Source: Cryomorphaceae bacterium (GTDB taxonomy: Bacteria > Bacteroidota > Bacteroidia > Flavobacteriales > ECT2AJA-044). Taken from it: a DNA stretch of 64,000 nucleotides. The notes beneath the pieces were generated by a model, which was not told where the DNA came from, made no database searches, and was given only the letters and a program-made list of their open reading frames with translations. The stretch's first letter is position 1; each line of letters begins with the position of its first letter. Position numbers and translations under genes: made by a program. The stretch lies in the NCBI GenBank assembly GCA_017798125.1, contig CP059070.1, positions 2,480,001 through 2,544,000 of the forward strand. The letters run 5' to 3'. Of the stretch, positions 1 through 64,000 are shown one piece after another.

Positions 1-1759
1 TAACTACGGCGTCAAGTCCAATTCCATTATCCACATTGATGAACAGAGTCACGGTCTCGGGGTCTACACTTTCATCTTCAAGTTCGAAACTGGCTTCTAT
101 CGTATCGGTTAGGGCTAAATTACTAGCACTGATATTTAGGTTTACATCCACTTCAAGACCTACTTTGAGGAGAGATTCTCTAAACACAAAATTCGGATCC
201 GTATTTCCGTCTGGATTAATATCGACTGTCCCATTGATGTCAATCGTCGATGGAACATTTGCCAAAAAATCGACTACATTACTATTGGTATTATCGATGA
301 TTATCTCTCCTTCAATATTTTGCCCCTCCTGACCTGGGCCAGGGTATGCAATATCCGAGGCGGGCATGTTGAGGGCGACTTCCGTACCATCCTCATTTCG
401 TCCAAGCATGTCAAAATTTGTCCGGATAGGTGCTCCAACACCGTTAGTCGTTAACAATTTAAGGACCGGTGTATTAAATTGGAAGTCACCGCCGAAGTCA
501 TTCAAGAAATCGATGTCCAAATCGACACTGGTTCCAGTCAAATCTTCTTGAATGGTCCCGAAATAACCTTCGATATATTCAAAATCGAGATCATTGAAAA
601 TCAAATCACCCTCAACGGTTTGTGCGGTATCGATGAATACAATAGAGCCATCCGAAGAAGCTATTCGGAATTGAAAGCCCAAGCTCAGTCGGTTATAGGG
701 TTGGTTGGCGTCCTCATCGAGACGAAGGGTCGCCCCGCTCAAGTCAATACTTCCCGTGTTCGCCTGGTTAGGAAGGACAGGAATCACAGCTTCAAGAGGA
801 TCACCATTAACGTCTGTTCCACCTATAAACTGAACCACGACCTCTGTAGGTCGCTCCATACTGCTCACGAGATCGTAGTCTAGGTTCCCGGAAAAGAGTT
901 CGAGAATCTCAATTTCTTCGCCATTTGAAAACTCAAAATCTACTTCAGCCGTACTGTCCAAGAGCGTCTGAGGAATAACATCCCCATTTCCCGAGAAGAC
1001 GAAAACGTCTTCAGTCTCTAACAACCAACCCAATTGATCATTCAGATCAATGGCCACTGGACTTAATGAACCGGGTGTAGAAATAGAAACAATGTCAATT
1101 TCAAATGCATTGGTCATAACTGAAGGGACCGTTAGAATCTCGGTAACGTTCCCTCCGGCAGGGACCAAAGTAAAAGTGAAATTCGCTACGACACTTCCCC
1201 CGCTCTTTAAGTTGACAATCACATTATCAATGTCCACAGGCCAAGAATTACTTAGCGTCAGTTTATAGGTAACGGACGTGGCGTCTGCATTTAAAAAGTT
1301 TGGAGGCGTCGTCAATGTATATCCTGAACCTCCTGAAGAAGCAACGATCGCTGGAAATGCAGCGTTAGTCCCGTCGGCTGCGACGAGCGCTGCGCGATCT
1401 GCAGGTGGGAAGTTGGTCGAAACTTGATTTAATGTGGTATTTGCATTGATCAAAAATCCGGCGACTTCCGGGTTGAACAAAGGAAAATAAGCACTGTCGT
1501 ATCCTTCACCATCAGGAATGTCTATATAGTCAGCAATGACTATGGGGTCAATCACCGAGGTGTCCGAATAAACAACTTTTAAAACGCCGGATGAATCCGC
1601 TTCGATGTCTTCACCAGCCCAGTCCTCTAAGGACATGTTCAAGGTTGCAATGGGAAGAACCAGCTCCGGTGACAGCGTCAGATCCTTATCGAAATCGAGA
1701 TTGTTTGAACAACTCGAAAGGATCAGCACCGCCAACAGGGGCACTAAATACTTCTTCAT
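1..1759 (-). CDS. Large lipoprotein, Bacteroidota family, 3' end outside window
   Basis: The minus-strand frame opens at ATG 1759 and stays open to the window edge, giving at least 586 residues with no stop. It begins MKKYLVPLLAVLILSSC, a lipoprotein signal with the lipid-acceptor Cys at residue 17. The rest is acidic, Thr/Ser/Asn-rich and beta-like. Residues such as DFLANVP followed by NPDG match the divergent neighbour at 1888, which has EFLANLP then NPDG, so the two are probably paralogs. I know no function for this family; surface or periplasmic anchoring is inferred from the signal. The upstream gap of 128 bp is shared with the divergent gene. Confidence 0.8.
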   Translation of the reverse strand, partial: MKKYLVPLLAVLILSSCSNNLDFDKDLTLSPELVLPIATLNMSLEDWAGEDIEADSSGVLKVVYSDTSVIDPIVIADYIDIPDGEGYDSAYFPLFNPEVAGFLINANTTLNQVSTNFPPADRAALVAADGTNAAFPAIVASSGGSGYTLTTPPNFLNADATSVTYKLTLSNSWPVDIDNVIVNLKSGGSVVANFTFTLVPAGGNVTEILTVPSVMTNAFEIDIVSISTPGSLSPVAIDLNDQLGWLLETEDVFVFSGNGDVIPQTLLDSTAEVDFEFSNGEEIEILELFSGNLDYDLVSSMERPTEVVVQFIGGTDVNGDPLEAVIPVLPNQANTGSIDLSGATLRLDEDANQPYNRLSLGFQFRIASSDGSIVFIDTAQTVEGDLIFNDLDFEYIEGYFGTIQEDLTGTSVDLDIDFLNDFGGDFQFNTPVLKLLTTNGVGAPIRTNFDMLGRNEDGTEVALNMPASDIAYPGPGQEGQNIEGEIIIDNTNSNVVDFLANVPSTIDINGTVDINPDGNTDPNFVFRESLLKVGLEVDVNLNISASNLALTDTIEASFELEDESVDPETVTLFINVDNGIGLDAVV

Positions 1760-1887
1760 GAGTAAGGGAGATTAGGGTTGTGGTTTGTTCATGACACGAC
1801 CAATTTAGTAAAATATCGTGTTTGGCCCTATCGTTGAACTTGATGATATCGTATTCTTAAAGAACGCATTTTGTACTTTCGTCCGTA

Positions 1888-3951
1888 ATGAAGAAACTCC
1901 ATCTTTTACCTCTTTTCGCAATACTTCTCGGAATACTGTCATGCAGAAATGATCTCGAGACTGCGGATTGGGATGTTGATTTGCTTGCTCCAATTCTGAT
2001 TTCTGAGTTGGATATGGGCGATATCGTCGGTGACACCAATCTTGTGGTCAATCCAGATTCCTCTCTTATTCTGGTTTATTCAACCCCTTTGGTCGAATAC
2101 GGGCTTGGCGATTTGATGGAGCCCTTCTCGTACACACACTATGAATTCTTGAGTCTCGATTCCCTTGAGCTCGACGATATCGTAATTCCGTCCAGTATCA
2201 GTCTTGGTCAAATTGCCAATAGCGCAGGCTTTGTAGGCGCTATTATCATTGCCAACAATGGCAACAACATGGTCGTTCCAGATTTGGGTAGCGTTCCGGG
2301 AACAAGTGCTCCAATTGATGCCAGCGAGTACTTTGAATCAATCGAACTTATTGATGGAACCTTGGAGATCAGTATAGAGAATGAACTACCCATTGATGTC
2401 GAAGATTTCGGTTTCGGAATTCAAAACAACATTTCTAACGACTACTTGATTCAGGACACCTTGGATATTATTCCAGCTGGAGCCACGGTCACCAGCACTA
2501 ATTCCCTTGCTGGAAAGACCATCGACAGCGATTTATTAGCCGAGATTTATGGCCTGTCTTCGCCAGGATCAAATGGTCAAAGCGTATTAATCGATACGTC
2601 CGATGCCTTGCGAATCACATTGACTATTAGAGATCTACGCCCATTAAGCGCAACCACAATCTGGCCAGCACAAAACATTATAAATGATACCTCAGAAGTC
2701 TTTCTTTCCGGTTCCGAAGGACTTGAACTCACCTATGGGGAGATCAAGACAGGTGAAATTCAAATGTCAATCGAATCCACGATTAAGGATAGCGTGGAGT
2801 TTGAATACCTCATCCCGGAATCTGAATTGAACGGCAGTCCATTTGGGTTTGTTGAAGCTGTTCCTGCCGCTCCTCCAAATGGAGTTTCGACCTTGGTGAA
2901 GGACTACGATTTCACAGGGCTCAGCATGGATCTCACCGGCAAAAAGAATAACCGGTTTAATACGTTTTATCACATTATTCTCGGGCGAATTGACTCCACA
3001 GGCTTGATCGTTGAACTGTCGTTAGAGGATAGTCTGGTCGTTGAGTTAGCCATGAATGACCTGGTCATAGACTATGCACTGGGCGATCTCGGACAAGACA
3101 GTGCTGGTATTGGTCCTGAGTATTCCGAGCTACAAGGAATGAACAGCCTTGTATCGGGCATGGTAAATCTCGATCAAGCTCTTGGAAGTCTAGAACTGTA
3201 CAATCCCATTGGAGCAAGTGCTCGGTTCCAGTTGGATGAAATTGTTGGAGAAAACAGAAGAACGAACAATCAAGTCACACTTGATATATCTCAAACGGGA
3301 AGTAGCCTTCAAGTTGGGCCAGCAACTGAATCGGGAGGTTCCATCAACGCAGCGCAAAGTACTCTTGATTTAACAGAAAGCAATTCGAACATCAACGAAT
3401 TCCTTGCGAATCTGCCTGATCGAATCAAATTTTCGGGAAAGGTTATCATGAATCCTGACGGCCCGTACTCCGGTTTTATTTACTACGATCACCCTTTCGA
3501 AGCCCGCCTAAACCTGGAGGTTCCCCTAGGACTGTCAGCGGAAAACCTCACTCTCGTCGATACGAGTGATTTTGATTTGGGTACGGCCCCAGAATGGGAT
3601 CAAATCCGCGGAGGCGAGATTCGTCTCTTAGTTGCCAATGGTTTCCCTTTCGAGGCCGTAACCACGATGACCTTGTTGGATATAAATGGAGATGTACTGG
3701 AAGACATACTATTGAATGATGTAGTCCAATCCCCTGATTTAGATGCAAACCTCAAGGTCATTGAACCTAAGTCTTCGACGTTGACTATTCCCCTTTCGCC
3801 AGAGCGTATACAGCGATTCAAAGAAGCGACAAACGTTCGTTATGAGATCGTATTTAACACGGCTCAGCTTCCTAGTTCGGTTAAAATCTACTCGACGTAT
3901 AAGATGGACATCAAAATGATTGGTGACTTTACCTACCGCCTCAATAATTGA
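1888..3951 (+). CDS. Large lipoprotein, paralog of the divergent gene at 1759
   Basis: This 687-residue protein starts MKKLHLLPLFAILLGILSC, a signal peptide with lipobox and Cys 19. The mature part is acidic and beta-rich with no catalytic motif that I recognise. The C-terminal half shares the block around EFLANLP and NPDG with the divergent lipoprotein. Its stop codon shares one base with the start of the outer-membrane gene at 3951 (TGATG), so the two are almost certainly co-translated and may work together at the outer membrane. A weak TAnnTTTG-like element (TACTTTCG, 1874-1881) sits just before the ATG. Function unknown. Confidence 0.85.
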   Translation: MKKLHLLPLFAILLGILSCRNDLETADWDVDLLAPILISELDMGDIVGDTNLVVNPDSSLILVYSTPLVEYGLGDLMEPFSYTHYEFLSLDSLELDDIVIPSSISLGQIANSAGFVGAIIIANNGNNMVVPDLGSVPGTSAPIDASEYFESIELIDGTLEISIENELPIDVEDFGFGIQNNISNDYLIQDTLDIIPAGATVTSTNSLAGKTIDSDLLAEIYGLSSPGSNGQSVLIDTSDALRITLTIRDLRPLSATTIWPAQNIINDTSEVFLSGSEGLELTYGEIKTGEIQMSIESTIKDSVEFEYLIPESELNGSPFGFVEAVPAAPPNGVSTLVKDYDFTGLSMDLTGKKNNRFNTFYHIILGRIDSTGLIVELSLEDSLVVELAMNDLVIDYALGDLGQDSAGIGPEYSELQGMNSLVSGMVNLDQALGSLELYNPIGASARFQLDEIVGENRRTNNQVTLDISQTGSSLQVGPATESGGSINAAQSTLDLTESNSNINEFLANLPDRIKFSGKVIMNPDGPYSGFIYYDHPFEARLNLEVPLGLSAENLTLVDTSDFDLGTAPEWDQIRGGEIRLLVANGFPFEAVTTMTLLDINGDVLEDILLNDVVQSPDLDANLKVIEPKSSTLTIPLSPERIQRFKEATNVRYEIVFNTAQLPSSVKIYSTYKMDIKMIGDFTYRLNN

Positions 3952-5168
3952 TGAAAAGAGCACTACTCCTCCTTTTGATCGCCCCTTTTTCGGGCTATAG
4001 CCAAGCCCTTCAAAGTGGGCCTTGGGAACGAAATCCGGACGCACAGCGCTTTGTGGATTTGAGCTATGTATACGCTTTGGGGTCGGCCTCCATACCTTTT
4101 GCCGCCCAACAGAGCATTCTCTATGATGATTTTCTCGATGAAAGTGACAAAGAGCTCTTTTTGTCCAGTGTTAAGGACAATAACCAAAGTGCCCTGAACG
4201 ACCTTTTTGAGTTTAACTATGGGTATCGATTGGACGATGCGAAGGCTCAACGCAGAACCTTTGGTATTCACTACAACAGCATCCGCGCGGTCAACTACAG
4301 TGAAAACCTATTGAAATTGGCCTTGTACGGAAACGCCCCATATGCGGGAGAGACTCTTGATTTAACTCCAACGGCATGGTGGAGAGTCCGTTATTTTGAA
4401 GGGTTCTATTCGTGGGGCTTTGATAAAGACAAATGGTCCTATGACATTAGCGCTTCGATTCTCGTGGGTCTTGAAGAGCAACGTTTCGGAGCAGATCGTC
4501 TAGACTGGTTCACACCCGAATCAGGCGAGTATATCGATCTAAGCGCTAAAGCCGTGGGAAGCTTGACGGATACCTCTTCAGGTCGTAGCGCAATCAATGG
4601 CCTAGGATTGGGGGTTGGTCTTTCGGGGACATACTATGAAGGTGATTGGACCTTTCACGGAGCACTTGAAGACTTTGGCTTTATTCGATGGAATGACCAA
4701 AGCTATTCTATTGATGTAGACACCAACTACCGATACGAAGGGCTTTACATCGATAATCTATTCGATATTCAAGATAACTTCTTTGAAGAGTCCATTGATA
4801 GTCTCGGTCGCGCATATTTTGACGGTGAGCAAGGTTCTCGAATCGGCGTTACGCCTTTCCTGGTACGATTTGAAGCGCACAGAAAAATAAGCGAAACTCA
4901 AGCCTTAAGAGCCGGTCTGCAATACCGGTACCGGGTTTTCAACTTGCCGCTCCTCTATGCAGCTTATGACATGAAACTGGGCGAGAATCATGAATTGAGT
5001 CCAACCGTGCATTATGGCGGATACAACCGGTTTGGGCTTTCAGTCGATTACCGATGGAATATCTCAGGAACAGACCTACTTTTGCAATTGGGTAATCTGA
5101 ACTCATGGGTTGCCCCTAAACAGAGCTACGGGATTCACCTGGGCATTGGCTTAAGAAAAACCTGGTAA
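3951..5168 (+). CDS. Outer-membrane protein, DUF5723-like
   Basis: I use ATG 3951, which overlaps the previous stop by one base; a TTG three bases earlier is possible but less likely. The 405-residue product has a signal peptide (MKRALLLLLIAPFSGYSQ) and alternating aromatic and polar strands ending in LGIGLRKTW, a typical beta-barrel C-terminus with terminal aromatic residue. The fold and the NxY/FGIHYN-type blocks resemble the DUF5723 family of Bacteroidota outer-membrane proteins; this is recognition by eye, not a search. Coupling to the lipoprotein upstream suggests a barrel plus surface-lipoprotein pair. kdsA follows after one base. Confidence 0.75.
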   Translation: MKRALLLLLIAPFSGYSQALQSGPWERNPDAQRFVDLSYVYALGSASIPFAAQQSILYDDFLDESDKELFLSSVKDNNQSALNDLFEFNYGYRLDDAKAQRRTFGIHYNSIRAVNYSENLLKLALYGNAPYAGETLDLTPTAWWRVRYFEGFYSWGFDKDKWSYDISASILVGLEEQRFGADRLDWFTPESGEYIDLSAKAVGSLTDTSSGRSAINGLGLGVGLSGTYYEGDWTFHGALEDFGFIRWNDQSYSIDVDTNYRYEGLYIDNLFDIQDNFFEESIDSLGRAYFDGEQGSRIGVTPFLVRFEAHRKISETQALRAGLQYRYRVFNLPLLYAAYDMKLGENHELSPTVHYGGYNRFGLSVDYRWNISGTDLLLQLGNLNSWVAPKQSYGIHLGIGLRKTW

Positions 5169-5169
5169 A

Positions 5170-5982
5170 ATGATCGAGCAACTCCCTAGAATTAAACATG
5201 CCGACTCAAAGGCATTCTTTTTACTGGCTGGCCCATGCGCGATAGAGGGTGAAGATGTGGCCTTAAGAATTGCTGAGCGAGTTGTGGACATTACCGACCG
5301 TCTGGGTATTCCCTACGTCTTCAAAGGGTCTTATCGAAAAGCCAACCGATCTCGAATTGACTCCTTCACTGGAATCGGAGATGAAAAGGCACTCAGAATA
5401 CTGCGGAAGGTCAGTGAGACTTTTGAGGTGCCAACCGTTACCGACTATCATACCGCAGAAGAAGCTGAAATGGCGGCAGAGTATGTAGATGTTCTGCAGA
5501 TTCCGGCATTTTTATGCCGACAGACCGATATCGTTGTAGCGGGGGCCAAGACTGGAAAATTCTTAAACATCAAGAAGGGACAATTCCTTTCACCTGAAGC
5601 CATGCAATTTGCCGCACAAAAAGCTGTAGACTCAGGTAACGACAAAGTCATGCTTACAGACCGTGGCACCTCCTTCGGTTATCAGGACCTAGTTGTGGAT
5701 CCAAGGGCCATTCCGCAAATGCAGGCATTGGGATTTCCTGTGGTCATGGATATTACCCATAGTCTACAACAGCCCAATCAAAGTTCCGGAGTTACTGGAG
5801 GGCGACCTCAACTGATAGAAACCATTGGGAAATCCGCTATTGCCGCGGGGGCGGATGGAATCTTCATTGAAACCCACGATGATCTGGCGAACGCTAAAAG
5901 CGATGCCGCCAATATGCTGCCCATTGATCAGCTCGAAGAGCTTCTGACCAAGTTACTGCGCGTCCGCGAGGCTATTCTCTAA
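5170..5982 (+). CDS. kdsA: KDO-8-phosphate synthase (metal-dependent type)
   Basis: The 270-residue protein condenses phosphoenolpyruvate with arabinose-5-phosphate to make KDO-8-phosphate for lipopolysaccharide inner core. Visible family blocks are LLAGPCAIEG, FKGSYRKANRSRIDSF, LQIPAFLCRQTD, NIKKGQFLSPEAM, TDRGTSFGY and DITHSLQQP. The Cys in GPCAIE, the His in THS, the Glu in FIETH and the Asp in KSDAAN correspond to the four metal ligands of the metal-dependent class; the E. coli metal-independent type has Asn at the Cys position. Length is normal. It starts one base after the outer-membrane gene, an unexpected operon partner. Confidence 0.95.
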   Translation: MIEQLPRIKHADSKAFFLLAGPCAIEGEDVALRIAERVVDITDRLGIPYVFKGSYRKANRSRIDSFTGIGDEKALRILRKVSETFEVPTVTDYHTAEEAEMAAEYVDVLQIPAFLCRQTDIVVAGAKTGKFLNIKKGQFLSPEAMQFAAQKAVDSGNDKVMLTDRGTSFGYQDLVVDPRAIPQMQALGFPVVMDITHSLQQPNQSSGVTGGRPQLIETIGKSAIAAGADGIFIETHDDLANAKSDAANMLPIDQLEELLTKLLRVREAIL

Positions 5983-5997
5983 ACCACAAACGAGCCT

Positions 5998-7065
5998 TTA
6001 CGCGTCGTCGTAGTCAATACGTGCGGTGGAGCTTGAGCACGTGGTGCTGCACGTCAGAATAAATCCTTCCTCAATATCACTTTGGCCTAAGGAAATATTC
6101 TTAGAGGTATCAAACTCGCCTTCTGTTTGTTTCGCAATACACGTAGCGCAAATACCACTCGTACAGCTGTAAGGAGCGTCCAATCCGGCATCTGTGACAG
6201 CGTCCAAAACAGTGGTTCCTGCCGGTATGGAAATGGAATGCTCCTCACCGTTTAGGATGACTGTTGCACGACAGTCGACTGCTTCAGCGGTCGATACCCC
6301 AGGAGCAGGAGCTGCTGCCGTGAAGAACTCAGAATGTACGTTCAACCGAGGAACAAGGATTTCATAGAGGTACTCCTGTAAATCCTCGATCATTTCTCCA
6401 GGCCCGCAAAGCAAGTATACAGGAACCACGGGATGTCCAGGGAACCCCAAGTGCTTTTTGACCACATCGTATAGGTTGTCCCTAGAAATGCGGCCTTCTT
6501 CCCAGTGCTTACAGTTTTGCGGTTGTCTATCTCTAGAAAGAAAATGCACCACCTTGAAGGCATCGTAGTGCTCCTCCATCCCATCTAGCTCTTCCTTAAA
6601 GATAATGTCGGATACGGACCGGTTGCCATAAAGAAGAAGTACTTCTGTTTTGGGCTCTTCCTTCAGGAGTGTCTTTAAATGTGACATTAGTGGAGTGATT
6701 CCGCTTCCGGCACCCACTAGAACTACTTTACGAGCCAGATCTGGGCGTGTTTCCAAGGTGAAACGCCCTTCGGGCGGATGAACAAGCAGCGTATCCCCCA
6801 CGGAGACTTCACGGTTTAAGAAACGGGACATTGTTCCATCTGGCATTTCCTTTACGGTAATGGTCCATTTCTTCTCTCCTGGCGAACTGCTGAAAGAATA
6901 ATTCCGACGAACCTCTTGACCGTCTATCACGGCTTTAATGGTCAAGTATTGACCAGCGCGATAGCGGAAATCCTTTTTGCGAAAGAGCGGTATTTTAAAG
7001 CTTATTGAAACGGCATCTGCGGTTTCGCGATGCACATCGGTTACCTTGAGGGAAAGAAAATCCAT
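5998..7065 (-). CDS. Ferredoxin--NAD(P)H reductase with C-terminal 2Fe-2S domain (PaaE-like)
   Basis: A 355-residue flavin reductase of the ferredoxin-reductase superfamily. The FAD-binding RNYS motif is at residues 54-57, the nucleotide-binding GAGSGITP at 118-125, and a plant-type 2Fe-2S ferredoxin domain closes the protein with Cys 301, 306, 309 and 339. This order (FAD, NAD, 2Fe-2S) is that of PaaE and related oxygenase reductases. No oxygenase or phenylacetate gene is nearby, so the electron acceptor is unknown. It starts directly after the OmpA-family gene with no gap. A GNA hairpin (6764-6779) lies inside the coding sequence around residues 97-101. Confidence 0.88.
   Translation of the reverse strand: MDFLSLKVTDVHRETADAVSISFKIPLFRKKDFRYRAGQYLTIKAVIDGQEVRRNYSFSSSPGEKKWTITVKEMPDGTMSRFLNREVSVGDTLLVHPPEGRFTLETRPDLARKVVLVGAGSGITPLMSHLKTLLKEEPKTEVLLLYGNRSVSDIIFKEELDGMEEHYDAFKVVHFLSRDRQPQNCKHWEEGRISRDNLYDVVKKHLGFPGHPVVPVYLLCGPGEMIEDLQEYLYEILVPRLNVHSEFFTAAAPAPGVSTAEAVDCRATVILNGEEHSISIPAGTTVLDAVTDAGLDAPYSCTSGICATCIAKQTEGEFDTSKNISLGQSDIEEGFILTCSTTCSSSTARIDYDDA
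6764..6779 (-). repeat. GNA hairpin element
   Basis: ATC-CGCCC-GAA-GGGCG read on the minus strand, inside the ferredoxin reductase gene. Only copy whose arm does not begin with G. Confidence 0.45.
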
Positions 7066-8952
7066 CTAGTTCTGAATGATTTTAAGTTCGGTTCGTCTAT
7101 TCTCCTGACGACCCAATTCTGTTTCATTTGAAGCAACGGGATCCGTTGCACCGTACCCCACTGCTTTCAGCCGCTCGCGGGGCACCCCACGATTGACTAG
7201 GTAGTTTACAACGGCAATAGCTCGTTGTTCACTCAACGATTGATTTGATTCTTGTGAACCCACATTGTCCGTATGTCCTGATATTTCCACAACCAGTGAC
7301 GGGTTTAAGGCAAGAAACTCCGCCGTTCGGTCCAGTTCTGGTGAGCTTGAACCGCGCAGTTCAGAACTTCCTGAGTCGAAAAACACATTCCGCAAGGTGA
7401 GGGAAGCACCGGTCTCAATAGCGTGTAGTGAGACAGGAAGGTCTCGAGCCGAGTTCTCGGTCGATTCTTCCAAAGTGAATCTTTCGCTGTGAAAGAGGTA
7501 GCCCGGATGTCGAACATTCAATGCGTAATTTCTATTCCCGGGTAAGCAAGCAAAGTAGTAACCAGCCGAACCCGTGTTCATTTCCAGATAGGTTTCACCG
7601 GTGGAAACGTCGACAAACTCGACGGTAGCGCTGAGGGCGCTACCCGATTGATGATCGGTTATAAAGCCTTTGACGTAAGCGATGGGGGCCGCCCGGACGT
7701 CTTCTGGTAAGTCAAAGTTGTACAGGTCCAGCATTCCCCTCGAGTCCTCATAACCTTCACGGCTGTAGTAGGCTGTTCGTCCATCTGGAGCAACGATGAG
7801 CCCGTTTTCTTCCCGCACGGAGTTGATGGGGTATCCGAGGTTTTGAGGTGTGGACCAAAGATTGTTATCGAGCCGTAGGCTCAAGTACATATCGAAATCG
7901 CCAATGCCCGGATGTCCGGTGCTCGCAAAATACAAGGACTGGCCATCCCAGTGCATGAAGGGCGTGATTTCGTCGCCGCGGGTATTGATGGAATCCCCGA
8001 GGTTGATGGGTTCACCCCATTCTCCGCCCCCTTCGAAGGTTGACTTCCAAAGGTCTTTTCCGCCTTTTCCGCCGCGGCGATTTGAAGTGAAGTAAATGGT
8101 TCGTCCATCTGGGCTAAGGCTTGGCTGGCTCTCCCAGGCTTCGGTGTTGATTGGATATCCCAAGTTAAAGGGTTTCCCCCATGTTCCATTTTCTCGGATG
8201 GTCATGTAGAGGTCGCAGCTCCCGGCGCCATCTTCCCGTCCGCAGGCTGTAAACACGGCAACATTTCCATCTGCACTAATGCACAAGGCACCTTCGTTAC
8301 CGTCCGAGTTCACTTGACGGTCAAGGGCTTCGGCCAGGGACCACTGCCCCTGTCCTCCCCGACTGACGTAGAAGTCTTCTTTCAAGGCGCGGGGACTTGG
8401 CTGATTGCGCGTGAAAATCAATTCCTTTCCATCAGCCGTTACTGCGGGAAAGTACTCCATATAGGGCCCATTGACGGAATCGCCTAGGTTGATGGGGTCA
8501 AAGGGTACGGGATTAGCCTTGGCATCAAGGCCAAAGCGAGCCCAAGCCAAGTATTTTTCGGCTTCTTCCTTTCCGCGGTCCGATGCACCTTCTGACTTCA
8601 TGTACGCCTCGTAATCGTCAATGGCCCGCTCGAAGTCTTCCATTCGATAGTAGGCCAGACCGCGTCGATACAGTCCTAGGAAATAGCCCGGTGAAAGATC
8701 CAGCACGCGGTCGAAACTGGCCAAGGCCTTATCGAATTGCTCTTGCCGCAATTGCAGCTCACCGAGCATGAGGTGAGCATCTCGATAGTCTGGATCGCGT
8801 TCAATGGCCTTGTTCAGGTAATTCACGGCCTCCCCTACTTTATTCTGCCCCATGGCTTGGCGCGCGTATTCCACGTCCCGGATGGATTGTCGCGATTGCG
8901 CCACAAGAGATGGTGCAAGCAAGAGGAATAGGGCAAGAAGGAGGTTACGCAT
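7066..8952 (-). CDS. OmpA-family protein with TPR and beta-propeller repeats (PorE-like)
   Basis: The 628-residue protein has a signal peptide (cleavage near LVAQ, residue 19), three or more TPR helices at about 20-130, PD40-type beta-propeller blades at about 160-400 (recurrent DGR-x-hydrophobic-YF motifs), a carboxypeptidase-regulatory-like beta domain at about 430-500, and a C-terminal OmpA peptidoglycan-binding domain with SGHTDNVG and NRRTELKI. This TPR, propeller, CRD, OmpA order is that of PorE of the type IX secretion system, but such proteins occur as several paralogs and this one lacks a lipobox Cys. It overlaps queE by one base (TAATG). Confidence 0.88.
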   Translation of the reverse strand: MRNLLLALFLLLAPSLVAQSRQSIRDVEYARQAMGQNKVGEAVNYLNKAIERDPDYRDAHLMLGELQLRQEQFDKALASFDRVLDLSPGYFLGLYRRGLAYYRMEDFERAIDDYEAYMKSEGASDRGKEEAEKYLAWARFGLDAKANPVPFDPINLGDSVNGPYMEYFPAVTADGKELIFTRNQPSPRALKEDFYVSRGGQGQWSLAEALDRQVNSDGNEGALCISADGNVAVFTACGREDGAGSCDLYMTIRENGTWGKPFNLGYPINTEAWESQPSLSPDGRTIYFTSNRRGGKGGKDLWKSTFEGGGEWGEPINLGDSINTRGDEITPFMHWDGQSLYFASTGHPGIGDFDMYLSLRLDNNLWSTPQNLGYPINSVREENGLIVAPDGRTAYYSREGYEDSRGMLDLYNFDLPEDVRAAPIAYVKGFITDHQSGSALSATVEFVDVSTGETYLEMNTGSAGYYFACLPGNRNYALNVRHPGYLFHSERFTLEESTENSARDLPVSLHAIETGASLTLRNVFFDSGSSELRGSSSPELDRTAEFLALNPSLVVEISGHTDNVGSQESNQSLSEQRAIAVVNYLVNRGVPRERLKAVGYGATDPVASNETELGRQENRRTELKIIQN

Positions 8953-9554
8953 TAGGGAATGTCCAGGTATTTGTGCGTCTGAAGCGATATACGCCAGCGC
9001 GGATGAGCCTTTACATAATCAACGATCAGCGGCATCATTTCGTGCCGACGGTCCCATTCTGGCTGGAGGAAAAGAAGACAGTCGTCCGAAACACGGGCTG
9101 CATGCTCTTCGGCCCATTTAAAATCGTGCTTGTTGAAAACCACAACCTTCAATTCATGTGCGGAAGGGTAAAAATCCTCCAGAGGTGCTTTGAATTTCTT
9201 CGGTGAAAAGGTGATCCAGTCCCACTGGCCGGTCAACGGATGAGCGCCAGAGGTTTCCACATGGGTTCTCAGTCCTTTGGCCTTAAGGGTCTGAGTGAGG
9301 AACTCGAGGTCATACATGAGGGGCTCTCCGCCCGTAACCACCGCAATTTCTGCTTGTGAAGACCGAGCCATATCGGCCATTTTTTCTGCCTCCACGGCAG
9401 GATGCGCGGCCGCATCCCAACTATCCTTGACATCGCACCAAACGCAGCCAACATCACACCCTCCTAAACGCAGGAAGTAGGCCGCCGTTCCCGAATGAGC
9501 TCCCTCACCCTGGACGGTGTAAAAATGTTCCATTAAAGGCAGGTTCTGCGCCAT
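8952..9554 (-). CDS. queE: 7-carboxy-7-deazaguanine synthase
   Basis: A 200-residue radical SAM enzyme that makes the 7-deazaguanine core of queuosine precursors from 6-carboxytetrahydropterin. The cluster motif is C33-x3-C37-x2-C40 (GGCDVGCVWC), preceded by the substrate-side YTVQGEGAHSG block and followed by VTGGEPL and VETSG. Length is normal for the family. A TATCTTTG promoter element lies only a few bases before the ATG, so this gene probably starts its own transcript that continues into the OmpA-family and reductase genes, even though an export-operon gene ends just upstream at 9567. Confidence 0.93.
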   Translation of the reverse strand: MAQNLPLMEHFYTVQGEGAHSGTAAYFLRLGGCDVGCVWCDVKDSWDAAAHPAVEAEKMADMARSSQAEIAVVTGGEPLMYDLEFLTQTLKAKGLRTHVETSGAHPLTGQWDWITFSPKKFKAPLEDFYPSAHELKVVVFNKHDFKWAEEHAARVSDDCLLFLQPEWDRRHEMMPLIVDYVKAHPRWRISLQTHKYLDIP

Positions 9555-9558
9555 GGCG

Positions 9559-9566
9559 CAAAGATA
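9559..9566 (-). promoter_or_regulatory. TAnnTTTG promoter element for queE
   Basis: TATCTTTG followed by CGCC on the minus strand, ending 4 bases before the queE ATG. It abuts the last codon of the export operon, so queE can be transcribed independently. No TTG at -33. Confidence 0.5.
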
Positions 9567-11963
9567 CTATTCGTACCGTAGACTCTTCACTGGATCTGTT
9601 CGTGTAACCTTCCAAGCGTGATAACTAATCGTAAGGGCAGATATTGCTATGGACAACAGTCCTGCAACGGCTACTGCACCCCAACTGAAGTCTATCCGAT
9701 AAGCGAATCCATTGAGCCAGTTGTTCAGTGCCCAATAAGCAAACGGGATAGCAATGACGAAGGCGATCAAGACCAGTGAAAGGAATTCTCTAGCGATCAA
9801 GCGAATCAAAGAACCCGCTTCTGCTCCTAGAATTTTGCGAATTCCAATTTCCTTGGTACGCTGCTCCACACTTAAGGAGGTTAAAGCAAAGAGACCAATA
9901 CAGGAAATAACGATAGCCACAAGGCTAAAGAGTGCCACCAATACGCGTAGGGTATTCTGTCCTTGATAAAGGCTGTCCAGGCGGTCTTCAAGGTAGAAGT
10001 ACTCAAAGGGGAACTGAGAGCCAAATTTCCCCCAGACCTCCTCAAGGTGGTCAATGGCGCGCTGATCCATTCCCGGTTTGACGCGCACCGCAAATTCCTG
10101 AACCCAAAACCCCTGGGTTTTGATCATATCCAAAACAAAAGGTCGAATGGGCTCATTTAAGGAGACGTAGTGAAAGTCTTTAAGCACACCGACGACACGC
10201 TCCTGACCCCTAGGAGTGGTCATTCGCTGGCCCAGGGCCTCCTCGGGAGTACCCCAACCCATTTCACGGACTAGGGTCTCATTGACCAGTACTGCGGCGG
10301 TGTCGTCCGACTTGATATCCTCGTTAAAGTCACGTCCCGCAACGATTTCCAGCCCCATAGTGGATACGAAGTGCTCATCGACGATCAATGAGGGTAAATA
10401 CTGCCACTTGTCCGGCTGCATGCCTTCGTAGTTGTACTCGAATACGTTGTGGTCCTCGCCGAGAATATCGTTCATGATGGTAAACTTCTCGATACTCTCA
10501 TCGGCCAGCACCTCCGTGCGAAACGCTTCAAATTGCTGCAGAATCTGTTGCTTGGTCGACATGACAATCACATTGGATTCGTTGAATCCCGGATCCTGAC
10601 TCTGCATGAACTGAAATTGTCGATTGACCATAAGGGTTCCGACAATTAGTGCAGCGGAAAGGGTGAATTGTAAAACCACAAGCACTCTCCTGAAGGCTTG
10701 TTTTCCTTTTCCAGGGGTTCCGCCTTTCAGCACCTTAACGGGCTGAAATCCGCTTAAAAAGACGGCAGGATACAGCCCTGCGACCACTCCCAAAAAGAGC
10801 GCACTGGCCAGAATGAAAATGAGGTTCAGAGGTTCGAACAGAGTTGCAAAGGCCAATTCCTTGGAAGCCATTCCATTGAATCCAGGCAAAAGAATCTGAA
10901 TTAGGGCCAGGCTGAGTATGACCGCAATCAAGGTTAAAAGAATCGATTCGGAAAGAAACTGACCTACGAGCTGTTGCCGCTCTGCGCCAAGGACTTTCCG
11001 CACGCCTACCTCTCGGGCCCGACGAGAACTCCTTGCCGTTGCCAAGTTGGTGAAATTCGTTGCCGCGATAAGGAGTATGATAAACCCAATAGCACCGAGA
11101 ATATACAAGTAGGAACGCTCGTGATTTGGTCGGATCTCGTACTCCAAGTGCGATTCCAAGTGAATATCAGCCAGCGGCATCAGGTAGAACGAGGTCTGAC
11201 CAGCCATGAATTCAGGGTAGTATTTCTCAATGAAAGAGGGGAATTGACCTTCAAGTTCTTCAGGAGTGACTCCTTCTTGAAGCATGACGTAGGTCCAGCA
11301 CGGATTCCATACCCAATTATTCCCTCCAATGGGGTTACCCATAAAGTTCCTGAGGGTAATAAAACTAATGAGGGCTTTGGGACGGAAATGCGATTGCGCA
11401 GGAACATCTTTCATGACGCCACCGACCTTCAACTGAATACCCCCCTCAATGATTACATCCTTTCCTATAGGGTCTTCGTCTCCGAAGTATTTTTCCGCCA
11501 ATTCCTCGTTGATCACTACCATATTCGGTTGCCCCATAACCTTGGGGTCCCCGCCGATGAGTGGCCAGTCAAAAACTCGGAAAACTCCGGAATCCGCAAA
11601 GAAAATACCTTCCTCGTTGAACTTGAGATCTTCGACCTGCATGGTAAAAACGGGCCGCTGAAAATTGAAGAATCGAACGACATCATCGATGAGATGAGGG
11701 TAGTCATTGAGGAGTGCTGGAGTCACTGGAAACTGCATGCTGGAGCTCTCTTCTCCGGCTCCTTCAAAGTCTAGAATTTCCCAAAGACGGTAGGTGCGAT
11801 CTGCCTGGCTGTGGTATCGGTCATAGCTCAACTCATCGCTGATGTACAGCGCGATGAACACGAAACTGATGAGCCCAACCGTGAGCCCGACTAAATTGAT
11901 AATCGTGTAGAGCCTATCGCGAAGAAGGCTTCGCCAGGCCGTCTTGAGGTAATTCCGCCACAT
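9567..11963 (-). CDS. FtsX/MacB-type ABC transporter permease (distal copy)
   Basis: A 798-residue inner-membrane protein. It has one N-terminal membrane helix, a MacB-like periplasmic core (about residues 45-280), an FtsX domain with three helices (about 285-410, containing NLATARSSRRAREVGVRK), a second periplasmic domain, and a second FtsX domain at the C-terminus (about 680-790, with EQRTKEIGIRKILGA). The four-residue EIGIRK type coupling motif contacts the ATPase in this family. It is the last gene of the operon beginning at 20660 and follows the M61 peptidase by three bases. Its substrate is unknown. Confidence 0.9.
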   Translation of the reverse strand: MWRNYLKTAWRSLLRDRLYTIINLVGLTVGLISFVFIALYISDELSYDRYHSQADRTYRLWEILDFEGAGEESSSMQFPVTPALLNDYPHLIDDVVRFFNFQRPVFTMQVEDLKFNEEGIFFADSGVFRVFDWPLIGGDPKVMGQPNMVVINEELAEKYFGDEDPIGKDVIIEGGIQLKVGGVMKDVPAQSHFRPKALISFITLRNFMGNPIGGNNWVWNPCWTYVMLQEGVTPEELEGQFPSFIEKYYPEFMAGQTSFYLMPLADIHLESHLEYEIRPNHERSYLYILGAIGFIILLIAATNFTNLATARSSRRAREVGVRKVLGAERQQLVGQFLSESILLTLIAVILSLALIQILLPGFNGMASKELAFATLFEPLNLIFILASALFLGVVAGLYPAVFLSGFQPVKVLKGGTPGKGKQAFRRVLVVLQFTLSAALIVGTLMVNRQFQFMQSQDPGFNESNVIVMSTKQQILQQFEAFRTEVLADESIEKFTIMNDILGEDHNVFEYNYEGMQPDKWQYLPSLIVDEHFVSTMGLEIVAGRDFNEDIKSDDTAAVLVNETLVREMGWGTPEEALGQRMTTPRGQERVVGVLKDFHYVSLNEPIRPFVLDMIKTQGFWVQEFAVRVKPGMDQRAIDHLEEVWGKFGSQFPFEYFYLEDRLDSLYQGQNTLRVLVALFSLVAIVISCIGLFALTSLSVEQRTKEIGIRKILGAEAGSLIRLIAREFLSLVLIAFVIAIPFAYWALNNWLNGFAYRIDFSWGAVAVAGLLSIAISALTISYHAWKVTRTDPVKSLRYE

Positions 11964-11966
11964 AGC

Positions 11967-13832
11967 TTATCCCTTTTTATCCTTCAACCAGTGATCTCTA
12001 ATTCTTTGTTGTTCGGGCGTGGGTTCCGTAACGAATTGCACTACGTGATCATCACTGGTTTCGACCTCCATAGCCTTACCCTTAAGCACGACATTTTCGA
12101 ACTCCTCACCGCTTTTTCGAGCGACCACGATCTTGACCTTATCCCCTTCTGAGGTGGACGCTCGCCAAGCATCTATTTGGCTTCCTACCATCTGCACATT
12201 GGTCAAATCGAATTCGTTAATACTGATGAATTCGTCTCCAACCTGGTATCCCATGTTGGCCGCGAAGTCGTTGGCATCGTCCAAACTAGCGATGAATAGA
12301 CGTCCTGTATTTGGGTTGTAGCCCAGAGGGATTTTCCCAAACGTGATGGTCGTGCTAGGTACAGATGCCTGGTAGCTCACTCCAGCATAATTCAGCACTT
12401 CTTCAAATGGCAGCGCCTCGTAGCTCTCCAAATGGCGGGTAAAGAATTCACGGATCTCGGGGTACGTCAACTCGGCTATAGCGTCAAATAGCTCCTCATC
12501 CTTGAAGGCTTTTTCAGCTCCGTATCGGTCCTGAAGATCCTTGATCAAGGATTGCAGGCCATATGCTCCTTCACTCCAATGAAGTAATTGGAGATCCAAG
12601 GCCATTCCGATCAGCGCACCCTTTTGATATACATTCCCGTATTCACCTGCATATACATCCAAACAGTGGGCACTCATCGTGGTAAAGGGAACCTGATCAT
12701 CATAGGCAGTGGTGCTTTGCGTCATTTTTTCCTGCATCGTCTCCAAGAACTCTTGCTCGGAAATCAAACCGGCCTTTACCTGCATATGATGGGCGGAATA
12801 CTCGGTAACTCCTTCATAGAGCCACAAGTGCTCAGACATTTGAGGTTCAATCCAGTTGTAATCGTGGATCTCTTCAGAATGAATCGTCAAAGGAGTTACG
12901 ATGTGGAAGAATTCATGCGCGGTGACGTCTTGAATTTCTTGGCCCATCACGGAATCCGGTAGATCCGGTAATGAGAAAACCGTGGAGTAACTGTGCTCTA
13001 AAGCACCCATGCCACCTGAATTGGTAGGACCGTCCCATAGATAGATCAATTGAGCATAGCGGTCTACAGGTAGAGTTCCGCCCAGATATTCCGCTGCCGC
13101 AGCAAAGAGGTCTTTGTTGCGGTCCATGACTTCGCGGGCATTCAACTGTCCGTTTGGAGAATAGACCATCACCTCAATTCGGGCATTGGCCACTTGAACA
13201 GAGGCCGTGTCGGGAGCCGAATACATAATTGGGGAGTCATGCATAGTAAAGTAATCACTGGCCATGAACCGATCACGGTCGGCACTTCGGTCCACGACCT
13301 CTAAGGCCGTGACTCCATATAATTCCGATGGATGCGCAATGGTCAACTCAAAAGGTCGGTCCTCAATACCTTCCAGGTATCCGACCATAGCAAAGAGGTT
13401 CAGCACAAAATTGGTATCCGCTTGAAAATTGGAACCACCTGGTTCAAAGACCGTTTTGCCCGGCTCACCATCAAAGGTGTCGTCGATTTGGTAGGAAAGG
13501 GTGCCGAGTCCTTGCGCACCTGATATTCCCCAGCGATTGGTTCCGATTTGCTTCACGGGAAGGGGCTGACCATTGGTGTCCAAGGCAGAGAAAGACGAAA
13601 CAAAACGTCCAAAGTCGCTGATTCCGTAGGTTCCAGGGACAATCTTCGGCATTTGAAACTCGATTTCATCGGTATGGACCTGGGGTGTTTCCATGGTTAT
13701 GGTGAGGCGGTCTTCGACCAAGTGATTGAGGTCAAAGGAAACCTTGTAACCAACGGGCTCTGCGGTTTTGGCTATCGTGCCGTAGGCACTAAAAACACAT
13801 AGAAAAAGGAGTAATAGGACTGATCTATTCAT
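11967..13832 (-). CDS. M61-family peptidase with PDZ domain
   Basis: A secreted metallopeptidase. I prefer ATG 13832, which gives a clean signal peptide (MNRSVLLLLFLCVFSAYG) and 621 residues; ATG 13844 is in frame and would add four residues. The M61 zinc site is visible as VTAHEFFH (HExxH) with the downstream Glu in LYEGVTEY, and a PDZ-like domain (about residues 500-590) follows. M61 enzymes are glycyl aminopeptidase-like. It is embedded between two FtsX permeases and overlaps the upstream one by 8 bases, so it is an integral part of the export operon. A GNA hairpin encodes part of its signal peptide. Confidence 0.9.
   Translation of the reverse strand: MNRSVLLLLFLCVFSAYGTIAKTAEPVGYKVSFDLNHLVEDRLTITMETPQVHTDEIEFQMPKIVPGTYGISDFGRFVSSFSALDTNGQPLPVKQIGTNRWGISGAQGLGTLSYQIDDTFDGEPGKTVFEPGGSNFQADTNFVLNLFAMVGYLEGIEDRPFELTIAHPSELYGVTALEVVDRSADRDRFMASDYFTMHDSPIMYSAPDTASVQVANARIEVMVYSPNGQLNAREVMDRNKDLFAAAAEYLGGTLPVDRYAQLIYLWDGPTNSGGMGALEHSYSTVFSLPDLPDSVMGQEIQDVTAHEFFHIVTPLTIHSEEIHDYNWIEPQMSEHLWLYEGVTEYSAHHMQVKAGLISEQEFLETMQEKMTQSTTAYDDQVPFTTMSAHCLDVYAGEYGNVYQKGALIGMALDLQLLHWSEGAYGLQSLIKDLQDRYGAEKAFKDEELFDAIAELTYPEIREFFTRHLESYEALPFEEVLNYAGVSYQASVPSTTITFGKIPLGYNPNTGRLFIASLDDANDFAANMGYQVGDEFISINEFDLTNVQMVGSQIDAWRASTSEGDKVKIVVARKSGEEFENVVLKGKAMEVETSDDHVVQFVTEPTPEQQRIRDHWLKDKKG
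13774..13789 (+). repeat. GNA hairpin element
   Basis: ATC-GTGCC-GTA-GGCAC, inside the signal-peptide codons of the M61 peptidase (SAYGTIA on the gene strand). Confidence 0.65.
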
Positions 13833-16236
13833 AACGTAGGGCATTGACCGGATTGGCCCGTGCGGCCCGGAAACTGTGGTAACCCACTGTCAGAAACGCG
13901 AGTAAAAAGGCCAGTCCGGCTGAGATTAGGAGTATAAAAATGGAAAGTTCAATACGGTAGGCGAAGTCTTGAAGCCAACGCTGCAGCAACACGTAGGAAA
14001 CGGGTAAACTGATGAGGACGGCTATAGCGACCAGGAGCATGAAGTCCTTAGAGATCAAACGAATGATTTGCGCCACAGAGGCTCCGAGGATTTTTCGGAT
14101 GCCGATCTCCTTGATTCGCTGCTCAATGGTAAAGGAGGACAGGGCAAATAAGCCTAGGATGGCGATGAAGATGCTGATAAAACTGAAGTATCCGAAAATG
14201 GTCAACATTCGCTCTTCACTCCGGTAGAGCGCATCGAATTCTTCGTCGACAAATTCATAATCGAAGGGATAACCCCCACTCATGTTGTCCCAGACCTTTT
14301 CGACCGATTTCATGCCGGAGGCCAGGTCATCCGATTGAATCTTCACCGCTAAGAGCCTACTGTTTCCGGGGTGATAGCGAAAAACCATGGGCTCGATGGG
14401 GTTGTGTAAGGAAGCAAAATGGAAGTCTTCGACTATTCCAACCACCCGGCCGTCATTGGCTGCGGAATCATTGGCCATTAGGCCCCATTGCATACGTTTC
14501 CCTATGGCTTCTTGATTCCAGCCAAATCGCTCCGCCGCTGTTTGATTGATGATGAAAGCTTGGGTGGCATCTGTTCCCCCTTCGCGCCGAAAATTTCGTC
14601 CTTCAAGGAGCTCAATGCCATAGGTATCCAAGAAATGCTCATCGACGGCCATAAACTTGATGCCTCGTTCTTTAAGGGCGCCTTCTTGCTCTATTCGAAA
14701 CAAGAGTTCACCTACAGTTCGGCCCGGAAAATTTGTCGACAAGGTGGCTTCTTGAACTTGGGGCAGCTGCTCGAGTTCCAATCTTAGTGAAGCTCCTCGA
14801 TTGGTCACCGCAGTGTCCCGGGGCAATTGAAGAACGAGGACTTGATCCCCGTCAAAACCGAGGTTTCGATTCCGCATGAAGTTCATTTGCTGAAAGACCA
14901 CGATGGTCCCGACGATCATCAAAAGGCTGAAGACAAACTGTACAACAACCAAAGAACGACGCAGGGCTCCTATTCGACCGAATTGAGGAAGATGCCCCTT
15001 GAGCACGCGAACCGGGTCAAATCGAGACAAAACTAAGGCCGGGTAGGCACCGCTCAATAGTCCGACGACCAGCCATAAGGCGAGTATCGACACCAATAGC
15101 TCCATTTGAAATAGGCTGCCAAAGGTGAATTCTTTATTCGCGAGGTTGTTGAAGGTTGGAATCATAACCTCGACTAGGGCAAGTCCGAGCAAGGTAGCCA
15201 AGAAGGCAACCAAGAGGCTTTCTCCCAAGAATTGACGTCGAATTTCGTCCTTGCTTCCGCCTAGCGTCTTACGAATCCCCACTTCTCGAGAGCGTTTCCC
15301 ACTTTGTGCCAGAGAGAGGTTGACAAAGTTGATGCTGGCAATGGTGACGATGAAAAGTCCCACGATTCCGAAGATATAGAGGTAGCTCAGGTTCCCTTTG
15401 GGATGGTCGTACTCAGCTGCACGATAAAAGTGCAGACCTTCCAAGGGTTTCAAGAAATATTGCGCGTCCTGCTCAAGACCGTTGGTCTCCTGGAAGGGAA
15501 CCACGTACCGCTCCTTGAAGTCGGCCATGATGCGGTCTCTTTCATCGGCCCGAAGGGCCTGATGGGTTTTAAAATAGGTGTATGAAATCAACCAATACCA
15601 GTCACCGGAAGCCTGTTCTACCGTTTGCTGGGGCCACGTACTGAGGGAAAGGAGCGTGTGAAAATAGACTTCCGTTTGTGCGGGGGGATCTTCTGCGATC
15701 CCAGTCACCGTATAAAAGTTGTTATTGATGCGTATGGTGGTGTCCAGAACGTCCAAGTCCCCGAAAAGCTTGAGGGCCGTAGATCGAGTTAGAACGGCAG
15801 AATTAGGCGCCACCAAGGCCTTTTTGGGATCTCCAGCAATTAGGTCAAAGGAGAAGATTTGGAAAAAGGAGCTGTCCGCGAACCAGAAATGCTCTTCTGT
15901 GAAAATCTGATCTTCTACGCGAACGGTCACTTCGTTCCCGGCGGAAATGAAGCGCGAGAAGGTTTCAAATTCCGGATAATCAGCGACAAGAGTTGGCCCT
16001 AATGCCATGGGACTGACACCTGCATGAAGAATTTCCTCCATTTCTAAGTCCACATACCCCCGGTATATTCGCCCTACGTCTTCATGCATGGACTCATAGC
16101 TCAGCTCGTCCGACACATATAGTGCAATCAAAATCGCACAAGAAACGCCTAGACCTAAACCCAAAATACTCACGAGGGCGTAGACCCGGTTACGCACCAA
16201 GGATCGAATGGTCGTTTTGAGGTAATTCTGCCACAT
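13825..16236 (-). CDS. FtsX/MacB-type ABC transporter permease (middle copy)
   Basis: An 803-residue permease with the same plan as its two neighbours: an N-terminal helix, periplasmic core, FtsX domain containing SGKRSREVGIRKTLGG, second periplasmic domain, and C-terminal FtsX domain with EQRIKEIGIRKILGA. It starts two bases after the proximal permease and its end overlaps the M61 peptidase start. The three permeases share layout but differ strongly in the periplasmic parts, which suggests different partners or substrates rather than recent duplication. A hairpin with GAA loop lies at 15544-15559. Confidence 0.9.
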   Translation of the reverse strand: MWQNYLKTTIRSLVRNRVYALVSILGLGLGVSCAILIALYVSDELSYESMHEDVGRIYRGYVDLEMEEILHAGVSPMALGPTLVADYPEFETFSRFISAGNEVTVRVEDQIFTEEHFWFADSSFFQIFSFDLIAGDPKKALVAPNSAVLTRSTALKLFGDLDVLDTTIRINNNFYTVTGIAEDPPAQTEVYFHTLLSLSTWPQQTVEQASGDWYWLISYTYFKTHQALRADERDRIMADFKERYVVPFQETNGLEQDAQYFLKPLEGLHFYRAAEYDHPKGNLSYLYIFGIVGLFIVTIASINFVNLSLAQSGKRSREVGIRKTLGGSKDEIRRQFLGESLLVAFLATLLGLALVEVMIPTFNNLANKEFTFGSLFQMELLVSILALWLVVGLLSGAYPALVLSRFDPVRVLKGHLPQFGRIGALRRSLVVVQFVFSLLMIVGTIVVFQQMNFMRNRNLGFDGDQVLVLQLPRDTAVTNRGASLRLELEQLPQVQEATLSTNFPGRTVGELLFRIEQEGALKERGIKFMAVDEHFLDTYGIELLEGRNFRREGGTDATQAFIINQTAAERFGWNQEAIGKRMQWGLMANDSAANDGRVVGIVEDFHFASLHNPIEPMVFRYHPGNSRLLAVKIQSDDLASGMKSVEKVWDNMSGGYPFDYEFVDEEFDALYRSEERMLTIFGYFSFISIFIAILGLFALSSFTIEQRIKEIGIRKILGASVAQIIRLISKDFMLLVAIAVLISLPVSYVLLQRWLQDFAYRIELSIFILLISAGLAFLLAFLTVGYHSFRAARANPVNALRYE
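15544..15559 (+). repeat. GNA hairpin element
   Basis: ATC-GGCCC-GAA-GGGCC, inside the middle FtsX permease gene (ALRAD on the gene strand). May be chance given common codons. Confidence 0.45.
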
Positions 16237-16238
16237 GA

Positions 16239-18632
16239 CTATTCGTATTTCAGCGCTTTAACGGCGTCAATGCGTTCCGCCCGGAGGGCCTGAGTCAAAA
16301 TTGTGACCAGAGCAACCATGAAAGAGGCCACCACCGCCACTAGGAAAGGCCAAAAGTTGAGATCGATGCGATAAACGAATTCACTGAGCCATCGACTCAT
16401 GTAGTAGTAGGAAATTGGAATGGCAATGATATTGGCGACCAATAGCATCCACCAGAATTCTCTACTGAGGACCAAAAGCATTTGGAACATACTAGCGCCG
16501 AGGACCTTCCGAACCCCCAGCTCTTTGGTTTTCTGCTGCACCGTGTAGGCCGTTAAGCCCAACAACCCGAGGCAGGCAATGAGAATGGCCAACCAATTGA
16601 AACTGGAAAGCACCTGGGCAAATCGCTCGTCATCGGTAAAGAGTTGCTGGAATTCCTCGTCGAAAAACTCGTATTCAAAGGGATCCGACGGATTGACCTC
16701 TTTCCATACTTCTCCTATGGAAGCAATGGCTGCTGAGGCTTGATCCGCTTTCAATTTAACCGCAATGGTTCCTCCAGCATTTTGAAGAGGAGCCAGCATC
16801 AAGGGTTCAATGGGATATCTCAAGCCCACGTAGTGGAAGTTCTTGATTACTCCAATCACTGTTCGAGGTCGACCTCCCAGTTCAATGGTCTTGCCGATTG
16901 GATCATCCCAGCCGATGGCTTCCACCGCAGCCTCGTTCAAAACAATGGCTTCCCATGCATCGGTAGCATGTTCTTCATCGAAGAACCGACCTTTCAGCAG
17001 GTCGAGACCGAGAACTTCGGCAAAGCGATAACCCACGCCGGTAATACTGAAAATCCAGGTTTCTTCGCCGGTATAGCCCTCAGGAGTAATGGAGGTTCTG
17101 CCATACCCTGTTCCGGGGAGAGCATTGGTAAACGCAACCCCTTCCACTCCCTTTACCTCGGTGAGTTCATCCCGCAAGGTCTGGGCGTTTTCAAAGGCCG
17201 ATTGAGAATTTAGGTTCAAGGTGAGCACATAGTCTTTGTCAAAACCCATATCCTTGGCATTCATGTAAGCCACTTGCTGTCGGACAATCAGCATACCGAT
17301 GATCACAGCAACCGAAACCGTGAACTGCAAGGTCACGAGGATGCGACGCAACCACTTACCCGAAGATTGACTCTGCACATTGCCCTTTAAAGTGTGAACG
17401 GGATCAAATCGAGATAGAACAAAGGCGGGGTACAGTCCACTGAGCAGGCCGAGGATGAGAATTAAGGACAGACTGTATCCCCAAAGCTCTCTATGCCCCA
17501 TGAAGTAGTTTACGAAACCCGAAGGCACGTTGATGCCCACGTACTCGCCGAGCAATTCCAATATGGCCAGAGCCACCAGGAATCCAAAGAAAACGAGCAG
17601 GACGGACTCCAAAAGGAATTGCCCGACAAGTTGACTGCGTTGGGCACCCAGCACTTTACGCACGCCGATTTCTCGAGCGCGTTTACCGCTTCGTGCCGTA
17701 CTGAGATTCATAAAATTAAAGGCGGCTATGAGTAAAAGGAAAATAGCCACCAATAACAGATTCCGAATTTGACCGAAATCTGTTTTTCGGTTGTTGTGGT
17801 TGTCGAAAAGAAGCTCTGTCGAGTACATATGAGTCTCGAGTAGAGGTTGCATGGTTAAGTCAAAATTATCTCCCTCATTGCCGTAGTCGTTCTCTCGGCC
17901 AATTTCTTTTAGGTCTGCCAACACGCGTTCCCAGTCCGAGGCGTCCGCTAAGCGCACATAGGTCGGTGCGGCGATAGAGGTCCAGGTCTGTAAAAACTGA
18001 GCGGTGTTGGTGTCCGAGGCTACCGGCAGAATACTCACCACCATATCAAAGTCCAAGTGGCTGTTGGCGGGAGGGTCCTCGAAGATTCCTTGAATTTGAA
18101 CCGGATCTGCGGTATGAGCGGCTTCAATCTGTTGCCCTATTGGGTCCGTATCGGGAAAGAGCTTTGCAGCCAAAGACTCGGAGAGCAAAACCTTGTTGGG
18201 CTCTCGAAGAACCGTCTCCGGATTTCCCTGTACCAGAGGGAAGTTGAAGAAGCTGAAGAAATTGCTATCGACAAAGGCAAAATTATCGGCGAAAAAGGTT
18301 TGATCCCCTGCGCGCAGCAAGTTCTGACCTTGTTGCATAAAGCGCACTTGTGCTTCAACTCCACTGACGCGTTCAAAGGCCGCAGGGCCAGCGGCTGGAG
18401 TGGTTATACCCACTGCGGAGGAGCTAACCCCAAGTGCCCGATCAATAGTAAGCACTCGGAAGATTCGATCAGAGCCTTCGTGAAAACGATCGAAACTGAA
18501 ATGGTAGCCCGCATAGATGAAAATGGCCAAAGACGCTGCCAATCCAATGGCTAGACCAAAGATGTTGATGCTCGTAAAGCCCAGTTCCTTCCACAAATGA
18601 CGGAAGGCCAATTTGATGCGACTCCCAAACAT
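16239..18632 (-). CDS. FtsX/MacB-type ABC transporter permease (proximal copy)
   Basis: A 797-residue permease with one N-terminal helix, a MacB-like periplasmic core, an FtsX domain with NLSTARSGKRAREIGVRKVLGA, a second periplasmic domain and a C-terminal FtsX domain with QQKTKELGVRKVLGA. Its ATG overlaps the stop of the ATPase gene by one base, so it is the most likely direct partner of that ATPase. Bacteroidota permeases of this double-FtsX size usually act as homodimers or heterodimers; with three in one operon, heterodimers are possible but this cannot be read from sequence. Confidence 0.9.
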   Translation of the reverse strand: MFGSRIKLAFRHLWKELGFTSINIFGLAIGLAASLAIFIYAGYHFSFDRFHEGSDRIFRVLTIDRALGVSSSAVGITTPAAGPAAFERVSGVEAQVRFMQQGQNLLRAGDQTFFADNFAFVDSNFFSFFNFPLVQGNPETVLREPNKVLLSESLAAKLFPDTDPIGQQIEAAHTADPVQIQGIFEDPPANSHLDFDMVVSILPVASDTNTAQFLQTWTSIAAPTYVRLADASDWERVLADLKEIGRENDYGNEGDNFDLTMQPLLETHMYSTELLFDNHNNRKTDFGQIRNLLLVAIFLLLIAAFNFMNLSTARSGKRAREIGVRKVLGAQRSQLVGQFLLESVLLVFFGFLVALAILELLGEYVGINVPSGFVNYFMGHRELWGYSLSLILILGLLSGLYPAFVLSRFDPVHTLKGNVQSQSSGKWLRRILVTLQFTVSVAVIIGMLIVRQQVAYMNAKDMGFDKDYVLTLNLNSQSAFENAQTLRDELTEVKGVEGVAFTNALPGTGYGRTSITPEGYTGEETWIFSITGVGYRFAEVLGLDLLKGRFFDEEHATDAWEAIVLNEAAVEAIGWDDPIGKTIELGGRPRTVIGVIKNFHYVGLRYPIEPLMLAPLQNAGGTIAVKLKADQASAAIASIGEVWKEVNPSDPFEYEFFDEEFQQLFTDDERFAQVLSSFNWLAILIACLGLLGLTAYTVQQKTKELGVRKVLGASMFQMLLVLSREFWWMLLVANIIAIPISYYYMSRWLSEFVYRIDLNFWPFLVAVVASFMVALVTILTQALRAERIDAVKALKYE

Positions 18633-19330
18633 CAGAGGATCTCTTCAGCTTTTTTACCGCTGTTTTCGGCGATCACTTCACCGTCCAAGAGACGAATGAT
18701 GCGCGATGCATAGCCCGCGTCGTGAGCCGAGTGCGTTACCATGACAATAGTGGTTCCCCCCTGATTCAATTCACTCAGCAAGTCCATGACCTCGTTACCG
18801 TGCGCTGAATCGAGATTTCCAGTCGGCTCATCGGCCAATATGATTTTGGGATCTGCAATCAATGCTCGAGCCACGGCGACGCGCTGCTGCTGACCTCCCG
18901 AGAGCTGTTGAGGATAATGTTTGGCTCGGTGGGCAATTCCCATTCGTTCCAAGATGCGATCCACACGTTCTTTACGCTCAGACGCCGAGACCTTCAAGTA
19001 AATCAACGGCAATTCAATATTCTCGAAGACGCTCAACTCATCGATCAGGTTAAAACTCTGAAAGACGAATCCAATATTGTTCTTCCGAACCACGGAACGT
19101 TGGCGTTCACTGAGTTGGGTCATTTCCTGCCCGTTAAACGTATAGGTTCCCCCATCGGGCGTATCTAGTAGACCGAGCACGTTTAGAAAGGTGGACTTTC
19201 CGCATCCGGAAGGGCCCATAATAGCAACAAATTCACCCTCTTCTATTCCAACATTGATGGAATTGAGCGCAGTCGTCTCAATTTCGTCGGTTCGGTACTT
19301 CTTCTGTAGGTTTTTAACATCAATCAACAT
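18632..19330 (-). CDS. ABC transporter ATP-binding protein (MacB/LolD type)
   Basis: The 232-residue ATPase has Walker A GPSGCGKS at residues 39-46, the Q-loop near FVFQSFNLI, signature LSGGQQQRVAVARAL, Walker B IILADEPTGNLD and the H-loop MVTHS. These are the features of the MacB/LolD/FtsE branch that powers mechanotransmission permeases rather than substrate pores. It is the only ATPase in the operon and would have to serve all three permeases. The 85-bp gap to the adaptor gene upstream carries one GNA hairpin. Confidence 0.94.
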   Translation of the reverse strand: MLIDVKNLQKKYRTDEIETTALNSINVGIEEGEFVAIMGPSGCGKSTFLNVLGLLDTPDGGTYTFNGQEMTQLSERQRSVVRKNNIGFVFQSFNLIDELSVFENIELPLIYLKVSASERKERVDRILERMGIAHRAKHYPQQLSGGQQQRVAVARALIADPKIILADEPTGNLDSAHGNEVMDLLSELNQGGTTIVMVTHSAHDAGYASRIIRLLDGEVIAENSGKKAEEIL

Positions 19331-19381
19331 ATGCGAATACTTAGTTCTGAGTTATGTGGTTTTCTTCTATTCTAATACTCT

Positions 19382-19397
19382 GTGCCTACGGCACGAT
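19382..19397 (-). repeat. GNA hairpin element
   Basis: ATC-GTGCC-GTA-GGCAC on the minus strand, in the 85-bp gap between the adaptor and ATPase genes. Confidence 0.7.
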
Positions 19398-19415
19398 GCA
19401 AGGTCAATCCCTTCT

Positions 19416-20660
19416 TTATTTAAACACGAGTTGCTGAGCCTCTCCGTAATTGGCGTAGGAATTGGTGATGACCTGCTCACCGGGCTCCAAGCCGCTGAGC
19501 ACCTCGATGTAATCGGTGTTTTGGCGGCCGAGTTCGACATCGCGCCGTGAGGCGCTCTCTCCTTCCAATACAAAGACCCATTGCCCGCCTGTGCTCTGAT
19601 AAAACCCTCCGCGCTCCACCATCACCGCTTCCACTTCGGTGCTCAGTGAAAGACGAATTTGAAGGGTTTGCCCTCTTCGGATTCCGGAAGGCATTGAATC
19701 CGGAAAGTTCATTTCGATCTGGAACTGTCCATTGGAGACTTGAGGCAATACTTTGGTGACCACCAGTTCGTGCGTTTTACCGCCAAAGGGGAAGGTGCCC
19801 GTTTGACCCGTCCGAACCCGATTCAAGTAGTATTCATCGATATTACAGCGAACCAAAAATCCATCGGTCACATCCACCTGGCCTAGGGACTCGCCTCGTT
19901 GCTTGGTTTCGCCGAGGTAGTGATTAAACCCTGTCAGTTGACCGTCGAGCGGAGCTTTAATGGTCAAATTCTCTAAGTTTTGACGGATGGCGTCGAGATT
20001 CCGCTCCATCAACTCAATACTCTGATCGATGCGCGTCAATTGGGATTCTTGAATGGCCTCTTCTCGGTCGATGTTACGCTTGGTAAAGGCCCTTTTCTGC
20101 CTGAGGTATTGGATGTTGTTTCGCGAGGCTTCGAATTGATTTCCAGCGATGACCGAATCGCGGTATAGCGTGCTGTCCATTCGGAACTGACGTTCCGCCT
20201 CCTTGAGTTGGTAATCAATATCAATGAGCTGATCGTTTAGCGTACGCTTGTTCTGTTCAATGGTGAGCCGGGTCGTTCTCAGGTTGTTGATTTGCTCAAT
20301 GATTTGCGTTTCGCGATTCATGAAGTCGAGCATCAGGTTAGCATTGCTCAACCTCATCAATGGAGTCCCTCGGGTGACCATGGCACCGTCTTCGACAAAG
20401 ATTTCCTCGACATTACCGCCTTCTGCCGCAGTGATGAAGATGGACTTTAGGGGTTCCACATTCCCACTGATGGGAATGTTGTCAAAGAATAAGCCGCGTT
20501 CGACGGTAGCTACGGAAGTCCTGTCCCGGTCAATCGTAAGTGTTCTGTCATTGGTGCTGATGATCAGTAAGTAGACCAGTAACAAGGCTCCCGATGCTAT
20601 GCCGATATAAAGCAGCACGCGTTTCATCGGCCACTTTTTCTTTTCAATTACTTTATCCAT
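19416..20660 (-). CDS. HlyD/MacA-type periplasmic adaptor subunit
   Basis: A 414-residue membrane-fusion protein: basic N-terminus, one membrane helix (about residues 13-30), a split lipoyl/barrel-sandwich domain (GNVEPLKSIFITAAEGGNVEEI and the later IKAPLDGQLTGF), a long coiled-coil hairpin between them (about 115-230) and a beta-barrel plus membrane-proximal domain to the C-terminus. It would link the inner-membrane ABC system to an outer-membrane channel, but no TolC-like gene is present in the window. It is the first gene of the operon, 12 bases after the start site predicted from the sigma-54 promoter. Confidence 0.9.
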   Translation of the reverse strand: MDKVIEKKKWPMKRVLLYIGIASGALLLVYLLIISTNDRTLTIDRDRTSVATVERGLFFDNIPISGNVEPLKSIFITAAEGGNVEEIFVEDGAMVTRGTPLMRLSNANLMLDFMNRETQIIEQINNLRTTRLTIEQNKRTLNDQLIDIDYQLKEAERQFRMDSTLYRDSVIAGNQFEASRNNIQYLRQKRAFTKRNIDREEAIQESQLTRIDQSIELMERNLDAIRQNLENLTIKAPLDGQLTGFNHYLGETKQRGESLGQVDVTDGFLVRCNIDEYYLNRVRTGQTGTFPFGGKTHELVVTKVLPQVSNGQFQIEMNFPDSMPSGIRRGQTLQIRLSLSTEVEAVMVERGGFYQSTGGQWVFVLEGESASRRDVELGRQNTDYIEVLSGLEPGEQVITNSYANYGEAQQLVFK

Positions 20661-20682
20661 AGGTTCGATTCAGCCCAATAAC

Positions 20683-20698
20683 GGCAATACGCATGCCA
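20683..20698 (-). promoter_or_regulatory. Sigma-54 promoter of the export operon
   Basis: On the minus strand the sequence TGGCATGCGTATTGCC matches the sigma-54 -24/-12 consensus (TGGCAy-N5-TTGCw): GG and GC are separated by exactly 10 bases. The predicted start of transcription is near 20672, 12 bases before the adaptor ATG at 20660. The divergent gene encodes an NtrC-type activator. Confidence 0.75.
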
Positions 20699-20762
20699 CG
20701 AACCCTATACACCTGTAAATGTGATCGTTAACAATTTTTAACAGCGCTTTAACGAATGAATT

Positions 20763-20780
20763 GTGTACGTTTTCGTACAC
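20763..20780. promoter_or_regulatory. Palindromic enhancer-like operator (GTGTACG-N4-CGTACAC)
   Basis: A perfect inverted repeat of 7-bp arms around TTTT. Its centre is about 100 bp upstream of the start predicted from the sigma-54 promoter, the usual place for an NtrC-family activator site, and 35 bp before the ATG of the activator gene itself, so it may also control the activator. A weaker inverted repeat CGTTAA-N17-TTAACG (20726-20754) lies between operator and promoter. Confidence 0.65.
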
Positions 20781-20806
20781 TTGACTGTTCAAAATAGGAC
20801 AATGGA

Positions 20807-22180
20807 ATGAAGAAAACAGACGCTCGTATTTTGGTGGTCGACGACGACCCCGATGTATTGACCTCATTGAAGTTGTTTTTAAAGCAGCACTTCAAAACGG
20901 TCATCTGTGAAGACACACCAACCCGTATTACCGAGCACCTAAACACGGATGAAGTCGATCTGATTCTGCTCGACATGAACTTCAGGGCCGGAGAAGATGA
21001 CGGTCGAGAAGGAATGTACTGGCTCAACCGAATTGTAGAGGTTCGACCTTCGAGCGTGGTTATCCTAATGACGGCCTATGGAGAAGTTGAGCTCGCCGTG
21101 AAAGCGATCAAACACGGAGCCTTTGACTTCATTCTGAAGCCCTTCAAAAACGAAAAACTGCTCGGCACTCTACTCGCAGGCTTGCGTATGAACCGTACCC
21201 AGAAGGAGGTCGATCAGCTCAAAACCACCAATCAAGCCTTTAGTGAAGCTCAAGTAGCCGACCAAAATGACTTCTTGGGCGAATCCCTGCCCATGCAAAA
21301 GGTGTTCGAAACCATCAAGAAGGTGGCGGAGACGGATGCCAACGTGCTCCTTCTGGGTGAAAACGGCACGGGTAAAGAAATGGCTGCTCGTGCGGTACAT
21401 GCACACTCGAATAGAAAGGATCAGCCTTTCGTCTCTGTGGATTTAGGCTCACTTCCCGAGTCCTTATTCGAGAGCGAGCTCTTTGGGCATGTCAAAGGCG
21501 CTTTTACGGACGCCAAAGAAGATAAAATAGGCCGGTTTGAATTGGCTCATGGAGGCACTTTGTTCCTAGATGAAATTGGAAACCTCGCTCCCGCCCTACA
21601 GGCTAAGTTGCTCAGTGCCTTGCAAAACAGAGAAATCACACGTGTGGGCAGCTCAAAGCCCGTCAAAGTTGACATACGATTAGTATCTGCCACGAATATG
21701 CCATTGTACGAGATGGCCGGCAAAGATGAGTTTCGTCAGGACCTCCTGTATCGAATCAACACGGTTGAAGTGCGGATGCCCGCTTTGAGGGAACGGGCGG
21801 AAGACCTAGGGCTACTGGTTGATCACTTTATGGATCGATTCTCTAAGCGCTATCACAAGAAGGCTCCCAAGATCAGCAAAGAGGCCTGGGAACGACTTAA
21901 ATCGTACCGTTGGCCAGGCAATGTTCGCGAACTAGAGCACACCATAGAGCGCGCATTAATCCTACATGAAGGGGATCGGCTCGAAACGCGAGATTTATCG
22001 CTGTCGAACCGGACGGATAACGCTCCCGAACACGAAGAACTCAACCTCTTGGCGGCCGAAGGAAAGCTTATTGAACGAGCCCTTGAAAAACACCAGGGAA
22101 ACATCAGTAAGGCCGCTCAAGATCTAGGAATCACAAGGGCTGCCTTGTACAGAAGAATGGAAAAACATGACCTTCAATAA
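20807..22180 (+). CDS. Sigma-54-dependent response regulator (NtrC family)
   Basis: A 457-residue regulator: receiver domain (1-125) with acidic pocket D12-D14, phosphoacceptor D56 and K111 region (KPF), AAA+ domain with Walker A GENGTGKE (184-191), Walker B TLFLDEIG (251-258), and a Fis-type helix-turn-helix at the C-terminus (GNISKAAQDLGITRAALYRR). The sigma-54 contact loop reads GAFTDA (231-236) instead of GAFTGA. It is divergent from the export operon that carries a sigma-54 promoter and overlaps its kinase by 14 bases, so it most probably activates that operon. Confidence 0.94.
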   Translation: MKKTDARILVVDDDPDVLTSLKLFLKQHFKTVICEDTPTRITEHLNTDEVDLILLDMNFRAGEDDGREGMYWLNRIVEVRPSSVVILMTAYGEVELAVKAIKHGAFDFILKPFKNEKLLGTLLAGLRMNRTQKEVDQLKTTNQAFSEAQVADQNDFLGESLPMQKVFETIKKVAETDANVLLLGENGTGKEMAARAVHAHSNRKDQPFVSVDLGSLPESLFESELFGHVKGAFTDAKEDKIGRFELAHGGTLFLDEIGNLAPALQAKLLSALQNREITRVGSSKPVKVDIRLVSATNMPLYEMAGKDEFRQDLLYRINTVEVRMPALRERAEDLGLLVDHFMDRFSKRYHKKAPKISKEAWERLKSYRWPGNVRELEHTIERALILHEGDRLETRDLSLSNRTDNAPEHEELNLLAAEGKLIERALEKHQGNISKAAQDLGITRAALYRRMEKHDLQ

Positions 22181-23537
22181 ACACTATTTGGGCATCGTAT
22201 TTCGAATTGTCTTGCTCATGCTGGCCAGTTGGGGAGCCGTTTACTTTTATTCTGTCCGCGGATTATACATGACCGCACTTCTCCTTTTGGTTGTCGTGAT
22301 TTTCCAGGTCCTTGAACTCTTTCGACTGGTTCGCAGAACCAATAGAGAATTAACCCGGCTCTTTGAGAGCATTCGAAACAACGACTTCAGTTTGCACTTC
22401 AGCGAAAAAAACGAAGGAAGTGGATTTCAAGAACTACATAGTTCGCTCAATACCATCATTGATGCCTACAAGAGAGTGAAGGTTCAGAAGGAACAGCATT
22501 ACCAGCAACTCGCCCAGGTTGTGGAGTACCTGAACTCCGGCGTTTTGAGCTATGACGAATTGGGTCATATTCATCTGATGAATAGTGCGGCGCGGGACAT
22601 CCTCGACATTCCGGCGCTAAAGGATTGGAGCATGATTTCAGAAAGAAGACCGCGATGGACCAAGGCCATGGAAGAAATCCCCTTTAACGAACAACGAGCC
22701 GTTGAGATCGAGGGAAGCGTGGTCAACAGCCCTCAGCTTGCTTTTAAAGGAAAGATTCGCCTTGGCGATTCGGAACACACCATAATCAGCTTTCAAGGAA
22801 TCAAAGACGAAGTTGAACGGCAAGAGATTCAGGCCTACCACAAGCTCATCAGAATCTTAACGCATGAGATCATGAACTCGGTTACACCCATCTCATCCTT
22901 GAGCGAGACTCTCGACAGCATGCTTAGAGACGAGGAGAACGGCAATCGTAAAAGAATTCAAGACCTCGATGACGAACAGCTCGAGGATCTATCTCAAGGT
23001 CTAAGAACCATTTCCAAAAGGTCAGAAGGTCTCCTACACTTCGTTGACGACTATCGAAAACTGACCCGAATTCCGAGACCGGAACCAGAACACAATGATC
23101 TCGCTTTGTGGTGGAAGGAAATTGAGCCCATTCTTCAAGAGCTCTGCCAACGAAACGGCAACCAGCTAAATACACAACTCATCACGCGGAACAAGACCGC
23201 CTTCTATGACCCACATTTACTCGAGCAGGTCCTTATAAACTTGGTGAAAAACGCCAACGAAGCTTTAACCGGTCAGCAGGATGGAGAGATTGACATCCAT
23301 TTGGAAGCTCATGGTGAGCAATGGTCCATTCAAGTGGATGATAATGGTTCCGGGATTGATATCGACAAGCGGAGTCAAATATTCATCCCCTTCTATTCGA
23401 CGAAAGACCAGGGCTCAGGAATTGGGCTTTCCCTGAGCAAGAGCATACTACAATCGCATCGGGGTAAGCTGATTTACACGCCTTTAGAAAGAGGAACGCG
23501 ATTCACATGCCAACTTCCGATTAATCCAACGCTTTAA
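22167..23537 (+). CDS. Membrane sensor histidine kinase, partner of the NtrC-type regulator
   Basis: A 456-residue kinase with two close membrane helices (about 8-25 and 33-50) and almost no periplasmic loop, a linker, a PAS-like domain (about 112-210), the dimerisation box with H233 in LTHEIMNSVTPI, and an ATPase domain with N box NLVKNANEAL, DNGSGID and GSGIGLSLSKSI. The HEIMNSVTPI form is typical of the NtrY-like kinases paired with NtrC regulators in Bacteroidota. The tiny periplasmic portion suggests it senses membrane state or a cytoplasmic signal. It overlaps the regulator gene by 14 bases. Confidence 0.92.
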   Translation: MTFNKHYLGIVFRIVLLMLASWGAVYFYSVRGLYMTALLLLVVVIFQVLELFRLVRRTNRELTRLFESIRNNDFSLHFSEKNEGSGFQELHSSLNTIIDAYKRVKVQKEQHYQQLAQVVEYLNSGVLSYDELGHIHLMNSAARDILDIPALKDWSMISERRPRWTKAMEEIPFNEQRAVEIEGSVVNSPQLAFKGKIRLGDSEHTIISFQGIKDEVERQEIQAYHKLIRILTHEIMNSVTPISSLSETLDSMLRDEENGNRKRIQDLDDEQLEDLSQGLRTISKRSEGLLHFVDDYRKLTRIPRPEPEHNDLALWWKEIEPILQELCQRNGNQLNTQLITRNKTAFYDPHLLEQVLINLVKNANEALTGQQDGEIDIHLEAHGEQWSIQVDDNGSGIDIDKRSQIFIPFYSTKDQGSGIGLSLSKSILQSHRGKLIYTPLERGTRFTCQLPINPTL

Positions 23538-23717
23538 TCTAGAAATTATGCCTCAATTCAGCCTTGTATAATTTATAAATCTGCGTTAAGTTAAGGTTAA
23601 TACTTTTGGTTTATTTAACCATAAGCGGAGTCTATTTTGAATAGTCTTTACATATACGTCTATTTATCAATTACTTAGGGAATTTTTGAATGAAAAGTGA
23701 TATTTTCACTCAAAGTC
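23538..23717. other. AT-rich intergenic region, no gene seen
   Basis: This stretch follows the kinase gene and precedes the small-RNA promoter. It is AT-rich. A weak GGTTAA-N14-TTAACC inverted repeat (23595-23620) could help end the kinase transcript but has no clear T-run. No ORF with coding character was found. Confidence 0.5.
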
Positions 23718-23747
23718 TTGTTTATTGTAATTTTACCCTTATATTTG
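23718..23747 (+). promoter_or_regulatory. Bacteroidota-type promoter of candidate small RNA
   Basis: TTG at 23718-23720 and TATATTTG at 23740-23747 are separated by 19 bases, fitting the Bacteroidota -33/-7 consensus (TTG, then TAnnTTTG). It is the most complete promoter of this type in the window. No coding sequence follows on this strand before the terminator at 23924. Confidence 0.65.
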
Positions 23748-23752
23748 CACCG

Positions 23753-23950
23753 AATTTCAGAGCAGTTAGCCAAGCACTCTGATTCGATTTAACAAATCGT
23801 TCTTTTTAAGGCTAATTACGGGTGACAAATACAGAAGATATTTGTCCTGTAGAAAGTCGAGCTTGGCCCCAACAAAGGAGTAGTTTTCTTTTCATAGTAG
23901 ATTCAGTTTAGGTTAATGTCACGAACGGCGGGTTTTTACCCGCCGTTTGT
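23753..23950 (+). ncRNA. Candidate structured small RNA of about 200 nt
   Basis: The stretch lies between a full promoter and a strong terminator and holds no credible ORF. Visible structure: a helix 23764-23771 with 23810-23817 enclosing the hairpin CGATTT-AAC-AAATCG (23785-23799); an 8-bp hairpin GACAAATA/TATTTGTC (23824-23846); and the terminator stem. GCCAAGC (23769-23775) can also pair with GCTTGGC (23861-23867), which excludes the first helix, so two folds compete. Size and isolation would suit a 6S-type RNA, but I could not build the 6S long-range closing stem, so the family is left open. Confidence 0.5.
23924..23947 (+). terminator. Rho-independent terminator
   Basis: Perfect 10-bp stem (AACGGCGGGT with ACCCGCCGTT) and a TTTT loop, followed by a T-rich run (TTTGTGTTTT). 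It ends the candidate small RNA and faces the end of mazG; because T-runs are weak on the other side it acts mainly on the plus strand. Confidence 0.8.
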
Positions 23951-23996
23951 GTTTTCATCCACTATGATTTTATGCTGATCGTTGCGCTCCTTCGCC

Positions 23997-24773
23997 TTAC
24001 TTCTTCGCGGCTTCCCAATAAACATCCATTTCCGATAGGGTCATGTCTGCGAGGGATTTGCCATCGGCCCGTAGGGCCTCTTCCATATGCTGAAAACGCT
24101 GTATAAACTTCTTATTGGTGCGCTCTAATGCATCTTCGGGATTCACATCAATGAAGCGGGCGTAGTTTATCAGGGAAAAGAGCAGATCGCCAAATTCCCC
24201 TTCCATGCGCGTGGCATCTCCTGCATCTACCTCAGCTTTGAATTCGCCAATCTCTTCTTGGACCTTATCCCAGACTTGCTCCCTATTGTCCCAATCGAAA
24301 CCGACTCCGCGCGCCTTATCCTGAATTCGTGAGGCTTTGACTAGAGCGGGCAAGCTTTTGGGAACTCCCTCTAGGACACTCTTCTTGCCTTCTTTGAGCT
24401 TGATCTTTTCCCAGTTCTGCTTGACTTCTTCTTCGTCTTGCACATCAATATCTCCATAGATGTGGGGATGGCGCTCGACGAGTTTGTCGCAAACGGAATG
24501 GAGGACGTCCGCAACGTCAAATGAGCCTTTTTCATCGCCGATCTTGGAATAGAAAACCATATGGAGCATGAGGTCGCCCAACTCCTTTTTTACTTCCTCT
24601 AAATCCGCATCAAGAATAGCGTCGGCCAACTCATAGGTCTCTTCAATAGTGAGATGACGCAGACTTTCCATTGTTTGCTTTCGATCCCATGGGCACTGCT
24701 CGCGTAATTCGTCCATAATGGTCAAAAGGCGCTCAAAGGCATCGAGTTTTTGCTCTACGGAATGGTTCGGCAT
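23997..24773 (-). CDS. mazG: Nucleoside triphosphate pyrophosphohydrolase MazG
   Basis: A 258-residue, two-domain MazG of usual length. The N-terminal domain shows CPWDRKQTMESL, the metal-binding IEETYELADAI and KKELGDLMLHMVF; the C-terminal domain repeats the pattern with EEIGEFKAEVD and EFGDLLFSLINYAR. These enzymes hydrolyse NTPs to NMP and pyrophosphate and limit incorporation of abnormal nucleotides. It is the last gene of a leftward operon and follows the M3 peptidase by one base. A GNA hairpin is embedded at 24063-24078 near the C-terminus. Confidence 0.95.
   Translation of the reverse strand: MPNHSVEQKLDAFERLLTIMDELREQCPWDRKQTMESLRHLTIEETYELADAILDADLEEVKKELGDLMLHMVFYSKIGDEKGSFDVADVLHSVCDKLVERHPHIYGDIDVQDEEEVKQNWEKIKLKEGKKSVLEGVPKSLPALVKASRIQDKARGVGFDWDNREQVWDKVQEEIGEFKAEVDAGDATRMEGEFGDLLFSLINYARFIDVNPEDALERTNKKFIQRFQHMEEALRADGKSLADMTLSEMDVYWEAAKK
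24063..24078 (+). repeat. GNA hairpin element
   Basis: ATC-GGCCC-GTA-GGGCC, inside mazG near the 3' end of the gene. Confidence 0.5.
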
Positions 24774-24774
24774 A

Positions 24775-26484
24775 TTATAGGTTTTTCCACTCGTTAAAGA
24801 CGAAATCGGCTAATTCACGCACATACTCCGAACTGAAGTCAAATCGGATTCCCGCGCGCTGGTAAATCTCGCCAATGCTCTTGGTATATCCCAGCTCAAG
24901 TGCTGCTTTGTAGTCCGCTAGTGCCGATTCAGGATCTTCCTTATACCGTCTCCAAAGGGCAATAGCTCCTAATTGAGCCATACCGTATTCGATATAATAG
25001 AATGGAACTTCGAACAGGTGTAATTGAGATTGCCACTGGTAAGCGAGCTCTTCATCAAGACCCGCCCAGTTCACGATGCCGGCACTCTGCTCTCCTTTAA
25101 TGCGGAGCCATGCGGCTCTCCGGGCTGATTCGTCGTGTTCGTTGGTGTAGATCCAATGCTGGAAATGATCAATGGTGGCGATCCAAGGGAGTACTTCCAG
25201 CACTTTCTCAAGGTGTTCTTTTTTAGCCCTTTTGGTGGCCTCCTCATTTTCGAAAATCAGATGCCAATGTTCCATGCTGATGAGCTCCATGGACATTGAG
25301 GCTAATTCAGCCACTTCGGATGGGGTGCGCTGAAATTCCTTCAACTCATAATCGCGTGTGAGAAAGCTGTGGACCGCGTGGCCTCCTTCGTGCACCAGAG
25401 TAACGAAGTCTCGCAGCACCCCAGCGGCATTCATAAAGATGAAGGGAACGCCCGTCTCATACAGGGGATAATTATAACCTCCCGGTGCTTTACCCTTTCG
25501 GGAAGCCAAGTCCAGGTGACCCATTTCCTTCATTTTCAAAAGACAGGCGGCGAAATAAGGGTCAACAGCCTCAAAGACCTGGACCGTCTTGGCCAAAAGA
25601 TCCTCTTCGGTTCCGTCAAATACCTTCAGGGGTTCGCGGCCTTCAGGGTCTACTTGTGTGTCCCAAGGCCGAAGTTCCTCGAGGCCCATTCGTTTCTTGC
25701 GGTCCTCGTCAAAGACTTTGGCAATGGGAACAATAGCTTCTGATATACTTCGATGAAAATCGAAACAATCGTCCGGGCCGTAATCGAAGCGTCCGAGTTC
25801 GCGAAACTTGTAATCCCTGTAGTTGTCAAAACCGGCATTCACAGCTACCTCTGCACGCTTGGCAATCAGGCGATCGAAGAGCTGGTTCAACTCGTCTTTT
25901 TTGCCCAAGCGCACTCCTTGAATGAGGCGATATACTTCTTCGCGAAGTTCACGGTCGTTTTCCCGCAGCATGACGCCCGCCTGCTGAAGAGTGATGGACT
26001 CCCCTTTCCACTTGATGGACATGGCGCCCGTAATGGCCCCATATTCCTGGGCCAATTCGGCCAGTTCTGTTTGAAGGGGAATATTCTCTTCGCGAAAAAG
26101 TTCGATTTGATTGACGACACCTCGGGTGTAGATGCGGTAGGTCTCGTGATCCAAGTCCTTGAAAAAAGGACTCTCGACCAGCTTGAGGTTCAGCGCATGT
26201 TCTTCAGGAGCCACCTTTGGGAGTACCTCAGCAATCATTTTGCGGTAGGCACCACCGGCTTCCTCACTCCCCGTATCGCGACTCATGTGAATGTAGCGCC
26301 AGCCAAGCTCTTCGGCCAGAGCGCTCTCGAGTTCACTTCGGTCGCGCATCCACTGCTCCAAGTCCTCCAATGAAGAGAGATCTCGCTCCGACAATGCGCG
26401 ATAATAAGGTTGTATTTGATTCCAATCGTCTAGCGCAACACCCTCTTTTAGAAAGTGGCGCTCAGCAGGGCTTAATTCCAGCAT
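24775..26484 (-). CDS. M3-family oligoendopeptidase (PepF-like)
   Basis: A 569-residue cytoplasmic metallopeptidase without signal peptide. The M3 zinc motif is VHEGGHAVHSF with H365, E366 and H369, and the third ligand is expected in the SMELIS region just after (E at about 394). Conserved GGYNYPLYETGVPFIFMN precedes it. M3 oligopeptidases cut peptides of roughly 6-18 residues. The gene sits directly between DUF5606 and mazG with no or one base between, in a housekeeping operon starting at ruvX. Confidence 0.92.
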   Translation of the reverse strand: MLELSPAERHFLKEGVALDDWNQIQPYYRALSERDLSSLEDLEQWMRDRSELESALAEELGWRYIHMSRDTGSEEAGGAYRKMIAEVLPKVAPEEHALNLKLVESPFFKDLDHETYRIYTRGVVNQIELFREENIPLQTELAELAQEYGAITGAMSIKWKGESITLQQAGVMLRENDRELREEVYRLIQGVRLGKKDELNQLFDRLIAKRAEVAVNAGFDNYRDYKFRELGRFDYGPDDCFDFHRSISEAIVPIAKVFDEDRKKRMGLEELRPWDTQVDPEGREPLKVFDGTEEDLLAKTVQVFEAVDPYFAACLLKMKEMGHLDLASRKGKAPGGYNYPLYETGVPFIFMNAAGVLRDFVTLVHEGGHAVHSFLTRDYELKEFQRTPSEVAELASMSMELISMEHWHLIFENEEATKRAKKEHLEKVLEVLPWIATIDHFQHWIYTNEHDESARRAAWLRIKGEQSAGIVNWAGLDEELAYQWQSQLHLFEVPFYYIEYGMAQLGAIALWRRYKEDPESALADYKAALELGYTKSIGEIYQRAGIRFDFSSEYVRELADFVFNEWKNL

Positions 26485-26934
26485 TTATTCTTCTTCGTCC
26501 TTAGACGTCGAATCACTGGCACCTTCGGCAGACTCAGCAGCTTCTTCCTCGGTTGCCTCCAAGAGGCCTTTTTCTTCCAAGAGGTTATACCATTGAATCA
26601 CTTTCTTGATGTCCGAAGCATAGACACGATCTGTATCGTAATCGGGCAGCACTTCTGCAAAGTACGCCTCTAACTTCGCCCCAGACTCTTTGTGTCCAAC
26701 AGGCGTAGGTCCGTTTTCCTTCTCCTTGATGGTGGCGAATACTTCGCGAAGAGGTTTTTCCTCGTTGTAGGTGAAAATCGCAATGTCACTCAGGGCAGAA
26801 ATATTCTGCGCTTGACTTACAGGCATTCTCTTCCCATCCATCAGGGACTCAACGATTAGACCTCCACGGCTTTGCGCCACGAGTTTGTGTAGTCCAGGCT
26901 TTCCAGCAATCGACAAGATTCCTTCTAAATTCAT
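26485..26934 (-). CDS. DUF5606 family protein
   Basis: I choose ATG 26934 (MNLEGILSIAGKPGL), giving 149 residues and a 4-base ATGA overlap with the TPR lipoprotein; an in-frame ATG 12 codons earlier adds a basic stretch unlike the family. The protein has a small beta-rich N-terminal half and a helical part (YASDIKKVIQWYNLLEEKGLL), then a Glu/Ser-rich disordered tail. The family is specific to Bacteroidota and has no known function. Conserved company here is peptide deformylase upstream and a peptidase downstream. Confidence 0.85.
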   Translation of the reverse strand: MNLEGILSIAGKPGLHKLVAQSRGGLIVESLMDGKRMPVSQAQNISALSDIAIFTYNEEKPLREVFATIKEKENGPTPVGHKESGAKLEAYFAEVLPDYDTDRVYASDIKKVIQWYNLLEEKGLLEATEEEAAESAEGASDSTSKDEEE

Positions 26935-27461
26935 TCGTTCTCGGTGTCTCGGTTTTGATTTTCTTCCCATTCGTTCACCACATCCTCCATTGGACGGTCC
27001 ATAACCGCCATCATATTGCGAATGTCCTCAGCGCGCTCTCCTTCAGGGTACTTGAGAAGATACTCCCCGTAGGTCTTGCGCGCATAGTCGAGCAATTGAA
27101 CATGGTTTTCGAAAATAAATCCTTGGTAGAACAACGCCTCACGCGCTAAATAATGATTGGGGTACGCGTCTTTAAGACGATTAAACAACTGAATGGCCTT
27201 CCAGTACTCTTCGATACCCATAGACACCTCTGCGGCCTTAAATAAGTAGTCCGAAGTTCTGGCCGTATCGCTCAAATTACTGTCGGCATAAGCCAAGTAA
27301 AGTTCAATCATTTTTGTGCCTGCGGCACGATCCACATCTCCCGTCGTATCGGAATAAAGGATCGCTTCTTGAGCTTCAATGGCTCGAATGGCTTCTGGCT
27401 GCTGCGATTGGCATGACCAGGAGCAAACAATCAGCGTGCTGAGTAGAATCAATCGGATCAT
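26931..27461 (-). CDS. TPR-repeat lipoprotein
   Basis: A 176-residue protein with a lipoprotein signal (MIRLILLSTLIVCSWSC) and two or three TPR-like helical pairs (about residues 65-150: DYLFKAAEVSMGIEEYWKAI, HYLAREALFYQGFIFENHV as two separate blocks). Its plan resembles YfiO/BamD-like tetratricopeptide lipoproteins but it is shorter and no BAM genes are near, so I do not assign that name. It overlaps def by 4 bases and DUF5606 by 4 bases. A GNA hairpin (27316-27331) encodes the AAGT segment near residue 47. Confidence 0.8.
   Translation of the reverse strand: MIRLILLSTLIVCSWSCQSQQPEAIRAIEAQEAILYSDTTGDVDRAAGTKMIELYLAYADSNLSDTARTSDYLFKAAEVSMGIEEYWKAIQLFNRLKDAYPNHYLAREALFYQGFIFENHVQLLDYARKTYGEYLLKYPEGERAEDIRNMMAVMDRPMEDVVNEWEENQNRDTENE
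27316..27331 (-). repeat. GNA hairpin element
   Basis: ATC-GTGCC-GCA-GGCAC on the minus strand, inside the TPR lipoprotein gene (RAAGT). Confidence 0.6.
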
Positions 27462-28033
27462 ACGATGGTGGTTCCTTTTGCTGAGTAGAGGCGCATCTTG
27501 TAGTCTGCACGCATTTTCCCCTTGGCGATATTGGTCATCTTCCCTTTGAGCATACGTCGACGAATAGGGCTCACGCGGTCCGTGAAGACAACTCCGTACA
27601 CGTGGTCATATTCATGCTGAATGACGCGGGCGGCGAGACCGGTATATTCCTCTTCGTACTCCACAAAGTTCTCGTCTTGATAACGGATTCGAATCTTTTC
27701 TTGGCGATCTATGTCAATGCGCAGGTCGGGAAAGCTCAAGCATCCTTCATTAAAGGACCACTCCTCCCCTTCTTCGTTCAGGATAACCGGATTGATGAAG
27801 ACCTTTTTGAAGTTCTCAAGTTCTGGCTCGTCTTCGGCAAAAGGCCGAGCGTCAATGACGAAGAGTTTCAAGCTCTGGCCTACTTGAGGAGCCGCCAAAC
27901 CTACACCTTGCGCGGCGTACATGGTCTCGTACATGTTCTCGATCAATTCAGCCAAACCTGGATGATCCGGAGTCAACTCCGAACCTTCCTGCTGAAGAAC
28001 GGGATCGCCATAGGCAACAATCGGAAGTATCAT
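27458..28033 (-). CDS. def: Peptide deformylase
   Basis: Removes the N-formyl group from nascent proteins. Motif 1 GVGLAAPQVG (residues 43-52), motif 2 EGCLSFP with metal ligand C98, and motif 3 QHEYDH with H140, E141 and H144 are all present. I choose ATG 28033 (MILPIVAYGDPVL), which leaves 5 bases to ruvX and gives 191 residues; an in-frame ATG nine codons earlier would overlap ruvX and lacks family support. The start of the mature fold (ILPIV.YGDPVL) is typical. Confidence 0.95.
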   Translation of the reverse strand: MILPIVAYGDPVLQQEGSELTPDHPGLAELIENMYETMYAAQGVGLAAPQVGQSLKLFVIDARPFAEDEPELENFKKVFINPVILNEEGEEWSFNEGCLSFPDLRIDIDRQEKIRIRYQDENFVEYEEEYTGLAARVIQHEYDHVYGVVFTDRVSPIRRRMLKGKMTNIAKGKMRADYKMRLYSAKGTTIV

Positions 28034-28038
28034 AAGCG

Positions 28039-28452
28039 CTATACCTGTTGGTCCAGCCAAGACTGTAAGATCAATACGGCACTGATCTCGTCGACGTTGG
28101 CTTTCTTTTTTCTCTCACTCTTTTTCATGCCCATCTCTAACATCGCCCGCGATGCCAAAACAGAGGTAAAACGTTCATCGACCCGCATCACGGGAATTTC
28201 GGGATGACGCTTTTTCAAGGAAGCTTCGAACTGATCCACAAGCGGCATACTTTCCGCGGCAGTGTTGTCTAAATTCCTCGGGTCTCCTAGAACAAAAACA
28301 CCCACCTTTTCACGGGTGATGTATTCTTTGACAAAAGCGAATACCTCGTTGGGGGCAACCGTCTTTAAACCCGAAGCGATGAGCTGAAGTTCATCGGTCT
28401 CGGCGATTCCAATACGCTTTTTCCCCACATCAAAGGCTAGTGCTCTGGGCAT
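28039..28452 (-). CDS. ruvX: Holliday junction resolvase-like / pre-16S rRNA nuclease RuvX (YqgF)
   Basis: A 137-residue RNase H-like protein of usual length. The catalytic block ALAFDVGKKRIGIAETD opens the protein, followed by GDPRNLD, the VDERFTS block and a C-terminal KANVDEISAVLIL segment with the last acidic residue. Members process the 5' end of 16S rRNA. It is the first gene of the leftward operon ruvX-def-TPR-DUF5606-pepF-mazG, and a TACTTTTG element is only a few bases upstream of its ATG. Confidence 0.93.
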   Translation of the reverse strand: MPRALAFDVGKKRIGIAETDELQLIASGLKTVAPNEVFAFVKEYITREKVGVFVLGDPRNLDNTAAESMPLVDQFEASLKKRHPEIPVMRVDERFTSVLASRAMLEMGMKKSERKKKANVDEISAVLILQSWLDQQV

Positions 28453-28457
28453 GAGCG

Positions 28458-28465
28458 CAAAAGTA
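28458..28465 (-). promoter_or_regulatory. TAnnTTTG promoter element for ruvX operon
   Basis: TACTTTTG on the minus strand, ending 5 bases before the ruvX ATG (28452). With a start about 7 bases downstream of the element the transcript would be leaderless or nearly so. No clear TTG at -33 was found. Confidence 0.45.
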
Positions 28466-28474
28466 CTAAAACGA

Positions 28475-29395
28475 CTACAATCCCGCGGTGAGCCATTCCA
28501 TCAAGTTCAAGAGCAATTTATAGTTCTCTTTGGCCCGTTCGCTGTTCATTCCAGCCTTAAAGGTTCCCTCTTCGGTTTCGACGATTTGAGCGGTGAACAT
28601 GGCGGCCTCTCCCCAAAGGACCACACGTCCTTTTCCAAACGTACGAACAGCGCCTTGAGACCATCCCTCAGCGGCAAACCGCGGGGTGGAGTCATTGAAT
28701 TGCCAAGCCGTGTCCGGCTCCAAGCTCCACCATTGTCCGGTAAGGGGCATGATGTTCTCGAAATTTGAGTCAATCTCAAAAGCCTGACCCGTAAAGGAGT
28801 AAACGGAATCCACATATCGCTGATCTTGGGACCCATTGGTCACGGAACCCTCTGATAGAGTGCTGTTGGCGCGGCACATGAGTGTTACTCCTCCTTGTGC
28901 CGTATCATAAGCAAATCCATCGTGAAATCGAGCATCGAAAGCCGCTGCCAGTTCTGCTGCCGCTCCGGCCATGGGCATATGGTCGGCGGTCAACCACAAC
29001 CTTCCGCCATTTCGAACCCACTCTTGTACCGCTTCAACCTCCTTTGGTGTGAAAGCCGAGTAAATGGGCTTCCACCACCGGCCTTGATTGTCCGGGTGAA
29101 TGGCATTGACGATCACCAAGACTTCCATATTTCGGAGTGATTTGCTCGAAAAGTCTTTGTCCCAAGCAGCGGTTTGGTATCCGTCTTGCTCGAGCAACTT
29201 CGCAAACGCAGCATAGCCACCGTCCCGTTGATGCATGTTCTGGTGAGCTCCATCAATGTAGATCAGTGGACCCTCCCCTTGTGCGTACATAGGCGATCCT
29301 ATGCTTGGAGTGTAGGTGGTATCCGGGTATTGCTGTGCTCTGGTTACGGCAGAAGCCAGAAGGGTGCCTAAAAGTAGAAAGAGATGAATACGCAT
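28475..29395 (-). CDS. Secreted protein, DUF4350/GATase-like fold
   Basis: I start at ATG 29395, which gives a signal peptide (MRIHLFLLLGTLLASAVTRAQ) and 306 residues; the frame stays open upstream into dapD but that part is antisense to a real gene. The protein begins with LIYIDGAHQNMHQRDGGY, then has NGGRLWLTADHMPMAGAA and GKGRVVLWGEAAMF, typical of class-I glutamine-amidotransferase-like folds of the DUF4350 or ThuA type. No catalytic Cys is evident. Substrate is unknown; the signal implies a periplasmic location. Confidence 0.75.
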   Translation of the reverse strand: MRIHLFLLLGTLLASAVTRAQQYPDTTYTPSIGSPMYAQGEGPLIYIDGAHQNMHQRDGGYAAFAKLLEQDGYQTAAWDKDFSSKSLRNMEVLVIVNAIHPDNQGRWWKPIYSAFTPKEVEAVQEWVRNGGRLWLTADHMPMAGAAAELAAAFDARFHDGFAYDTAQGGVTLMCRANSTLSEGSVTNGSQDQRYVDSVYSFTGQAFEIDSNFENIMPLTGQWWSLEPDTAWQFNDSTPRFAAEGWSQGAVRTFGKGRVVLWGEAAMFTAQIVETEEGTFKAGMNSERAKENYKLLLNLMEWLTAGL

Positions 29396-29428
29396 GGCCC
29401 TAGGTTTGAAGCAATGTAGTGATTTCGC

Positions 29429-29444
29429 ATCGCGCCGTAGGCGC
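29429..29444 (+). repeat. GNA hairpin element
   Basis: ATC-GCGCC-GTA-GGCGC, intergenic, 13 bases upstream of the dapD promoter element. Confidence 0.7.
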
Positions 29445-29457
29445 ATAGACCTTTTAC

Positions 29458-29465
29458 TATCTTTG
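29458..29465 (+). promoter_or_regulatory. TAnnTTTG promoter element for dapD
   Basis: TATCTTTG ends 5 bases before the dapD ATG at 29471, implying a leaderless or very short-leader mRNA. The place of a -33 element is occupied by a GNA hairpin (29429-29444). Confidence 0.5.
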
Positions 29466-29470
29466 GCCCC

Positions 29471-30286
29471 ATGGAAGTACTGAAGCAAAAGATTGAGGCG
29501 GCGTGGGAGGATCGGAGCCTCTTGGAGCAGGCGGAATACATCGAGGCTGTTGAGGCCGTAGTAGCGCATATTGATGCCGGTACCCTTCGCTGTGCGGAGC
29601 CGACTTCTGACGGCTGGCAGGTGAACGAATGGGTCAAAAAAGGTGTCGTTTTGTACTTCCCGATTAAGAAAATGGAGCGCATCGAAGTCGGAATCTTCGA
29701 GTACCACGACAAGATTCCCTTGAAGAAAGACTACAACAAACTCGGTGTTCGAGTTGTACCGCACGCCATTGCCCGTCACGGTTCTTTTGTGGCACCCGGG
29801 GTCATTATGATGCCTTCCTATGTGAACATCGGCGCCTACGTAGACACGGGAACTATGGTGGATACTTGGGCTACGGTGGGTTCTTGCGCTCAAATCGGCA
29901 AGAATGTCCACCTCAGCGGAGGCGTTGGCATTGGTGGGGTACTGGAGCCGCTTCAAGCCGCACCTGTTATTATTGAGGACAATTGCTTTATCGGATCGAG
30001 GTGCATTGTTGTAGAAGGTGTTCACGTGGAGGCCGAAGCGGTATTGGGCGCCAACGTGGTACTGACGGCCAGCACTCGAATTATAGACGTCACTGGAGAT
30101 GAACCCGTTGAATTGCGCGGTCGTGTTCCAAAAGGATCGGTCGTTATTCCGGGAAGTGTTCCCAAAGAATTCCCGGCTGGTTCCTTCCAAGTTCCTTGCG
30201 CTCTTATTATTGGGAAGCGGAAAGAGAGCACCGATAAAAAAACGAGTCTAAACCAGGTATTACGCGATTACAACGTAGCCGTATAA
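29471..30286 (+). CDS. dapD: Tetrahydrodipicolinate N-succinyltransferase
   Basis: A 271-residue left-handed beta-helix enzyme of the succinylase branch of lysine and diaminopimelate synthesis. The hexapeptide-repeat core is visible (MMPSYVNIGAYVD, SCAQIGKNVHLSGGVGIGG, IVVEGVHVEAEAVLGANVV) with the family blocks GIFEYHDKIPLK and GVRVVPHAIARHGSF. Length is that of E. coli DapD. It shares one base with the following glycosyltransferase gene (TAATG), an unusual partner that suggests a short housekeeping operon rather than a lysine operon. Confidence 0.96.
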   Translation: MEVLKQKIEAAWEDRSLLEQAEYIEAVEAVVAHIDAGTLRCAEPTSDGWQVNEWVKKGVVLYFPIKKMERIEVGIFEYHDKIPLKKDYNKLGVRVVPHAIARHGSFVAPGVIMMPSYVNIGAYVDTGTMVDTWATVGSCAQIGKNVHLSGGVGIGGVLEPLQAAPVIIEDNCFIGSRCIVVEGVHVEAEAVLGANVVLTASTRIIDVTGDEPVELRGRVPKGSVVIPGSVPKEFPAGSFQVPCALIIGKRKESTDKKTSLNQVLRDYNVAV

Positions 30287-31395
30287 TGAAGATTGGATTC
30301 GACGGAAAACGCGCCGAGCACAACACCTCGGGCTTGGGAAACTACAGCCGCGACGTGATTCGAGGTCTATGCATGAATGCGCCCGAGCATGAATATGTGC
30401 TTTATTCCCCGAAGAAAGGAACCGAATTCGACTTTGGGGATGAGCGTCTTGTTCGTCGCTACCCCACTCGATGGAAGGATCGGTTAACACCGGCACTTTG
30501 GCGCAGAAAGGGTATTGTCGATGACCTTAAAAACGAAGGGATTGACCTGTATCACGGCCTTTCGAACGAATTACCCTCGGGTATTGAAGCCATTAGAGCG
30601 CGATCTATCGTCACCGTTCACGACCTGATCTTTGAGCGATTCCCGGACTACTACAAGGGCATAGATCGTATGATCTATCGAAGTAAGACCAAGGAAGCGT
30701 GTTCATCCGCTGATCACATCATTGCCATCAGTGAACAGACCAAGCAGGACCTTATCGAGTTCTATTCCGTATCGCCAGATAAGATTAGCGTGGTCTACCA
30801 GACGTGTCATCCCGGCTTCCAAAAGGAGGTCAAGGACGAAACGGTAGAGCAAGTCCGTACCGGCTACCAACTGCCGCAAAGCTATGTCCTGCAAGTGGGA
30901 ACCCTTGAACCACGTAAAAATGTGCTGCGCAGCTTGGAAGCTGTGAGTCAAATAAACGATCTGCACATTGCCTTTGTGGGCCGCCAAACAGACCATCAGA
31001 AGCTGATTGAACGGCGCGTGGAATCACTGGGTATTGGAAGTCGTGTTCACTTTTTGCAAGACGTGCCTGTAGCCTTTCTTCCCGCCTTGTTCAAAGGTGC
31101 GGCGGCAAGCCTCTACCCTAGCCTATTCGAAGGATTTGGACTTCCGATTATCGAATCGCTCTTTCAGGGCACACCGGTGGTGACAAATGAAAAAGGTTGC
31201 TTCAAAGAAGCGGGAGGCTCTTTTGGCTATTACGCCAATGTGGAAGATCCTACGAGTATTGCTCATGCACTCAAGCGAGTTCTGACTGACGGCTTGTCAA
31301 CGGAAGGCCTAGAAGGTCATTTGGGGCAGTTCACGCTCAAAGAAACGACCCGTCGACTGCTCGATGTCTATCAGCAGGTAGTCAAAAACAGCTAA
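30286..31395 (+). CDS. Glycosyltransferase family 4
   Basis: A 369-residue GT-B enzyme. The N-terminal domain begins KIGFDGKRAEHNTSGLGNY, the middle has VTVHDLIFERFPDYY and ISEQTKQDLIEFY, and the donor domain shows QVGTLEPRKNV and the E-x7-E motif in EGFGLPIIESL (nucleotide-sugar binding). This is the mannosyltransferase/GT4 type that adds sugars to lipopolysaccharide or exopolysaccharide. It is followed after 9 bases by a GT2 enzyme, suggesting joint action in envelope glycan assembly; the sugar cannot be read from sequence. Confidence 0.9.
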   Translation: MKIGFDGKRAEHNTSGLGNYSRDVIRGLCMNAPEHEYVLYSPKKGTEFDFGDERLVRRYPTRWKDRLTPALWRRKGIVDDLKNEGIDLYHGLSNELPSGIEAIRARSIVTVHDLIFERFPDYYKGIDRMIYRSKTKEACSSADHIIAISEQTKQDLIEFYSVSPDKISVVYQTCHPGFQKEVKDETVEQVRTGYQLPQSYVLQVGTLEPRKNVLRSLEAVSQINDLHIAFVGRQTDHQKLIERRVESLGIGSRVHFLQDVPVAFLPALFKGAAASLYPSLFEGFGLPIIESLFQGTPVVTNEKGCFKEAGGSFGYYANVEDPTSIAHALKRVLTDGLSTEGLEGHLGQFTLKETTRRLLDVYQQVVKNS

Positions 31396-31404
31396 CTTTC
31401 AGTC

Positions 31405-32160
31405 GTGGAGAAGATTACGGCCATAATTCCCTGTTACAACGAAGAACGCACACTTGATGCGGCTCTGAAATCCGTGGCCTTTGCCGATGAAATTCTCGTA
31501 GTTGATTCTTTCAGCACAGATAAGAGCTTGGATATTGCACAATCTCATGGTGCTCGAATTATCCAACGGGAATACGAAAACAGTGCCTCCCAGAAGAATT
31601 GGGCCATTCCCCAGGCCACTCATGAGTGGATCGTTCTCTTGGATGCCGACGAAGAAGTGCCTGATGCCCTACGGGCCGAAATTATTGAAACCATCAACAG
31701 AGCCCCTTCAGAGGTTGCTTTTTGGATTCCTAGGCGCAATAAATTCATGGGGCGATGGATCAAGCACTCCGGTTGGCAAGGGGATCGAGTCATTCGACTC
31801 TTCCGAAAGAGCAAGAGTCGTTATGAAGAAAAGCACGTGCATGCTGAGGTCCTGGCAGATGGGCCAGTAGGACAGTTAAAGAACAGTCTAGACCACGACA
31901 CCTATCGAGGACTTGACGAGTATATTCGAAAACTGGATCGCTACGCGGACTGGCAAGCCCGTGATTACCACAGCAAAACGGGTACTATTGGCTTTTATGA
32001 ATTATGGCTCAAGCCCGGATTTCGCTTTTTCAAGCACTACTGGCTACAAGGAGGTTTTCGGGACGGAGTTCCTGGCCTCACTATATCGTACCTACAAGCT
32101 TATGCGGTTCGCATGCGCTACCTGAAGATGTGGGACCTTCGACGAAGTGGAAAGCTATAG
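31405..32160 (+). CDS. Glycosyltransferase family 2 (KdtX/WaaE-like)
   Basis: Starts with GTG 31405; no in-frame ATG fits. The 251-residue GT-A enzyme opens with ITAIIPCYNEERTLDAAL, then EILVVDSFSTDKS, the nucleotide-sugar metal motif LLDADEE and ASQKNWAI, and ends in a basic, possibly membrane-associated helix region. This is the WaaE/KdtX subgroup that glycosylates the LPS inner core, often beta-1,4-glucosyl transfer to heptose. kdsA elsewhere in the window shows the organism makes KDO, consistent with that role. Confidence 0.88.
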   Translation: MEKITAIIPCYNEERTLDAALKSVAFADEILVVDSFSTDKSLDIAQSHGARIIQREYENSASQKNWAIPQATHEWIVLLDADEEVPDALRAEIIETINRAPSEVAFWIPRRNKFMGRWIKHSGWQGDRVIRLFRKSKSRYEEKHVHAEVLADGPVGQLKNSLDHDTYRGLDEYIRKLDRYADWQARDYHSKTGTIGFYELWLKPGFRFFKHYWLQGGFRDGVPGLTISYLQAYAVRMRYLKMWDLRRSGKL

Positions 32161-32167
32161 CTTTTCG

Positions 32168-32175
32168 TACCTTTG
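32168..32175 (+). promoter_or_regulatory. TAnnTTTG promoter element for the CCA-type enzyme
   Basis: TACCTTTG followed by C, 20 bases before the ATG at 32196; expected leader about 14 nt. No convincing TTG at -33. Confidence 0.45.
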
Positions 32176-32195
32176 CACCCCGCAAAAAGTCCAGG

Positions 32196-33617
32196 ATGAA
32201 GTCCTTCTTAGAACCCGAAATTTTCACCTATATCCAGCGCGCCGCTGAGGCCCAGAACGTAGAAACCTACGTAATTGGTGGATATGTGCGCGATTGCCTT
32301 TTGGGACGTGGACGTCCAAAGGATGTGGATATTGTTTGCGTCGGGAGCGGCATTGAGCTCGCACAGGCAGTGGCCCATGAGCTTCCCCACCAGCCCAAGG
32401 TTCAGGTATTTAAAAATTTTGGTACCGCCATGCTGCGCCATGGAGACTGGGAGGTTGAATTTGTCGGTGCTCGAAAAGAGAGTTACCGCGCGGATTCTCG
32501 GAAGCCCATTGTGGAGAATGGCACCTTAGAAGATGACCAACAACGGCGCGATTTCACCATCAACGCCCTGGCCCTTGGCCTCAACGAACAAAACTTTGGC
32601 GAACTACTGGATCCCTTTGGAGGGATTCAAGACTTGAACGAAGGGATTATTCGAACACCTTTGGATCCAGACCGTACCTATAGTGACGATCCCTTGCGCA
32701 TGATGCGAGCCATTCGTTTTGCCACGCAATTGGGCTTCGACATCGAGCACGAGAGCTATGAGGCCCTTGGCCGAAATGCCGATCGTCTGAAAATCATCTC
32801 CCAAGAGCGTATCACGGACGAAGTGAATAAAATCATGCAGGCTCAGCGCCCTTCCGTAGGTTGGAGACTTCTGGAAGAAACGGGTTTGTTGGCGGAATTT
32901 TTTCCAGTGCTTTTGACCTTGAAAGGCGTGGAAGATGTCGATGGTCAGACCCATAAAGACAACTTCTACCACACCCTTCAAGTCACGGATAACCTAGCGC
33001 AAACCTCAGATAAACTCTGGTTGCGTTGGGCTGCCCTACTCCACGATATCGGAAAGCCCGTCGTGAAGCGCTACGACAAAAAGCTCGGCTGGACTTTTCA
33101 TTCTCATGAGTTCGTCGGGTCTAAAATGGTCCCAAAGATTTTTCGAAAGCTCAAGCTGCCGATGAACGAAAAGATGAAGTACGTTCAGAAACTCGTTCGC
33201 ATGAGCAGCAGGCCAACAGCGCTTTCGGGCAAAGAGGTCACCGACTCCGCGGTGAGAAGACTCTTATTCGATGCGGGAGAAGACGTTGAAGACTTGATGT
33301 TGCTTTGTGAAGCGGACATGACCACTCAATACGAGTGGAAGAAAAAGAAATTTCTCAAGAATTATCAGGTAGTGCGCCAAAAGCTCAAGGAAGTAGAGGA
33401 GCGCGACCGCATTGTCAATTTTGAACCGCCGATCAGCGGACAGGACATTATGCAAACTTTTGGCGTGCCCCCAGGCCGAATTATTGGGGACATTAAAAGC
33501 GCTATCAAAGAGGCCATACTCGAAGGAACTATAAAGAACGACCGCGAAGAAGCTTGGAATATGATGATTGAGCTCGCGGCAAAACAAGGGCTAAGCCCAA
33601 AAAAGGAGAACACATGA
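32196..33617 (+). CDS. tRNA nucleotidyltransferase (CCA-adding type) with HD domain
   Basis: A 473-residue class II nucleotidyltransferase. The catalytic head has VIGGYVRDCLLG and the metal-binding DVDIV, then RRDFTINALAL and the RxxxxxR-type EDPLRMMRA-like block (SDDPLRMMRAIRFATQLGF); an HD domain follows (LHDIGK near residue 280) as in Bacteroidota CCA-adding enzymes. I take ATG 32196 (MKSFLEPEIF), preceded by a promoter element; upstream in-frame codons fall inside the glycosyltransferase gene. It overlaps the next gene by 4 bases (ATGA). Whether it adds CCA or only A cannot be decided here. Confidence 0.92.
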   Translation: MKSFLEPEIFTYIQRAAEAQNVETYVIGGYVRDCLLGRGRPKDVDIVCVGSGIELAQAVAHELPHQPKVQVFKNFGTAMLRHGDWEVEFVGARKESYRADSRKPIVENGTLEDDQQRRDFTINALALGLNEQNFGELLDPFGGIQDLNEGIIRTPLDPDRTYSDDPLRMMRAIRFATQLGFDIEHESYEALGRNADRLKIISQERITDEVNKIMQAQRPSVGWRLLEETGLLAEFFPVLLTLKGVEDVDGQTHKDNFYHTLQVTDNLAQTSDKLWLRWAALLHDIGKPVVKRYDKKLGWTFHSHEFVGSKMVPKIFRKLKLPMNEKMKYVQKLVRMSSRPTALSGKEVTDSAVRRLLFDAGEDVEDLMLLCEADMTTQYEWKKKKFLKNYQVVRQKLKEVEERDRIVNFEPPISGQDIMQTFGVPPGRIIGDIKSAIKEAILEGTIKNDREEAWNMMIELAAKQGLSPKKENT

Positions 33618-34135
33618 TCTATCGATTCCGTGTCATACTCGACAGCAATGACGATATCTTCAGAGATATCGAGATTCAATACGACGCCAGCTTTGAAGAC
33701 TTGCACAACAGCATCCAACAAGCTTTTGGATTCGATGGTACACAAATGGCTTCCTTTTACGACAGCAATGACGACTGGGAACAAGGGGATGAATTGCTCT
33801 TGTTTGCCATGGGTGATGATCAGCCCGGAATGGCTGATTTGGCCATCCATCAGAAGTTGGAAAAGAAGAACGAACGAATGCTCTATGTCTATGACTTCTT
33901 GAGCATGTGGACCTTCTTTGTCGAAGTGATGGACATCTACGAGCCAGAAAGTGGTGTGGACTATCCCAACCTTGCCCTTTCCGTTGGGAACACACCAGAT
34001 GAAGCTCCCGATAAAGATTGGGACGGCGCAGGAGAAGAAGGAAGCTCAGGCAGTGGGTCTGGAGATATCTTTGACGGCGATGATTCCTTTGATCAATTTG
34101 GGTACGACGACAGCGACGGATCGGCGTACTATTAA
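33614..34135 (+). CDS. pRiA4b ORF-3-like (IS1096 passenger TnpR-like) protein
   Basis: A 173-residue cytoplasmic protein. Residues 1-130 match the plasmid pRiA4b ORF-3-like fold (YRFRVILDSNDDIFRDIEI, then SFEDLHNSIQQAFGFD, YVYDF and a Trp/Phe-rich block). Despite the family name no mobile element is nearby. The C-terminal 40 residues are Asp/Gly/Ser-rich and disordered. It overlaps the CCA-type gene by 4 bases, so it is translationally coupled to it. Function is unknown. Confidence 0.82.
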   Translation: MIYRFRVILDSNDDIFRDIEIQYDASFEDLHNSIQQAFGFDGTQMASFYDSNDDWEQGDELLLFAMGDDQPGMADLAIHQKLEKKNERMLYVYDFLSMWTFFVEVMDIYEPESGVDYPNLALSVGNTPDEAPDKDWDGAGEEGSSGSGSGDIFDGDDSFDQFGYDDSDGSAYY

Positions 34136-34153
34136 GGCCTGGCACAAGGGCAC

Positions 34154-34169
34154 ATCGTGCCGTAGGCAC
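34154..34169 (+). repeat. GNA hairpin element
   Basis: ATC-GTGCC-GTA-GGCAC, intergenic, between the pRiA4b-like gene and the ABC ATPase gene. Confidence 0.7.
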
Positions 34170-34229
34170 AAAATGTAAGGTCTTTGTAATATTTTGTTCC
34201 TTGGGACGTCTACTACAAAACCTCTTCCT

Positions 34230-35126
34230 TTGAGCACCATTCTCAACATCTCCCAACTTTCCAAATCATATGGAAAGGTGAAAGCCCTGCAATCGCTCGA
34301 TATGACTATTGAGCGCGGGCAAGTTCACGGAATTCTGGGTCCGAACGGGTCCGGTAAAACCACCACTCTAGGTATTCTACTCGGCGTTCTGAAGTCGGAC
34401 AGCGGATCTTTCGACTGGTTCGGAAATCCCGTTCTGTACCGAAGTCTTCAGCGTATCGGGGCCATCTTAGAGACTCCAAACTTCTACCCCTACCTCAGTG
34501 CGGTAAAGAATCTGGAAATCGTTCGCCTGATCAAAGGTGTGGAACGCCACCGGATCGATGAAGTCTTGGAACAGGTAAATCTGGCAGAACGCAAGCACGA
34601 TAAATTCTCGACGTACAGCTTAGGGATGAAGCAGCGCCTAGCCATTGCCTCTGCCCTGCTCAATGAGCCCGAAATCTTGGTGCTCGATGAGCCGACCAAT
34701 GGCTTAGATCCTCAGGGAATCGCCGAGGTGCGGGAATTGATCATGACTATTGCCGGGCAGGGAACCACCATCTTGATTGCGAGTCATCTATTGGACGAAA
34801 TTGAAAAGGTGTGTTCACACGTGACCATTTTAAAACAGGGCAAACGCCTGTTCTCAGGCCCTGTCGATGAAGTCTTCGCTACAGCAGGTATGATAGAAAT
34901 CGGCGCGGAAGACCGAGATGCCCTTGAAAAAGCCTGTGCGTCCTTCCCCGGCGTAAAAGCTGTGAATCACAACGCACGTCAACTTCATTTGAATTTGGAG
35001 GAACACATTGATCCCGCTCGCTTGAATGCCTACTTACAAGAGCAGGGTATTGTGGTGAATCACCTCGTCTATCGTAAATCCAGTCTGGAACAGCAGTTCC
35101 TCGAACTTGTAAGCCAAAGCAAATGA
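34230..35126 (+). CDS. ABC-2 type transporter ATP-binding protein
   Basis: No ATG is available; TTG 34230 (LSTILNISQLSKSYGKV) fits the family start best, giving 298 residues, while TTG 34194 would add 12. Walker A GPNGSGKTT, signature YSLGMKQRLAIASAL, Walker B ILVLDEPTNGLDPQG and H-loop IASHLLDEI are present, followed by a C-terminal accessory domain. It overlaps the permease gene at 35123 by 4 bases. The CcmA/DrrA-like subgroup exports varied substrates; none is indicated. Confidence 0.85.
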   Translation: MSTILNISQLSKSYGKVKALQSLDMTIERGQVHGILGPNGSGKTTTLGILLGVLKSDSGSFDWFGNPVLYRSLQRIGAILETPNFYPYLSAVKNLEIVRLIKGVERHRIDEVLEQVNLAERKHDKFSTYSLGMKQRLAIASALLNEPEILVLDEPTNGLDPQGIAEVRELIMTIAGQGTTILIASHLLDEIEKVCSHVTILKQGKRLFSGPVDEVFATAGMIEIGAEDRDALEKACASFPGVKAVNHNARQLHLNLEEHIDPARLNAYLQEQGIVVNHLVYRKSSLEQQFLELVSQSK

Positions 35127-35935
35127 TCAGATTACTTCGCATTGAATGGCTGAAGCTCCGGAACAGCCGCGCCTTTATCATTATCGGAGGGTTTTACATC
35201 ATTCTTATGGCCCTGGTGGCCTACGGAATGGGATCCTTTGAAGTGACCACCGGAAGTGAGGATGGAATTCAAACCACCTTAAACCTGGGTAAACTGGGAG
35301 TCTTTGACTTTCCGTACATCTGGCAGAACATCACGTACATCGCGGGATTCTTTAAGTACATCCTAGCCATTATTGTGGTGATTTTCATCTGCAATGAATA
35401 CAGCTATAGGACCGTACGTCAAAATGTGATTGACGGACTCTCTCGCCGTGAATTCATCACTTCCAAACTCTTGATGATTCTAGTCTACTCAGTGGTGAGC
35501 ACCGTTGTTGTGGTCTTGATCACCTCTGTTTTGGGATTGATATTCTCGAACAACCGAGCGATGGATGTGATCTTCTTGAAGCTGGACTTCGTCCTGGCCT
35601 ATTTCCTCGAAGTATTCGTGTACCTAATCTTTGCCTTCTTTGTGGCCTATATGATCAAGCGCACCGGATTTGTCATCATCACGCTCATTCTGTACACCTT
35701 TGTCATTGAGCCCATCGCCGTCTGGCAAATCGGAGAACCAATCGGCTCCTTCTTCCCGGTTCAGAGTATTCGGGATATGAGCGAGATCCCATTCAAACGC
35801 TATGTGAAGGACATCGTTGAACTGGACATCATGGAGCACGCGGGTATTGGTGCTATGTTCCGCACGATTCTTTGGGGAACCGGTATTGCCGCACTGACCT
35901 ACTATCTCTTTGGAAAACGAGATATCCTGAGTTAA
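35123..35935 (+). CDS. ABC-2 type transporter permease
   Basis: A 270-residue membrane protein with about six helices, the first at residues 18-36 after a cytoplasmic LRIEWLKLRNSRAF start that is typical of ABC-2 permeases. Later helices include YILAIIVVIFICNEY and the final GTGIAALTYYLFGKRDIL. EYSYRTVRQNVIDGLSRREF is the conserved coupling segment after helix 2. It is coupled to the ATPase upstream by an ATGA overlap; the pair forms a complete exporter. Confidence 0.87.
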   Translation: MIRLLRIEWLKLRNSRAFIIIGGFYIILMALVAYGMGSFEVTTGSEDGIQTTLNLGKLGVFDFPYIWQNITYIAGFFKYILAIIVVIFICNEYSYRTVRQNVIDGLSRREFITSKLLMILVYSVVSTVVVVLITSVLGLIFSNNRAMDVIFLKLDFVLAYFLEVFVYLIFAFFVAYMIKRTGFVIITLILYTFVIEPIAVWQIGEPIGSFFPVQSIRDMSEIPFKRYVKDIVELDIMEHAGIGAMFRTILWGTGIAALTYYLFGKRDILS

Positions 35936-35944
35936 GCGCTTTGC

Positions 35945-35952
35945 TATCTTTG
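35945..35952 (+). promoter_or_regulatory. TAnnTTTG promoter element for the K+ channel gene
   Basis: TATCTTTG ends 4 bases before the ATG at 35957. A start site at the usual distance would fall at or inside the ATG, implying leaderless translation, or this element is fortuitous. Confidence 0.4.
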
Positions 35953-35956
35953 GGGA

Positions 35957-36787
35957 ATGGAGGAGGTAAAACCACCGAAGCAGCAATCGCTTAAACGCAA
36001 AATCCACGAGATTATATTCGAGGCGGATACGCCTGCCGGAAAGATCTTTGACGTTGCCTTGTTCATTTCCATTATTCTGAGCCTAATCGCCGTTATGCTG
36101 GAGACCGTCCCCGGAATTCGCGAGGAGTACGGCGATGAGATGCGCATTGTGGAATGGGTGTTTACGGTGTTGTTCACGATCGAATACCTACTGCGCATCT
36201 ACAGTGTCACCCGACCTGGACACTACATCCGGAGTTTCTACGGAGTCATTGATCTCCTGTCGATTTTACCGACGTATATCGGTCTTTTCTTCGCGGGAAG
36301 CCAGGCACTCATGGTCATTCGAGGTGTTCGCCTTTTAAGGGTCTTCCGGGTACTGAAACTGAGTCGCTACCTCTTTGAAGCTGAGATGCTGGGAAAAGCC
36401 TTGCGCAACAGCCGTCGGAAAATTACGGTCTTTCTTTTGGCTGTTGTGACCATTGTTATGATCGCTGGAGCCGTTATGTATGTTGTTGAGGGAGGTGAGA
36501 ATGGCTTTGACAGTATTCCAAAGAGCATATACTGGGCCATCGTCACCCTGACTACCGTAGGCTACGGGGATATTTCTCCGGGAACCACACTGGGCCAATT
36601 TATAGCCTCTTTCATTATGATCCTCGGTTACGGGATCTTAGCAGTGCCCACGGGCATTGTCACCTCAGAATTGACACGGCACCAAGATGGGGATCGACAT
36701 ACGAATAACGCTTGTCCGCACTGCGGAGAAGAAGGACATCGGCACGATGCCGAGTTCTGTTACAACTGCGGAGGAAGACTGGATTGA
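35957..36787 (+). CDS. Voltage-gated potassium channel with C-terminal zinc ribbon
   Basis: A 276-residue six-helix ion channel. The voltage-sensor helix S4 has Arg at 122, 125, 128 and 131 with K134 and R137 (VIRGVRLLRVFRVLKLSR). The pore loop carries the K+ filter TVGYGD (200-205). After the last helix a short linker leads to a zinc-ribbon-like end with C253, C256, C268 and C271, an arrangement I do not associate with bacterial Kv channels. It shares one base with miaA (TGATG), so the Cys-rich end is real coding sequence and not a frame artefact. Confidence 0.92.
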   Translation: MEEVKPPKQQSLKRKIHEIIFEADTPAGKIFDVALFISIILSLIAVMLETVPGIREEYGDEMRIVEWVFTVLFTIEYLLRIYSVTRPGHYIRSFYGVIDLLSILPTYIGLFFAGSQALMVIRGVRLLRVFRVLKLSRYLFEAEMLGKALRNSRRKITVFLLAVVTIVMIAGAVMYVVEGGENGFDSIPKSIYWAIVTLTTVGYGDISPGTTLGQFIASFIMILGYGILAVPTGIVTSELTRHQDGDRHTNNACPHCGEEGHRHDAEFCYNCGGRLD

Positions 36788-37704
36788 TGGAGCACGAAAA
36801 GTATCTCATTGTTTTGACTGGGCCGACCAGTGTGGGGAAGACCGCCTTGAGTGTTCAATTGGCACTGAAACTGCAAACCGAAATCATATCATTTGATTCT
36901 AGGCAGTTCTACAGGGAAATGAAAATTGGAACTGCTCCGCCGAGCGAAAAGGCACTTAGTCTCGTCCCTCACCATTTTATTTTCCACAAATCTATTCACG
37001 ACGACTACTCGGTGGGCGCTTATGAAAACGATGCCCTCAAAAAGCTCGGAGAATTATTTCACGAACGGGATGTGGTCATTGCGGTAGGTGGCTCTGGATT
37101 GTACATGGATGCTTTGACCAAGGGGCTTGATGAATTCCCGAAAGTGGCTCCAGGCGTTCGATTGAAACTGAACCAGGAGTTTCGAAAATTCGGCATTGAG
37201 CATCTTCAAAAGGAGTTGGCCAGTGTTGATCCCGAATATTATGCGGAAGTAGACCTAAAGAATCCAGCTCGCTTGATTCGCGCTCTCGAAATCTCAAGAG
37301 AAACCGGAAAGCCCTATTCTGGATTCCGAAAACAAGCTCCCAAACAGCGCTTCTTTAAGAGCATCACCATTGCCCTCAACCTAGATCGAACCAAGGTCTA
37401 TGAGCGCATTAATCAACGGGTCGACGAAATGATGATGCAAGGACTCATGGAAGAAGCGAAGACCCTGTACCCGTATCGAGAAAAGAATGCCTTGCAGACG
37501 GTGGGGTACCAAGAACTCTTCTCCTACCTCGGAGGAAAATGGAATCTAGAAACCGCCGTCGAAGAGATTAAAAAGAATACGCGGCGCTATGCAAAACGTC
37601 AGTTGACGTATTTGCGTCGGGATGAGAGCATCCATTGGTTCGGTCCAAATGATTTAAACGCCGTCTTGGAGACCATTGAAAGCATACGGAATGAAGGCCA
37701 TTAG
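36787..37704 (+). CDS. miaA: tRNA dimethylallyltransferase
   Basis: A 305-residue enzyme that adds the isopentenyl group to A37 of tRNAs reading UNN codons. The P-loop GPTSVGKT is at residues 12-19, followed by ISFDSRQFYREMKIGTA, the VGGSGLYMDAL block, RLIRALEI and a C-terminal RRYAKRQLTYLRR segment. ATG 36787 overlaps the channel stop by one base and matches the family start. It overlaps the following outer-membrane gene by 14 bases. Confidence 0.95.
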   Translation: MEHEKYLIVLTGPTSVGKTALSVQLALKLQTEIISFDSRQFYREMKIGTAPPSEKALSLVPHHFIFHKSIHDDYSVGAYENDALKKLGELFHERDVVIAVGGSGLYMDALTKGLDEFPKVAPGVRLKLNQEFRKFGIEHLQKELASVDPEYYAEVDLKNPARLIRALEISRETGKPYSGFRKQAPKQRFFKSITIALNLDRTKVYERINQRVDEMMMQGLMEEAKTLYPYREKNALQTVGYQELFSYLGGKWNLETAVEEIKKNTRRYAKRQLTYLRRDESIHWFGPNDLNAVLETIESIRNEGH

Positions 37705-38245
37705 TACCTGGATATTCCTGATTCTTGTGATTTCCGTGAAAGCGCAAATCGCGATCGGAGGCTCCGTAGGCTATGGAGGTCACCAAGTCTTCTTTGACCC
37801 ATCGGTGAAGCAAACCGCAACAGCACATACCGAGTTTCGCGTTGGTCTACAATATTTAAACAAAAAGAACTCCGGCGTATCCCTGGAGCTAGCACAAACC
37901 AGCTTGGGTTGGACCCTAGACAGTGAAGACTCCACTTTCAGTATATCTTGGCCGCAAACGGAGTTGAGGTTTTTCTCCCATTTCAATATCGGCAAGGGAG
38001 TCCATAGGATGCCCATACAATTAGGGCCGTTTGTCGGATACGCCTCAGGGGATTATCCGACCAATGATAAACTTCGTTTTGGATTGAGCCTAGGAACCGG
38101 ATATGCACTTCAAACCGGGAAGAATATCTTTCAGGTTATGGCGCACTTTCGCCAAGAGTTGATTCCCATCTATCCCGTGGATGTATATCTCTACAGCCTC
38201 CCGCAGTCGATGACCCTGAGTGTAGGGTACTACCGATTACTCTAA
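37691..38245 (+). CDS. Small outer-membrane beta-barrel protein
   Basis: Start ATG 37691 lies inside miaA and gives 184 residues with a signal peptide (MKAISTWIFLILVISVKAQ). The mature part shows about eight amphipathic strands (AIGGSVGYGGHQVFF, EFRVGLQYLN, VSLELAQTSLGW, LRFGLSLGTGYAL) and ends in SVGYYRLL, as expected for a small barrel. No specific family is recognised; PorT-like proteins have a similar size but I see no diagnostic motif. Its last 4 bases overlap the convergent rnz gene. Confidence 0.75.
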   Translation: MKAISTWIFLILVISVKAQIAIGGSVGYGGHQVFFDPSVKQTATAHTEFRVGLQYLNKKNSGVSLELAQTSLGWTLDSEDSTFSISWPQTELRFFSHFNIGKGVHRMPIQLGPFVGYASGDYPTNDKLRFGLSLGTGYALQTGKNIFQVMAHFRQELIPIYPVDVYLYSLPQSMTLSVGYYRLL

Positions 38246-39159
38246 AGGATATACCTTCCTCCTTCTTGGCCAGCCACCGTTTCTTCAAAGATGGTTTTAG
38301 CCTCTCGGACCAGGGGCTCTGCAGAATCATAACGCGCGGAAAAGTGACCGATGATCAGCTTCTTTGCTTTGGCCTTTAAGGCCATGGTTGCCGCTTGCAA
38401 GGTTGTGCTGTGCTGGGTCTTATGCGCTTTATCCGCATCCTCTGCCGCAAAGGTGGCCTCGTGATACATCAAATCAACCCCTGCAACCTTCTGGGCATTC
38501 TCTTCAACGTAGGCCGTATCGGAAAAGAAGGCGTAGGACTTTATGGGTGGTGGATCGGTCGTTAACTCATGGTTCGGAATCACGGTCCCGTCCCCTCGGT
38601 CCCAATCCGAGCCTTGCTTGATTTGATCACGGACGTAACGAGGAATACTCAGTTCTTCCAATTTCGACTTGATGAGATTGCGCAACTTGGGCTTTTCAGT
38701 GAATACAAAGCCCCAAGTATCAATGCTGTGGTCCATTTTCAGCGTGCGCACCTCTACTTTCTTGGTCTCGAGGATCAGCTCCTCTGAATTTGGATTTAAG
38801 GGCGTGAATTCAATGGGATAGCGCAGTCGGGTTCCGCTACTTCGAAATTGTAATTCCAAGATTTCCACCAGCCCTGGTGGGCCATAGAGGTAAAGTGTCT
38901 TCTTGCGATCCAACAAGTGAAGACTACTGAGAAAGCCGACCAGACCGAAAAAGTGATCTCCGTGGAGGTGACTGATGAAGACATGATCGATTTGGCCGAA
39001 CCGAACACCGTTTCGACGCATTTGAATCTGGGCTCCTTCTCCGCAGTCGATAAGGAAGAGCTCGTCCCGCATGCGCAGGACTTGACTCGTCGGAAAACGA
39101 CTAGATGTGGGCGTAGCACTTCCGCAGCCCAGAATCAGCAGTTCGTTTTCGTTAGTCAT
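38242..39159 (-). CDS. rnz: Ribonuclease Z
   Basis: A 305-residue tRNA 3'-processing endonuclease of the metallo-beta-lactamase fold. The zinc site is SHLHGDH with H64, H66, D68 and H69, later ligands lie in MDHSID, FSDTAY and IIGHFSARY. Length equals that of the short bacterial form. In Bacteroidota rnz is often next to a STAS-domain gene, as here one gene upstream. Its start overlaps the T9SS cargo gene by 8 bases and its end overlaps the convergent outer-membrane gene by 4. Confidence 0.95.
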   Translation of the reverse strand: MTNENELLILGCGSATPTSSRFPTSQVLRMRDELFLIDCGEGAQIQMRRNGVRFGQIDHVFISHLHGDHFFGLVGFLSSLHLLDRKKTLYLYGPPGLVEILELQFRSSGTRLRYPIEFTPLNPNSEELILETKKVEVRTLKMDHSIDTWGFVFTEKPKLRNLIKSKLEELSIPRYVRDQIKQGSDWDRGDGTVIPNHELTTDPPPIKSYAFFSDTAYVEENAQKVAGVDLMYHEATFAAEDADKAHKTQHSTTLQAATMALKAKAKKLIIGHFSARYDSAEPLVREAKTIFEETVAGQEGGRYIL

Positions 39160-39910
39160 GCAGCGTTAGCCGGCGTGTCAAGGTTCCACGATCGGTAGCC
39201 AACTTCAGCAAGTAGATTCCGTTCGCGGAAGGATTCAATTCCAAGCGATTAACGTTTCCCGGTACGTGTACGAACTCGCCTTCCTGAACCGTACGACCAC
39301 TCAAGTCGATCACAACCCATTCAACGTCTTGTCCGGATAGATTGCCGAGCTCCACTTGAACATAGTCTGATGCTGGATTCGGGAATAATCGTACAGTAAC
39401 ATCTTGACGCTCCGCAAGGGAAACGGCATTGTTGATCTGAATCTTGAACCGATTTTCAGACTGAATGGTATCGATAGGAATAGCAAGGACCTTCAGGAAT
39501 GCACGAATGTCTACACCCAATGGATAGGTCTGAACGGGTCCAGTTGGCGTACCGAAGATGCGCACGCAACCATTGGTCCCTCCGGCCCAATTACAACTGG
39601 GATTGTCACAGCTATACGACAAACCAGGAGGAATATTATTGATGGTTTCCAATCGGAAGCTATCGACCGTTGCCGTAACGGTACTTCCGAGGAATGTGAT
39701 GGACGTGTCCGAAGGAATCACCACTTGGATTACCTGGTCGTAGAATGAATCAATGGCCCCATCGGGCAAATTTACGGTGCTATCAGCGTTCACCGTACTC
39801 CCTGCGGGAGGATAAATATCAGGGACCGTTAAAGAGCCATCGGGCGTGCATTGCGCCATCGCGCCGTAGGCGCTAAAGAATAAAGTGAAGAGGAGTACAC
39901 GTTTTTTCAT
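39152..39910 (-). CDS. Secreted protein with type IX sorting domain
   Basis: A 252-residue protein with signal peptide (MKKRVLLFTLFFSAYGAMAQ), an unassigned beta-rich region with four Cys (CTPDG, CDNPSC, GCVRIFG), and a C-terminal T9SS type A sorting domain (from about 172: RLFPNPASDYVQVEL to LKLATDRGTLTRRLTLHD). It is therefore exported across the outer membrane and probably anchored at the surface. It is inserted between the STAS gene and rnz by short overlaps. A GNA hairpin encodes SAYGAMA of the signal peptide. Confidence 0.85.
   Translation of the reverse strand: MKKRVLLFTLFFSAYGAMAQCTPDGSLTVPDIYPPAGSTVNADSTVNLPDGAIDSFYDQVIQVVIPSDTSITFLGSTVTATVDSFRLETINNIPPGLSYSCDNPSCNWAGGTNGCVRIFGTPTGPVQTYPLGVDIRAFLKVLAIPIDTIQSENRFKIQINNAVSLAERQDVTVRLFPNPASDYVQVELGNLSGQDVEWVVIDLSGRTVQEGEFVHVPGNVNRLELNPSANGIYLLKLATDRGTLTRRLTLHD
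39858..39873 (+). repeat. GNA hairpin element
   Basis: ATC-GCGCC-GTA-GGCGC, inside the signal-peptide codons of the T9SS cargo gene (SAYGAMA on the gene strand). Confidence 0.65.
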
Positions 39911-40257
39911 AGTTCGTATTGTCTTTCGAGTTCGTCGAAATTAAAATAGTCCACCGCTTCATGCTCGGTGGGTACAAGAGCTAGGTTGTCGTCGAAGGCT
40001 TGGACGACCTCAGCGCTGTTGTTGATCAGCACATAGGTTTTCTGGGCTTCCATTTGCTTTTCGGCCCGGTCCAACAAAGCGTCCACCGCTTCAGAGGTGA
40101 TGGACTTCGCCGGGAGAAAGTCAATCAGCAAGTGGTCGCCTGCCGCATAATAATCCTTGAGCTCCTCTTCCATTTGTCCAAAGAGCATGCCATCAATTTC
40201 GGTCGCCGCGCAGCGCACAATCTTGTACTTATCCTCTGTTTCTATGGTAAAGCTCAT
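39907..40257 (-). CDS. STAS-domain protein (anti-sigma antagonist-like) lacking the usual Ser
   Basis: A 116-residue single STAS fold: KIVRCAATEIDG, LLIDFLPAKSI, then a helix SEAVDALLDRAEKQM and YVLINNS. In family members next to rnz the segment after the fourth strand normally reads DSSGL with a phosphorylatable Ser; here it reads ITSEAV, so regulation by that Ser seems altered. It overlaps pyrB and the T9SS cargo gene by 4 bases each. The target is unknown. Confidence 0.75.
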   Translation of the reverse strand: MSFTIETEDKYKIVRCAATEIDGMLFGQMEEELKDYYAAGDHLLIDFLPAKSITSEAVDALLDRAEKQMEAQKTYVLINNSAEVVQAFDDNLALVPTEHEAVDYFNFDELERQYEL

Positions 40258-41192
40258 GAGGCGGATCGATCAATTTTCGACGCCAAGAGATAAAGGACCG
40301 CCATCCGAATGGCCACACCGTTCTCTACTTGGTTCAGAATAATGCTGTGTTCACTATCCGCCACATCTGAGGTGATTTCGACACCGCGGTTAATCGGACC
40401 CGGGTGCATGATGGTGATGGGGCTATCAAGTCGATTCAGGCGTTCCATGTTCACCTGATACTGGGCGCTGTATTCGCGCAAGGAGGGGAAAAACTTCGTG
40501 TCTTGTCTTTCGAGTTGAATGCGAAGCATATTGGCCACATCACACCATTCAAGGGCTTCGTCCAAGTTGGACTCCACTTCGATGCCCAAGGCCTCAATGT
40601 GTTTGGGAATCAAGGTAGCCGGTCCGCAGACTTTTACCTCAGCTCCTAGCTTCTGAAGGGCAAAGATGTTGCTCAAAGCAACACGCGAATGCAGAATATC
40701 TCCAACGATGACTACTTTTTTGCCTTCAACACCTCCTGTTCGTTCACGGATCGAATAGGCATCCAAGAGTGCTTGAGTCGGGTGCTCGTGCGCACCGTCT
40801 CCGGCATTCACGATGCGCGAGTCGACGTTTTTGCTCAAGAAAACGGCCGCTCCCGGGTTGGGGTGGCGCATAACGACCATATCCACCTTCATCGCCAGAA
40901 TATTGTTGACGGTATCGATTAGGGTCTCCCCTTTGGACACCGAAGATCCGCTCGCGGAGAAATTCACTACGTCTGCAGATAGTCGTTTTTCCGCCAGTTC
41001 GAAACTGAGCTTGGTCCTAGTCGAGTTTTCAAAAAAGAGGTTGGCGATAGTGATGTCTCGCAAAGAAGGCACCTTTTTGATCGGGCGATTGATGACTTCT
41101 TTGAACTGATCCGCGGTTTTGAAAATGAGCTCGAGATCTTCGCGTTGAAGGTCTTTGATACCGAGCAAGTGGTTCACGGATAATTCACTCAT
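40254..41192 (-). CDS. pyrB: Aspartate carbamoyltransferase catalytic subunit
   Basis: A 312-residue enzyme that joins carbamoyl phosphate and aspartate in pyrimidine synthesis. The carbamoyl-phosphate loop FFENSTRTKLSFE, the SVSKGET loop, VMRHPNPG, DGAHEHPTQALLD and MHPGPINRGVEI are all present. No pyrI regulatory subunit gene is adjacent, so it is probably of the unregulated trimeric type. It overlaps pyrR by 4 bases, forming a pyrR-pyrB operon that runs into the STAS gene. Confidence 0.96.
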   Translation of the reverse strand: MSELSVNHLLGIKDLQREDLELIFKTADQFKEVINRPIKKVPSLRDITIANLFFENSTRTKLSFELAEKRLSADVVNFSASGSSVSKGETLIDTVNNILAMKVDMVVMRHPNPGAAVFLSKNVDSRIVNAGDGAHEHPTQALLDAYSIRERTGGVEGKKVVIVGDILHSRVALSNIFALQKLGAEVKVCGPATLIPKHIEALGIEVESNLDEALEWCDVANMLRIQLERQDTKFFPSLREYSAQYQVNMERLNRLDSPITIMHPGPINRGVEITSDVADSEHSIILNQVENGVAIRMAVLYLLASKIDRSAS

Positions 41193-41734
41193 GATTGGGC
41201 ACTGGTCAATTCAACTTTATCTTCTCCGTCAGACTCTTTCCACAATACATTGACGCGTTCACTGGCGAGGGAATCGACCGATCGGCCCGTATAATTGGGC
41301 TCAATAGGCAAATGTCGACTGAAGCGGCGATCGATCAAGACCAGTAGCTCCACCTGCGCGGGGCGACCGAAGCTCTGTAGGGCATCCATAGCCGAGCGAA
41401 CCGAACGGCCCGTGTAGAGCACATCGTCCACAAAGACCACCTTCTTTCCTTCGACCAAGAAGTCAATCTTGGTTTGGTTGGCCTTTAGCGGCTCATCACG
41501 ACGACGAAAGTCATCCCGGAAAAATGTGGTGTCTAGATATCCCAATTGCACTTCTTCAACAATGTCAAAGCGTTCAACGAGCGCTTTGAGTCGATCCGCA
41601 AGGCGTGTCCCGCGGGGTTGAAGGGCAATGATAACGGTATCAGAAAAATCTTGATGCTGCTCGATCAGCTGAGCGCTGAGCCGGTTTAAGGTGATGTCCA
41701 CCTCCTTCGCGTTGAGTAGCGTGCGTTGAGTCAT
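41189..41734 (-). CDS. pyrR: Bifunctional pyr operon regulator / uracil phosphoribosyltransferase
   Basis: A 181-residue PRTase-fold protein. The PRPP loop is VVFVDDVLYTGRSVRSAMDAL, the pyrophosphate loop is ALQPRGTRLADRL, and the C-terminal RHLPIEPNYTGRSVDS block is typical of PyrR. In Bacillus it attenuates the pyr operon by binding mRNA, but here the transcript is predicted to be leaderless with no room for an attenuator, so only the transferase role can be supported. pyrB follows with a 4-base overlap. Confidence 0.92.
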   Translation of the reverse strand: MTQRTLLNAKEVDITLNRLSAQLIEQHQDFSDTVIIALQPRGTRLADRLKALVERFDIVEEVQLGYLDTTFFRDDFRRRDEPLKANQTKIDFLVEGKKVVFVDDVLYTGRSVRSAMDALQSFGRPAQVELLVLIDRRFSRHLPIEPNYTGRSVDSLASERVNVLWKESDGEDKVELTSAQS

Positions 41735-41738
41735 CGCA

Positions 41739-41746
41739 CAAAAATA
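41739..41746 (-). promoter_or_regulatory. TAnnTTTG promoter element for pyrR-pyrB
   Basis: TATTTTTG on the minus strand ends 4 bases before the pyrR ATG (41734). It abuts the T-run of the rpsA terminator, so the pyr operon is separately transcribed. Confidence 0.45.
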
Positions 41747-41752
41747 GCAAAT

Positions 41753-41781
41753 AAAAAAACCGCCCCGGTTGCTCGGAGCGG
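41753..41781 (-). terminator. Rho-independent terminator of rpsA
   Basis: On the minus strand CCGCTCCG and CGGGGCGG form an 8-bp stem with one G-T pair and a 6-base loop, followed by seven T. It lies 31 bases after the rpsA stop and directly before the pyrR promoter element. Confidence 0.8.
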
Positions 41782-41812
41782 CTTTTACTTGAAATATGGT
41801 GTTGGGGAAGAA

Positions 41813-43891
41813 TTACTTCTTCTCTCCTTTTTCCATTTCTTCCTTCAACTTGCTGAGGACATCCAAGTCACCCAAAGTAGACTTCTCTACTTTCGACTGG
41901 ATTTTCTTCACGTTGCGTGTAGCTTCTTCCGCTTCCGCTTTACGTGCAGCTGAACGCTGTTTCTTATCCTCATCTGCCATGTCGCGGTGGATCTGCGTGT
42001 GCGATACCACGATGCGGCGAGAATCTTTGTTGAATTCGATCACTTTGAACTTCGCTTCGTCTCCTTTCACCAAGTTTCCACCTTCTTCTTTGGCAGTGTG
42101 GCGTGTTGGAGCAAAGGCTTCCAATCCTTCTGTTTCAAACAGAACTTGAGCTCCTTTGTCTACGATGTCCGTGACTTTACCTACGTGGATAGAACCTTCA
42201 AAGAAGATGCCTTCGTAAGTATCCCATGGATTGTCTTCAACTTGCTTGTGACCCAAGCTCAAACGGCGGTTCTCTACGTCGAGATCGAGAACAACTACTT
42301 CGAGGTCTGCTCCAATCTTGGTGAAGTCCGCTGGGTGCTTCACTTTCTTGGTCCAGCTCAAGTCGCTGATGTGGATCAATCCGTCGATTCCTTCTTCCAA
42401 CTCTACGAATACGCCGAAGTTGGTGAAGTTGCGAACCAAACCTGTGTGCTTAGATCCGAGTGGGTATTTGCTGGTGATATCCGTCCATGGATCTGGCGTC
42501 AATTGCTTGATACCCAAGCTCATTTTGCGCTCGTCGCGATCCAAGGTCAAGACAATCGCCTCTACCTCATCTCCAACTTTCATGAAGTCTTGAGCACTGC
42601 GCAAGTGTGTTGACCAGCTCATTTCACTTACGTGAATAAGACCTTCAACACCTGGCTGGATTTCAACAAAGGCACCGTAATCAGCAAGTACAACGACTTT
42701 ACCTTTCACTTTATCACCTTCTTTGATCTCCTGGCTCAAGCTATCCCATGGATGCTCGTTAAGCTGCTTGAGACCCAACTGGATACGTGTCTTGTCTTCG
42801 TCGAAGTCCAAGATAACCACGTTGATCTTCTCGTCGAGCTCTACCACCTCGCTTGGGTGGTTGATGCGGCTCCAAGACAAATCCGTGATGTGTACCAATC
42901 CGTCTACACCTCCCAAGTCTACGAATACTCCGTAGCTGGTGATGTTCTTCACAGTACCTTCCAATACTTGTCCTTTCTCGAGCTTTCCGATGATCTCTTT
43001 CTTCTGAGCTTCGATGTCGGCCTCGATCAATGCTTTGTGTGAAACAACAACATTCTTGAATTCGTGGTTGATCTTGACCACTTTGAATTCCATGTTCTTC
43101 TCCACATACTGATCGTAGTCGCGAATTGGCTTCACATCGATTTGAGATCCTGGCAAGAAGGCCTCGATTCCGAATACATCGACAATCATACCTCCTTTGG
43201 TACGACACTTCACGAAACCAGTAATGACTTCTTCGTTGTCGTGAGCGGCGTTCACGCGGTCCCAAGCTTTGATGCTACGTGCCATGCGGTGAGACAACAC
43301 CAACTGACCGTTTTTATCTTCTTGCTTGTCCACGAGTACCTCAACGGTATCGCCCTCTTTCAATTCTGGGTTATAACGAAACTCGTTCAAAGAGATAACT
43401 CCTTCCGACTTCGCACCGATGTCGATGATCACTTCGCGATCCGTCATCGTCACAACCTCACCGTCTACCACTTCGTTTTCGATAACGCTGCTCAGCGTAC
43501 CGAGGTACATGGTTTCCATTTGGTCGTGCTCCTCAGTCGTGTAGGAGATTCCGCTGTCGTCTAAGTTGTCCCAATCGACAGGCTCTTCAGCAACCGGCTC
43601 TTCAGCTGGAGCTTCAACGTGAGCAACCTCAGCAGCTTCTTCCGCAGCTGGCTCCTCAACAGCCTCCTCAACAGCTGGTTCCTCAGCAGCTTCTTCTGCA
43701 GCAGGTGCTTCTTCAGCAACAGGCTCTTCAGCAGCAGCTTCCTCAGCGGCAGGCTCTTCGACTTGTTCTTCTGTAGTTTCTGGAGTCTCGGAAGTGGCTT
43801 CTTCCGCAGTAGTTTCTGCCTCAGCGGCAGCGTTTTCAGTAGCGTCGGCTTTCACCTCTTCTACTTCTTTGTTTTTGTTTTCCTCTGACAT
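41813..43891 (-). CDS. rpsA: 30S ribosomal protein S1 with long acidic N-terminal extension
   Basis: A 692-residue S1 protein. Six S1 RNA-binding repeats are visible from about residue 120 to 640 (for example YGVFVDLGGVDGLVHITDLSW and FGVFVELEEGIDGLIHISDL, each ending in GHKQ or GLKQ type linkers). Residues 2-110 are a low-complexity Glu/Ala/Pro extension with recurrent EEPAAEEA/EEPVAEE units, absent from E. coli S1. S1 helps mRNAs lacking strong Shine-Dalgarno sequences to bind the ribosome. It has its own promoter with a leader of about 105 nt and its own terminator. Confidence 0.93.
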   Translation of the reverse strand: MSEENKNKEVEEVKADATENAAAEAETTAEEATSETPETTEEQVEEPAAEEAAAEEPVAEEAPAAEEAAEEPAVEEAVEEPAAEEAAEVAHVEAPAEEPVAEEPVDWDNLDDSGISYTTEEHDQMETMYLGTLSSVIENEVVDGEVVTMTDREVIIDIGAKSEGVISLNEFRYNPELKEGDTVEVLVDKQEDKNGQLVLSHRMARSIKAWDRVNAAHDNEEVITGFVKCRTKGGMIVDVFGIEAFLPGSQIDVKPIRDYDQYVEKNMEFKVVKINHEFKNVVVSHKALIEADIEAQKKEIIGKLEKGQVLEGTVKNITSYGVFVDLGGVDGLVHITDLSWSRINHPSEVVELDEKINVVILDFDEDKTRIQLGLKQLNEHPWDSLSQEIKEGDKVKGKVVVLADYGAFVEIQPGVEGLIHVSEMSWSTHLRSAQDFMKVGDEVEAIVLTLDRDERKMSLGIKQLTPDPWTDITSKYPLGSKHTGLVRNFTNFGVFVELEEGIDGLIHISDLSWTKKVKHPADFTKIGADLEVVVLDLDVENRRLSLGHKQVEDNPWDTYEGIFFEGSIHVGKVTDIVDKGAQVLFETEGLEAFAPTRHTAKEEGGNLVKGDEAKFKVIEFNKDSRRIVVSHTQIHRDMADEDKKQRSAARKAEAEEATRNVKKIQSKVEKSTLGDLDVLSKLKEEMEKGEKK

Positions 43892-44002
43892 ATTCAGGGT
43901 CCACTTTGTATCTATACATGTGGGGTGATCTAGCGCGCACGTACAGAGACGTTTAACTTCATTGAATTCCCTTTCGATTCACCCATGCGCTCAAAAGGGC
44001 TG

Positions 44003-44010
44003 CAAAGGTA
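44003..44010 (-). promoter_or_regulatory. TAnnTTTG promoter element for rpsA
   Basis: TACCTTTG followed by C on the minus strand, 111 bases before the rpsA ATG. The resulting leader of about 105 nt is long for this genome, where most elements lie within 20 bases of the start codon, so leader-based autoregulation is possible. Confidence 0.5.
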
Positions 44011-44052
44011 GGGATTCCTTTTTAATGTATTGATATACAAGGATGAGTATTT

Positions 44053-44068
44053 GGCCCTACGGGCCGAT
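44053..44068 (-). repeat. GNA hairpin element
   Basis: ATC-GGCCC-GTA-GGGCC on the minus strand, upstream of the rpsA promoter element. Confidence 0.65.
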
Positions 44069-44113
44069 GCGCGGATCTACCGCACAAATCTACACCATTC
44101 TGGAGGCTTCAAC

Positions 44114-44129
44114 ATCGTGCCGTAGGCAC
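44114..44129 (+). repeat. GNA hairpin element
   Basis: ATC-GTGCC-GTA-GGCAC, intergenic, 5 bases before the first half of the predicted LytTR site. Confidence 0.7.
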
Positions 44130-44134
44130 TTTGA

Positions 44135-44167
44135 ACCACTCACCGGCGAAAGCTTACCACTCACCGG
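44135..44167 (+). promoter_or_regulatory. Predicted LytTR (BtsR/YehT-like) binding site
   Basis: ACCACTCACCGG occurs twice (44135-44146 and 44156-44167), start to start 21 bp. Inside it, ACCACTCA-N13-ACCACTCA fits the site described for E. coli BtsR/YehT, ACC(G/A)CT(C/T)A-N13-ACC(G/A)CT(C/T)A. The operon downstream encodes a LytS-type kinase and a LytTR regulator of that same kind. Confidence 0.75.
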
Positions 44168-44260
44168 ACTCTATCATAATGGAGTACCGGGGGTGCTGCA
44201 CCTTTGAAGCGTACAATGACAGAAACACTTAACACATCACACACTAATTCTTTGTCACAC

Positions 44261-44629
44261 ATGAAAACAGTCCTCCTTACCATCGCACTCGGCCTCGCCA
44301 CACTTGGCGCTAACGCTCAGGCCGCACCAGCTCCACCGGCTTCACTGCTTCAAGTTGCTGTTGAAACACAAGACGAAGTCGTTGACGTCCAATTCAACAA
44401 CCCTTTAGAACAAGACCTCTATATGGTCCTGCTCGGACAAGACGGCCACGTGGTCTTCCGCAAGAAGTGGAAGAAGACGGACCAGTACCACGGGCAGTTC
44501 TTGCTGGCCGATTTCCCAGAAGGGCAGTACACCTTGGAAATGCGCCAAGCGGACACTACGCTGACGCGCGACCTGGTACAGATCGGAAGCACCGCACAGC
44601 CTGAGGCAACTTTAGCGAATAAGCCTTAA
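44261..44629 (+). CDS. Small secreted protein, first gene of LytS/LytTR operon
   Basis: Start ATG 44261 gives 122 residues with a clear signal peptide (MKTVLLTIALGLATLGANAQ). The mature protein has an Ala/Pro-rich start then a beta-sandwich-like part (FNNPLEQDLYMVLLGQDGHVVFRKKW as strands; GQFLLADFPEGQYTLEMRQ) resembling the Ig-like DUF3244 or C-terminal sorting fold, with no sorting signal proper. It sits between the predicted LytTR site and the kinase gene, ten bases before the latter, and is the likely first target of the regulator. Function unknown. Confidence 0.75.
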   Translation: MKTVLLTIALGLATLGANAQAAPAPPASLLQVAVETQDEVVDVQFNNPLEQDLYMVLLGQDGHVVFRKKWKKTDQYHGQFLLADFPEGQYTLEMRQADTTLTRDLVQIGSTAQPEATLANKP

Positions 44630-44638
44630 TTTCCCGCT

Positions 44639-45688
44639 GTGCTGACACGACTCGTAATCTTCTTTCGATGGATCGGATTTGCCGCGCTCATCGCGGTCAC
44701 CTTCCGGTTCATCGTTTTTTTGGTGAAGCTGGTGTACAATCCGTACACCGTAGAGCTGCGTGAAGATCACTTCTTCATCGACGCCCTTTGCGCCTTGGCG
44801 ATCATGGGCATCGACTACCTCTACCGCGAGCGCTTCCGCCAGGCCAATCCAAACATCAGCTTAGGTTCACGCTTTTTCCGCCATTTCGCGGTCTTGGCCT
44901 TTTGGGTAGGTGGATTCATCGTCTTAGCAAGCTATGCCCAGCTTTGGGAAACCGAAGGAGCCTATTACCTCAGCCTTCACTACCTCCAAATCGAAGTCGT
45001 TACGGGTTGGTTGCTTTCCAGCCTATACGTAGCCGGGGTAACCGGAGCATTTATCCTTGATCGCTGGCGTTCTTCCCTTGCTGAAGTGGAGCGCTACAAG
45101 AAGGAAAACCTCCAGGTTCGATTGGAAACCTTGCGCGCCCAAATCAACCCCCATTTCTTGTTCAATTCCCTCAACACCTTGAGCTCCCTGATTCACGAGG
45201 ACCAGGAGCGGGCGACCACGTTTTTGCGTCGCATCTCTCAAGTATATCGGCACGTGTTGGAGATTCGCGATCGGGAAACCGTGCAATTGAGGGAAGAGTG
45301 GCAACTCATGGAGGCCTATAGAGACCTCATAGAGACGCGATTTGAAGACCGCGTGAAGTTCACTACCGAGGTTCCAGACATAGCCTTGGACATGCAGCTC
45401 CCACCTCTTTGTTTGCAGCTCCTCATCGAGAATGCGCTCAAGCACAACGAGGTTTCCCTAAAGCGTCCCCTACATATTGAATTGCGCTACAATGAAATGC
45501 GACGAAGCCTTGAAGTCCGAAACAATTTTCAGCCCAAGCAAACGCTCGAAGAATCGACCCGTGTCGGTCTCAAGAACATCAAGAGTCGGTATGCCGCCCT
45601 CACTACTCGTGAAGTTTTGATTGTACAGAACACTGAATTCTTTTCCGTTGAACTCCCTTTATTATGGCCCAAGAAGAACAATTCTTAA
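44639..45688 (+). CDS. LytS/BtsS-type sensor histidine kinase
   Basis: Starts with GTG 44639; no better codon exists. The 349-residue protein has four membrane helices (about residues 5-33, 45-62, 82-103, 120-142), a short coiled coil, the His_kinase domain with H172 in INPHFLFNSLNTL, and an ATPase domain with QLLIENALKHNEV and a reduced G box (VGLKNIKSRY). It has no extra sensor domain, so it probably senses through its membrane part. It overlaps the LytTR regulator by 25 bases. Confidence 0.92.
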   Translation: MLTRLVIFFRWIGFAALIAVTFRFIVFLVKLVYNPYTVELREDHFFIDALCALAIMGIDYLYRERFRQANPNISLGSRFFRHFAVLAFWVGGFIVLASYAQLWETEGAYYLSLHYLQIEVVTGWLLSSLYVAGVTGAFILDRWRSSLAEVERYKKENLQVRLETLRAQINPHFLFNSLNTLSSLIHEDQERATTFLRRISQVYRHVLEIRDRETVQLREEWQLMEAYRDLIETRFEDRVKFTTEVPDIALDMQLPPLCLQLLIENALKHNEVSLKRPLHIELRYNEMRRSLEVRNNFQPKQTLEESTRVGLKNIKSRYAALTTREVLIVQNTEFFSVELPLLWPKKNNS

Positions 45689-46437
45689 TCATTGAAGACG
45701 AGCCTCACGCGCAACGCGAACTCATGCGCCTCATAGGTGACCTTGAGTCCAATGTGAGCATGACGGCCGGTTTGGAATCTGTAGAAGACGCTGTGGAGTA
45801 TTTACAAAACAACCCAGCTCCAGACCTTATCTTCATGGACATTCAACTGTCCGACGGTCTGAGTTTTGAAATCTTTGACCAAGTGGAGGTCAAGTCACCG
45901 GTCATTTTCACCACGGCCTACGACCAGTTCGCCCTTCAGGCTTTCGGGGTGTACAGCGTGGACTATTTGCTGAAGCCCGTGGAAAAGGACAAGTTGGCGC
46001 ACGCCATTGAGAAGTACCGCATGTACTTTGAGGCTCCTGCCCACTCTACTCCAATGTACAAGGAGCTGGTTCATGCCTTGCGTCATAAAGAAGTGCCCTA
46101 CAAGAAGAGAATGGTAGGCAAAGTGGGGCAACGCCTACGGCACTATAAGGTCGAGGATATCGCCTATTTCTATGCAGAGGACGACACTGTCTTTCTTCGA
46201 GATTACGAAGGGCGAAACAGTATTGTGGAATACAATCTGGAAAAGCTCACCGAAATTCTAGATCCCGAGCTCTTCTTCCGAATCAGTAGAAAGATTATTG
46301 TCTCCATGACTGCAATGGAAAAAATTGAACGCTACGGAGCAGGACAATATATGCTGGAGTTAAATCCAGCTTTTGACGAACGTGTTTTGGTGAGTCGGAG
46401 CCGAACGAAAGAGTTTTTGCAATGGATGGATCAATGA
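45664..46437 (+). CDS. LytTR-family response regulator
   Basis: A 257-residue regulator: receiver domain with D11/E12 pocket, phosphoacceptor D59 (FMDIQL), T and K positions in FTTAYD and LLKPV, and a C-terminal LytTR DNA-binding domain from about 148 (VGQRLRHYKVEDIAYFYAED, then FFRISRKIIVSM and RVLVSRSR). LytTR domains bind paired direct repeats; a perfect pair lies upstream of this operon. The kinase gene overlaps its start, and the next gene overlaps its stop by 4 bases. Confidence 0.93.
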   Translation: MAQEEQFLIIEDEPHAQRELMRLIGDLESNVSMTAGLESVEDAVEYLQNNPAPDLIFMDIQLSDGLSFEIFDQVEVKSPVIFTTAYDQFALQAFGVYSVDYLLKPVEKDKLAHAIEKYRMYFEAPAHSTPMYKELVHALRHKEVPYKKRMVGKVGQRLRHYKVEDIAYFYAEDDTVFLRDYEGRNSIVEYNLEKLTEILDPELFFRISRKIIVSMTAMEKIERYGAGQYMLELNPAFDERVLVSRSRTKEFLQWMDQ

Positions 46438-47426
46438 AAAAGTTCGGCCTACTCTTCGCAGGTTTCCTCTTCCTGGTCGGCTGCAACAACGCCGAAATTG
46501 AGCTGGTGGATGTTCCAGAGAATACTCCGCCTCAAGCCGACATCTATATTTCAGGGAATTTCAATCAGTGGAATCCTGGAGATGAACGCTACCGGATGAC
46601 CTATCGGCCCGAAACCAAGAGCTACTTCGTTCAACTGGGACCGGGTGTCGGAGACATCGAATACAAGTTCACCCGTGGAGACTGGACTTCCGTTGAAGCC
46701 GACAGTTGCGGATATGAAATTGAAAACCGAACACTCTCCGTTCGCGAAGATGCCTTTGCCCGGGTACGCATTGAAAACTGGTCAGACCTCAACCCGAACT
46801 TTTGCAATTTCGTGACCCTTCGGGTCGATGACATTCCATCCTCAACCGAGGATTCCATCTACATCGTCGGTGATTTCAACGACTGGAACCTAGAAGATTC
46901 GCAATTCGGCTTCTTGCCTGCCGGCCCAGGACCCTGGCACATTGTCGTACCCAAAACACAGTTTGGAACGCACTACAAATTTCACAGAGGTTCGTGGAAG
47001 AGCGGAGAAATTGACGCAGAAGGCTACCCCCGAATCAACAGGTACATCGATCCGGAGGATCACGACACCATTCCCGTGCGCATTGAAGGATGGTGGGACC
47101 AATTAGCGGAAGAGCATAATTCGCTGACCTTCGTCGTCACAGATGTCCCCATGAGTACTCCGGATCAAGAGGACCTATACCTCGCCAGTAGTCAGTTCAA
47201 TTGGGAAGTCAATAAAGAAGAGTTGCGCTTCGATCGAACGGAGATTGGCTATGTGTTGACCATCCCTCGTGTCAACTATCGATTTAGCTACAAAATCAAC
47301 AGAGGCAGTTGGGCAACGGTCGAAACCAAGGGAAATGGAGAGGACATTCCCAACAGAAGTTACCTGCAGGGATCTCAGGACACCGTCTTTTTGAAAATCC
47401 GGGGCTGGCACGACAAGGATCGATGA
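46434..47426 (+). CDS. Lipoprotein with three starch-binding-like (CBM20/E-set) repeats
   Basis: ATG 46434 overlaps the regulator stop (ATGA) and gives 330 residues with lipobox (FLFLVGC, Cys near 18). Three repeats of about 100 residues follow, each with a YISGNFNQWNPGD-like start and an RGSW...R-x-W end: from about 35, 135 and 245. The first two keep the G-[DN]-FN-x-W core of CBM20/CBM48 modules; the third is degraded to SSQFNW. A glycan-binding surface lipoprotein is inferred. The esterase two genes downstream carries a single related module. Confidence 0.82.
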   Translation: MKKFGLLFAGFLFLVGCNNAEIELVDVPENTPPQADIYISGNFNQWNPGDERYRMTYRPETKSYFVQLGPGVGDIEYKFTRGDWTSVEADSCGYEIENRTLSVREDAFARVRIENWSDLNPNFCNFVTLRVDDIPSSTEDSIYIVGDFNDWNLEDSQFGFLPAGPGPWHIVVPKTQFGTHYKFHRGSWKSGEIDAEGYPRINRYIDPEDHDTIPVRIEGWWDQLAEEHNSLTFVVTDVPMSTPDQEDLYLASSQFNWEVNKEELRFDRTEIGYVLTIPRVNYRFSYKINRGSWATVETKGNGEDIPNRSYLQGSQDTVFLKIRGWHDKDR

Positions 47427-47456
47427 TTTCTCGGCCGAAGGCCGTAACTTTTCCCC

Positions 47457-48383
47457 ATGAACAGAAAGATCGTCGTGCGCTCCGCAATCGGGGCCATTAT
47501 CCTCTATTTTATTCTCTTTTCGGCCATCGGCTATTACTTCTCTGAAGTCGCTTTGCGTCCGGACAATTGGCGAGGAACAAGTCAATATCAACGCATTGTT
47601 GATTTGGGCTGGTTGGACACCACTGCCTATCGCGCAATGTCAGTGAATTCGGACACCTTCCGACTTCAAGGCGCTTTTGACTATGAACTCGAAGGCACGT
47701 GGATCCCCGTGGATTCGGCTATTGGGTCTGTGGTCCTCTGCCACGGCTATCGCATGGACCGCTGGTCCATGGTGAAATACGCCGTTATTTGGCATGACTT
47801 AGGATTCAACGTACTTATCTATGACCACCGATTCCACGGAATGAGCGGAGGACCCTTCTTGAGCTACGGCCTGCTGGAGCGCGAAGACTTAGACCACATG
47901 GTGGCCGAGGTCCGCGAACGAGCACCTGGTTTGCCTGTAGGAGTCCACGGAGAATCCATGGGCGCTGGAACCGTGATGATGTACACCGGATGGTCGAAGC
48001 GTCAACAGCCCATCAATTTTGCGGTTGAAGACTGTGGCTATTCCAGCACACGTGATGTACTGTCCTACAAGCTGACCGACGACTACGGGTTACCGGACTG
48101 GGGCATTACCCGCTGGGCCAATCGAGTCAGTGGCTGGCGCTTTGGATTCGACTTCAACGATGTGGTCCCGCGGGCGGAAATCGCCGATGGAGAGGTGCCC
48201 ATGCTGTTCATCCACGGAGACAGCGACACCTTTGTACCCACCTACATGATTCACGAGAACTTCGAAGCTTACCCTGGCCCTAAGCAACAATGGCTGGCAC
48301 CGGGGTCTGAGCACGCCAAGTCCGTATTGGATCACCCCGAAGAATACCGAGATGTTCTCGTACAATTCCTTTCAACGCTATGA
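47457..48383 (+). CDS. Membrane-anchored alpha/beta hydrolase
   Basis: A 308-residue alpha/beta hydrolase with an N-terminal membrane helix (about residues 8-28) that may be an uncleaved anchor. The oxyanion-side VLCHGYRMDRWS, nucleophile elbow GESMG with S167, D257 in HGDSDTFVP and H286 in GSEHAKS form a complete triad. Similar proteins are annotated as YqkD-like hydrolases. The ATG follows a small CGGCC-GAA-GGCCG hairpin by 12 bases and the stop overlaps the esterase gene by 4. The substrate is unknown. Confidence 0.88.
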   Translation: MNRKIVVRSAIGAIILYFILFSAIGYYFSEVALRPDNWRGTSQYQRIVDLGWLDTTAYRAMSVNSDTFRLQGAFDYELEGTWIPVDSAIGSVVLCHGYRMDRWSMVKYAVIWHDLGFNVLIYDHRFHGMSGGPFLSYGLLEREDLDHMVAEVRERAPGLPVGVHGESMGAGTVMMYTGWSKRQQPINFAVEDCGYSSTRDVLSYKLTDDYGLPDWGITRWANRVSGWRFGFDFNDVVPRAEIADGEVPMLFIHGDSDTFVPTYMIHENFEAYPGPKQQWLAPGSEHAKSVLDHPEEYRDVLVQFLSTL

Positions 48384-49813
48384 AACGACTGCTGATCGCC
48401 CTTGCACTGATTCCTCTTTTGAGCTCAGGACAGAATGATTTTCAAACCCTGTACTACGCCTTGTTAGCGAATCAGGGAAACTCGACGGTCCAAGAAGCCC
48501 TTATAGACAGCTTCTTCCTAGTACACCCCGAAACCCCCTACGTCAGCGGTGATTCAGCGGTCTTCTTACATCGAGGAAGTGCCACCTCCGTACAAGTCGC
48601 GGGTGATTTCAACAGCTGGAACCCCAGTGGAAACGACCTCTTTCCCATTGGAGGTTCAACCTTAAAGTATCGAAGTCTGAGTTTTGAGCCTACGGCTCGA
48701 TTAGACTACAAACTCATTGTCAGCGGCAATTGGGTTTTGGATCCCTTAAACCCACATACAGCTCCCGGAGGCTTTGGCGCCAACAGTGAGCTGGCCATGC
48801 CTCAATACGTTCAGCCCTGGGAGATTGTCGTCGACCCTTCCGTCCCATCCGGAACGATCATTACCCACAGCATCAACAGCACCAATACCAATAAAACCTA
48901 CCCTGTTCACGTCTATTTACCACCGAACTACGACAGTACGCAGAACTATCCGACGGTGTATTTTCAAGACGGTACGGAATACCGACTTCTCGGAAGTTCG
49001 ACCACCGTTCTGGACAACCTCATTGCCGCAGACTCCATTCAGCCCGTTATCGGCGTCTTTGTAACGCCCACTAATCGCAACGACGAATACGCCTTTGCTC
49101 TCCGCGATGCCTACACCGCATTCTTTGCGCAAGAATTGGTGCCCTACATTGACGGCATGTACTCCACAATTAATGGACCGTGGGGCCGCATGGTGCTCGG
49201 GGATTCCTTTGGTGGGAATATCTCTGCGCTGATTGCCTTTCAGCACGAAGAAGTCTTCGGAAATGTCGGGTTTCACAGTGGCGCTTTTTGGCCCGATGAT
49301 TTCCACACACTCGATGTCATTGCCCAGAGTGATGCTGACAATATCCGGGTCGCCATGGTTTGGGGAACCTATGAGTCGGTTAAATACTACAACCGCACCT
49401 TGAGAGACTCGCTCATTCAAGAGGGATTCCCGGTGCATTGGGGAGAATATTATGAAGGGCATAGTTGGGGGCTATGGCGTGCCACTTTGGACGAGCTCAT
49501 CGACTTCGCTTTCCCTCTCGATGAGTTGTCCACACCAGAAGAGGTTTTAGTACCAGAGGTCACCACTTTTCCAAATCCTTTTGCCGATAGTGTTCGTTTC
49601 CGAGTAGAACACGCTTCTGATCGGCCTACATCCATCAGGCTTTACTCGACCAAAGGCAAACTGGCCATGATGGTTAATCTATCGCGATCAGCTTGGTCCC
49701 TCGGGGAATACGAACTATCCACGGGCGCGCTTCCGGCGGGAATGTACTTCGCCGAGTTCACATGGCCGAATGGAGAAAAACGAACCGTGCGAATCTTAAA
49801 GCAAGCTTTATGA
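48380..49813 (+). CDS. Secreted esterase (IroE/Fes-like) with E-set module and T9SS sorting domain
   Basis: A 477-residue protein in four parts: signal peptide (about 1-18), a CBM48/E-set module (about 58-128, with VQVAGDFNSWNP), a PF00756-type esterase domain (about 170-385) with nucleophile S276 in GDSFGG and His in EGHSWGLW, and a C-terminal T9SS type A domain (about 397-477, FPNPFADSVRF to TVRILKQ). The order resembles surface esterases acting on glycans or siderophore esters. A GNA hairpin (48686-48701) lies in the E-set module coding region. It overlaps both neighbours by 4 bases. Confidence 0.88.
   Translation: MKRLLIALALIPLLSSGQNDFQTLYYALLANQGNSTVQEALIDSFFLVHPETPYVSGDSAVFLHRGSATSVQVAGDFNSWNPSGNDLFPIGGSTLKYRSLSFEPTARLDYKLIVSGNWVLDPLNPHTAPGGFGANSELAMPQYVQPWEIVVDPSVPSGTIITHSINSTNTNKTYPVHVYLPPNYDSTQNYPTVYFQDGTEYRLLGSSTTVLDNLIAADSIQPVIGVFVTPTNRNDEYAFALRDAYTAFFAQELVPYIDGMYSTINGPWGRMVLGDSFGGNISALIAFQHEEVFGNVGFHSGAFWPDDFHTLDVIAQSDADNIRVAMVWGTYESVKYYNRTLRDSLIQEGFPVHWGEYYEGHSWGLWRATLDELIDFAFPLDELSTPEEVLVPEVTTFPNPFADSVRFRVEHASDRPTSIRLYSTKGKLAMMVNLSRSAWSLGEYELSTGALPAGMYFAEFTWPNGEKRTVRILKQAL
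48686..48701 (-). repeat. GNA hairpin element
   Basis: ATC-GAGCC-GTA-GGCTC on the minus strand, inside the esterase gene (EPTAR on the gene strand). Confidence 0.55.
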
Positions 49814-50598
49814 GTGAACCAAGACTCATTTTAGGGACCATGCGCTGGGGCGCTTGGGGTGCGGGCTGGTCTCCACAAGAACAGGGTGATCGGATTGCGG
49901 AAGCCGTAGAGATGGGCATTGATCATTTCGATCTGGCCGATATCTACGGTGAAGGAAAAGGAGAAGCTGAATTCGGCACTGCCCTTCAAGACAGTGGCGC
50001 GGATCGTTCAAGGCTTACGCTCATCACCAAGTGCGGGATCGTTCGAGGAGAAGTCAAGCACTACAATACGACCTTCGAGTACATCCGTACTGCGGCGCAA
50101 CGCAGTTTGGAGCACCTTCAAACCGACTATCTGGACATGCTCCTCATCCATCGGCCCGATCCCCTCATGGTCTACGAAGAAATCGCCCATGCCTTTCAAA
50201 GTCTTCAAGAGGAAGGGCTGCTCGAGGCAGCGGGCACATCGAACTTCCTACCCCACCAATGGGATTTGTTGAATAAGCACATAGCGCTGGAGACGAACCA
50301 GATCGAATGGAGTTTAACGCATCTCGATCCCATTTGGAATGGACAACTCGACCAATTGGCTCACCGAAAGAAACGACCACAGATTTGGGGACCTCTGGGT
50401 GGTGGAAAACTCACGGACATTGCCGAACCCGGTGAAGTTTTACAGTGGATGCGTCGACACCCTTCCAATCCCCTTCCGATTGTTGGCTCCACCAAGCCAG
50501 AGCGCTGGAAGGCCTTCATGACCGAGCACTCGGAAGAAATGAGCCGAGAGCGCTGGTTCGAAATCCTTGAAAAGGCCCGGGGTCACCGCATCGAGTAA
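49810..50598 (+). CDS. Aldo/keto reductase (YdhF-like, short)
   Basis: ATG 49810 overlaps the esterase stop by 4 bases and gives 262 residues, shorter than the usual 290-330. The catalytic set is present: D and Y in FDLADIYG, K in ITKCGI and H in LLIHRPDPL; the NADPH-binding end (PIVGSTKPERWKAF) is kept. The shortening lies between the EWSLTHLDP and GPLGGGKL blocks, where the YdhF group has a longer loop. It shares one base with the thioesterase gene. The substrate is unknown. Confidence 0.88.
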   Translation: MSEPRLILGTMRWGAWGAGWSPQEQGDRIAEAVEMGIDHFDLADIYGEGKGEAEFGTALQDSGADRSRLTLITKCGIVRGEVKHYNTTFEYIRTAAQRSLEHLQTDYLDMLLIHRPDPLMVYEEIAHAFQSLQEEGLLEAAGTSNFLPHQWDLLNKHIALETNQIEWSLTHLDPIWNGQLDQLAHRKKRPQIWGPLGGGKLTDIAEPGEVLQWMRRHPSNPLPIVGSTKPERWKAFMTEHSEEMSRERWFEILEKARGHRIE

Positions 50599-51326
50599 TG
50601 AAGAGCACAAGAGAATCCACCTTTGTCGTCCGCCCCTCGGAAAGCGATATCCATCAAAAAATGACTCCCGCGGGAGTCATGGAACGCATGGAAGAGATTG
50701 CGTGGTTCCATGCTGAAGAACTGGGTTATGGAGTACAAGCTTTGAGGGAGCAGGGAGTTTTCTGGGTGGTTACCCGCATGCAAGTGGAATTTGATCGCCT
50801 TCCTCGTTCCGGAGAAGAAGTGCGCTTGCAAACCTGGCCAAAAGGAAAGGATGGTTTCTTTGCCCGGCGGGATTGGCTGTGGAAAGATTCAGAGGGACAA
50901 ACCTTTGGACGGGCTACGTCTAGCTACGTGCTGCTGGACGCATCGACCCGTAGGGTCAGTCCTCTGGAGAATTTAGCACCTATTCTCACGGAACGCGCGC
51001 ATATTCATGCCATTGAGGAGATGCCACTCAAAGTGGAACCCGTAGAGAGGGCAGATCGAGAGCGTTCTTTTATCGTGCCCTTCAGCGACATTGACTTGAA
51101 TCGACACGTGAACAACACCAAGTACCTCCGTTGGCTATTGGACACCTTCGAAAGTGCTGAATGGGAACGTCCCTGGAATAGAATAGTCACGAATTACCTC
51201 GCGGAAACGACGGAAGGGGAAGAAATTTTATCCAAGCGTTCGGTCGAGGGTACCGATCACACCATGGAGGCCTATAGTACCCCGAGAGACAAAGCCGTAT
51301 TCCGGGCGATGATCAGTTTTACTTAG
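50598..51326 (+). CDS. Acyl-ACP thioesterase
   Basis: A 242-residue double-hotdog protein of the plant FatA/FatB-like family. The N-terminal hotdog has FWVVTRMQVEFDRLP and EEVRLQTWPKG, and the second hotdog carries the conserved DIDLNRHVNNTKYLRW block with the Asn/His catalytic residues. It releases fatty acids from acyl carrier protein. ATG 50598 overlaps the reductase stop by one base (TAATG). Its 3' end overlaps the convergent mqnA by 8 bases. A GNA hairpin lies at 50942-50957. Confidence 0.9.
   Translation: MKSTRESTFVVRPSESDIHQKMTPAGVMERMEEIAWFHAEELGYGVQALREQGVFWVVTRMQVEFDRLPRSGEEVRLQTWPKGKDGFFARRDWLWKDSEGQTFGRATSSYVLLDASTRRVSPLENLAPILTERAHIHAIEEMPLKVEPVERADRERSFIVPFSDIDLNRHVNNTKYLRWLLDTFESAEWERPWNRIVTNYLAETTEGEEILSKRSVEGTDHTMEAYSTPRDKAVFRAMISFT
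50942..50957 (+). repeat. GNA hairpin element
   Basis: ATC-GACCC-GTA-GGGTC, inside the thioesterase gene (STRRVS). Confidence 0.55.
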
Positions 51327-52080
51327 GCAGTGGCGGCAAGCCGTCCAACTTGGTCAAAAAGAGTTGGAGTGCTTGAGCTTCTTTGGTCCCCCATTCGTAT
51401 TTAATCGAATCCGTAAGGTAGCCCCGTAGGTCGCCGGGGTCATCATTTTCCCGAAGGTATTGATCAATCGCCTCTTGCCGATGCTCCATGCCAAAGCGCA
51501 AAAGGTCGTTGAAGGCCCGAGTAAATTCGGGAGTAACCACGGCGTGCGCTACCCAAGCGGCAAAGACAAAGGGCAAGCCGGTCATATTCTTCCAAACCTC
51601 ACTCAAATCATAGGTGTAGGCGTACTCTTTTTCCATCCGAAAGGTGCGGTCGCCAATGACCACAGCGGCTTCTCGATCACCAAAGCCCTGCTCAAAACCA
51701 GGAGTCGTGGCCTTGAATTCCGGATTGACCTTCCAGAATTCAGCGCAGAGGATGCGGCAGAGGTTCACACTGGTTCTGCTTTGATAATCGAGCCAAATGG
51801 TCTCCACTTGGTGAATGGGTACATCGCTGTACAAGAGGACGGTTCGTACGGGACCATCGGCAGCAATGCAGTAGTCCGTGATGATGCTGAATTCAGGCAA
51901 CTCAGGGAGTGTCGCCACTGGAATGAGCCCAACCTCTGCCTGTCCATCGATGAGCTTTTGAGCGCATTCTGAAGGAATATCCAAACTCAGGTCCATAGCG
52001 ATCTTGGGGCCGTGGACAAAGCCGTATTGAAAAGGCAGGGTGTTGAGGTATGAAACTGCGCTGACGCGAACCAAATCCAT
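51319..52080 (-). CDS. mqnA: Chorismate dehydratase (futalosine pathway)
   Basis: A 253-residue periplasmic-binding-protein-like enzyme that converts chorismate to 3-enolpyruvylbenzoate, the first step of the futalosine route to menaquinone. Family blocks are VSAVSYLNTLPF, VGLIPVATLP, VLLYSDVPI, LDYQSRTSVNL and VIGDRTF. No other mqn gene is in the window. A TATCATTG sequence (one mismatch to TAnnTTTG) lies 17 bases upstream of the ATG. It is divergent from purB and convergent with the thioesterase, overlapping the latter by 8 bases. Confidence 0.92.
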   Translation of the reverse strand: MDLVRVSAVSYLNTLPFQYGFVHGPKIAMDLSLDIPSECAQKLIDGQAEVGLIPVATLPELPEFSIITDYCIAADGPVRTVLLYSDVPIHQVETIWLDYQSRTSVNLCRILCAEFWKVNPEFKATTPGFEQGFGDREAAVVIGDRTFRMEKEYAYTYDLSEVWKNMTGLPFVFAAWVAHAVVTPEFTRAFNDLLRFGMEHRQEAIDQYLRENDDPGDLRGYLTDSIKYEWGTKEAQALQLFLTKLDGLPPLPK

Positions 52081-52126
52081 AGGACTGAACTAGGCTGCAA
52101 TGATACCATTTTCTGTGCCTTTTTAC

Positions 52127-52134
52127 TACCTTTG
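52127..52134 (+). promoter_or_regulatory. TAnnTTTG promoter element for purB
   Basis: TACCTTTG followed by C, 18 bases before the purB ATG at 52153; expected leader about 12 nt. The short divergent gap is shared with mqnA. Confidence 0.5.
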
Positions 52135-52152
52135 CCGCCTAATAAGAGACCC

Positions 52153-53496
52153 ATGAAGCTCAACGCTTTAACCGCCATTTCTCCCGTCGACGGTCGCTAC
52201 CGAAGCAAAGTGGAAGAACTGGCGCCTTTCTTTTCCGAATTTGGCCTGATTCAATACCGCGTTCGTGTTGAAATTGAATACTTCATTGCCTTGTGTGGTT
52301 CTGGAGTTCCAGAATTGGCTGATGTACCGAGTTCAACCTTTGACGATTTGCGTGCACTTTACACGGAGTTTTCTGAGGAAGACGCTCAAGAAATCAAGGA
52401 AACGGAAAAGACGACAAATCACGACGTTAAGGCGGTAGAGTACTTCATCAAGAAGCGTTTCCCAGCTCTGGGCTTGGAATCGTACGTTGAGTTTGTGCAC
52501 TTCGGTCTGACTTCTCAAGACGTCAACAATACAGCCATTCCGCTCAGCCTCAAAGAAGGTTACCGACGAGCCTATTTGCCAGCACTTGAGGAATTAATTG
52601 AGCGCTTGAATGAGCTGAGCCAAGAATGGGCTCATATTCCCATGTTAGCGCGCACCCATGGCCAACCAGCCTCCCCTACCCGTTTGGGAAAAGAAATTGC
52701 GGTCTTCGTTGAACGCCTGAAGCTTCAGATGGCCGAGATTGAGCGCATCCCATTCGCCGCGAAGTTTGGTGGAGCAACCGGGAATTTCAACGCCCATCAG
52801 GTAACCTACCCAAATCAGGATTGGAAGTCCTTTGGAACTCAATTTGTGGAGGAAGTACTCGGTTTAAAGCACAGTTGGCCCACCACACAAATTGAGCACT
52901 ACGACTACTTTGCCGCATTCTGCGATGGGATGAAGCGCGTCCACAACATCATCATGGATCTGGACCGAGACATTTGGACCTACATCTCCATGGACTACTT
53001 CAAACAGAAGATTAAGGCCGGGGAAGTAGGTAGTTCCGCCATGCCCCATAAGGTGAATCCCATCGACTTTGAGAATTCAGAAGGAAACTTGGGAATTGCA
53101 AACGCCCTTTTGGAGCACTTGGCAGCGAAGCTCCCGATTTCGCGCCTACAGCGCGATTTGACGGACTCCACTGTACTGAGAAATGCCGGGATGCCATTGG
53201 CACACGGAATACTCGCCATTAAAAGCACGTTAAAAGGATTGGGTAAATTACTGCTCAACGAAGAACGAATTGCCTCTGAATTGGAAGCGAATTGGGCCGT
53301 TGTGGCTGAGGCCATTCAAAACATTCTTCGACGTGAGGGCTACCCCAAACCCTACGAAGCCCTAAAAGCACTAACCCGGACCAACGAGCACATCACTCAG
53401 GAATCTCTGGCAGTCTTCATCGGCCAGTTGGAGGTCCGCGAAGAAGTTAAACAGGAGATGATAAAAATCACTCCACACAATTATACGGGCATCTAA
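52153..53496 (+). CDS. purB: Adenylosuccinate lyase
   Basis: A 447-residue enzyme acting twice in purine synthesis (SAICAR to AICAR; adenylosuccinate to AMP). I take ATG 52153 (MKLNALTAISPVDGRYRSK), which matches the family start. Conserved blocks are FVHFGLTSQDVNNTA, ARTHGQPASPTRLGKE, and the fumarase-superfamily signature GSSAMPHKVNPIDFEN with the catalytic Ser loop. The length and the ISPVDGRY start put it in the E. coli-like group. The JmjC-like gene follows after 27 bases. Confidence 0.96.
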   Translation: MKLNALTAISPVDGRYRSKVEELAPFFSEFGLIQYRVRVEIEYFIALCGSGVPELADVPSSTFDDLRALYTEFSEEDAQEIKETEKTTNHDVKAVEYFIKKRFPALGLESYVEFVHFGLTSQDVNNTAIPLSLKEGYRRAYLPALEELIERLNELSQEWAHIPMLARTHGQPASPTRLGKEIAVFVERLKLQMAEIERIPFAAKFGGATGNFNAHQVTYPNQDWKSFGTQFVEEVLGLKHSWPTTQIEHYDYFAAFCDGMKRVHNIIMDLDRDIWTYISMDYFKQKIKAGEVGSSAMPHKVNPIDFENSEGNLGIANALLEHLAAKLPISRLQRDLTDSTVLRNAGMPLAHGILAIKSTLKGLGKLLLNEERIASELEANWAVVAEAIQNILRREGYPKPYEALKALTRTNEHITQESLAVFIGQLEVREEVKQEMIKITPHNYTGI

Positions 53497-53515
53497 TTTT
53501 GCCCAGGAGAAGGAG
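53494..53515 (+). promoter_or_regulatory. Promoter-like element and Shine-Dalgarno before the JmjC-like gene
   Basis: TAATTTTG (53494-53501) overlaps the purB stop and fits TAnnTTTG. AAGGAG at 53510-53515, 8 bases before ATG 53524, is one of the few strong Shine-Dalgarno sequences in this window, supporting that start. Confidence 0.45.
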
Positions 53516-53523
53516 ACAGACCT

Positions 53524-54405
53524 ATGCCGATTGATTTTAGTGCACCCATAGACCGTTACGAAGTTGGAGAGATCACTGCCGAGCAGTTCCGCAAAAAATA
53601 CGTCCTCCCAAATAAACCCGTGGTCATTCGAGGCTTGTTGAAGGATGAGCCAGCGTATACGAAGTGGACCATGGATTTCTTTCGGGAAAACCTAGGGGAC
53701 CTTGAAGTGGGAATTTTTGATGAAATCCCCGAAAAGGTAGACCGCTCCTTTAAGGCTCCTGATGAATACATGCGTTTTGGAGATTACTTAGATCTCATCG
53801 AACGCGAGCCGACCAACAAACGAATTTTTCTCTTCAACATCTTCAAGCACATGCCGGAGTTGAAGAATGACTTTAAGTTTCCAGACATCAATTCGGGTTG
53901 GGTTAAACAACTTCCATTTACCTTCTTTGGAGGAGCCAATAGTATTGTTCGCATTCATCAGGATATGGATATGTCCAATGTCTTTTTAACCCAATTCCAC
54001 GGAAGAAAGCGCGTAGTCTTGTTCCCTCCTGATCAGAGCGAATTACTCTACCGTTTTCCTTTTGGCGTCCACAGCCAAGTTGACGTGGACCATCCGGATT
54101 ACGAGAAATTCCCAGCTCTAGAACACGTGCGCGGGGTAAGCACAATTATGGAGATGGGTGATACGCTCTTTATTCCCAGTGCTTGGTGGCACCACATTGA
54201 GTATCTGGAGGGTGGATTTGCCATGAGCTTGCGTTCATTGAGCCCTCGTTGGAGCACACGCTTTTTAGGACTTTGGAAAGTAGGTATCGCTACGCACGTT
54301 GACGATTTGCTGCGCAAAACGATAGGTAATAGCTGGTTCAAGTGGAAGAATAAGACCGCTTTTGCACGTGCAGACAAAGCAGTATCCGAGATCAAGCAAC
54401 ACTGA
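53524..54405 (+). CDS. JmjC/cupin-8 family 2-oxoglutarate oxygenase-like protein
   Basis: A 293-residue cytoplasmic protein. The FIH-like JmjC core is clear: PVVIRGLL near the start, iron ligands H145 and D147 in RIHQDMD, a downstream ligand in WWHHIEY (H223 or H224), and the FHGRKRVVLFPP strand pair between. Such bacterial cupin-8 proteins hydroxylate protein side chains, for example ribosomal protein residues. No substrate is indicated by neighbours, except loose linkage to purB. It ends 8 bases from the convergent PorP/SprF gene. Confidence 0.88.
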   Translation: MPIDFSAPIDRYEVGEITAEQFRKKYVLPNKPVVIRGLLKDEPAYTKWTMDFFRENLGDLEVGIFDEIPEKVDRSFKAPDEYMRFGDYLDLIEREPTNKRIFLFNIFKHMPELKNDFKFPDINSGWVKQLPFTFFGGANSIVRIHQDMDMSNVFLTQFHGRKRVVLFPPDQSELLYRFPFGVHSQVDVDHPDYEKFPALEHVRGVSTIMEMGDTLFIPSAWWHHIEYLEGGFAMSLRSLSPRWSTRFLGLWKVGIATHVDDLLRKTIGNSWFKWKNKTAFARADKAVSEIKQH

Positions 54406-54418
54406 ACTAGGTCCTAGT
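54406..54418. repeat. 13-bp palindrome spanning convergent stops
   Basis: ACTAGG-T-CCTAGT is a perfect inverted repeat between the end of the JmjC-like gene (54405) and the stop of the PorP/SprF gene (54414-54416). It could serve as a short bidirectional pause or terminator, but it has no T-run. Confidence 0.4.
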
Positions 54419-55292
54419 CATTAAAGCTGTACTGCAGCCCAACCTCGGCCGTGAAGCCCGGGTACGTCACCCCCATATCGAAGTCAAAAGAGGTGTAGAA
54501 CTCAAATTGATTGATGGCGGCATATCCCACCTGCAAAATGAGCCAGTTCTGACCATCTAATTCTGCGGCTCTCCAATGAGCCCCTATGAGCATCGCATCC
54601 CGAATCCAGAGATGGGCTCCAAAATCATTCGCATTGCTTTGTTCGTTGAGTCGAAAGGTCACTACCGGCTCCAGGTCTAAGTCCTCCTGCAGCTCAAATC
54701 GATAAGAAACATAGACTCGGCTCACGTCGTATTCCGTAAAGTCCTTCTCCGTATGTACCGCATTGAAAAAGGACACACCAGCATGCAAACCCCTATACTC
54801 CATGGCGGCTCCAAAGTGGGCTCCGAAATTCCAGATCCACTCGTTTTCAGCCGGAAATCCCCCCGGAGTATCGATGGGTGGACCGCCTGGATCAGTTCCG
54901 TAGTAGCTTAAATGCGCATAAGGAGTAGCTCCTACGGACCAATGAAATTCATCCCCGAAATCAATAGCTAGAGGAACGCCAAACTGGAATCTATTCAAGG
55001 CTAGGCCATCTAAATCGTAATAGAAAGAAATTCCGGTATTGAACCACTCATTGATTCGATTTTCATTGGTCACCCAGTAGCTTTGATAGGGTACTCCCGG
55101 CACACCGGAGAAACGCTGAAGTCGAGTGTTTAATCTCAACCCTCCGATGGTCTGAAACCCTGTTTCCGCAGGGTTTGACCAAACCCGGTTCAGAGACTCT
55201 TGACTGGAATACAGAGCTTGACCCTCAGCAGAATGAACTCCGAAAGCCAGTAACAGTGCGCATAGTGCACCCGAAAGTCGTGCGTTTTTCAT
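54414..55292 (-). CDS. PorP/SprF family type IX secretion membrane protein
   Basis: ATG 55292 gives 292 residues with signal peptide (MKNARLSGALCALLLAFGVHSAEGQ); an ATG seven codons earlier lacks signal-like character. After the signal comes the family hallmark SLNRVWSNPAETGF, then alternating amphipathic strands of an outer-membrane barrel and a final LQYSFND. Members are partners of gliding and T9SS machinery or of cell-surface adhesins such as SprB. No SprB-like gene is adjacent. It is separated from the exonuclease by 40 bases, so it may be part of the leftward operon. Confidence 0.82.
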   Translation of the reverse strand: MKNARLSGALCALLLAFGVHSAEGQALYSSQESLNRVWSNPAETGFQTIGGLRLNTRLQRFSGVPGVPYQSYWVTNENRINEWFNTGISFYYDLDGLALNRFQFGVPLAIDFGDEFHWSVGATPYAHLSYYGTDPGGPPIDTPGGFPAENEWIWNFGAHFGAAMEYRGLHAGVSFFNAVHTEKDFTEYDVSRVYVSYRFELQEDLDLEPVVTFRLNEQSNANDFGAHLWIRDAMLIGAHWRAAELDGQNWLILQVGYAAINQFEFYTSFDFDMGVTYPGFTAEVGLQYSFND

Positions 55293-55332
55293 GATTGGAA
55301 GGTAGTAAAACAACGGTGAAAGGAAGGGGATG

Positions 55333-55914
55333 TTACTCGGAAGTCAAATAGAGGAATAATTCCGCAGTCATATAGGCGTCACCTAATGCCGTATGTGCAC
55401 CGTGATGTTCGAGACCGAGCTTTTGGCAAACTTTAGATAAGGCCCAGGATTTTTGACCTCGCTCTACACCATCGGGAAATTTCCGACGAGCAACCTCCAA
55501 GGTGTCGTAGGTTTTATTCTCTAAAAGCGGCATACTGGACCTCTTCAAGGACTCTTGAATCAAGGCCACGTCAAAATCGATAAAATGACCAACGAGCAGG
55601 TCCGTTCCGACGAAGTCGACAAATCGTTTAACAGCCTCTTCTTCTTCCAACCCACTAATCAAATCTCTTCCGGTAAACTCGTGTATTTCTGCCCCTCCAC
55701 CATCAAAGGATGATCGCTTTAGTCGCCATTCAAAAGAGCTCTCTAATTGAATTTTTCGATCCACAATTTCAACGGCTCCCAACGAAAGAATCCTGTTCTT
55801 TTGGGGATCAAGGCCGTCCGTTTCACAATCAAAAACAACTTGACGCCTTCCGAATCCATCGCGCGGTGACAAGCGTGTGCCAGTGGAACCTCGCTTAGAA
55901 AACCAGCCCCACAT
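55333..55914 (-). CDS. DnaQ-like 3'-5' exonuclease
   Basis: A 193-residue DEDDh exonuclease. Exo I is VVFDCETDG (D29, E31), Exo II is GHFIDFDVAL and Exo III is GAHTALGDAYMTAELF with the His-Asp pair. It lacks other domains and is not the replicative epsilon subunit. In many Proteobacteria a gene of this type sits next to the CBS/DUF294 protein and acetate genes; the same order is seen here, with a one-base overlap to the DUF294 gene. Confidence 0.9.
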   Translation of the reverse strand: MWGWFSKRGSTGTRLSPRDGFGRRQVVFDCETDGLDPQKNRILSLGAVEIVDRKIQLESSFEWRLKRSSFDGGGAEIHEFTGRDLISGLEEEEAVKRFVDFVGTDLLVGHFIDFDVALIQESLKRSSMPLLENKTYDTLEVARRKFPDGVERGQKSWALSKVCQKLGLEHHGAHTALGDAYMTAELFLYLTSE

Positions 55915-57761
55915 CAGCTTCTAAAATAATTGAGTTGAAAACGAACCTTAAGCATGGACTGCAGGCTCTGAATGATCTCGAATATACTCCGCAAAGACTG
56001 ACGTTCCATTTTACTCAAGTCGGAAAGCGGAATATATCGGCCCGACGTCTCATTCCTCATGCCGACACTTCCTCGCAGTTTAAGGGCATAGTCAAAAGCC
56101 TCCGCGGCATCTCGGAACAACTTGGCATTGGTTGGTTCAACCTGTGCTGCCTTCAGGTAGCGTTCTCGTGTATTGTTGATGTCCATGATTTGATGCTGGA
56201 GCGCTAGGATGCGTGCAACATCCACGAGCGGCAACAACACTCGGAGCTTTAAATCAAATTCATCTCTGTGCTCCCCGGACTTTTCGACTATAAACTGTCG
56301 GAAAAAGCTCAAAGGCGGAGGAGTTTCAGCACCGTCCCGTGCCAAAAACGAAGCAAAGCGTTCATGAAGGTCGCATTCGGCATAAATATGTTCAGCCAGC
56401 GCTCTGGAGCGCTCATCTGGCCCGTCAATAGGTCGAAAATCAAAGAATATGGTCGTTTGTAGAACGTGTTCTTCATCCGGAACGCGAATCCATGATGAAA
56501 AACGCTCTTTCCATTCGGCAATGGAACTTCTCCACTTCCTTTCCGTAGGCATGATCTCCGCGGCGTCCGGTTCAAAACCAAAGGCGGTGAGGCCAGCACA
56601 GACACGCTCCGCCCATTCCTTGAAATAGGCATCAATGGTCTCGTTTTGATCTTCAAGCACTAAAGCGTGATCCTGGTCCGTGCGAATCAATTGTTCTCTT
56701 CGCCCTAAAGACCCCAGCATCAACCAAGTATAATCACAGGGTGGCGGACCCAACTCCTGCTCTACCTCCCGAGCCACTCGTCGATAAACCGATTCATTCA
56801 TAGCGGCAGAAAGCGCACTGATGGTAGACGCTTGTACGTCTTGTTCCAAGTAACGCTCAATAAGGCGATCACCTTTATCTCTCCATTTCATGGCTTTCTC
56901 CCGCGTGCTTGCGGATCGGATTTCGCGGATGATCAAAGCGGGATGATCACCCTGCGCGGCGAGAATATCGTGCTCGCTAACCATGCCTACTACAGCGGAG
57001 TTGCTTGTCCCATCCTCTGTAATCACCAAGTGATGGATTTTTCGCTCCACCATTTGAATCAAGTAAGCCGCATGACTTTGATCTGGAGCCATTGTGCGGA
57101 CGGGTGAACTCATGATGGCCGTCACTGGATCTTCCAAAGGCACCTTACCCGTAGCCACCTGCACCCGCAGATCCCGGTCAGTGACAATCCCTACAGGACG
57201 TCTGAGATCATCGACAACCACATAGCTCCCGACGCCTCGTTCGCTCATATCTAATGCGGCATGGCGAATCAGCACCTCATCAGTCCCGCACAGAACATCT
57301 TTCCGAACATCAGCGAGTGTTATCGCCTCAAGCCCTTGAGTTCTAAGTCCCTTACGGGACGATGCAAAATCCCGTGCAAAGTACATCGCCACCCGAGCGT
57401 TTCCCTCCAAGATCCTTTTACCAGAAGCCAAGGGCAAGAAGTAGATGATTCCCTCTTCACGAACAACGGAAGACCCTCGATAAGTATCATTAGCTAAAAG
57501 CGGCCGGATTCCGAAAAGATCTCCCTCGTCAAAGACATCGATCATTTCATCTCCTTCCACGAGGTCCACGGCTCCAGATCGGACCATATAAAAGTACTCA
57601 CCCGGCTTGTGGTCTTTCTGAAAAATCACCTCACCTGGTCGGACATAGGTGACCTGGGTCCTGGTGGCCAAATACAGCGTTTCCTCCTCGGACATTAGGT
57701 CAAAAGGAGGAAACGACTTGAAAAAGTCGGCTACGCGCTGAACGATGGCATTAGAGGGCAC
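55914..57761 (-). CDS. cNMP-binding / CBS / DUF294 nucleotidyltransferase-like protein
   Basis: A 615-residue cytoplasmic regulator: cyclic-nucleotide-binding fold (about 10-130, PGEVIFQKDHKPGEYFYMVRSG as strands), two CBS domains (about 160-280), a DUF294 nucleotidyltransferase domain (LMLGSLGRREQLIRTDQDHALV, about 345-365) and the DUF294 C-terminal helical domain. Members accompany acs and acetate transporters in other phyla and probably tune acetate metabolism by nucleotide sensing. It overlaps acs by 11 bases. A GNRA hairpin lies at 57347-57363. Confidence 0.9.
   Translation of the reverse strand: MPSNAIVQRVADFFKSFPPFDLMSEEETLYLATRTQVTYVRPGEVIFQKDHKPGEYFYMVRSGAVDLVEGDEMIDVFDEGDLFGIRPLLANDTYRGSSVVREEGIIYFLPLASGKRILEGNARVAMYFARDFASSRKGLRTQGLEAITLADVRKDVLCGTDEVLIRHAALDMSERGVGSYVVVDDLRRPVGIVTDRDLRVQVATGKVPLEDPVTAIMSSPVRTMAPDQSHAAYLIQMVERKIHHLVITEDGTSNSAVVGMVSEHDILAAQGDHPALIIREIRSASTREKAMKWRDKGDRLIERYLEQDVQASTISALSAAMNESVYRRVAREVEQELGPPPCDYTWLMLGSLGRREQLIRTDQDHALVLEDQNETIDAYFKEWAERVCAGLTAFGFEPDAAEIMPTERKWRSSIAEWKERFSSWIRVPDEEHVLQTTIFFDFRPIDGPDERSRALAEHIYAECDLHERFASFLARDGAETPPPLSFFRQFIVEKSGEHRDEFDLKLRVLLPLVDVARILALQHQIMDINNTRERYLKAAQVEPTNAKLFRDAAEAFDYALKLRGSVGMRNETSGRYIPLSDLSKMERQSLRSIFEIIQSLQSMLKVRFQLNYFRS
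57347..57363 (-). repeat. GNRA-loop hairpin element
   Basis: ATC-GTCCC-GTAA-GGGAC on the minus strand, inside the DUF294 gene (SSRKGL). Four-base loop of GNRA type. Confidence 0.5.
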
Positions 57762-59646
57762 CTTCTTTGATAATTTCGACTACATCTGGATCCAACAGCG
57801 TGGAGGTATCTCCCAAGTTAGAGGTATCTCCCTCCGCTACCTTCCTCAAAATCCGCCGCATAATTTTTCCGGAACGGGTCTTAGGCAGACCAGGAACGAA
57901 CTGAATCTTCTCCGGCTTGGCAATCTTCCCGATTTCAGCCACCACGGTTTCGACGATTTCTGCGCGCAGAACATCTTGATTGGCTACCTCATCACGGGTA
58001 ATAACATAGGCGTAGATACTCTGTCCTTTGATGGGATGAGGATAGCCCACTACTGCGCTTTCGGCAACCTTGTCGTTCGCGTTGATGGCGTTTTCAATTT
58101 CGGCCGTTCCGAAGCGGTGACCGGAAACATTGATCACATCGTCTACACGGCCAATTATACGGTACATGCCATTCTTGTCTCGCTTAGCACCGTCTCCCGT
58201 GAAGTAATAGCCATCATAATGGGAGAAATACGTCACACGGCAGCGCTCGTGATCTCCATAAGTCGTGCGAAGCATAGAAGGCCAAGGGTGCTTAATACAC
58301 AGATACCCTTCCACCTCGTTTTCTTCAATCTCATTTCCATCGCTATCCAATAGAACGGGTTGAATTCCCGGAAGCGGATACCCGGCGTGTGACGGATTCA
58401 TCGGTGAAAGATCTCCCAAGCCGGAAATCATGATTCCGCCGGTCTCCGTTTGCCACCATGTATCCACAATCGGGCACTTCTCTTTTCCAACGTGGATGTG
58501 GTACCACTCCCATGCCTCTTCATTTATAGGCTCACCCACACTTCCCAAAACCTTTAGCGAGTACAATCCATAAGAAAGTACATGATCTTCTCCATGCGCC
58601 ATCAACGCGCGAATTGCCGTTGGAGCGGTATAAAACTGGTTTACCCCGTGCTTATCACAAACTTGCCAAAAGCGTCCTGGAGATGGATAGGTCGGAACGC
58701 CCTCAAACATGACGGTCGTAGCTCCGTTCAAGAGCGGACCATATACGATGTACGTATGTCCAGTAATCCAACCCACGTCAGCGGTACACCAGTATACGTC
58801 CGACTCCCCTACCTGGAAGACATTGGCAAAACTATATCCCGCGTACACCATATACCCTCCACAGGTGTGCACCACTCCTTTCGGCTTACCCGTAGAACCA
58901 CTGGTGTACAAGATGAACAGCATGTCCTCGGAATCCATTTCTTCTGCAGGACATTCCTTATCGGCTTCCTCCATTTCCTTGTAGAGCCAATAATCACGAC
59001 CGTCCACCATATTCACGGCCCATTGTGTACGTTCTGCAACAAGAACCGTTTCTACCGATGGGCATTCTTGAAGCGCTTCATCCACAACAGCTTTGACAGG
59101 AATCTCCTTGGCACCTCGGTACAATCCATCCGAAGTCAAGACCATTTTACACTGTGCATCATTGATCCGGTCCGCCAAGGCAGAAGCTGAAAATCCCGCA
59201 AAAACAACACTGTGTACGGCACCGATTCGTGCACATGCCAAAGTCGCTACGGCCAAATCGGGAATCATGGGCATGTAAATGGCAACGCGATCTCCTTTGA
59301 CCACACCGTGCTTCTTCAAGACATTGGCAAATTGATTCACCCGTTCATACAGCTCTCGGTACGTCCATCGTATGAAGCGCTCCTTAGGATCATTGGGCTC
59401 CCATATCACCGCTAGTTTGTTACCGCGATCCTCTAAATGGCGATCCAGACAATTCTCGGTGATGTTCATTTTGGCATTGGTAAACCACCGCACATCTGGT
59501 TTCGAAAAGTCCGATTCAAAAGTGCTGTCCCAGGGTTTGCGCCATTGGAATTCACCAGCTATTTCGTCCCAGAATCCCGATGGATCCTCAACACTTTGCT
59601 TGTATTTCTCTTGATATTCCTCGAATGATTTAATCTGATAATTCAT
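57751..59646 (-). CDS. acs: Acetyl-CoA synthetase
   Basis: A 631-residue AMP-forming ligase. The P-loop is YTSGSTGKPKGVV, the acetate pocket block reads VDTWWQTETGG (Trp limiting acyl size, as in Acs), GDGAKRD and GRVDDVINVSGHR follow, and the lysine that is acetylated by Pat in other species is in PKTRSGKIMRR. It turns acetate, ATP and CoA into acetyl-CoA. It follows prpE by 9 bases in an operon headed by a transporter-fused sensor kinase. Confidence 0.96.
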   Translation of the reverse strand: MNYQIKSFEEYQEKYKQSVEDPSGFWDEIAGEFQWRKPWDSTFESDFSKPDVRWFTNAKMNITENCLDRHLEDRGNKLAVIWEPNDPKERFIRWTYRELYERVNQFANVLKKHGVVKGDRVAIYMPMIPDLAVATLACARIGAVHSVVFAGFSASALADRINDAQCKMVLTSDGLYRGAKEIPVKAVVDEALQECPSVETVLVAERTQWAVNMVDGRDYWLYKEMEEADKECPAEEMDSEDMLFILYTSGSTGKPKGVVHTCGGYMVYAGYSFANVFQVGESDVYWCTADVGWITGHTYIVYGPLLNGATTVMFEGVPTYPSPGRFWQVCDKHGVNQFYTAPTAIRALMAHGEDHVLSYGLYSLKVLGSVGEPINEEAWEWYHIHVGKEKCPIVDTWWQTETGGIMISGLGDLSPMNPSHAGYPLPGIQPVLLDSDGNEIEENEVEGYLCIKHPWPSMLRTTYGDHERCRVTYFSHYDGYYFTGDGAKRDKNGMYRIIGRVDDVINVSGHRFGTAEIENAINANDKVAESAVVGYPHPIKGQSIYAYVITRDEVANQDVLRAEIVETVVAEIGKIAKPEKIQFVPGLPKTRSGKIMRRILRKVAEGDTSNLGDTSTLLDPDVVEIIKEGAL

Positions 59647-59655
59647 GGGTTCGGT

Positions 59656-61572
59656 TTAGTGGTTCACGTTTTTCTTTTGTTCGTTTTGTTTTTGGGCCTG
59701 CGGCCCGATAATCGAAGCGATCGATTCAATAATCGTCGGATCGTCAATTGTAGATGGAATGCTGTAGGGCTTTCCATCGGCAATGGCCCGAAGTAGTTTT
59801 CTCAAGGTCTTACCCGACCGAGTCTTCGGCAATCGCTCCACAACATGGATTTCTTTAAGCGCGGCTACAGGGCCTATTTCCGCCCGAACGGAAGCGACCA
59901 ATTCCATAGCCAACTCATGCTCCGATACAGGAACATCTGGTTTCAGTACGACTAAGGCCACTGGTCGTTGACCTTTGAGCTCGCACTGAACTCCAATGAC
60001 TGCGCACTCTGCTACGTTTTGATTTCCGGAAACGACTTCTTCCATCTCCGCCGTAGACAGACGATGTCCCGCGACATTGATGATATCGTCCACGCGGCCC
60101 GTGATGAAATAATACCCGTCATCATCAATGTAACCACCGTCACCAGAGAAGTAATAGTTCGGGAACTTGTCCAAGTATCCCCTTCGGAATCGCTCGTTAT
60201 CTCCCCAAAGCGTTGGTAGGCAACCCGGTGGTAAGGGTAGTCGAACGGCCACATAACCCTCCTCGTTTCGTTCTGCTAAAGATCCGTCTTCGCGCAATAT
60301 GTCGATGCCGTACCCCGGTACCGGGCGTGTAGCCGAACCGGCTTTGACCGGTAAAGCGTCTAGTCCCATCATGTTCGCCAGCATTGGCCAGCCGGATTCC
60401 GTTTGCCACCAGTGATCAATGACCGGTACACGAAGCATGTCTTCTAACCAATGCAAGGTAGCCGCATCGCAACGCTCTCCGGCGAGAAACTGATACCGCA
60501 AGCAACTCAAATCATACTTCTTCATCAAGGCCCCTTCCTCATCTTCTTTTCGAATGGCTCTAATAGCCGTTGGAGCGGTAAACATGACGGATACTCGGTG
60601 TTCTGCAATCACCCTCCAGAAAGTGGATGCATCAGGCGTACGAATGGGTTTACCTTCGAACAGAACGGTGGTAGCCCCATAAATGAGCGGAGCGTAAACA
60701 ATGTAGCTGTGTCCTACAACCCAGCCTACATCCGAAGCAGCCCAAAAGACTTCTCCGGGGCGAAGCCCGTAGATATACTTCATGCTGTAGTTCAGGGCCA
60801 CTGCGTGTCCGCCATTTTCACGAATGATGCCCTTTGGCTTTCCGGTCGTACCTGAAGTATAGAGAATATAGAGCGGATCTTGAGCGTCCACAGGGGTGCA
60901 TCCTACAGGCTCGGCCGAAGCGACCAACTCATTCCAGTCTATATCCCGGTTTTGCACAGGTGCAGGAGCTCCTAGATTTCGACGAAATACCACGACGCGA
61001 TCCACCTTGTGTTCCGCCTTTTCTATGGCTTGATCTACCATGGGTTTGTAGGGAATGATCTTGTCCACCTCAATCCCCGATGTTGCCGTCATGATGAGCT
61101 TAGGCTTCGCGTCATCAATGCGAATAGCCAGTTCGTGTGGGGCAAAACCACCAAAGACTACGCTGTGAATGGCTCCAATTCGAGCGCAGGCCAGCATGGC
61201 CATCGCTGCCTCTGGAATCATTGGCATGTAGATGACCACCGTATCTCCCTTTTCAATTCCAAGGGCTTTTAAGCCTCCGGCCAAGGCACTCACCTTATCT
61301 CGAAGCTGGCGATACGTGTACTTTTCCACCGTCTGGGTGACGGGGGAATCATAGATCAGTGCGTTTTGCTCTGCCCTTCCATTCTCGACGTGATAATCCA
61401 AGGCCAAATAAGCCGTATTCATCATACCACCTTTAAACCATCGAAAGAAGTCGTTTTGGTCCTTGGAAAGCACTTGATCTGCTGGCCGAAACCAGTCTAA
61501 TTCATTAGCCTGCTCTTGCCAAAAGGCAGCAGGATCGGTCAGGCTTTTTGCGTAGTGTTCTTTGTAACTCAT
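59656..61572 (-). CDS. prpE: Propionyl-CoA synthetase (PrpE-like)
   Basis: A 638-residue acyl-CoA synthetase. YTSGTTGKPKGII is the P-loop, the pocket block reads IDHWWQTESGWP, which is the PrpE/ACSS3 form rather than Acs, and PKTRSGKTLRK carries the conserved Lys. It would activate propionate, possibly also acetate or acrylate. The last 25 residues after the conserved fold are Gln/Asn/Lys-rich and include codons from a GNA hairpin (59694-59709), so the tail seems to be a late addition. No methylcitrate gene is in the window. Confidence 0.92.
   Translation of the reverse strand: MSYKEHYAKSLTDPAAFWQEQANELDWFRPADQVLSKDQNDFFRWFKGGMMNTAYLALDYHVENGRAEQNALIYDSPVTQTVEKYTYRQLRDKVSALAGGLKALGIEKGDTVVIYMPMIPEAAMAMLACARIGAIHSVVFGGFAPHELAIRIDDAKPKLIMTATSGIEVDKIIPYKPMVDQAIEKAEHKVDRVVVFRRNLGAPAPVQNRDIDWNELVASAEPVGCTPVDAQDPLYILYTSGTTGKPKGIIRENGGHAVALNYSMKYIYGLRPGEVFWAASDVGWVVGHSYIVYAPLIYGATTVLFEGKPIRTPDASTFWRVIAEHRVSVMFTAPTAIRAIRKEDEEGALMKKYDLSCLRYQFLAGERCDAATLHWLEDMLRVPVIDHWWQTESGWPMLANMMGLDALPVKAGSATRPVPGYGIDILREDGSLAERNEEGYVAVRLPLPPGCLPTLWGDNERFRRGYLDKFPNYYFSGDGGYIDDDGYYFITGRVDDIINVAGHRLSTAEMEEVVSGNQNVAECAVIGVQCELKGQRPVALVVLKPDVPVSEHELAMELVASVRAEIGPVAALKEIHVVERLPKTRSGKTLRKLLRAIADGKPYSIPSTIDDPTIIESIASIIGPQAQKQNEQKKNVNH
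59694..59709 (-). repeat. GNA hairpin element
   Basis: ATC-GGGCC-GCA-GGCCC on the minus strand, in the extra C-terminal tail of prpE (IGPQAQ). Confidence 0.6.
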
Positions 61573-61593
61573 CAGTTGCAGGTTAAAGGTTTG

Positions 61594-61956
61594 TCAGGAG
61601 AGTTGATTCTTGATTTCTTTGAGGAGTTCACGTGTGGAGAAAGGCTTGAGCATGTAGGCATCGGCCCCCAGGGCCAGGCCTTTCTCCAAATCGGCCCGTT
61701 TGCTCTTGGCCGAGAGGAAAATCACTTTAGTCTGATCAAAAGTCTTTGTCGATTTGATGTATTCGCATATTTCATATCCATTTACATCCGGCATCATGAT
61801 GTCCAGTACCACTAGGTCCGGGACTTCCGTTTGAAGCAGATCCATGGCTTCTGTACCGTTGCGGGCAATGAGTGTATCATACCGCTCTTTGCGGAGCATG
61901 TAGTCCAAACTCATCAGGATATTGGGTTCGTCGTCGACGATCATAATCTTAGACAT
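61594..61956 (-). CDS. Stand-alone receiver-domain response regulator
   Basis: A 120-residue protein made of one receiver domain only: acidic pair D8-D9 (VDDEPN), phosphoacceptor D52 in VVLDIMMPD, S82 in FLSAKS and K104 in MLKPF. No DNA-binding or enzymatic output exists. It overlaps the kinase gene by 8 bases and precedes prpE by 21. In gammaproteobacterial CrbS/CrbR systems the regulator has a LuxR-type helix-turn-helix, so here the signal must pass to another protein. Confidence 0.93.
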   Translation of the reverse strand: MSKIMIVDDEPNILMSLDYMLRKERYDTLIARNGTEAMDLLQTEVPDLVVLDIMMPDVNGYEICEYIKSTKTFDQTKVIFLSAKSKRADLEKGLALGADAYMLKPFSTRELLKEIKNQLS

Positions 61957-64000
61957 GAGATTCTTGTTTTTGCTGGTGGTGACGGGAAATGGGAAGGGTA
62001 AATGAGGCCCGAGTCCCGCCTTTCTTTTCTGGACGGAGGTATATGACTCCTCCGTGTGATTGAATGATATTCTTGCAAATGGCTAGACCTAGCCCCGTTC
62101 CTTTGGGTTTATTCGTCAGTTGATGACGAACTTGATAGAATTTATCAAAGACGCGTTCCGCATCTTCTTGACTAATTCCCGGGCCGTTGTCAATGATGTT
62201 GACCTTAACCTCTCCGTCAATTTCGTAGGCCGAAATGCGGATGTGACCATCTGCCGGGTTGGCAAATTTCATGGCGTTGGACAGCAGGTTGACAATTACC
62301 TGTGTGATACGGTCCTGGTCAATAAATACCGGTCTCATTCCTCGGGCAAGGTCCATCTTGACCTGAATATTATGATGTTCTCCAAGGGTGTGCATGGAGG
62401 AGATGGAACGATCGAGGAGCTCGGCGATGTCCGCTACTCGTTGATCGAGTTGTAGGTTGCCCGATTCAAACTTCTCCAAGTCCAGGACATTGGTGATCAG
62501 TCTCGTCAAGCGTTCACAATCCTCGACTATGTTGTTGAGAAACATTTCTTGATCACTTCGGAGCATCTCGGGCTCATCGTGTAGAATTTCAGCTTGAGCA
62601 CGAATACTCGTCAGTGGGGTGCGTAACTCGTGTGTTACAGTATAGAGGAAGTCGTCCTTCAATCCCCCGAGCTCCTTCATTTGCTCGTTCGCAAGCCTCA
62701 ACTCCTCTGAGGCGAGTATGAGTTGATCAGATTGCGTTTTGAGTTTCTTGTTGAGTTGGAGGACTTCTCGACTTTCGTTGAGGATATTCACCACCTCGCC
62801 AATTCCAATGCGCTCCTCTTTGACCACGCTGGAAATCATGATTCGGGCCGATGCAGGACCAATGGCTTCGGCCAACAGTCGTTCGGCATAGCTGATCATT
62901 TTAGCATCCGCATGAGGAGCTGATCGCCAATCAACGCCCTGAATCCGGGCATATCGATCCAAGACCTCCTCGGCTCTTTGATCTCCCAAAAACTGGTTCA
63001 ACAGCGCCTGGATATTGGGGAAGCTTGCGCTGCCCTGCCAAACGAGTCGGTCTTCATAGCTGCGCGCATACTTGTCCGCATCAACAAAGAGCTCTGCTTG
63101 TTGTATGTCGCGTGCAGTTTCCTTCGTGAAAGACGAGACCACCACATAGACCATCGCATTGAGGAGTAGCGTGAGGTAAACCACGGTAGATGTGGTGCTC
63201 ACACCCAGCCAAGTCGATAAGGCCGTTACTTCCCAAACACTCCAAGCCGGGTTGAGGTCGGGTAAAATCAACAGGACAAACCACAGAATCAACCCGAAGA
63301 GCATTCCCGCAAAGGCCCCATGGCGGTTTCCCTTCTTCCAAAAAAGCCCTCCAAGGTAAGCAGGTGCCAGTTGTGCAACGCCAATGAAGGAGGTAATTCC
63401 AATCGAAACCAAAGTGGTGCGTTCCCCTACGCCTCGGAAATAGGCCCAGGACAATAGCATAATGACTAGAATGCTGAATCGGCGGATCCAAAGCAGCTTT
63501 TTGGAGAAATCGATCGACGGCATCAAGCGAATCAAGGCCGGTACAATAAGATTGTTGCTGACCATTGTTCCCATGGCGATGGTCGAGACAATGATCATGG
63601 AACTGGCTGCTGAAAATCCTCCGATGAAGACTAGGCTACTGAGCCAAGGCTGATCCATGGTCAGCCAGCTCATATAGAAATCTGGATCAATCTCCGCGGG
63701 AAAAGCCAATCGGCCCGTGAGGGCCACTGGAAAAACAAGAAGATTAATGACCAAGAAGTACAGCGGCAATAGCCACAAGGCATGCCGGAGGTGGGATTCA
63801 CTTCGGTTCTCAACTACAGCCACTTGGAACTGACGCGGCAGCAAGAGAAAGGCTAGACTGCTGATCAAAATCAGGGAAACCCAAGAGCTCTGGCCTTTTT
63901 CTGGGATGGCCGTCAATTGCGCAAAGTCAGACAAGATATGCGCATCTGAAAAGAGTTGACCTAGGCCTCCTTTATACTGAGCGAGTATCATGACGCTAGC
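61949..64000 (-). CDS. Sodium/solute symporter-fused sensor histidine kinase (CrbS-like), 5' end outside window
   Basis: The frame is open to the window edge, so the N-terminus is missing; 680 residues are seen from the first internal Met. They contain the C-terminal part of an SLC5-type transporter (about eight membrane helices to residue 290), a STAC-like domain (ISYAERLLAEAIGPASARIMISS), a coiled coil, the HisKA domain (THELRTPLTSI) and ATPase domain with NLLSNAMKFA, DNGPGIS and GTGLGLAICK. This is the plan of CrbS, which senses acetate and controls acs. It overlaps the receiver gene by 8 bases. Confidence 0.92.
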   Translation of the reverse strand, partial: ASVMILAQYKGGLGQLFSDAHILSDFAQLTAIPEKGQSSWVSLILISSLAFLLLPRQFQVAVVENRSESHLRHALWLLPLYFLVINLLVFPVALTGRLAFPAEIDPDFYMSWLTMDQPWLSSLVFIGGFSAASSMIIVSTIAMGTMVSNNLIVPALIRLMPSIDFSKKLLWIRRFSILVIMLLSWAYFRGVGERTTLVSIGITSFIGVAQLAPAYLGGLFWKKGNRHGAFAGMLFGLILWFVLLILPDLNPAWSVWEVTALSTWLGVSTTSTVVYLTLLLNAMVYVVVSSFTKETARDIQQAELFVDADKYARSYEDRLVWQGSASFPNIQALLNQFLGDQRAEEVLDRYARIQGVDWRSAPHADAKMISYAERLLAEAIGPASARIMISSVVKEERIGIGEVVNILNESREVLQLNKKLKTQSDQLILASEELRLANEQMKELGGLKDDFLYTVTHELRTPLTSIRAQAEILHDEPEMLRSDQEMFLNNIVEDCERLTRLITNVLDLEKFESGNLQLDQRVADIAELLDRSISSMHTLGEHHNIQVKMDLARGMRPVFIDQDRITQVIVNLLSNAMKFANPADGHIRISAYEIDGEVKVNIIDNGPGISQEDAERVFDKFYQVRHQLTNKPKGTGLGLAICKNIIQSHGGVIYLRPEKKGGTRASFTLPISRHHQQKQESHV
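63709..63725 (+). repeat. GNRA-loop hairpin element
   Basis: ATC-GGCCC-GTGA-GGGCC, inside the transporter part of the sensor kinase gene. Four-base loop of GNRA type. Confidence 0.45.

Follow-up and report, generated by a model that had tools for sequence, protein, structure and literature searches.

The whole stretch of DNA that was analysed (the window, 64,000 nucleotides) carries a direct repeat at 44135-44167, in front of genes for a histidine kinase and a LytTR response regulator. The initial annotation read it as an operator like that of E. coli BtsR (YehT), placed before a BtsS/BtsR-like gene pair. This raises the question of which regulator reads the repeat, to what effect, and whether the word is that of BtsR. 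The features concerned are as follows.

44010-44003, minus strand: TACCTTTG element, able to serve the divergent gene
44135..44146, plus strand: half-site 1 (promoter-distal), ACCACTCACCGG, about -76 to -65 from the predicted start; same letters as half-site 2
44156..44167, plus strand: half-site 2 (promoter-proximal), ACCACTCACCGG, about -55 to -44 from the predicted start
44199..44206, plus strand: candidate -7 box CACCTTTG, beginning 43 nt after half-site 2 starts
44261-44629, plus strand: gene 1, small secreted protein with a weak DUF3244 match (Pfam E=2.1e-4, below cut-off)
44639-45688, plus strand: membrane histidine kinase (Pfam His_kinase PF06580)
45664-46437, plus strand: response regulator (Pfam Response_reg + LytTR), presumed ligand of the double site
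46422-47426, plus strand: CBM-like lipoprotein with a weak AMPK1_CBM match (Pfam), last overlapping gene of the operon

The operon genes are tightly packed, overlapping or at most about 10 bp apart, and gene 1 stands between the double site and the kinase gene. The kinase and LytTR regulator expected downstream of the site were both recovered by Pfam. Upstream and divergent from the operon lies a gene for an S1-domain protein, presumably rpsA; the TACCTTTG element able to serve it is >120 bp from the double site.

The two half-sites are identical at 12/12 bases and lie 21 bp apart from start to start, which agrees with the two helical turns first proposed. In 8-mer form the double site reads ACCACTCA-N13-ACCACTCA at 44135-44163 (+), so that the position, the 12 identical bases per half and the N13 spacing were all borne out. 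Sites of LytTR regulators consist of two 9-11 nt repeats separated by spacers of 11-13 nt (PMC4847170), and the repeat has the layout of a direct-repeat LytTR operator, with repeats of 11 to 12 nt, a 21-bp period and N13 between the 8-mers. In dinucleotide shuffles of the window, the exact pattern with a gap of N10-16 gave zero matches, and the N13 pattern with <=3 mismatches gave a mean of 0.41. A scan of the 2.84 Mb genome, suggested earlier as a way to the regulon, returned the exact double site as a single copy, and with ACCAYTCACCG-N10-ACCAYTCACCG at <=3 mismatches the window double site was again the sole match. The sought regulon did not emerge from it: the plain pattern with <=3 mismatches gave 18 matches in this genome vs 29 in controls, and therefore no further regulon is visible there.

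Comparison with relatives, also proposed at the outset, tied the repeat to the operon. G041, which belongs to another family of the same order, holds the orthologous operon with a regulator 50% identical, a CBM-like lipoprotein orthologue after the regulator gene, and the double site ACCATTCACCGG-N9-ACCACTCACCGA before gene 1; the regulator also has an orthologue in G001, a congener of the window genome. In G468 and G469, from the genus of G041, the double site precedes a small secreted gene and a kinase gene; gene 1 has a homologue in G469, and genes of similar size occur in G041 and G468. Half-site 1 is conserved in these three genomes as ACCAYTCACC[GT], and half-site 2 in all four orthologous promoters as ACCACTCACCG. 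Between the window and G041 the half-sites are 95% identical, against 40% for the spacer, 37% for the downstream sequence and 49% for the LytTR region. The divergent neighbour is rdgB-like in G041, G468 and G469 vs rpsA in the window genome; since the neighbour differs while the site is kept, it is the operon, rather than the adjoining gene, that the site accompanies. Second double sites, ACCRTTCATCG / ACCATTC[AG]TCG, were observed in G468 (L112) and G469 (L113), the first before a secreted-protein gene, and are possibly extra targets of a LytTR regulator.

The distance to the promoter is conserved as well. When the promoters of the window, G041, G468 and G469 were aligned from half-site 2, an octamer [CG]AC[ACT]TTTG always began 43 nt after the half-site 2 start (CACCTTTG, CACTTTTG, GACATTTG and CACTTTTG), while the sequence between half-site 2 and the octamer had diverged. 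The Bacteroidota -7 box is TAnnTTTG, located at -12 to -5 (PMC9723704), so that transcription would begin near 44211, with the double site centred near -60. The link between a LytTR-type double site and a kinase/LytTR operon was thereby strengthened: a second family keeps the site with the operon, and the spacing to the -7 element is that of an activator.

A contrary case was met in G001. Loss of the repeat from a relative that keeps the operon had been named beforehand as what would speak against the proposal, and in the region of G001 syntenic with the operon no double site was found, the promoter stretch being replaced by unrelated, repeat-like sequence; but gene 1 and the kinase frame are damaged there too. 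Gene 1 lacks a signal peptide and the kinase matches fall in two frames (L049, about 470-2320). The damage looks like either decay or a draft assembly error, which are not separable because the assembly is a draft of 140 contigs.

The layout was then followed through 94 LytTR operon promoters of Bacteroidota, with 474 upstream regions as controls. In an unbiased count of repeats (a match of at least 9 of 10, periods 15 to 29), period 21 was found in 23/94 LytTR promoters vs 36/474 controls (Fisher p 9e-6, a value that overstates independence because the surveyed promoters are partly related). Each other period from 15 to 29 occurred in 1-7 of the 94, and among the control regions period 21 was itself above the adjacent periods. 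Most surveyed promoters were without a clear repeat under this strict criterion. A dimer motif model gave a core near C-M-R-Y-T-C-A-N-C, and its counts alone are not decisive because reversed-sequence controls score nearly as well. The TTTG spacing is stronger evidence than the motif model: TTTG, recurring at 46-47 nt, lies 45-48 nt after the half-site 2 start in 19/50 other LytTR promoters where about 1.8 are expected, and it played no part in choosing the sites or in the model. Half-site similarity followed LytTR identity with rho 0.36, compared with 0.19 for the spacer and 0.18 for the downstream sequence.

Paralogous operon classes carry their own word variants, e.g. CCGGTTCAY, ACARTTCATCC and CATTTCATCCG. 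Across Bacteroidota, related operons show this layout with a word resembling that of the window. The plain pattern ACCRCTCA-N13-ACCRCTCA had matches in 12 of 395 Bacteroidota genomes and was not enriched among them, reversed-pattern controls matching too; many of the matches were heptad tandem repeats, and none of five non-heptad loci tested lay within about 1.5 kb of a kinase/LytTR pair. Arrays of (ACCACTC)n in G430, G410, G150 and G466 reproduce the 21-bp spacing and can mislead pattern scans. In L102 (G444) and L101 (G442), at 1501, a similar double site precedes a LiaF-like gene or falls at its start; Pfam confirmed the LiaF-like gene of L102, where an apparent membrane-protein gene comes next.

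Most likely, the double site is the operator read by the LytTR regulator of this operon, which would bind it phosphorylated and activate its own genes. The regulator appears tied to the site by linkage and co-variation, and autoregulation fits the linkage, the conservation and the activator-like distance. Once phosphorylated, the regulator would occupy both direct repeats from the same side of the helix, around -60, and recruit RNA polymerase to the promoter with the -7 TTTG element, so that the two-component system would switch up its own operon. The candidate operator and its fixed promoter spacing were shown by comparison; that this regulator binds there, that it is phosphorylated and that it activates instead of repressing is inferred.

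Five LytTR domains are encoded in the genome, and any of the other four could bind the double site, making the operon cross-regulated instead of self-regulated. This is unlikely, since different families keep the double site with this operon, half-sites and LytTR domain of an operon vary together, and a second LytTR operon of this genome, when checked, proved to carry a distinct repeat. That operon (G000:C1, locus L051, about 840-871) encodes proteins of 809 aa and 125 aa, a kinase and a regulator, and its 21-bp repeat, CCGGTTCATAC / CCCGTTCACTC, is followed by CCTTTG at the same distance as in the window promoter.

Some LytTR proteins repress, and the double site is positioned between divergent genes, so that autorepression, control of the divergent rpsA, or action in both directions might be envisaged. 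Such a role is also improbable, a little more so than cross-regulation: a centre near -60 is the position of an activator, as in AgrA (PMC4227749), the element able to serve rpsA lies well away from the site, and in g27 the neighbour gene changes while the double site stays. That the repeat arose by chance or as a low-complexity tandem repeat is hardly credible. Heptads of (ACCACTC)n do give 21 bp as 3 x 7 and make up many of the phylum-wide matches, but the window spacer has no heptads, the repeat is conserved in orthologous promoters with differing spacers, and the shuffles never reproduced the exact pattern.

LytTR regulators are common in Bacteroidota, and no described operators for them were found in the literature searched. 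The window operator is ordinary in kind, and its promoter geometry is unusually clear and phylum-wide. A readable site combined with a fixed promoter geometry would allow targets to be predicted for many uncharacterised LytTR systems. The sequences suggest that a large group of LytTR sites in distant phyla shares a word, by common descent or by convergence. A single ancestral word (about ACCRYTCAYCG, 21-bp repeat), common to a large LytTR clade of Bacteroidota, Actinobacteria and Gammaproteobacteria and used in Bacteroidota as a standard autoactivation module at a fixed -7 distance, is a tentative reading that falls somewhat short of an even chance; if true, it runs against the published view of LytTR sites as alike in layout yet lacking a shared consensus (PMC4847170).

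Among known systems, the match to the BtsR operator word ACC[AG]CTCA-N13-ACC[AG]CTCA is exact, but the proposal of a BtsR code kept over a long distance has to be recast: the window word belongs, as a variant, to a wider LytTR word (about C-M-R-Y-T-C-A-N-C) that occurs in many Bacteroidota operons and in Actinobacteria and takes in the BtsR site. In Actinobacteria (L169, L172, L114, L117), ACCRYTCANCG double sites immediately precede DUF485-type genes that neighbour genes for response regulators (in L169 Pfam confirmed DUF485), and the occurrence of the same word before these transporter genes means that it is not particular to BtsR. The name BtsS/BtsR-like pair had to be given up. The BtsS kinase has 5TMR-LYT and GAF domains (PMC10653868), seen by Pfam in E. 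coli BtsS as 5TM-5TMR_LYT, GAF_2 and His_kinase, whereas neither 5TMR-LYT nor GAF was found in the window kinase by Pfam search; the regulator shares 26% identity with BtsR, and its BtsR-type receiver + LytTR architecture is common to all LytTR response regulators. BtsS/BtsR targets btsT, a pyruvate transporter gene, while the genome's only site precedes an operon that no transporter follows. The btsT (yjiY) promoter of E. coli MG1655, the sequence used as the YehT site (PMC4847170), reads GCCGCTCA / ACCGCTTA / ACCACTCA, and a permissive scan found no double site before E. coli btsSR. The BtsR operator at btsT thus shares with the window a LytTR direct repeat of ACC[AG]CTCA-type halves, 21 bp from start to start, but controls a separate transporter gene, answers to a 5TMR-LYT/GAF sensor and has more variable half-sites.

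The YpdB operator at yhjX is likewise a LytTR tandem repeat, but with GGCATTTCAT half-sites (PMC4847170) and a separate target gene. The paralogous Bacteroidota His_kinase/LytTR operons share period 21, the core C-M-R-Y-T-C-A-N-C and TTTG 46-47 nt from half-site 2, although each class has its own half-site variant. The operators of AgrA differ from the window site in half-site sequence, sensor type and promoter class. In placement they are alike: at S. aureus P2/P3, AgrA binds two direct repeats centred near -60 and activates the operon that encodes it (PMC4227749).
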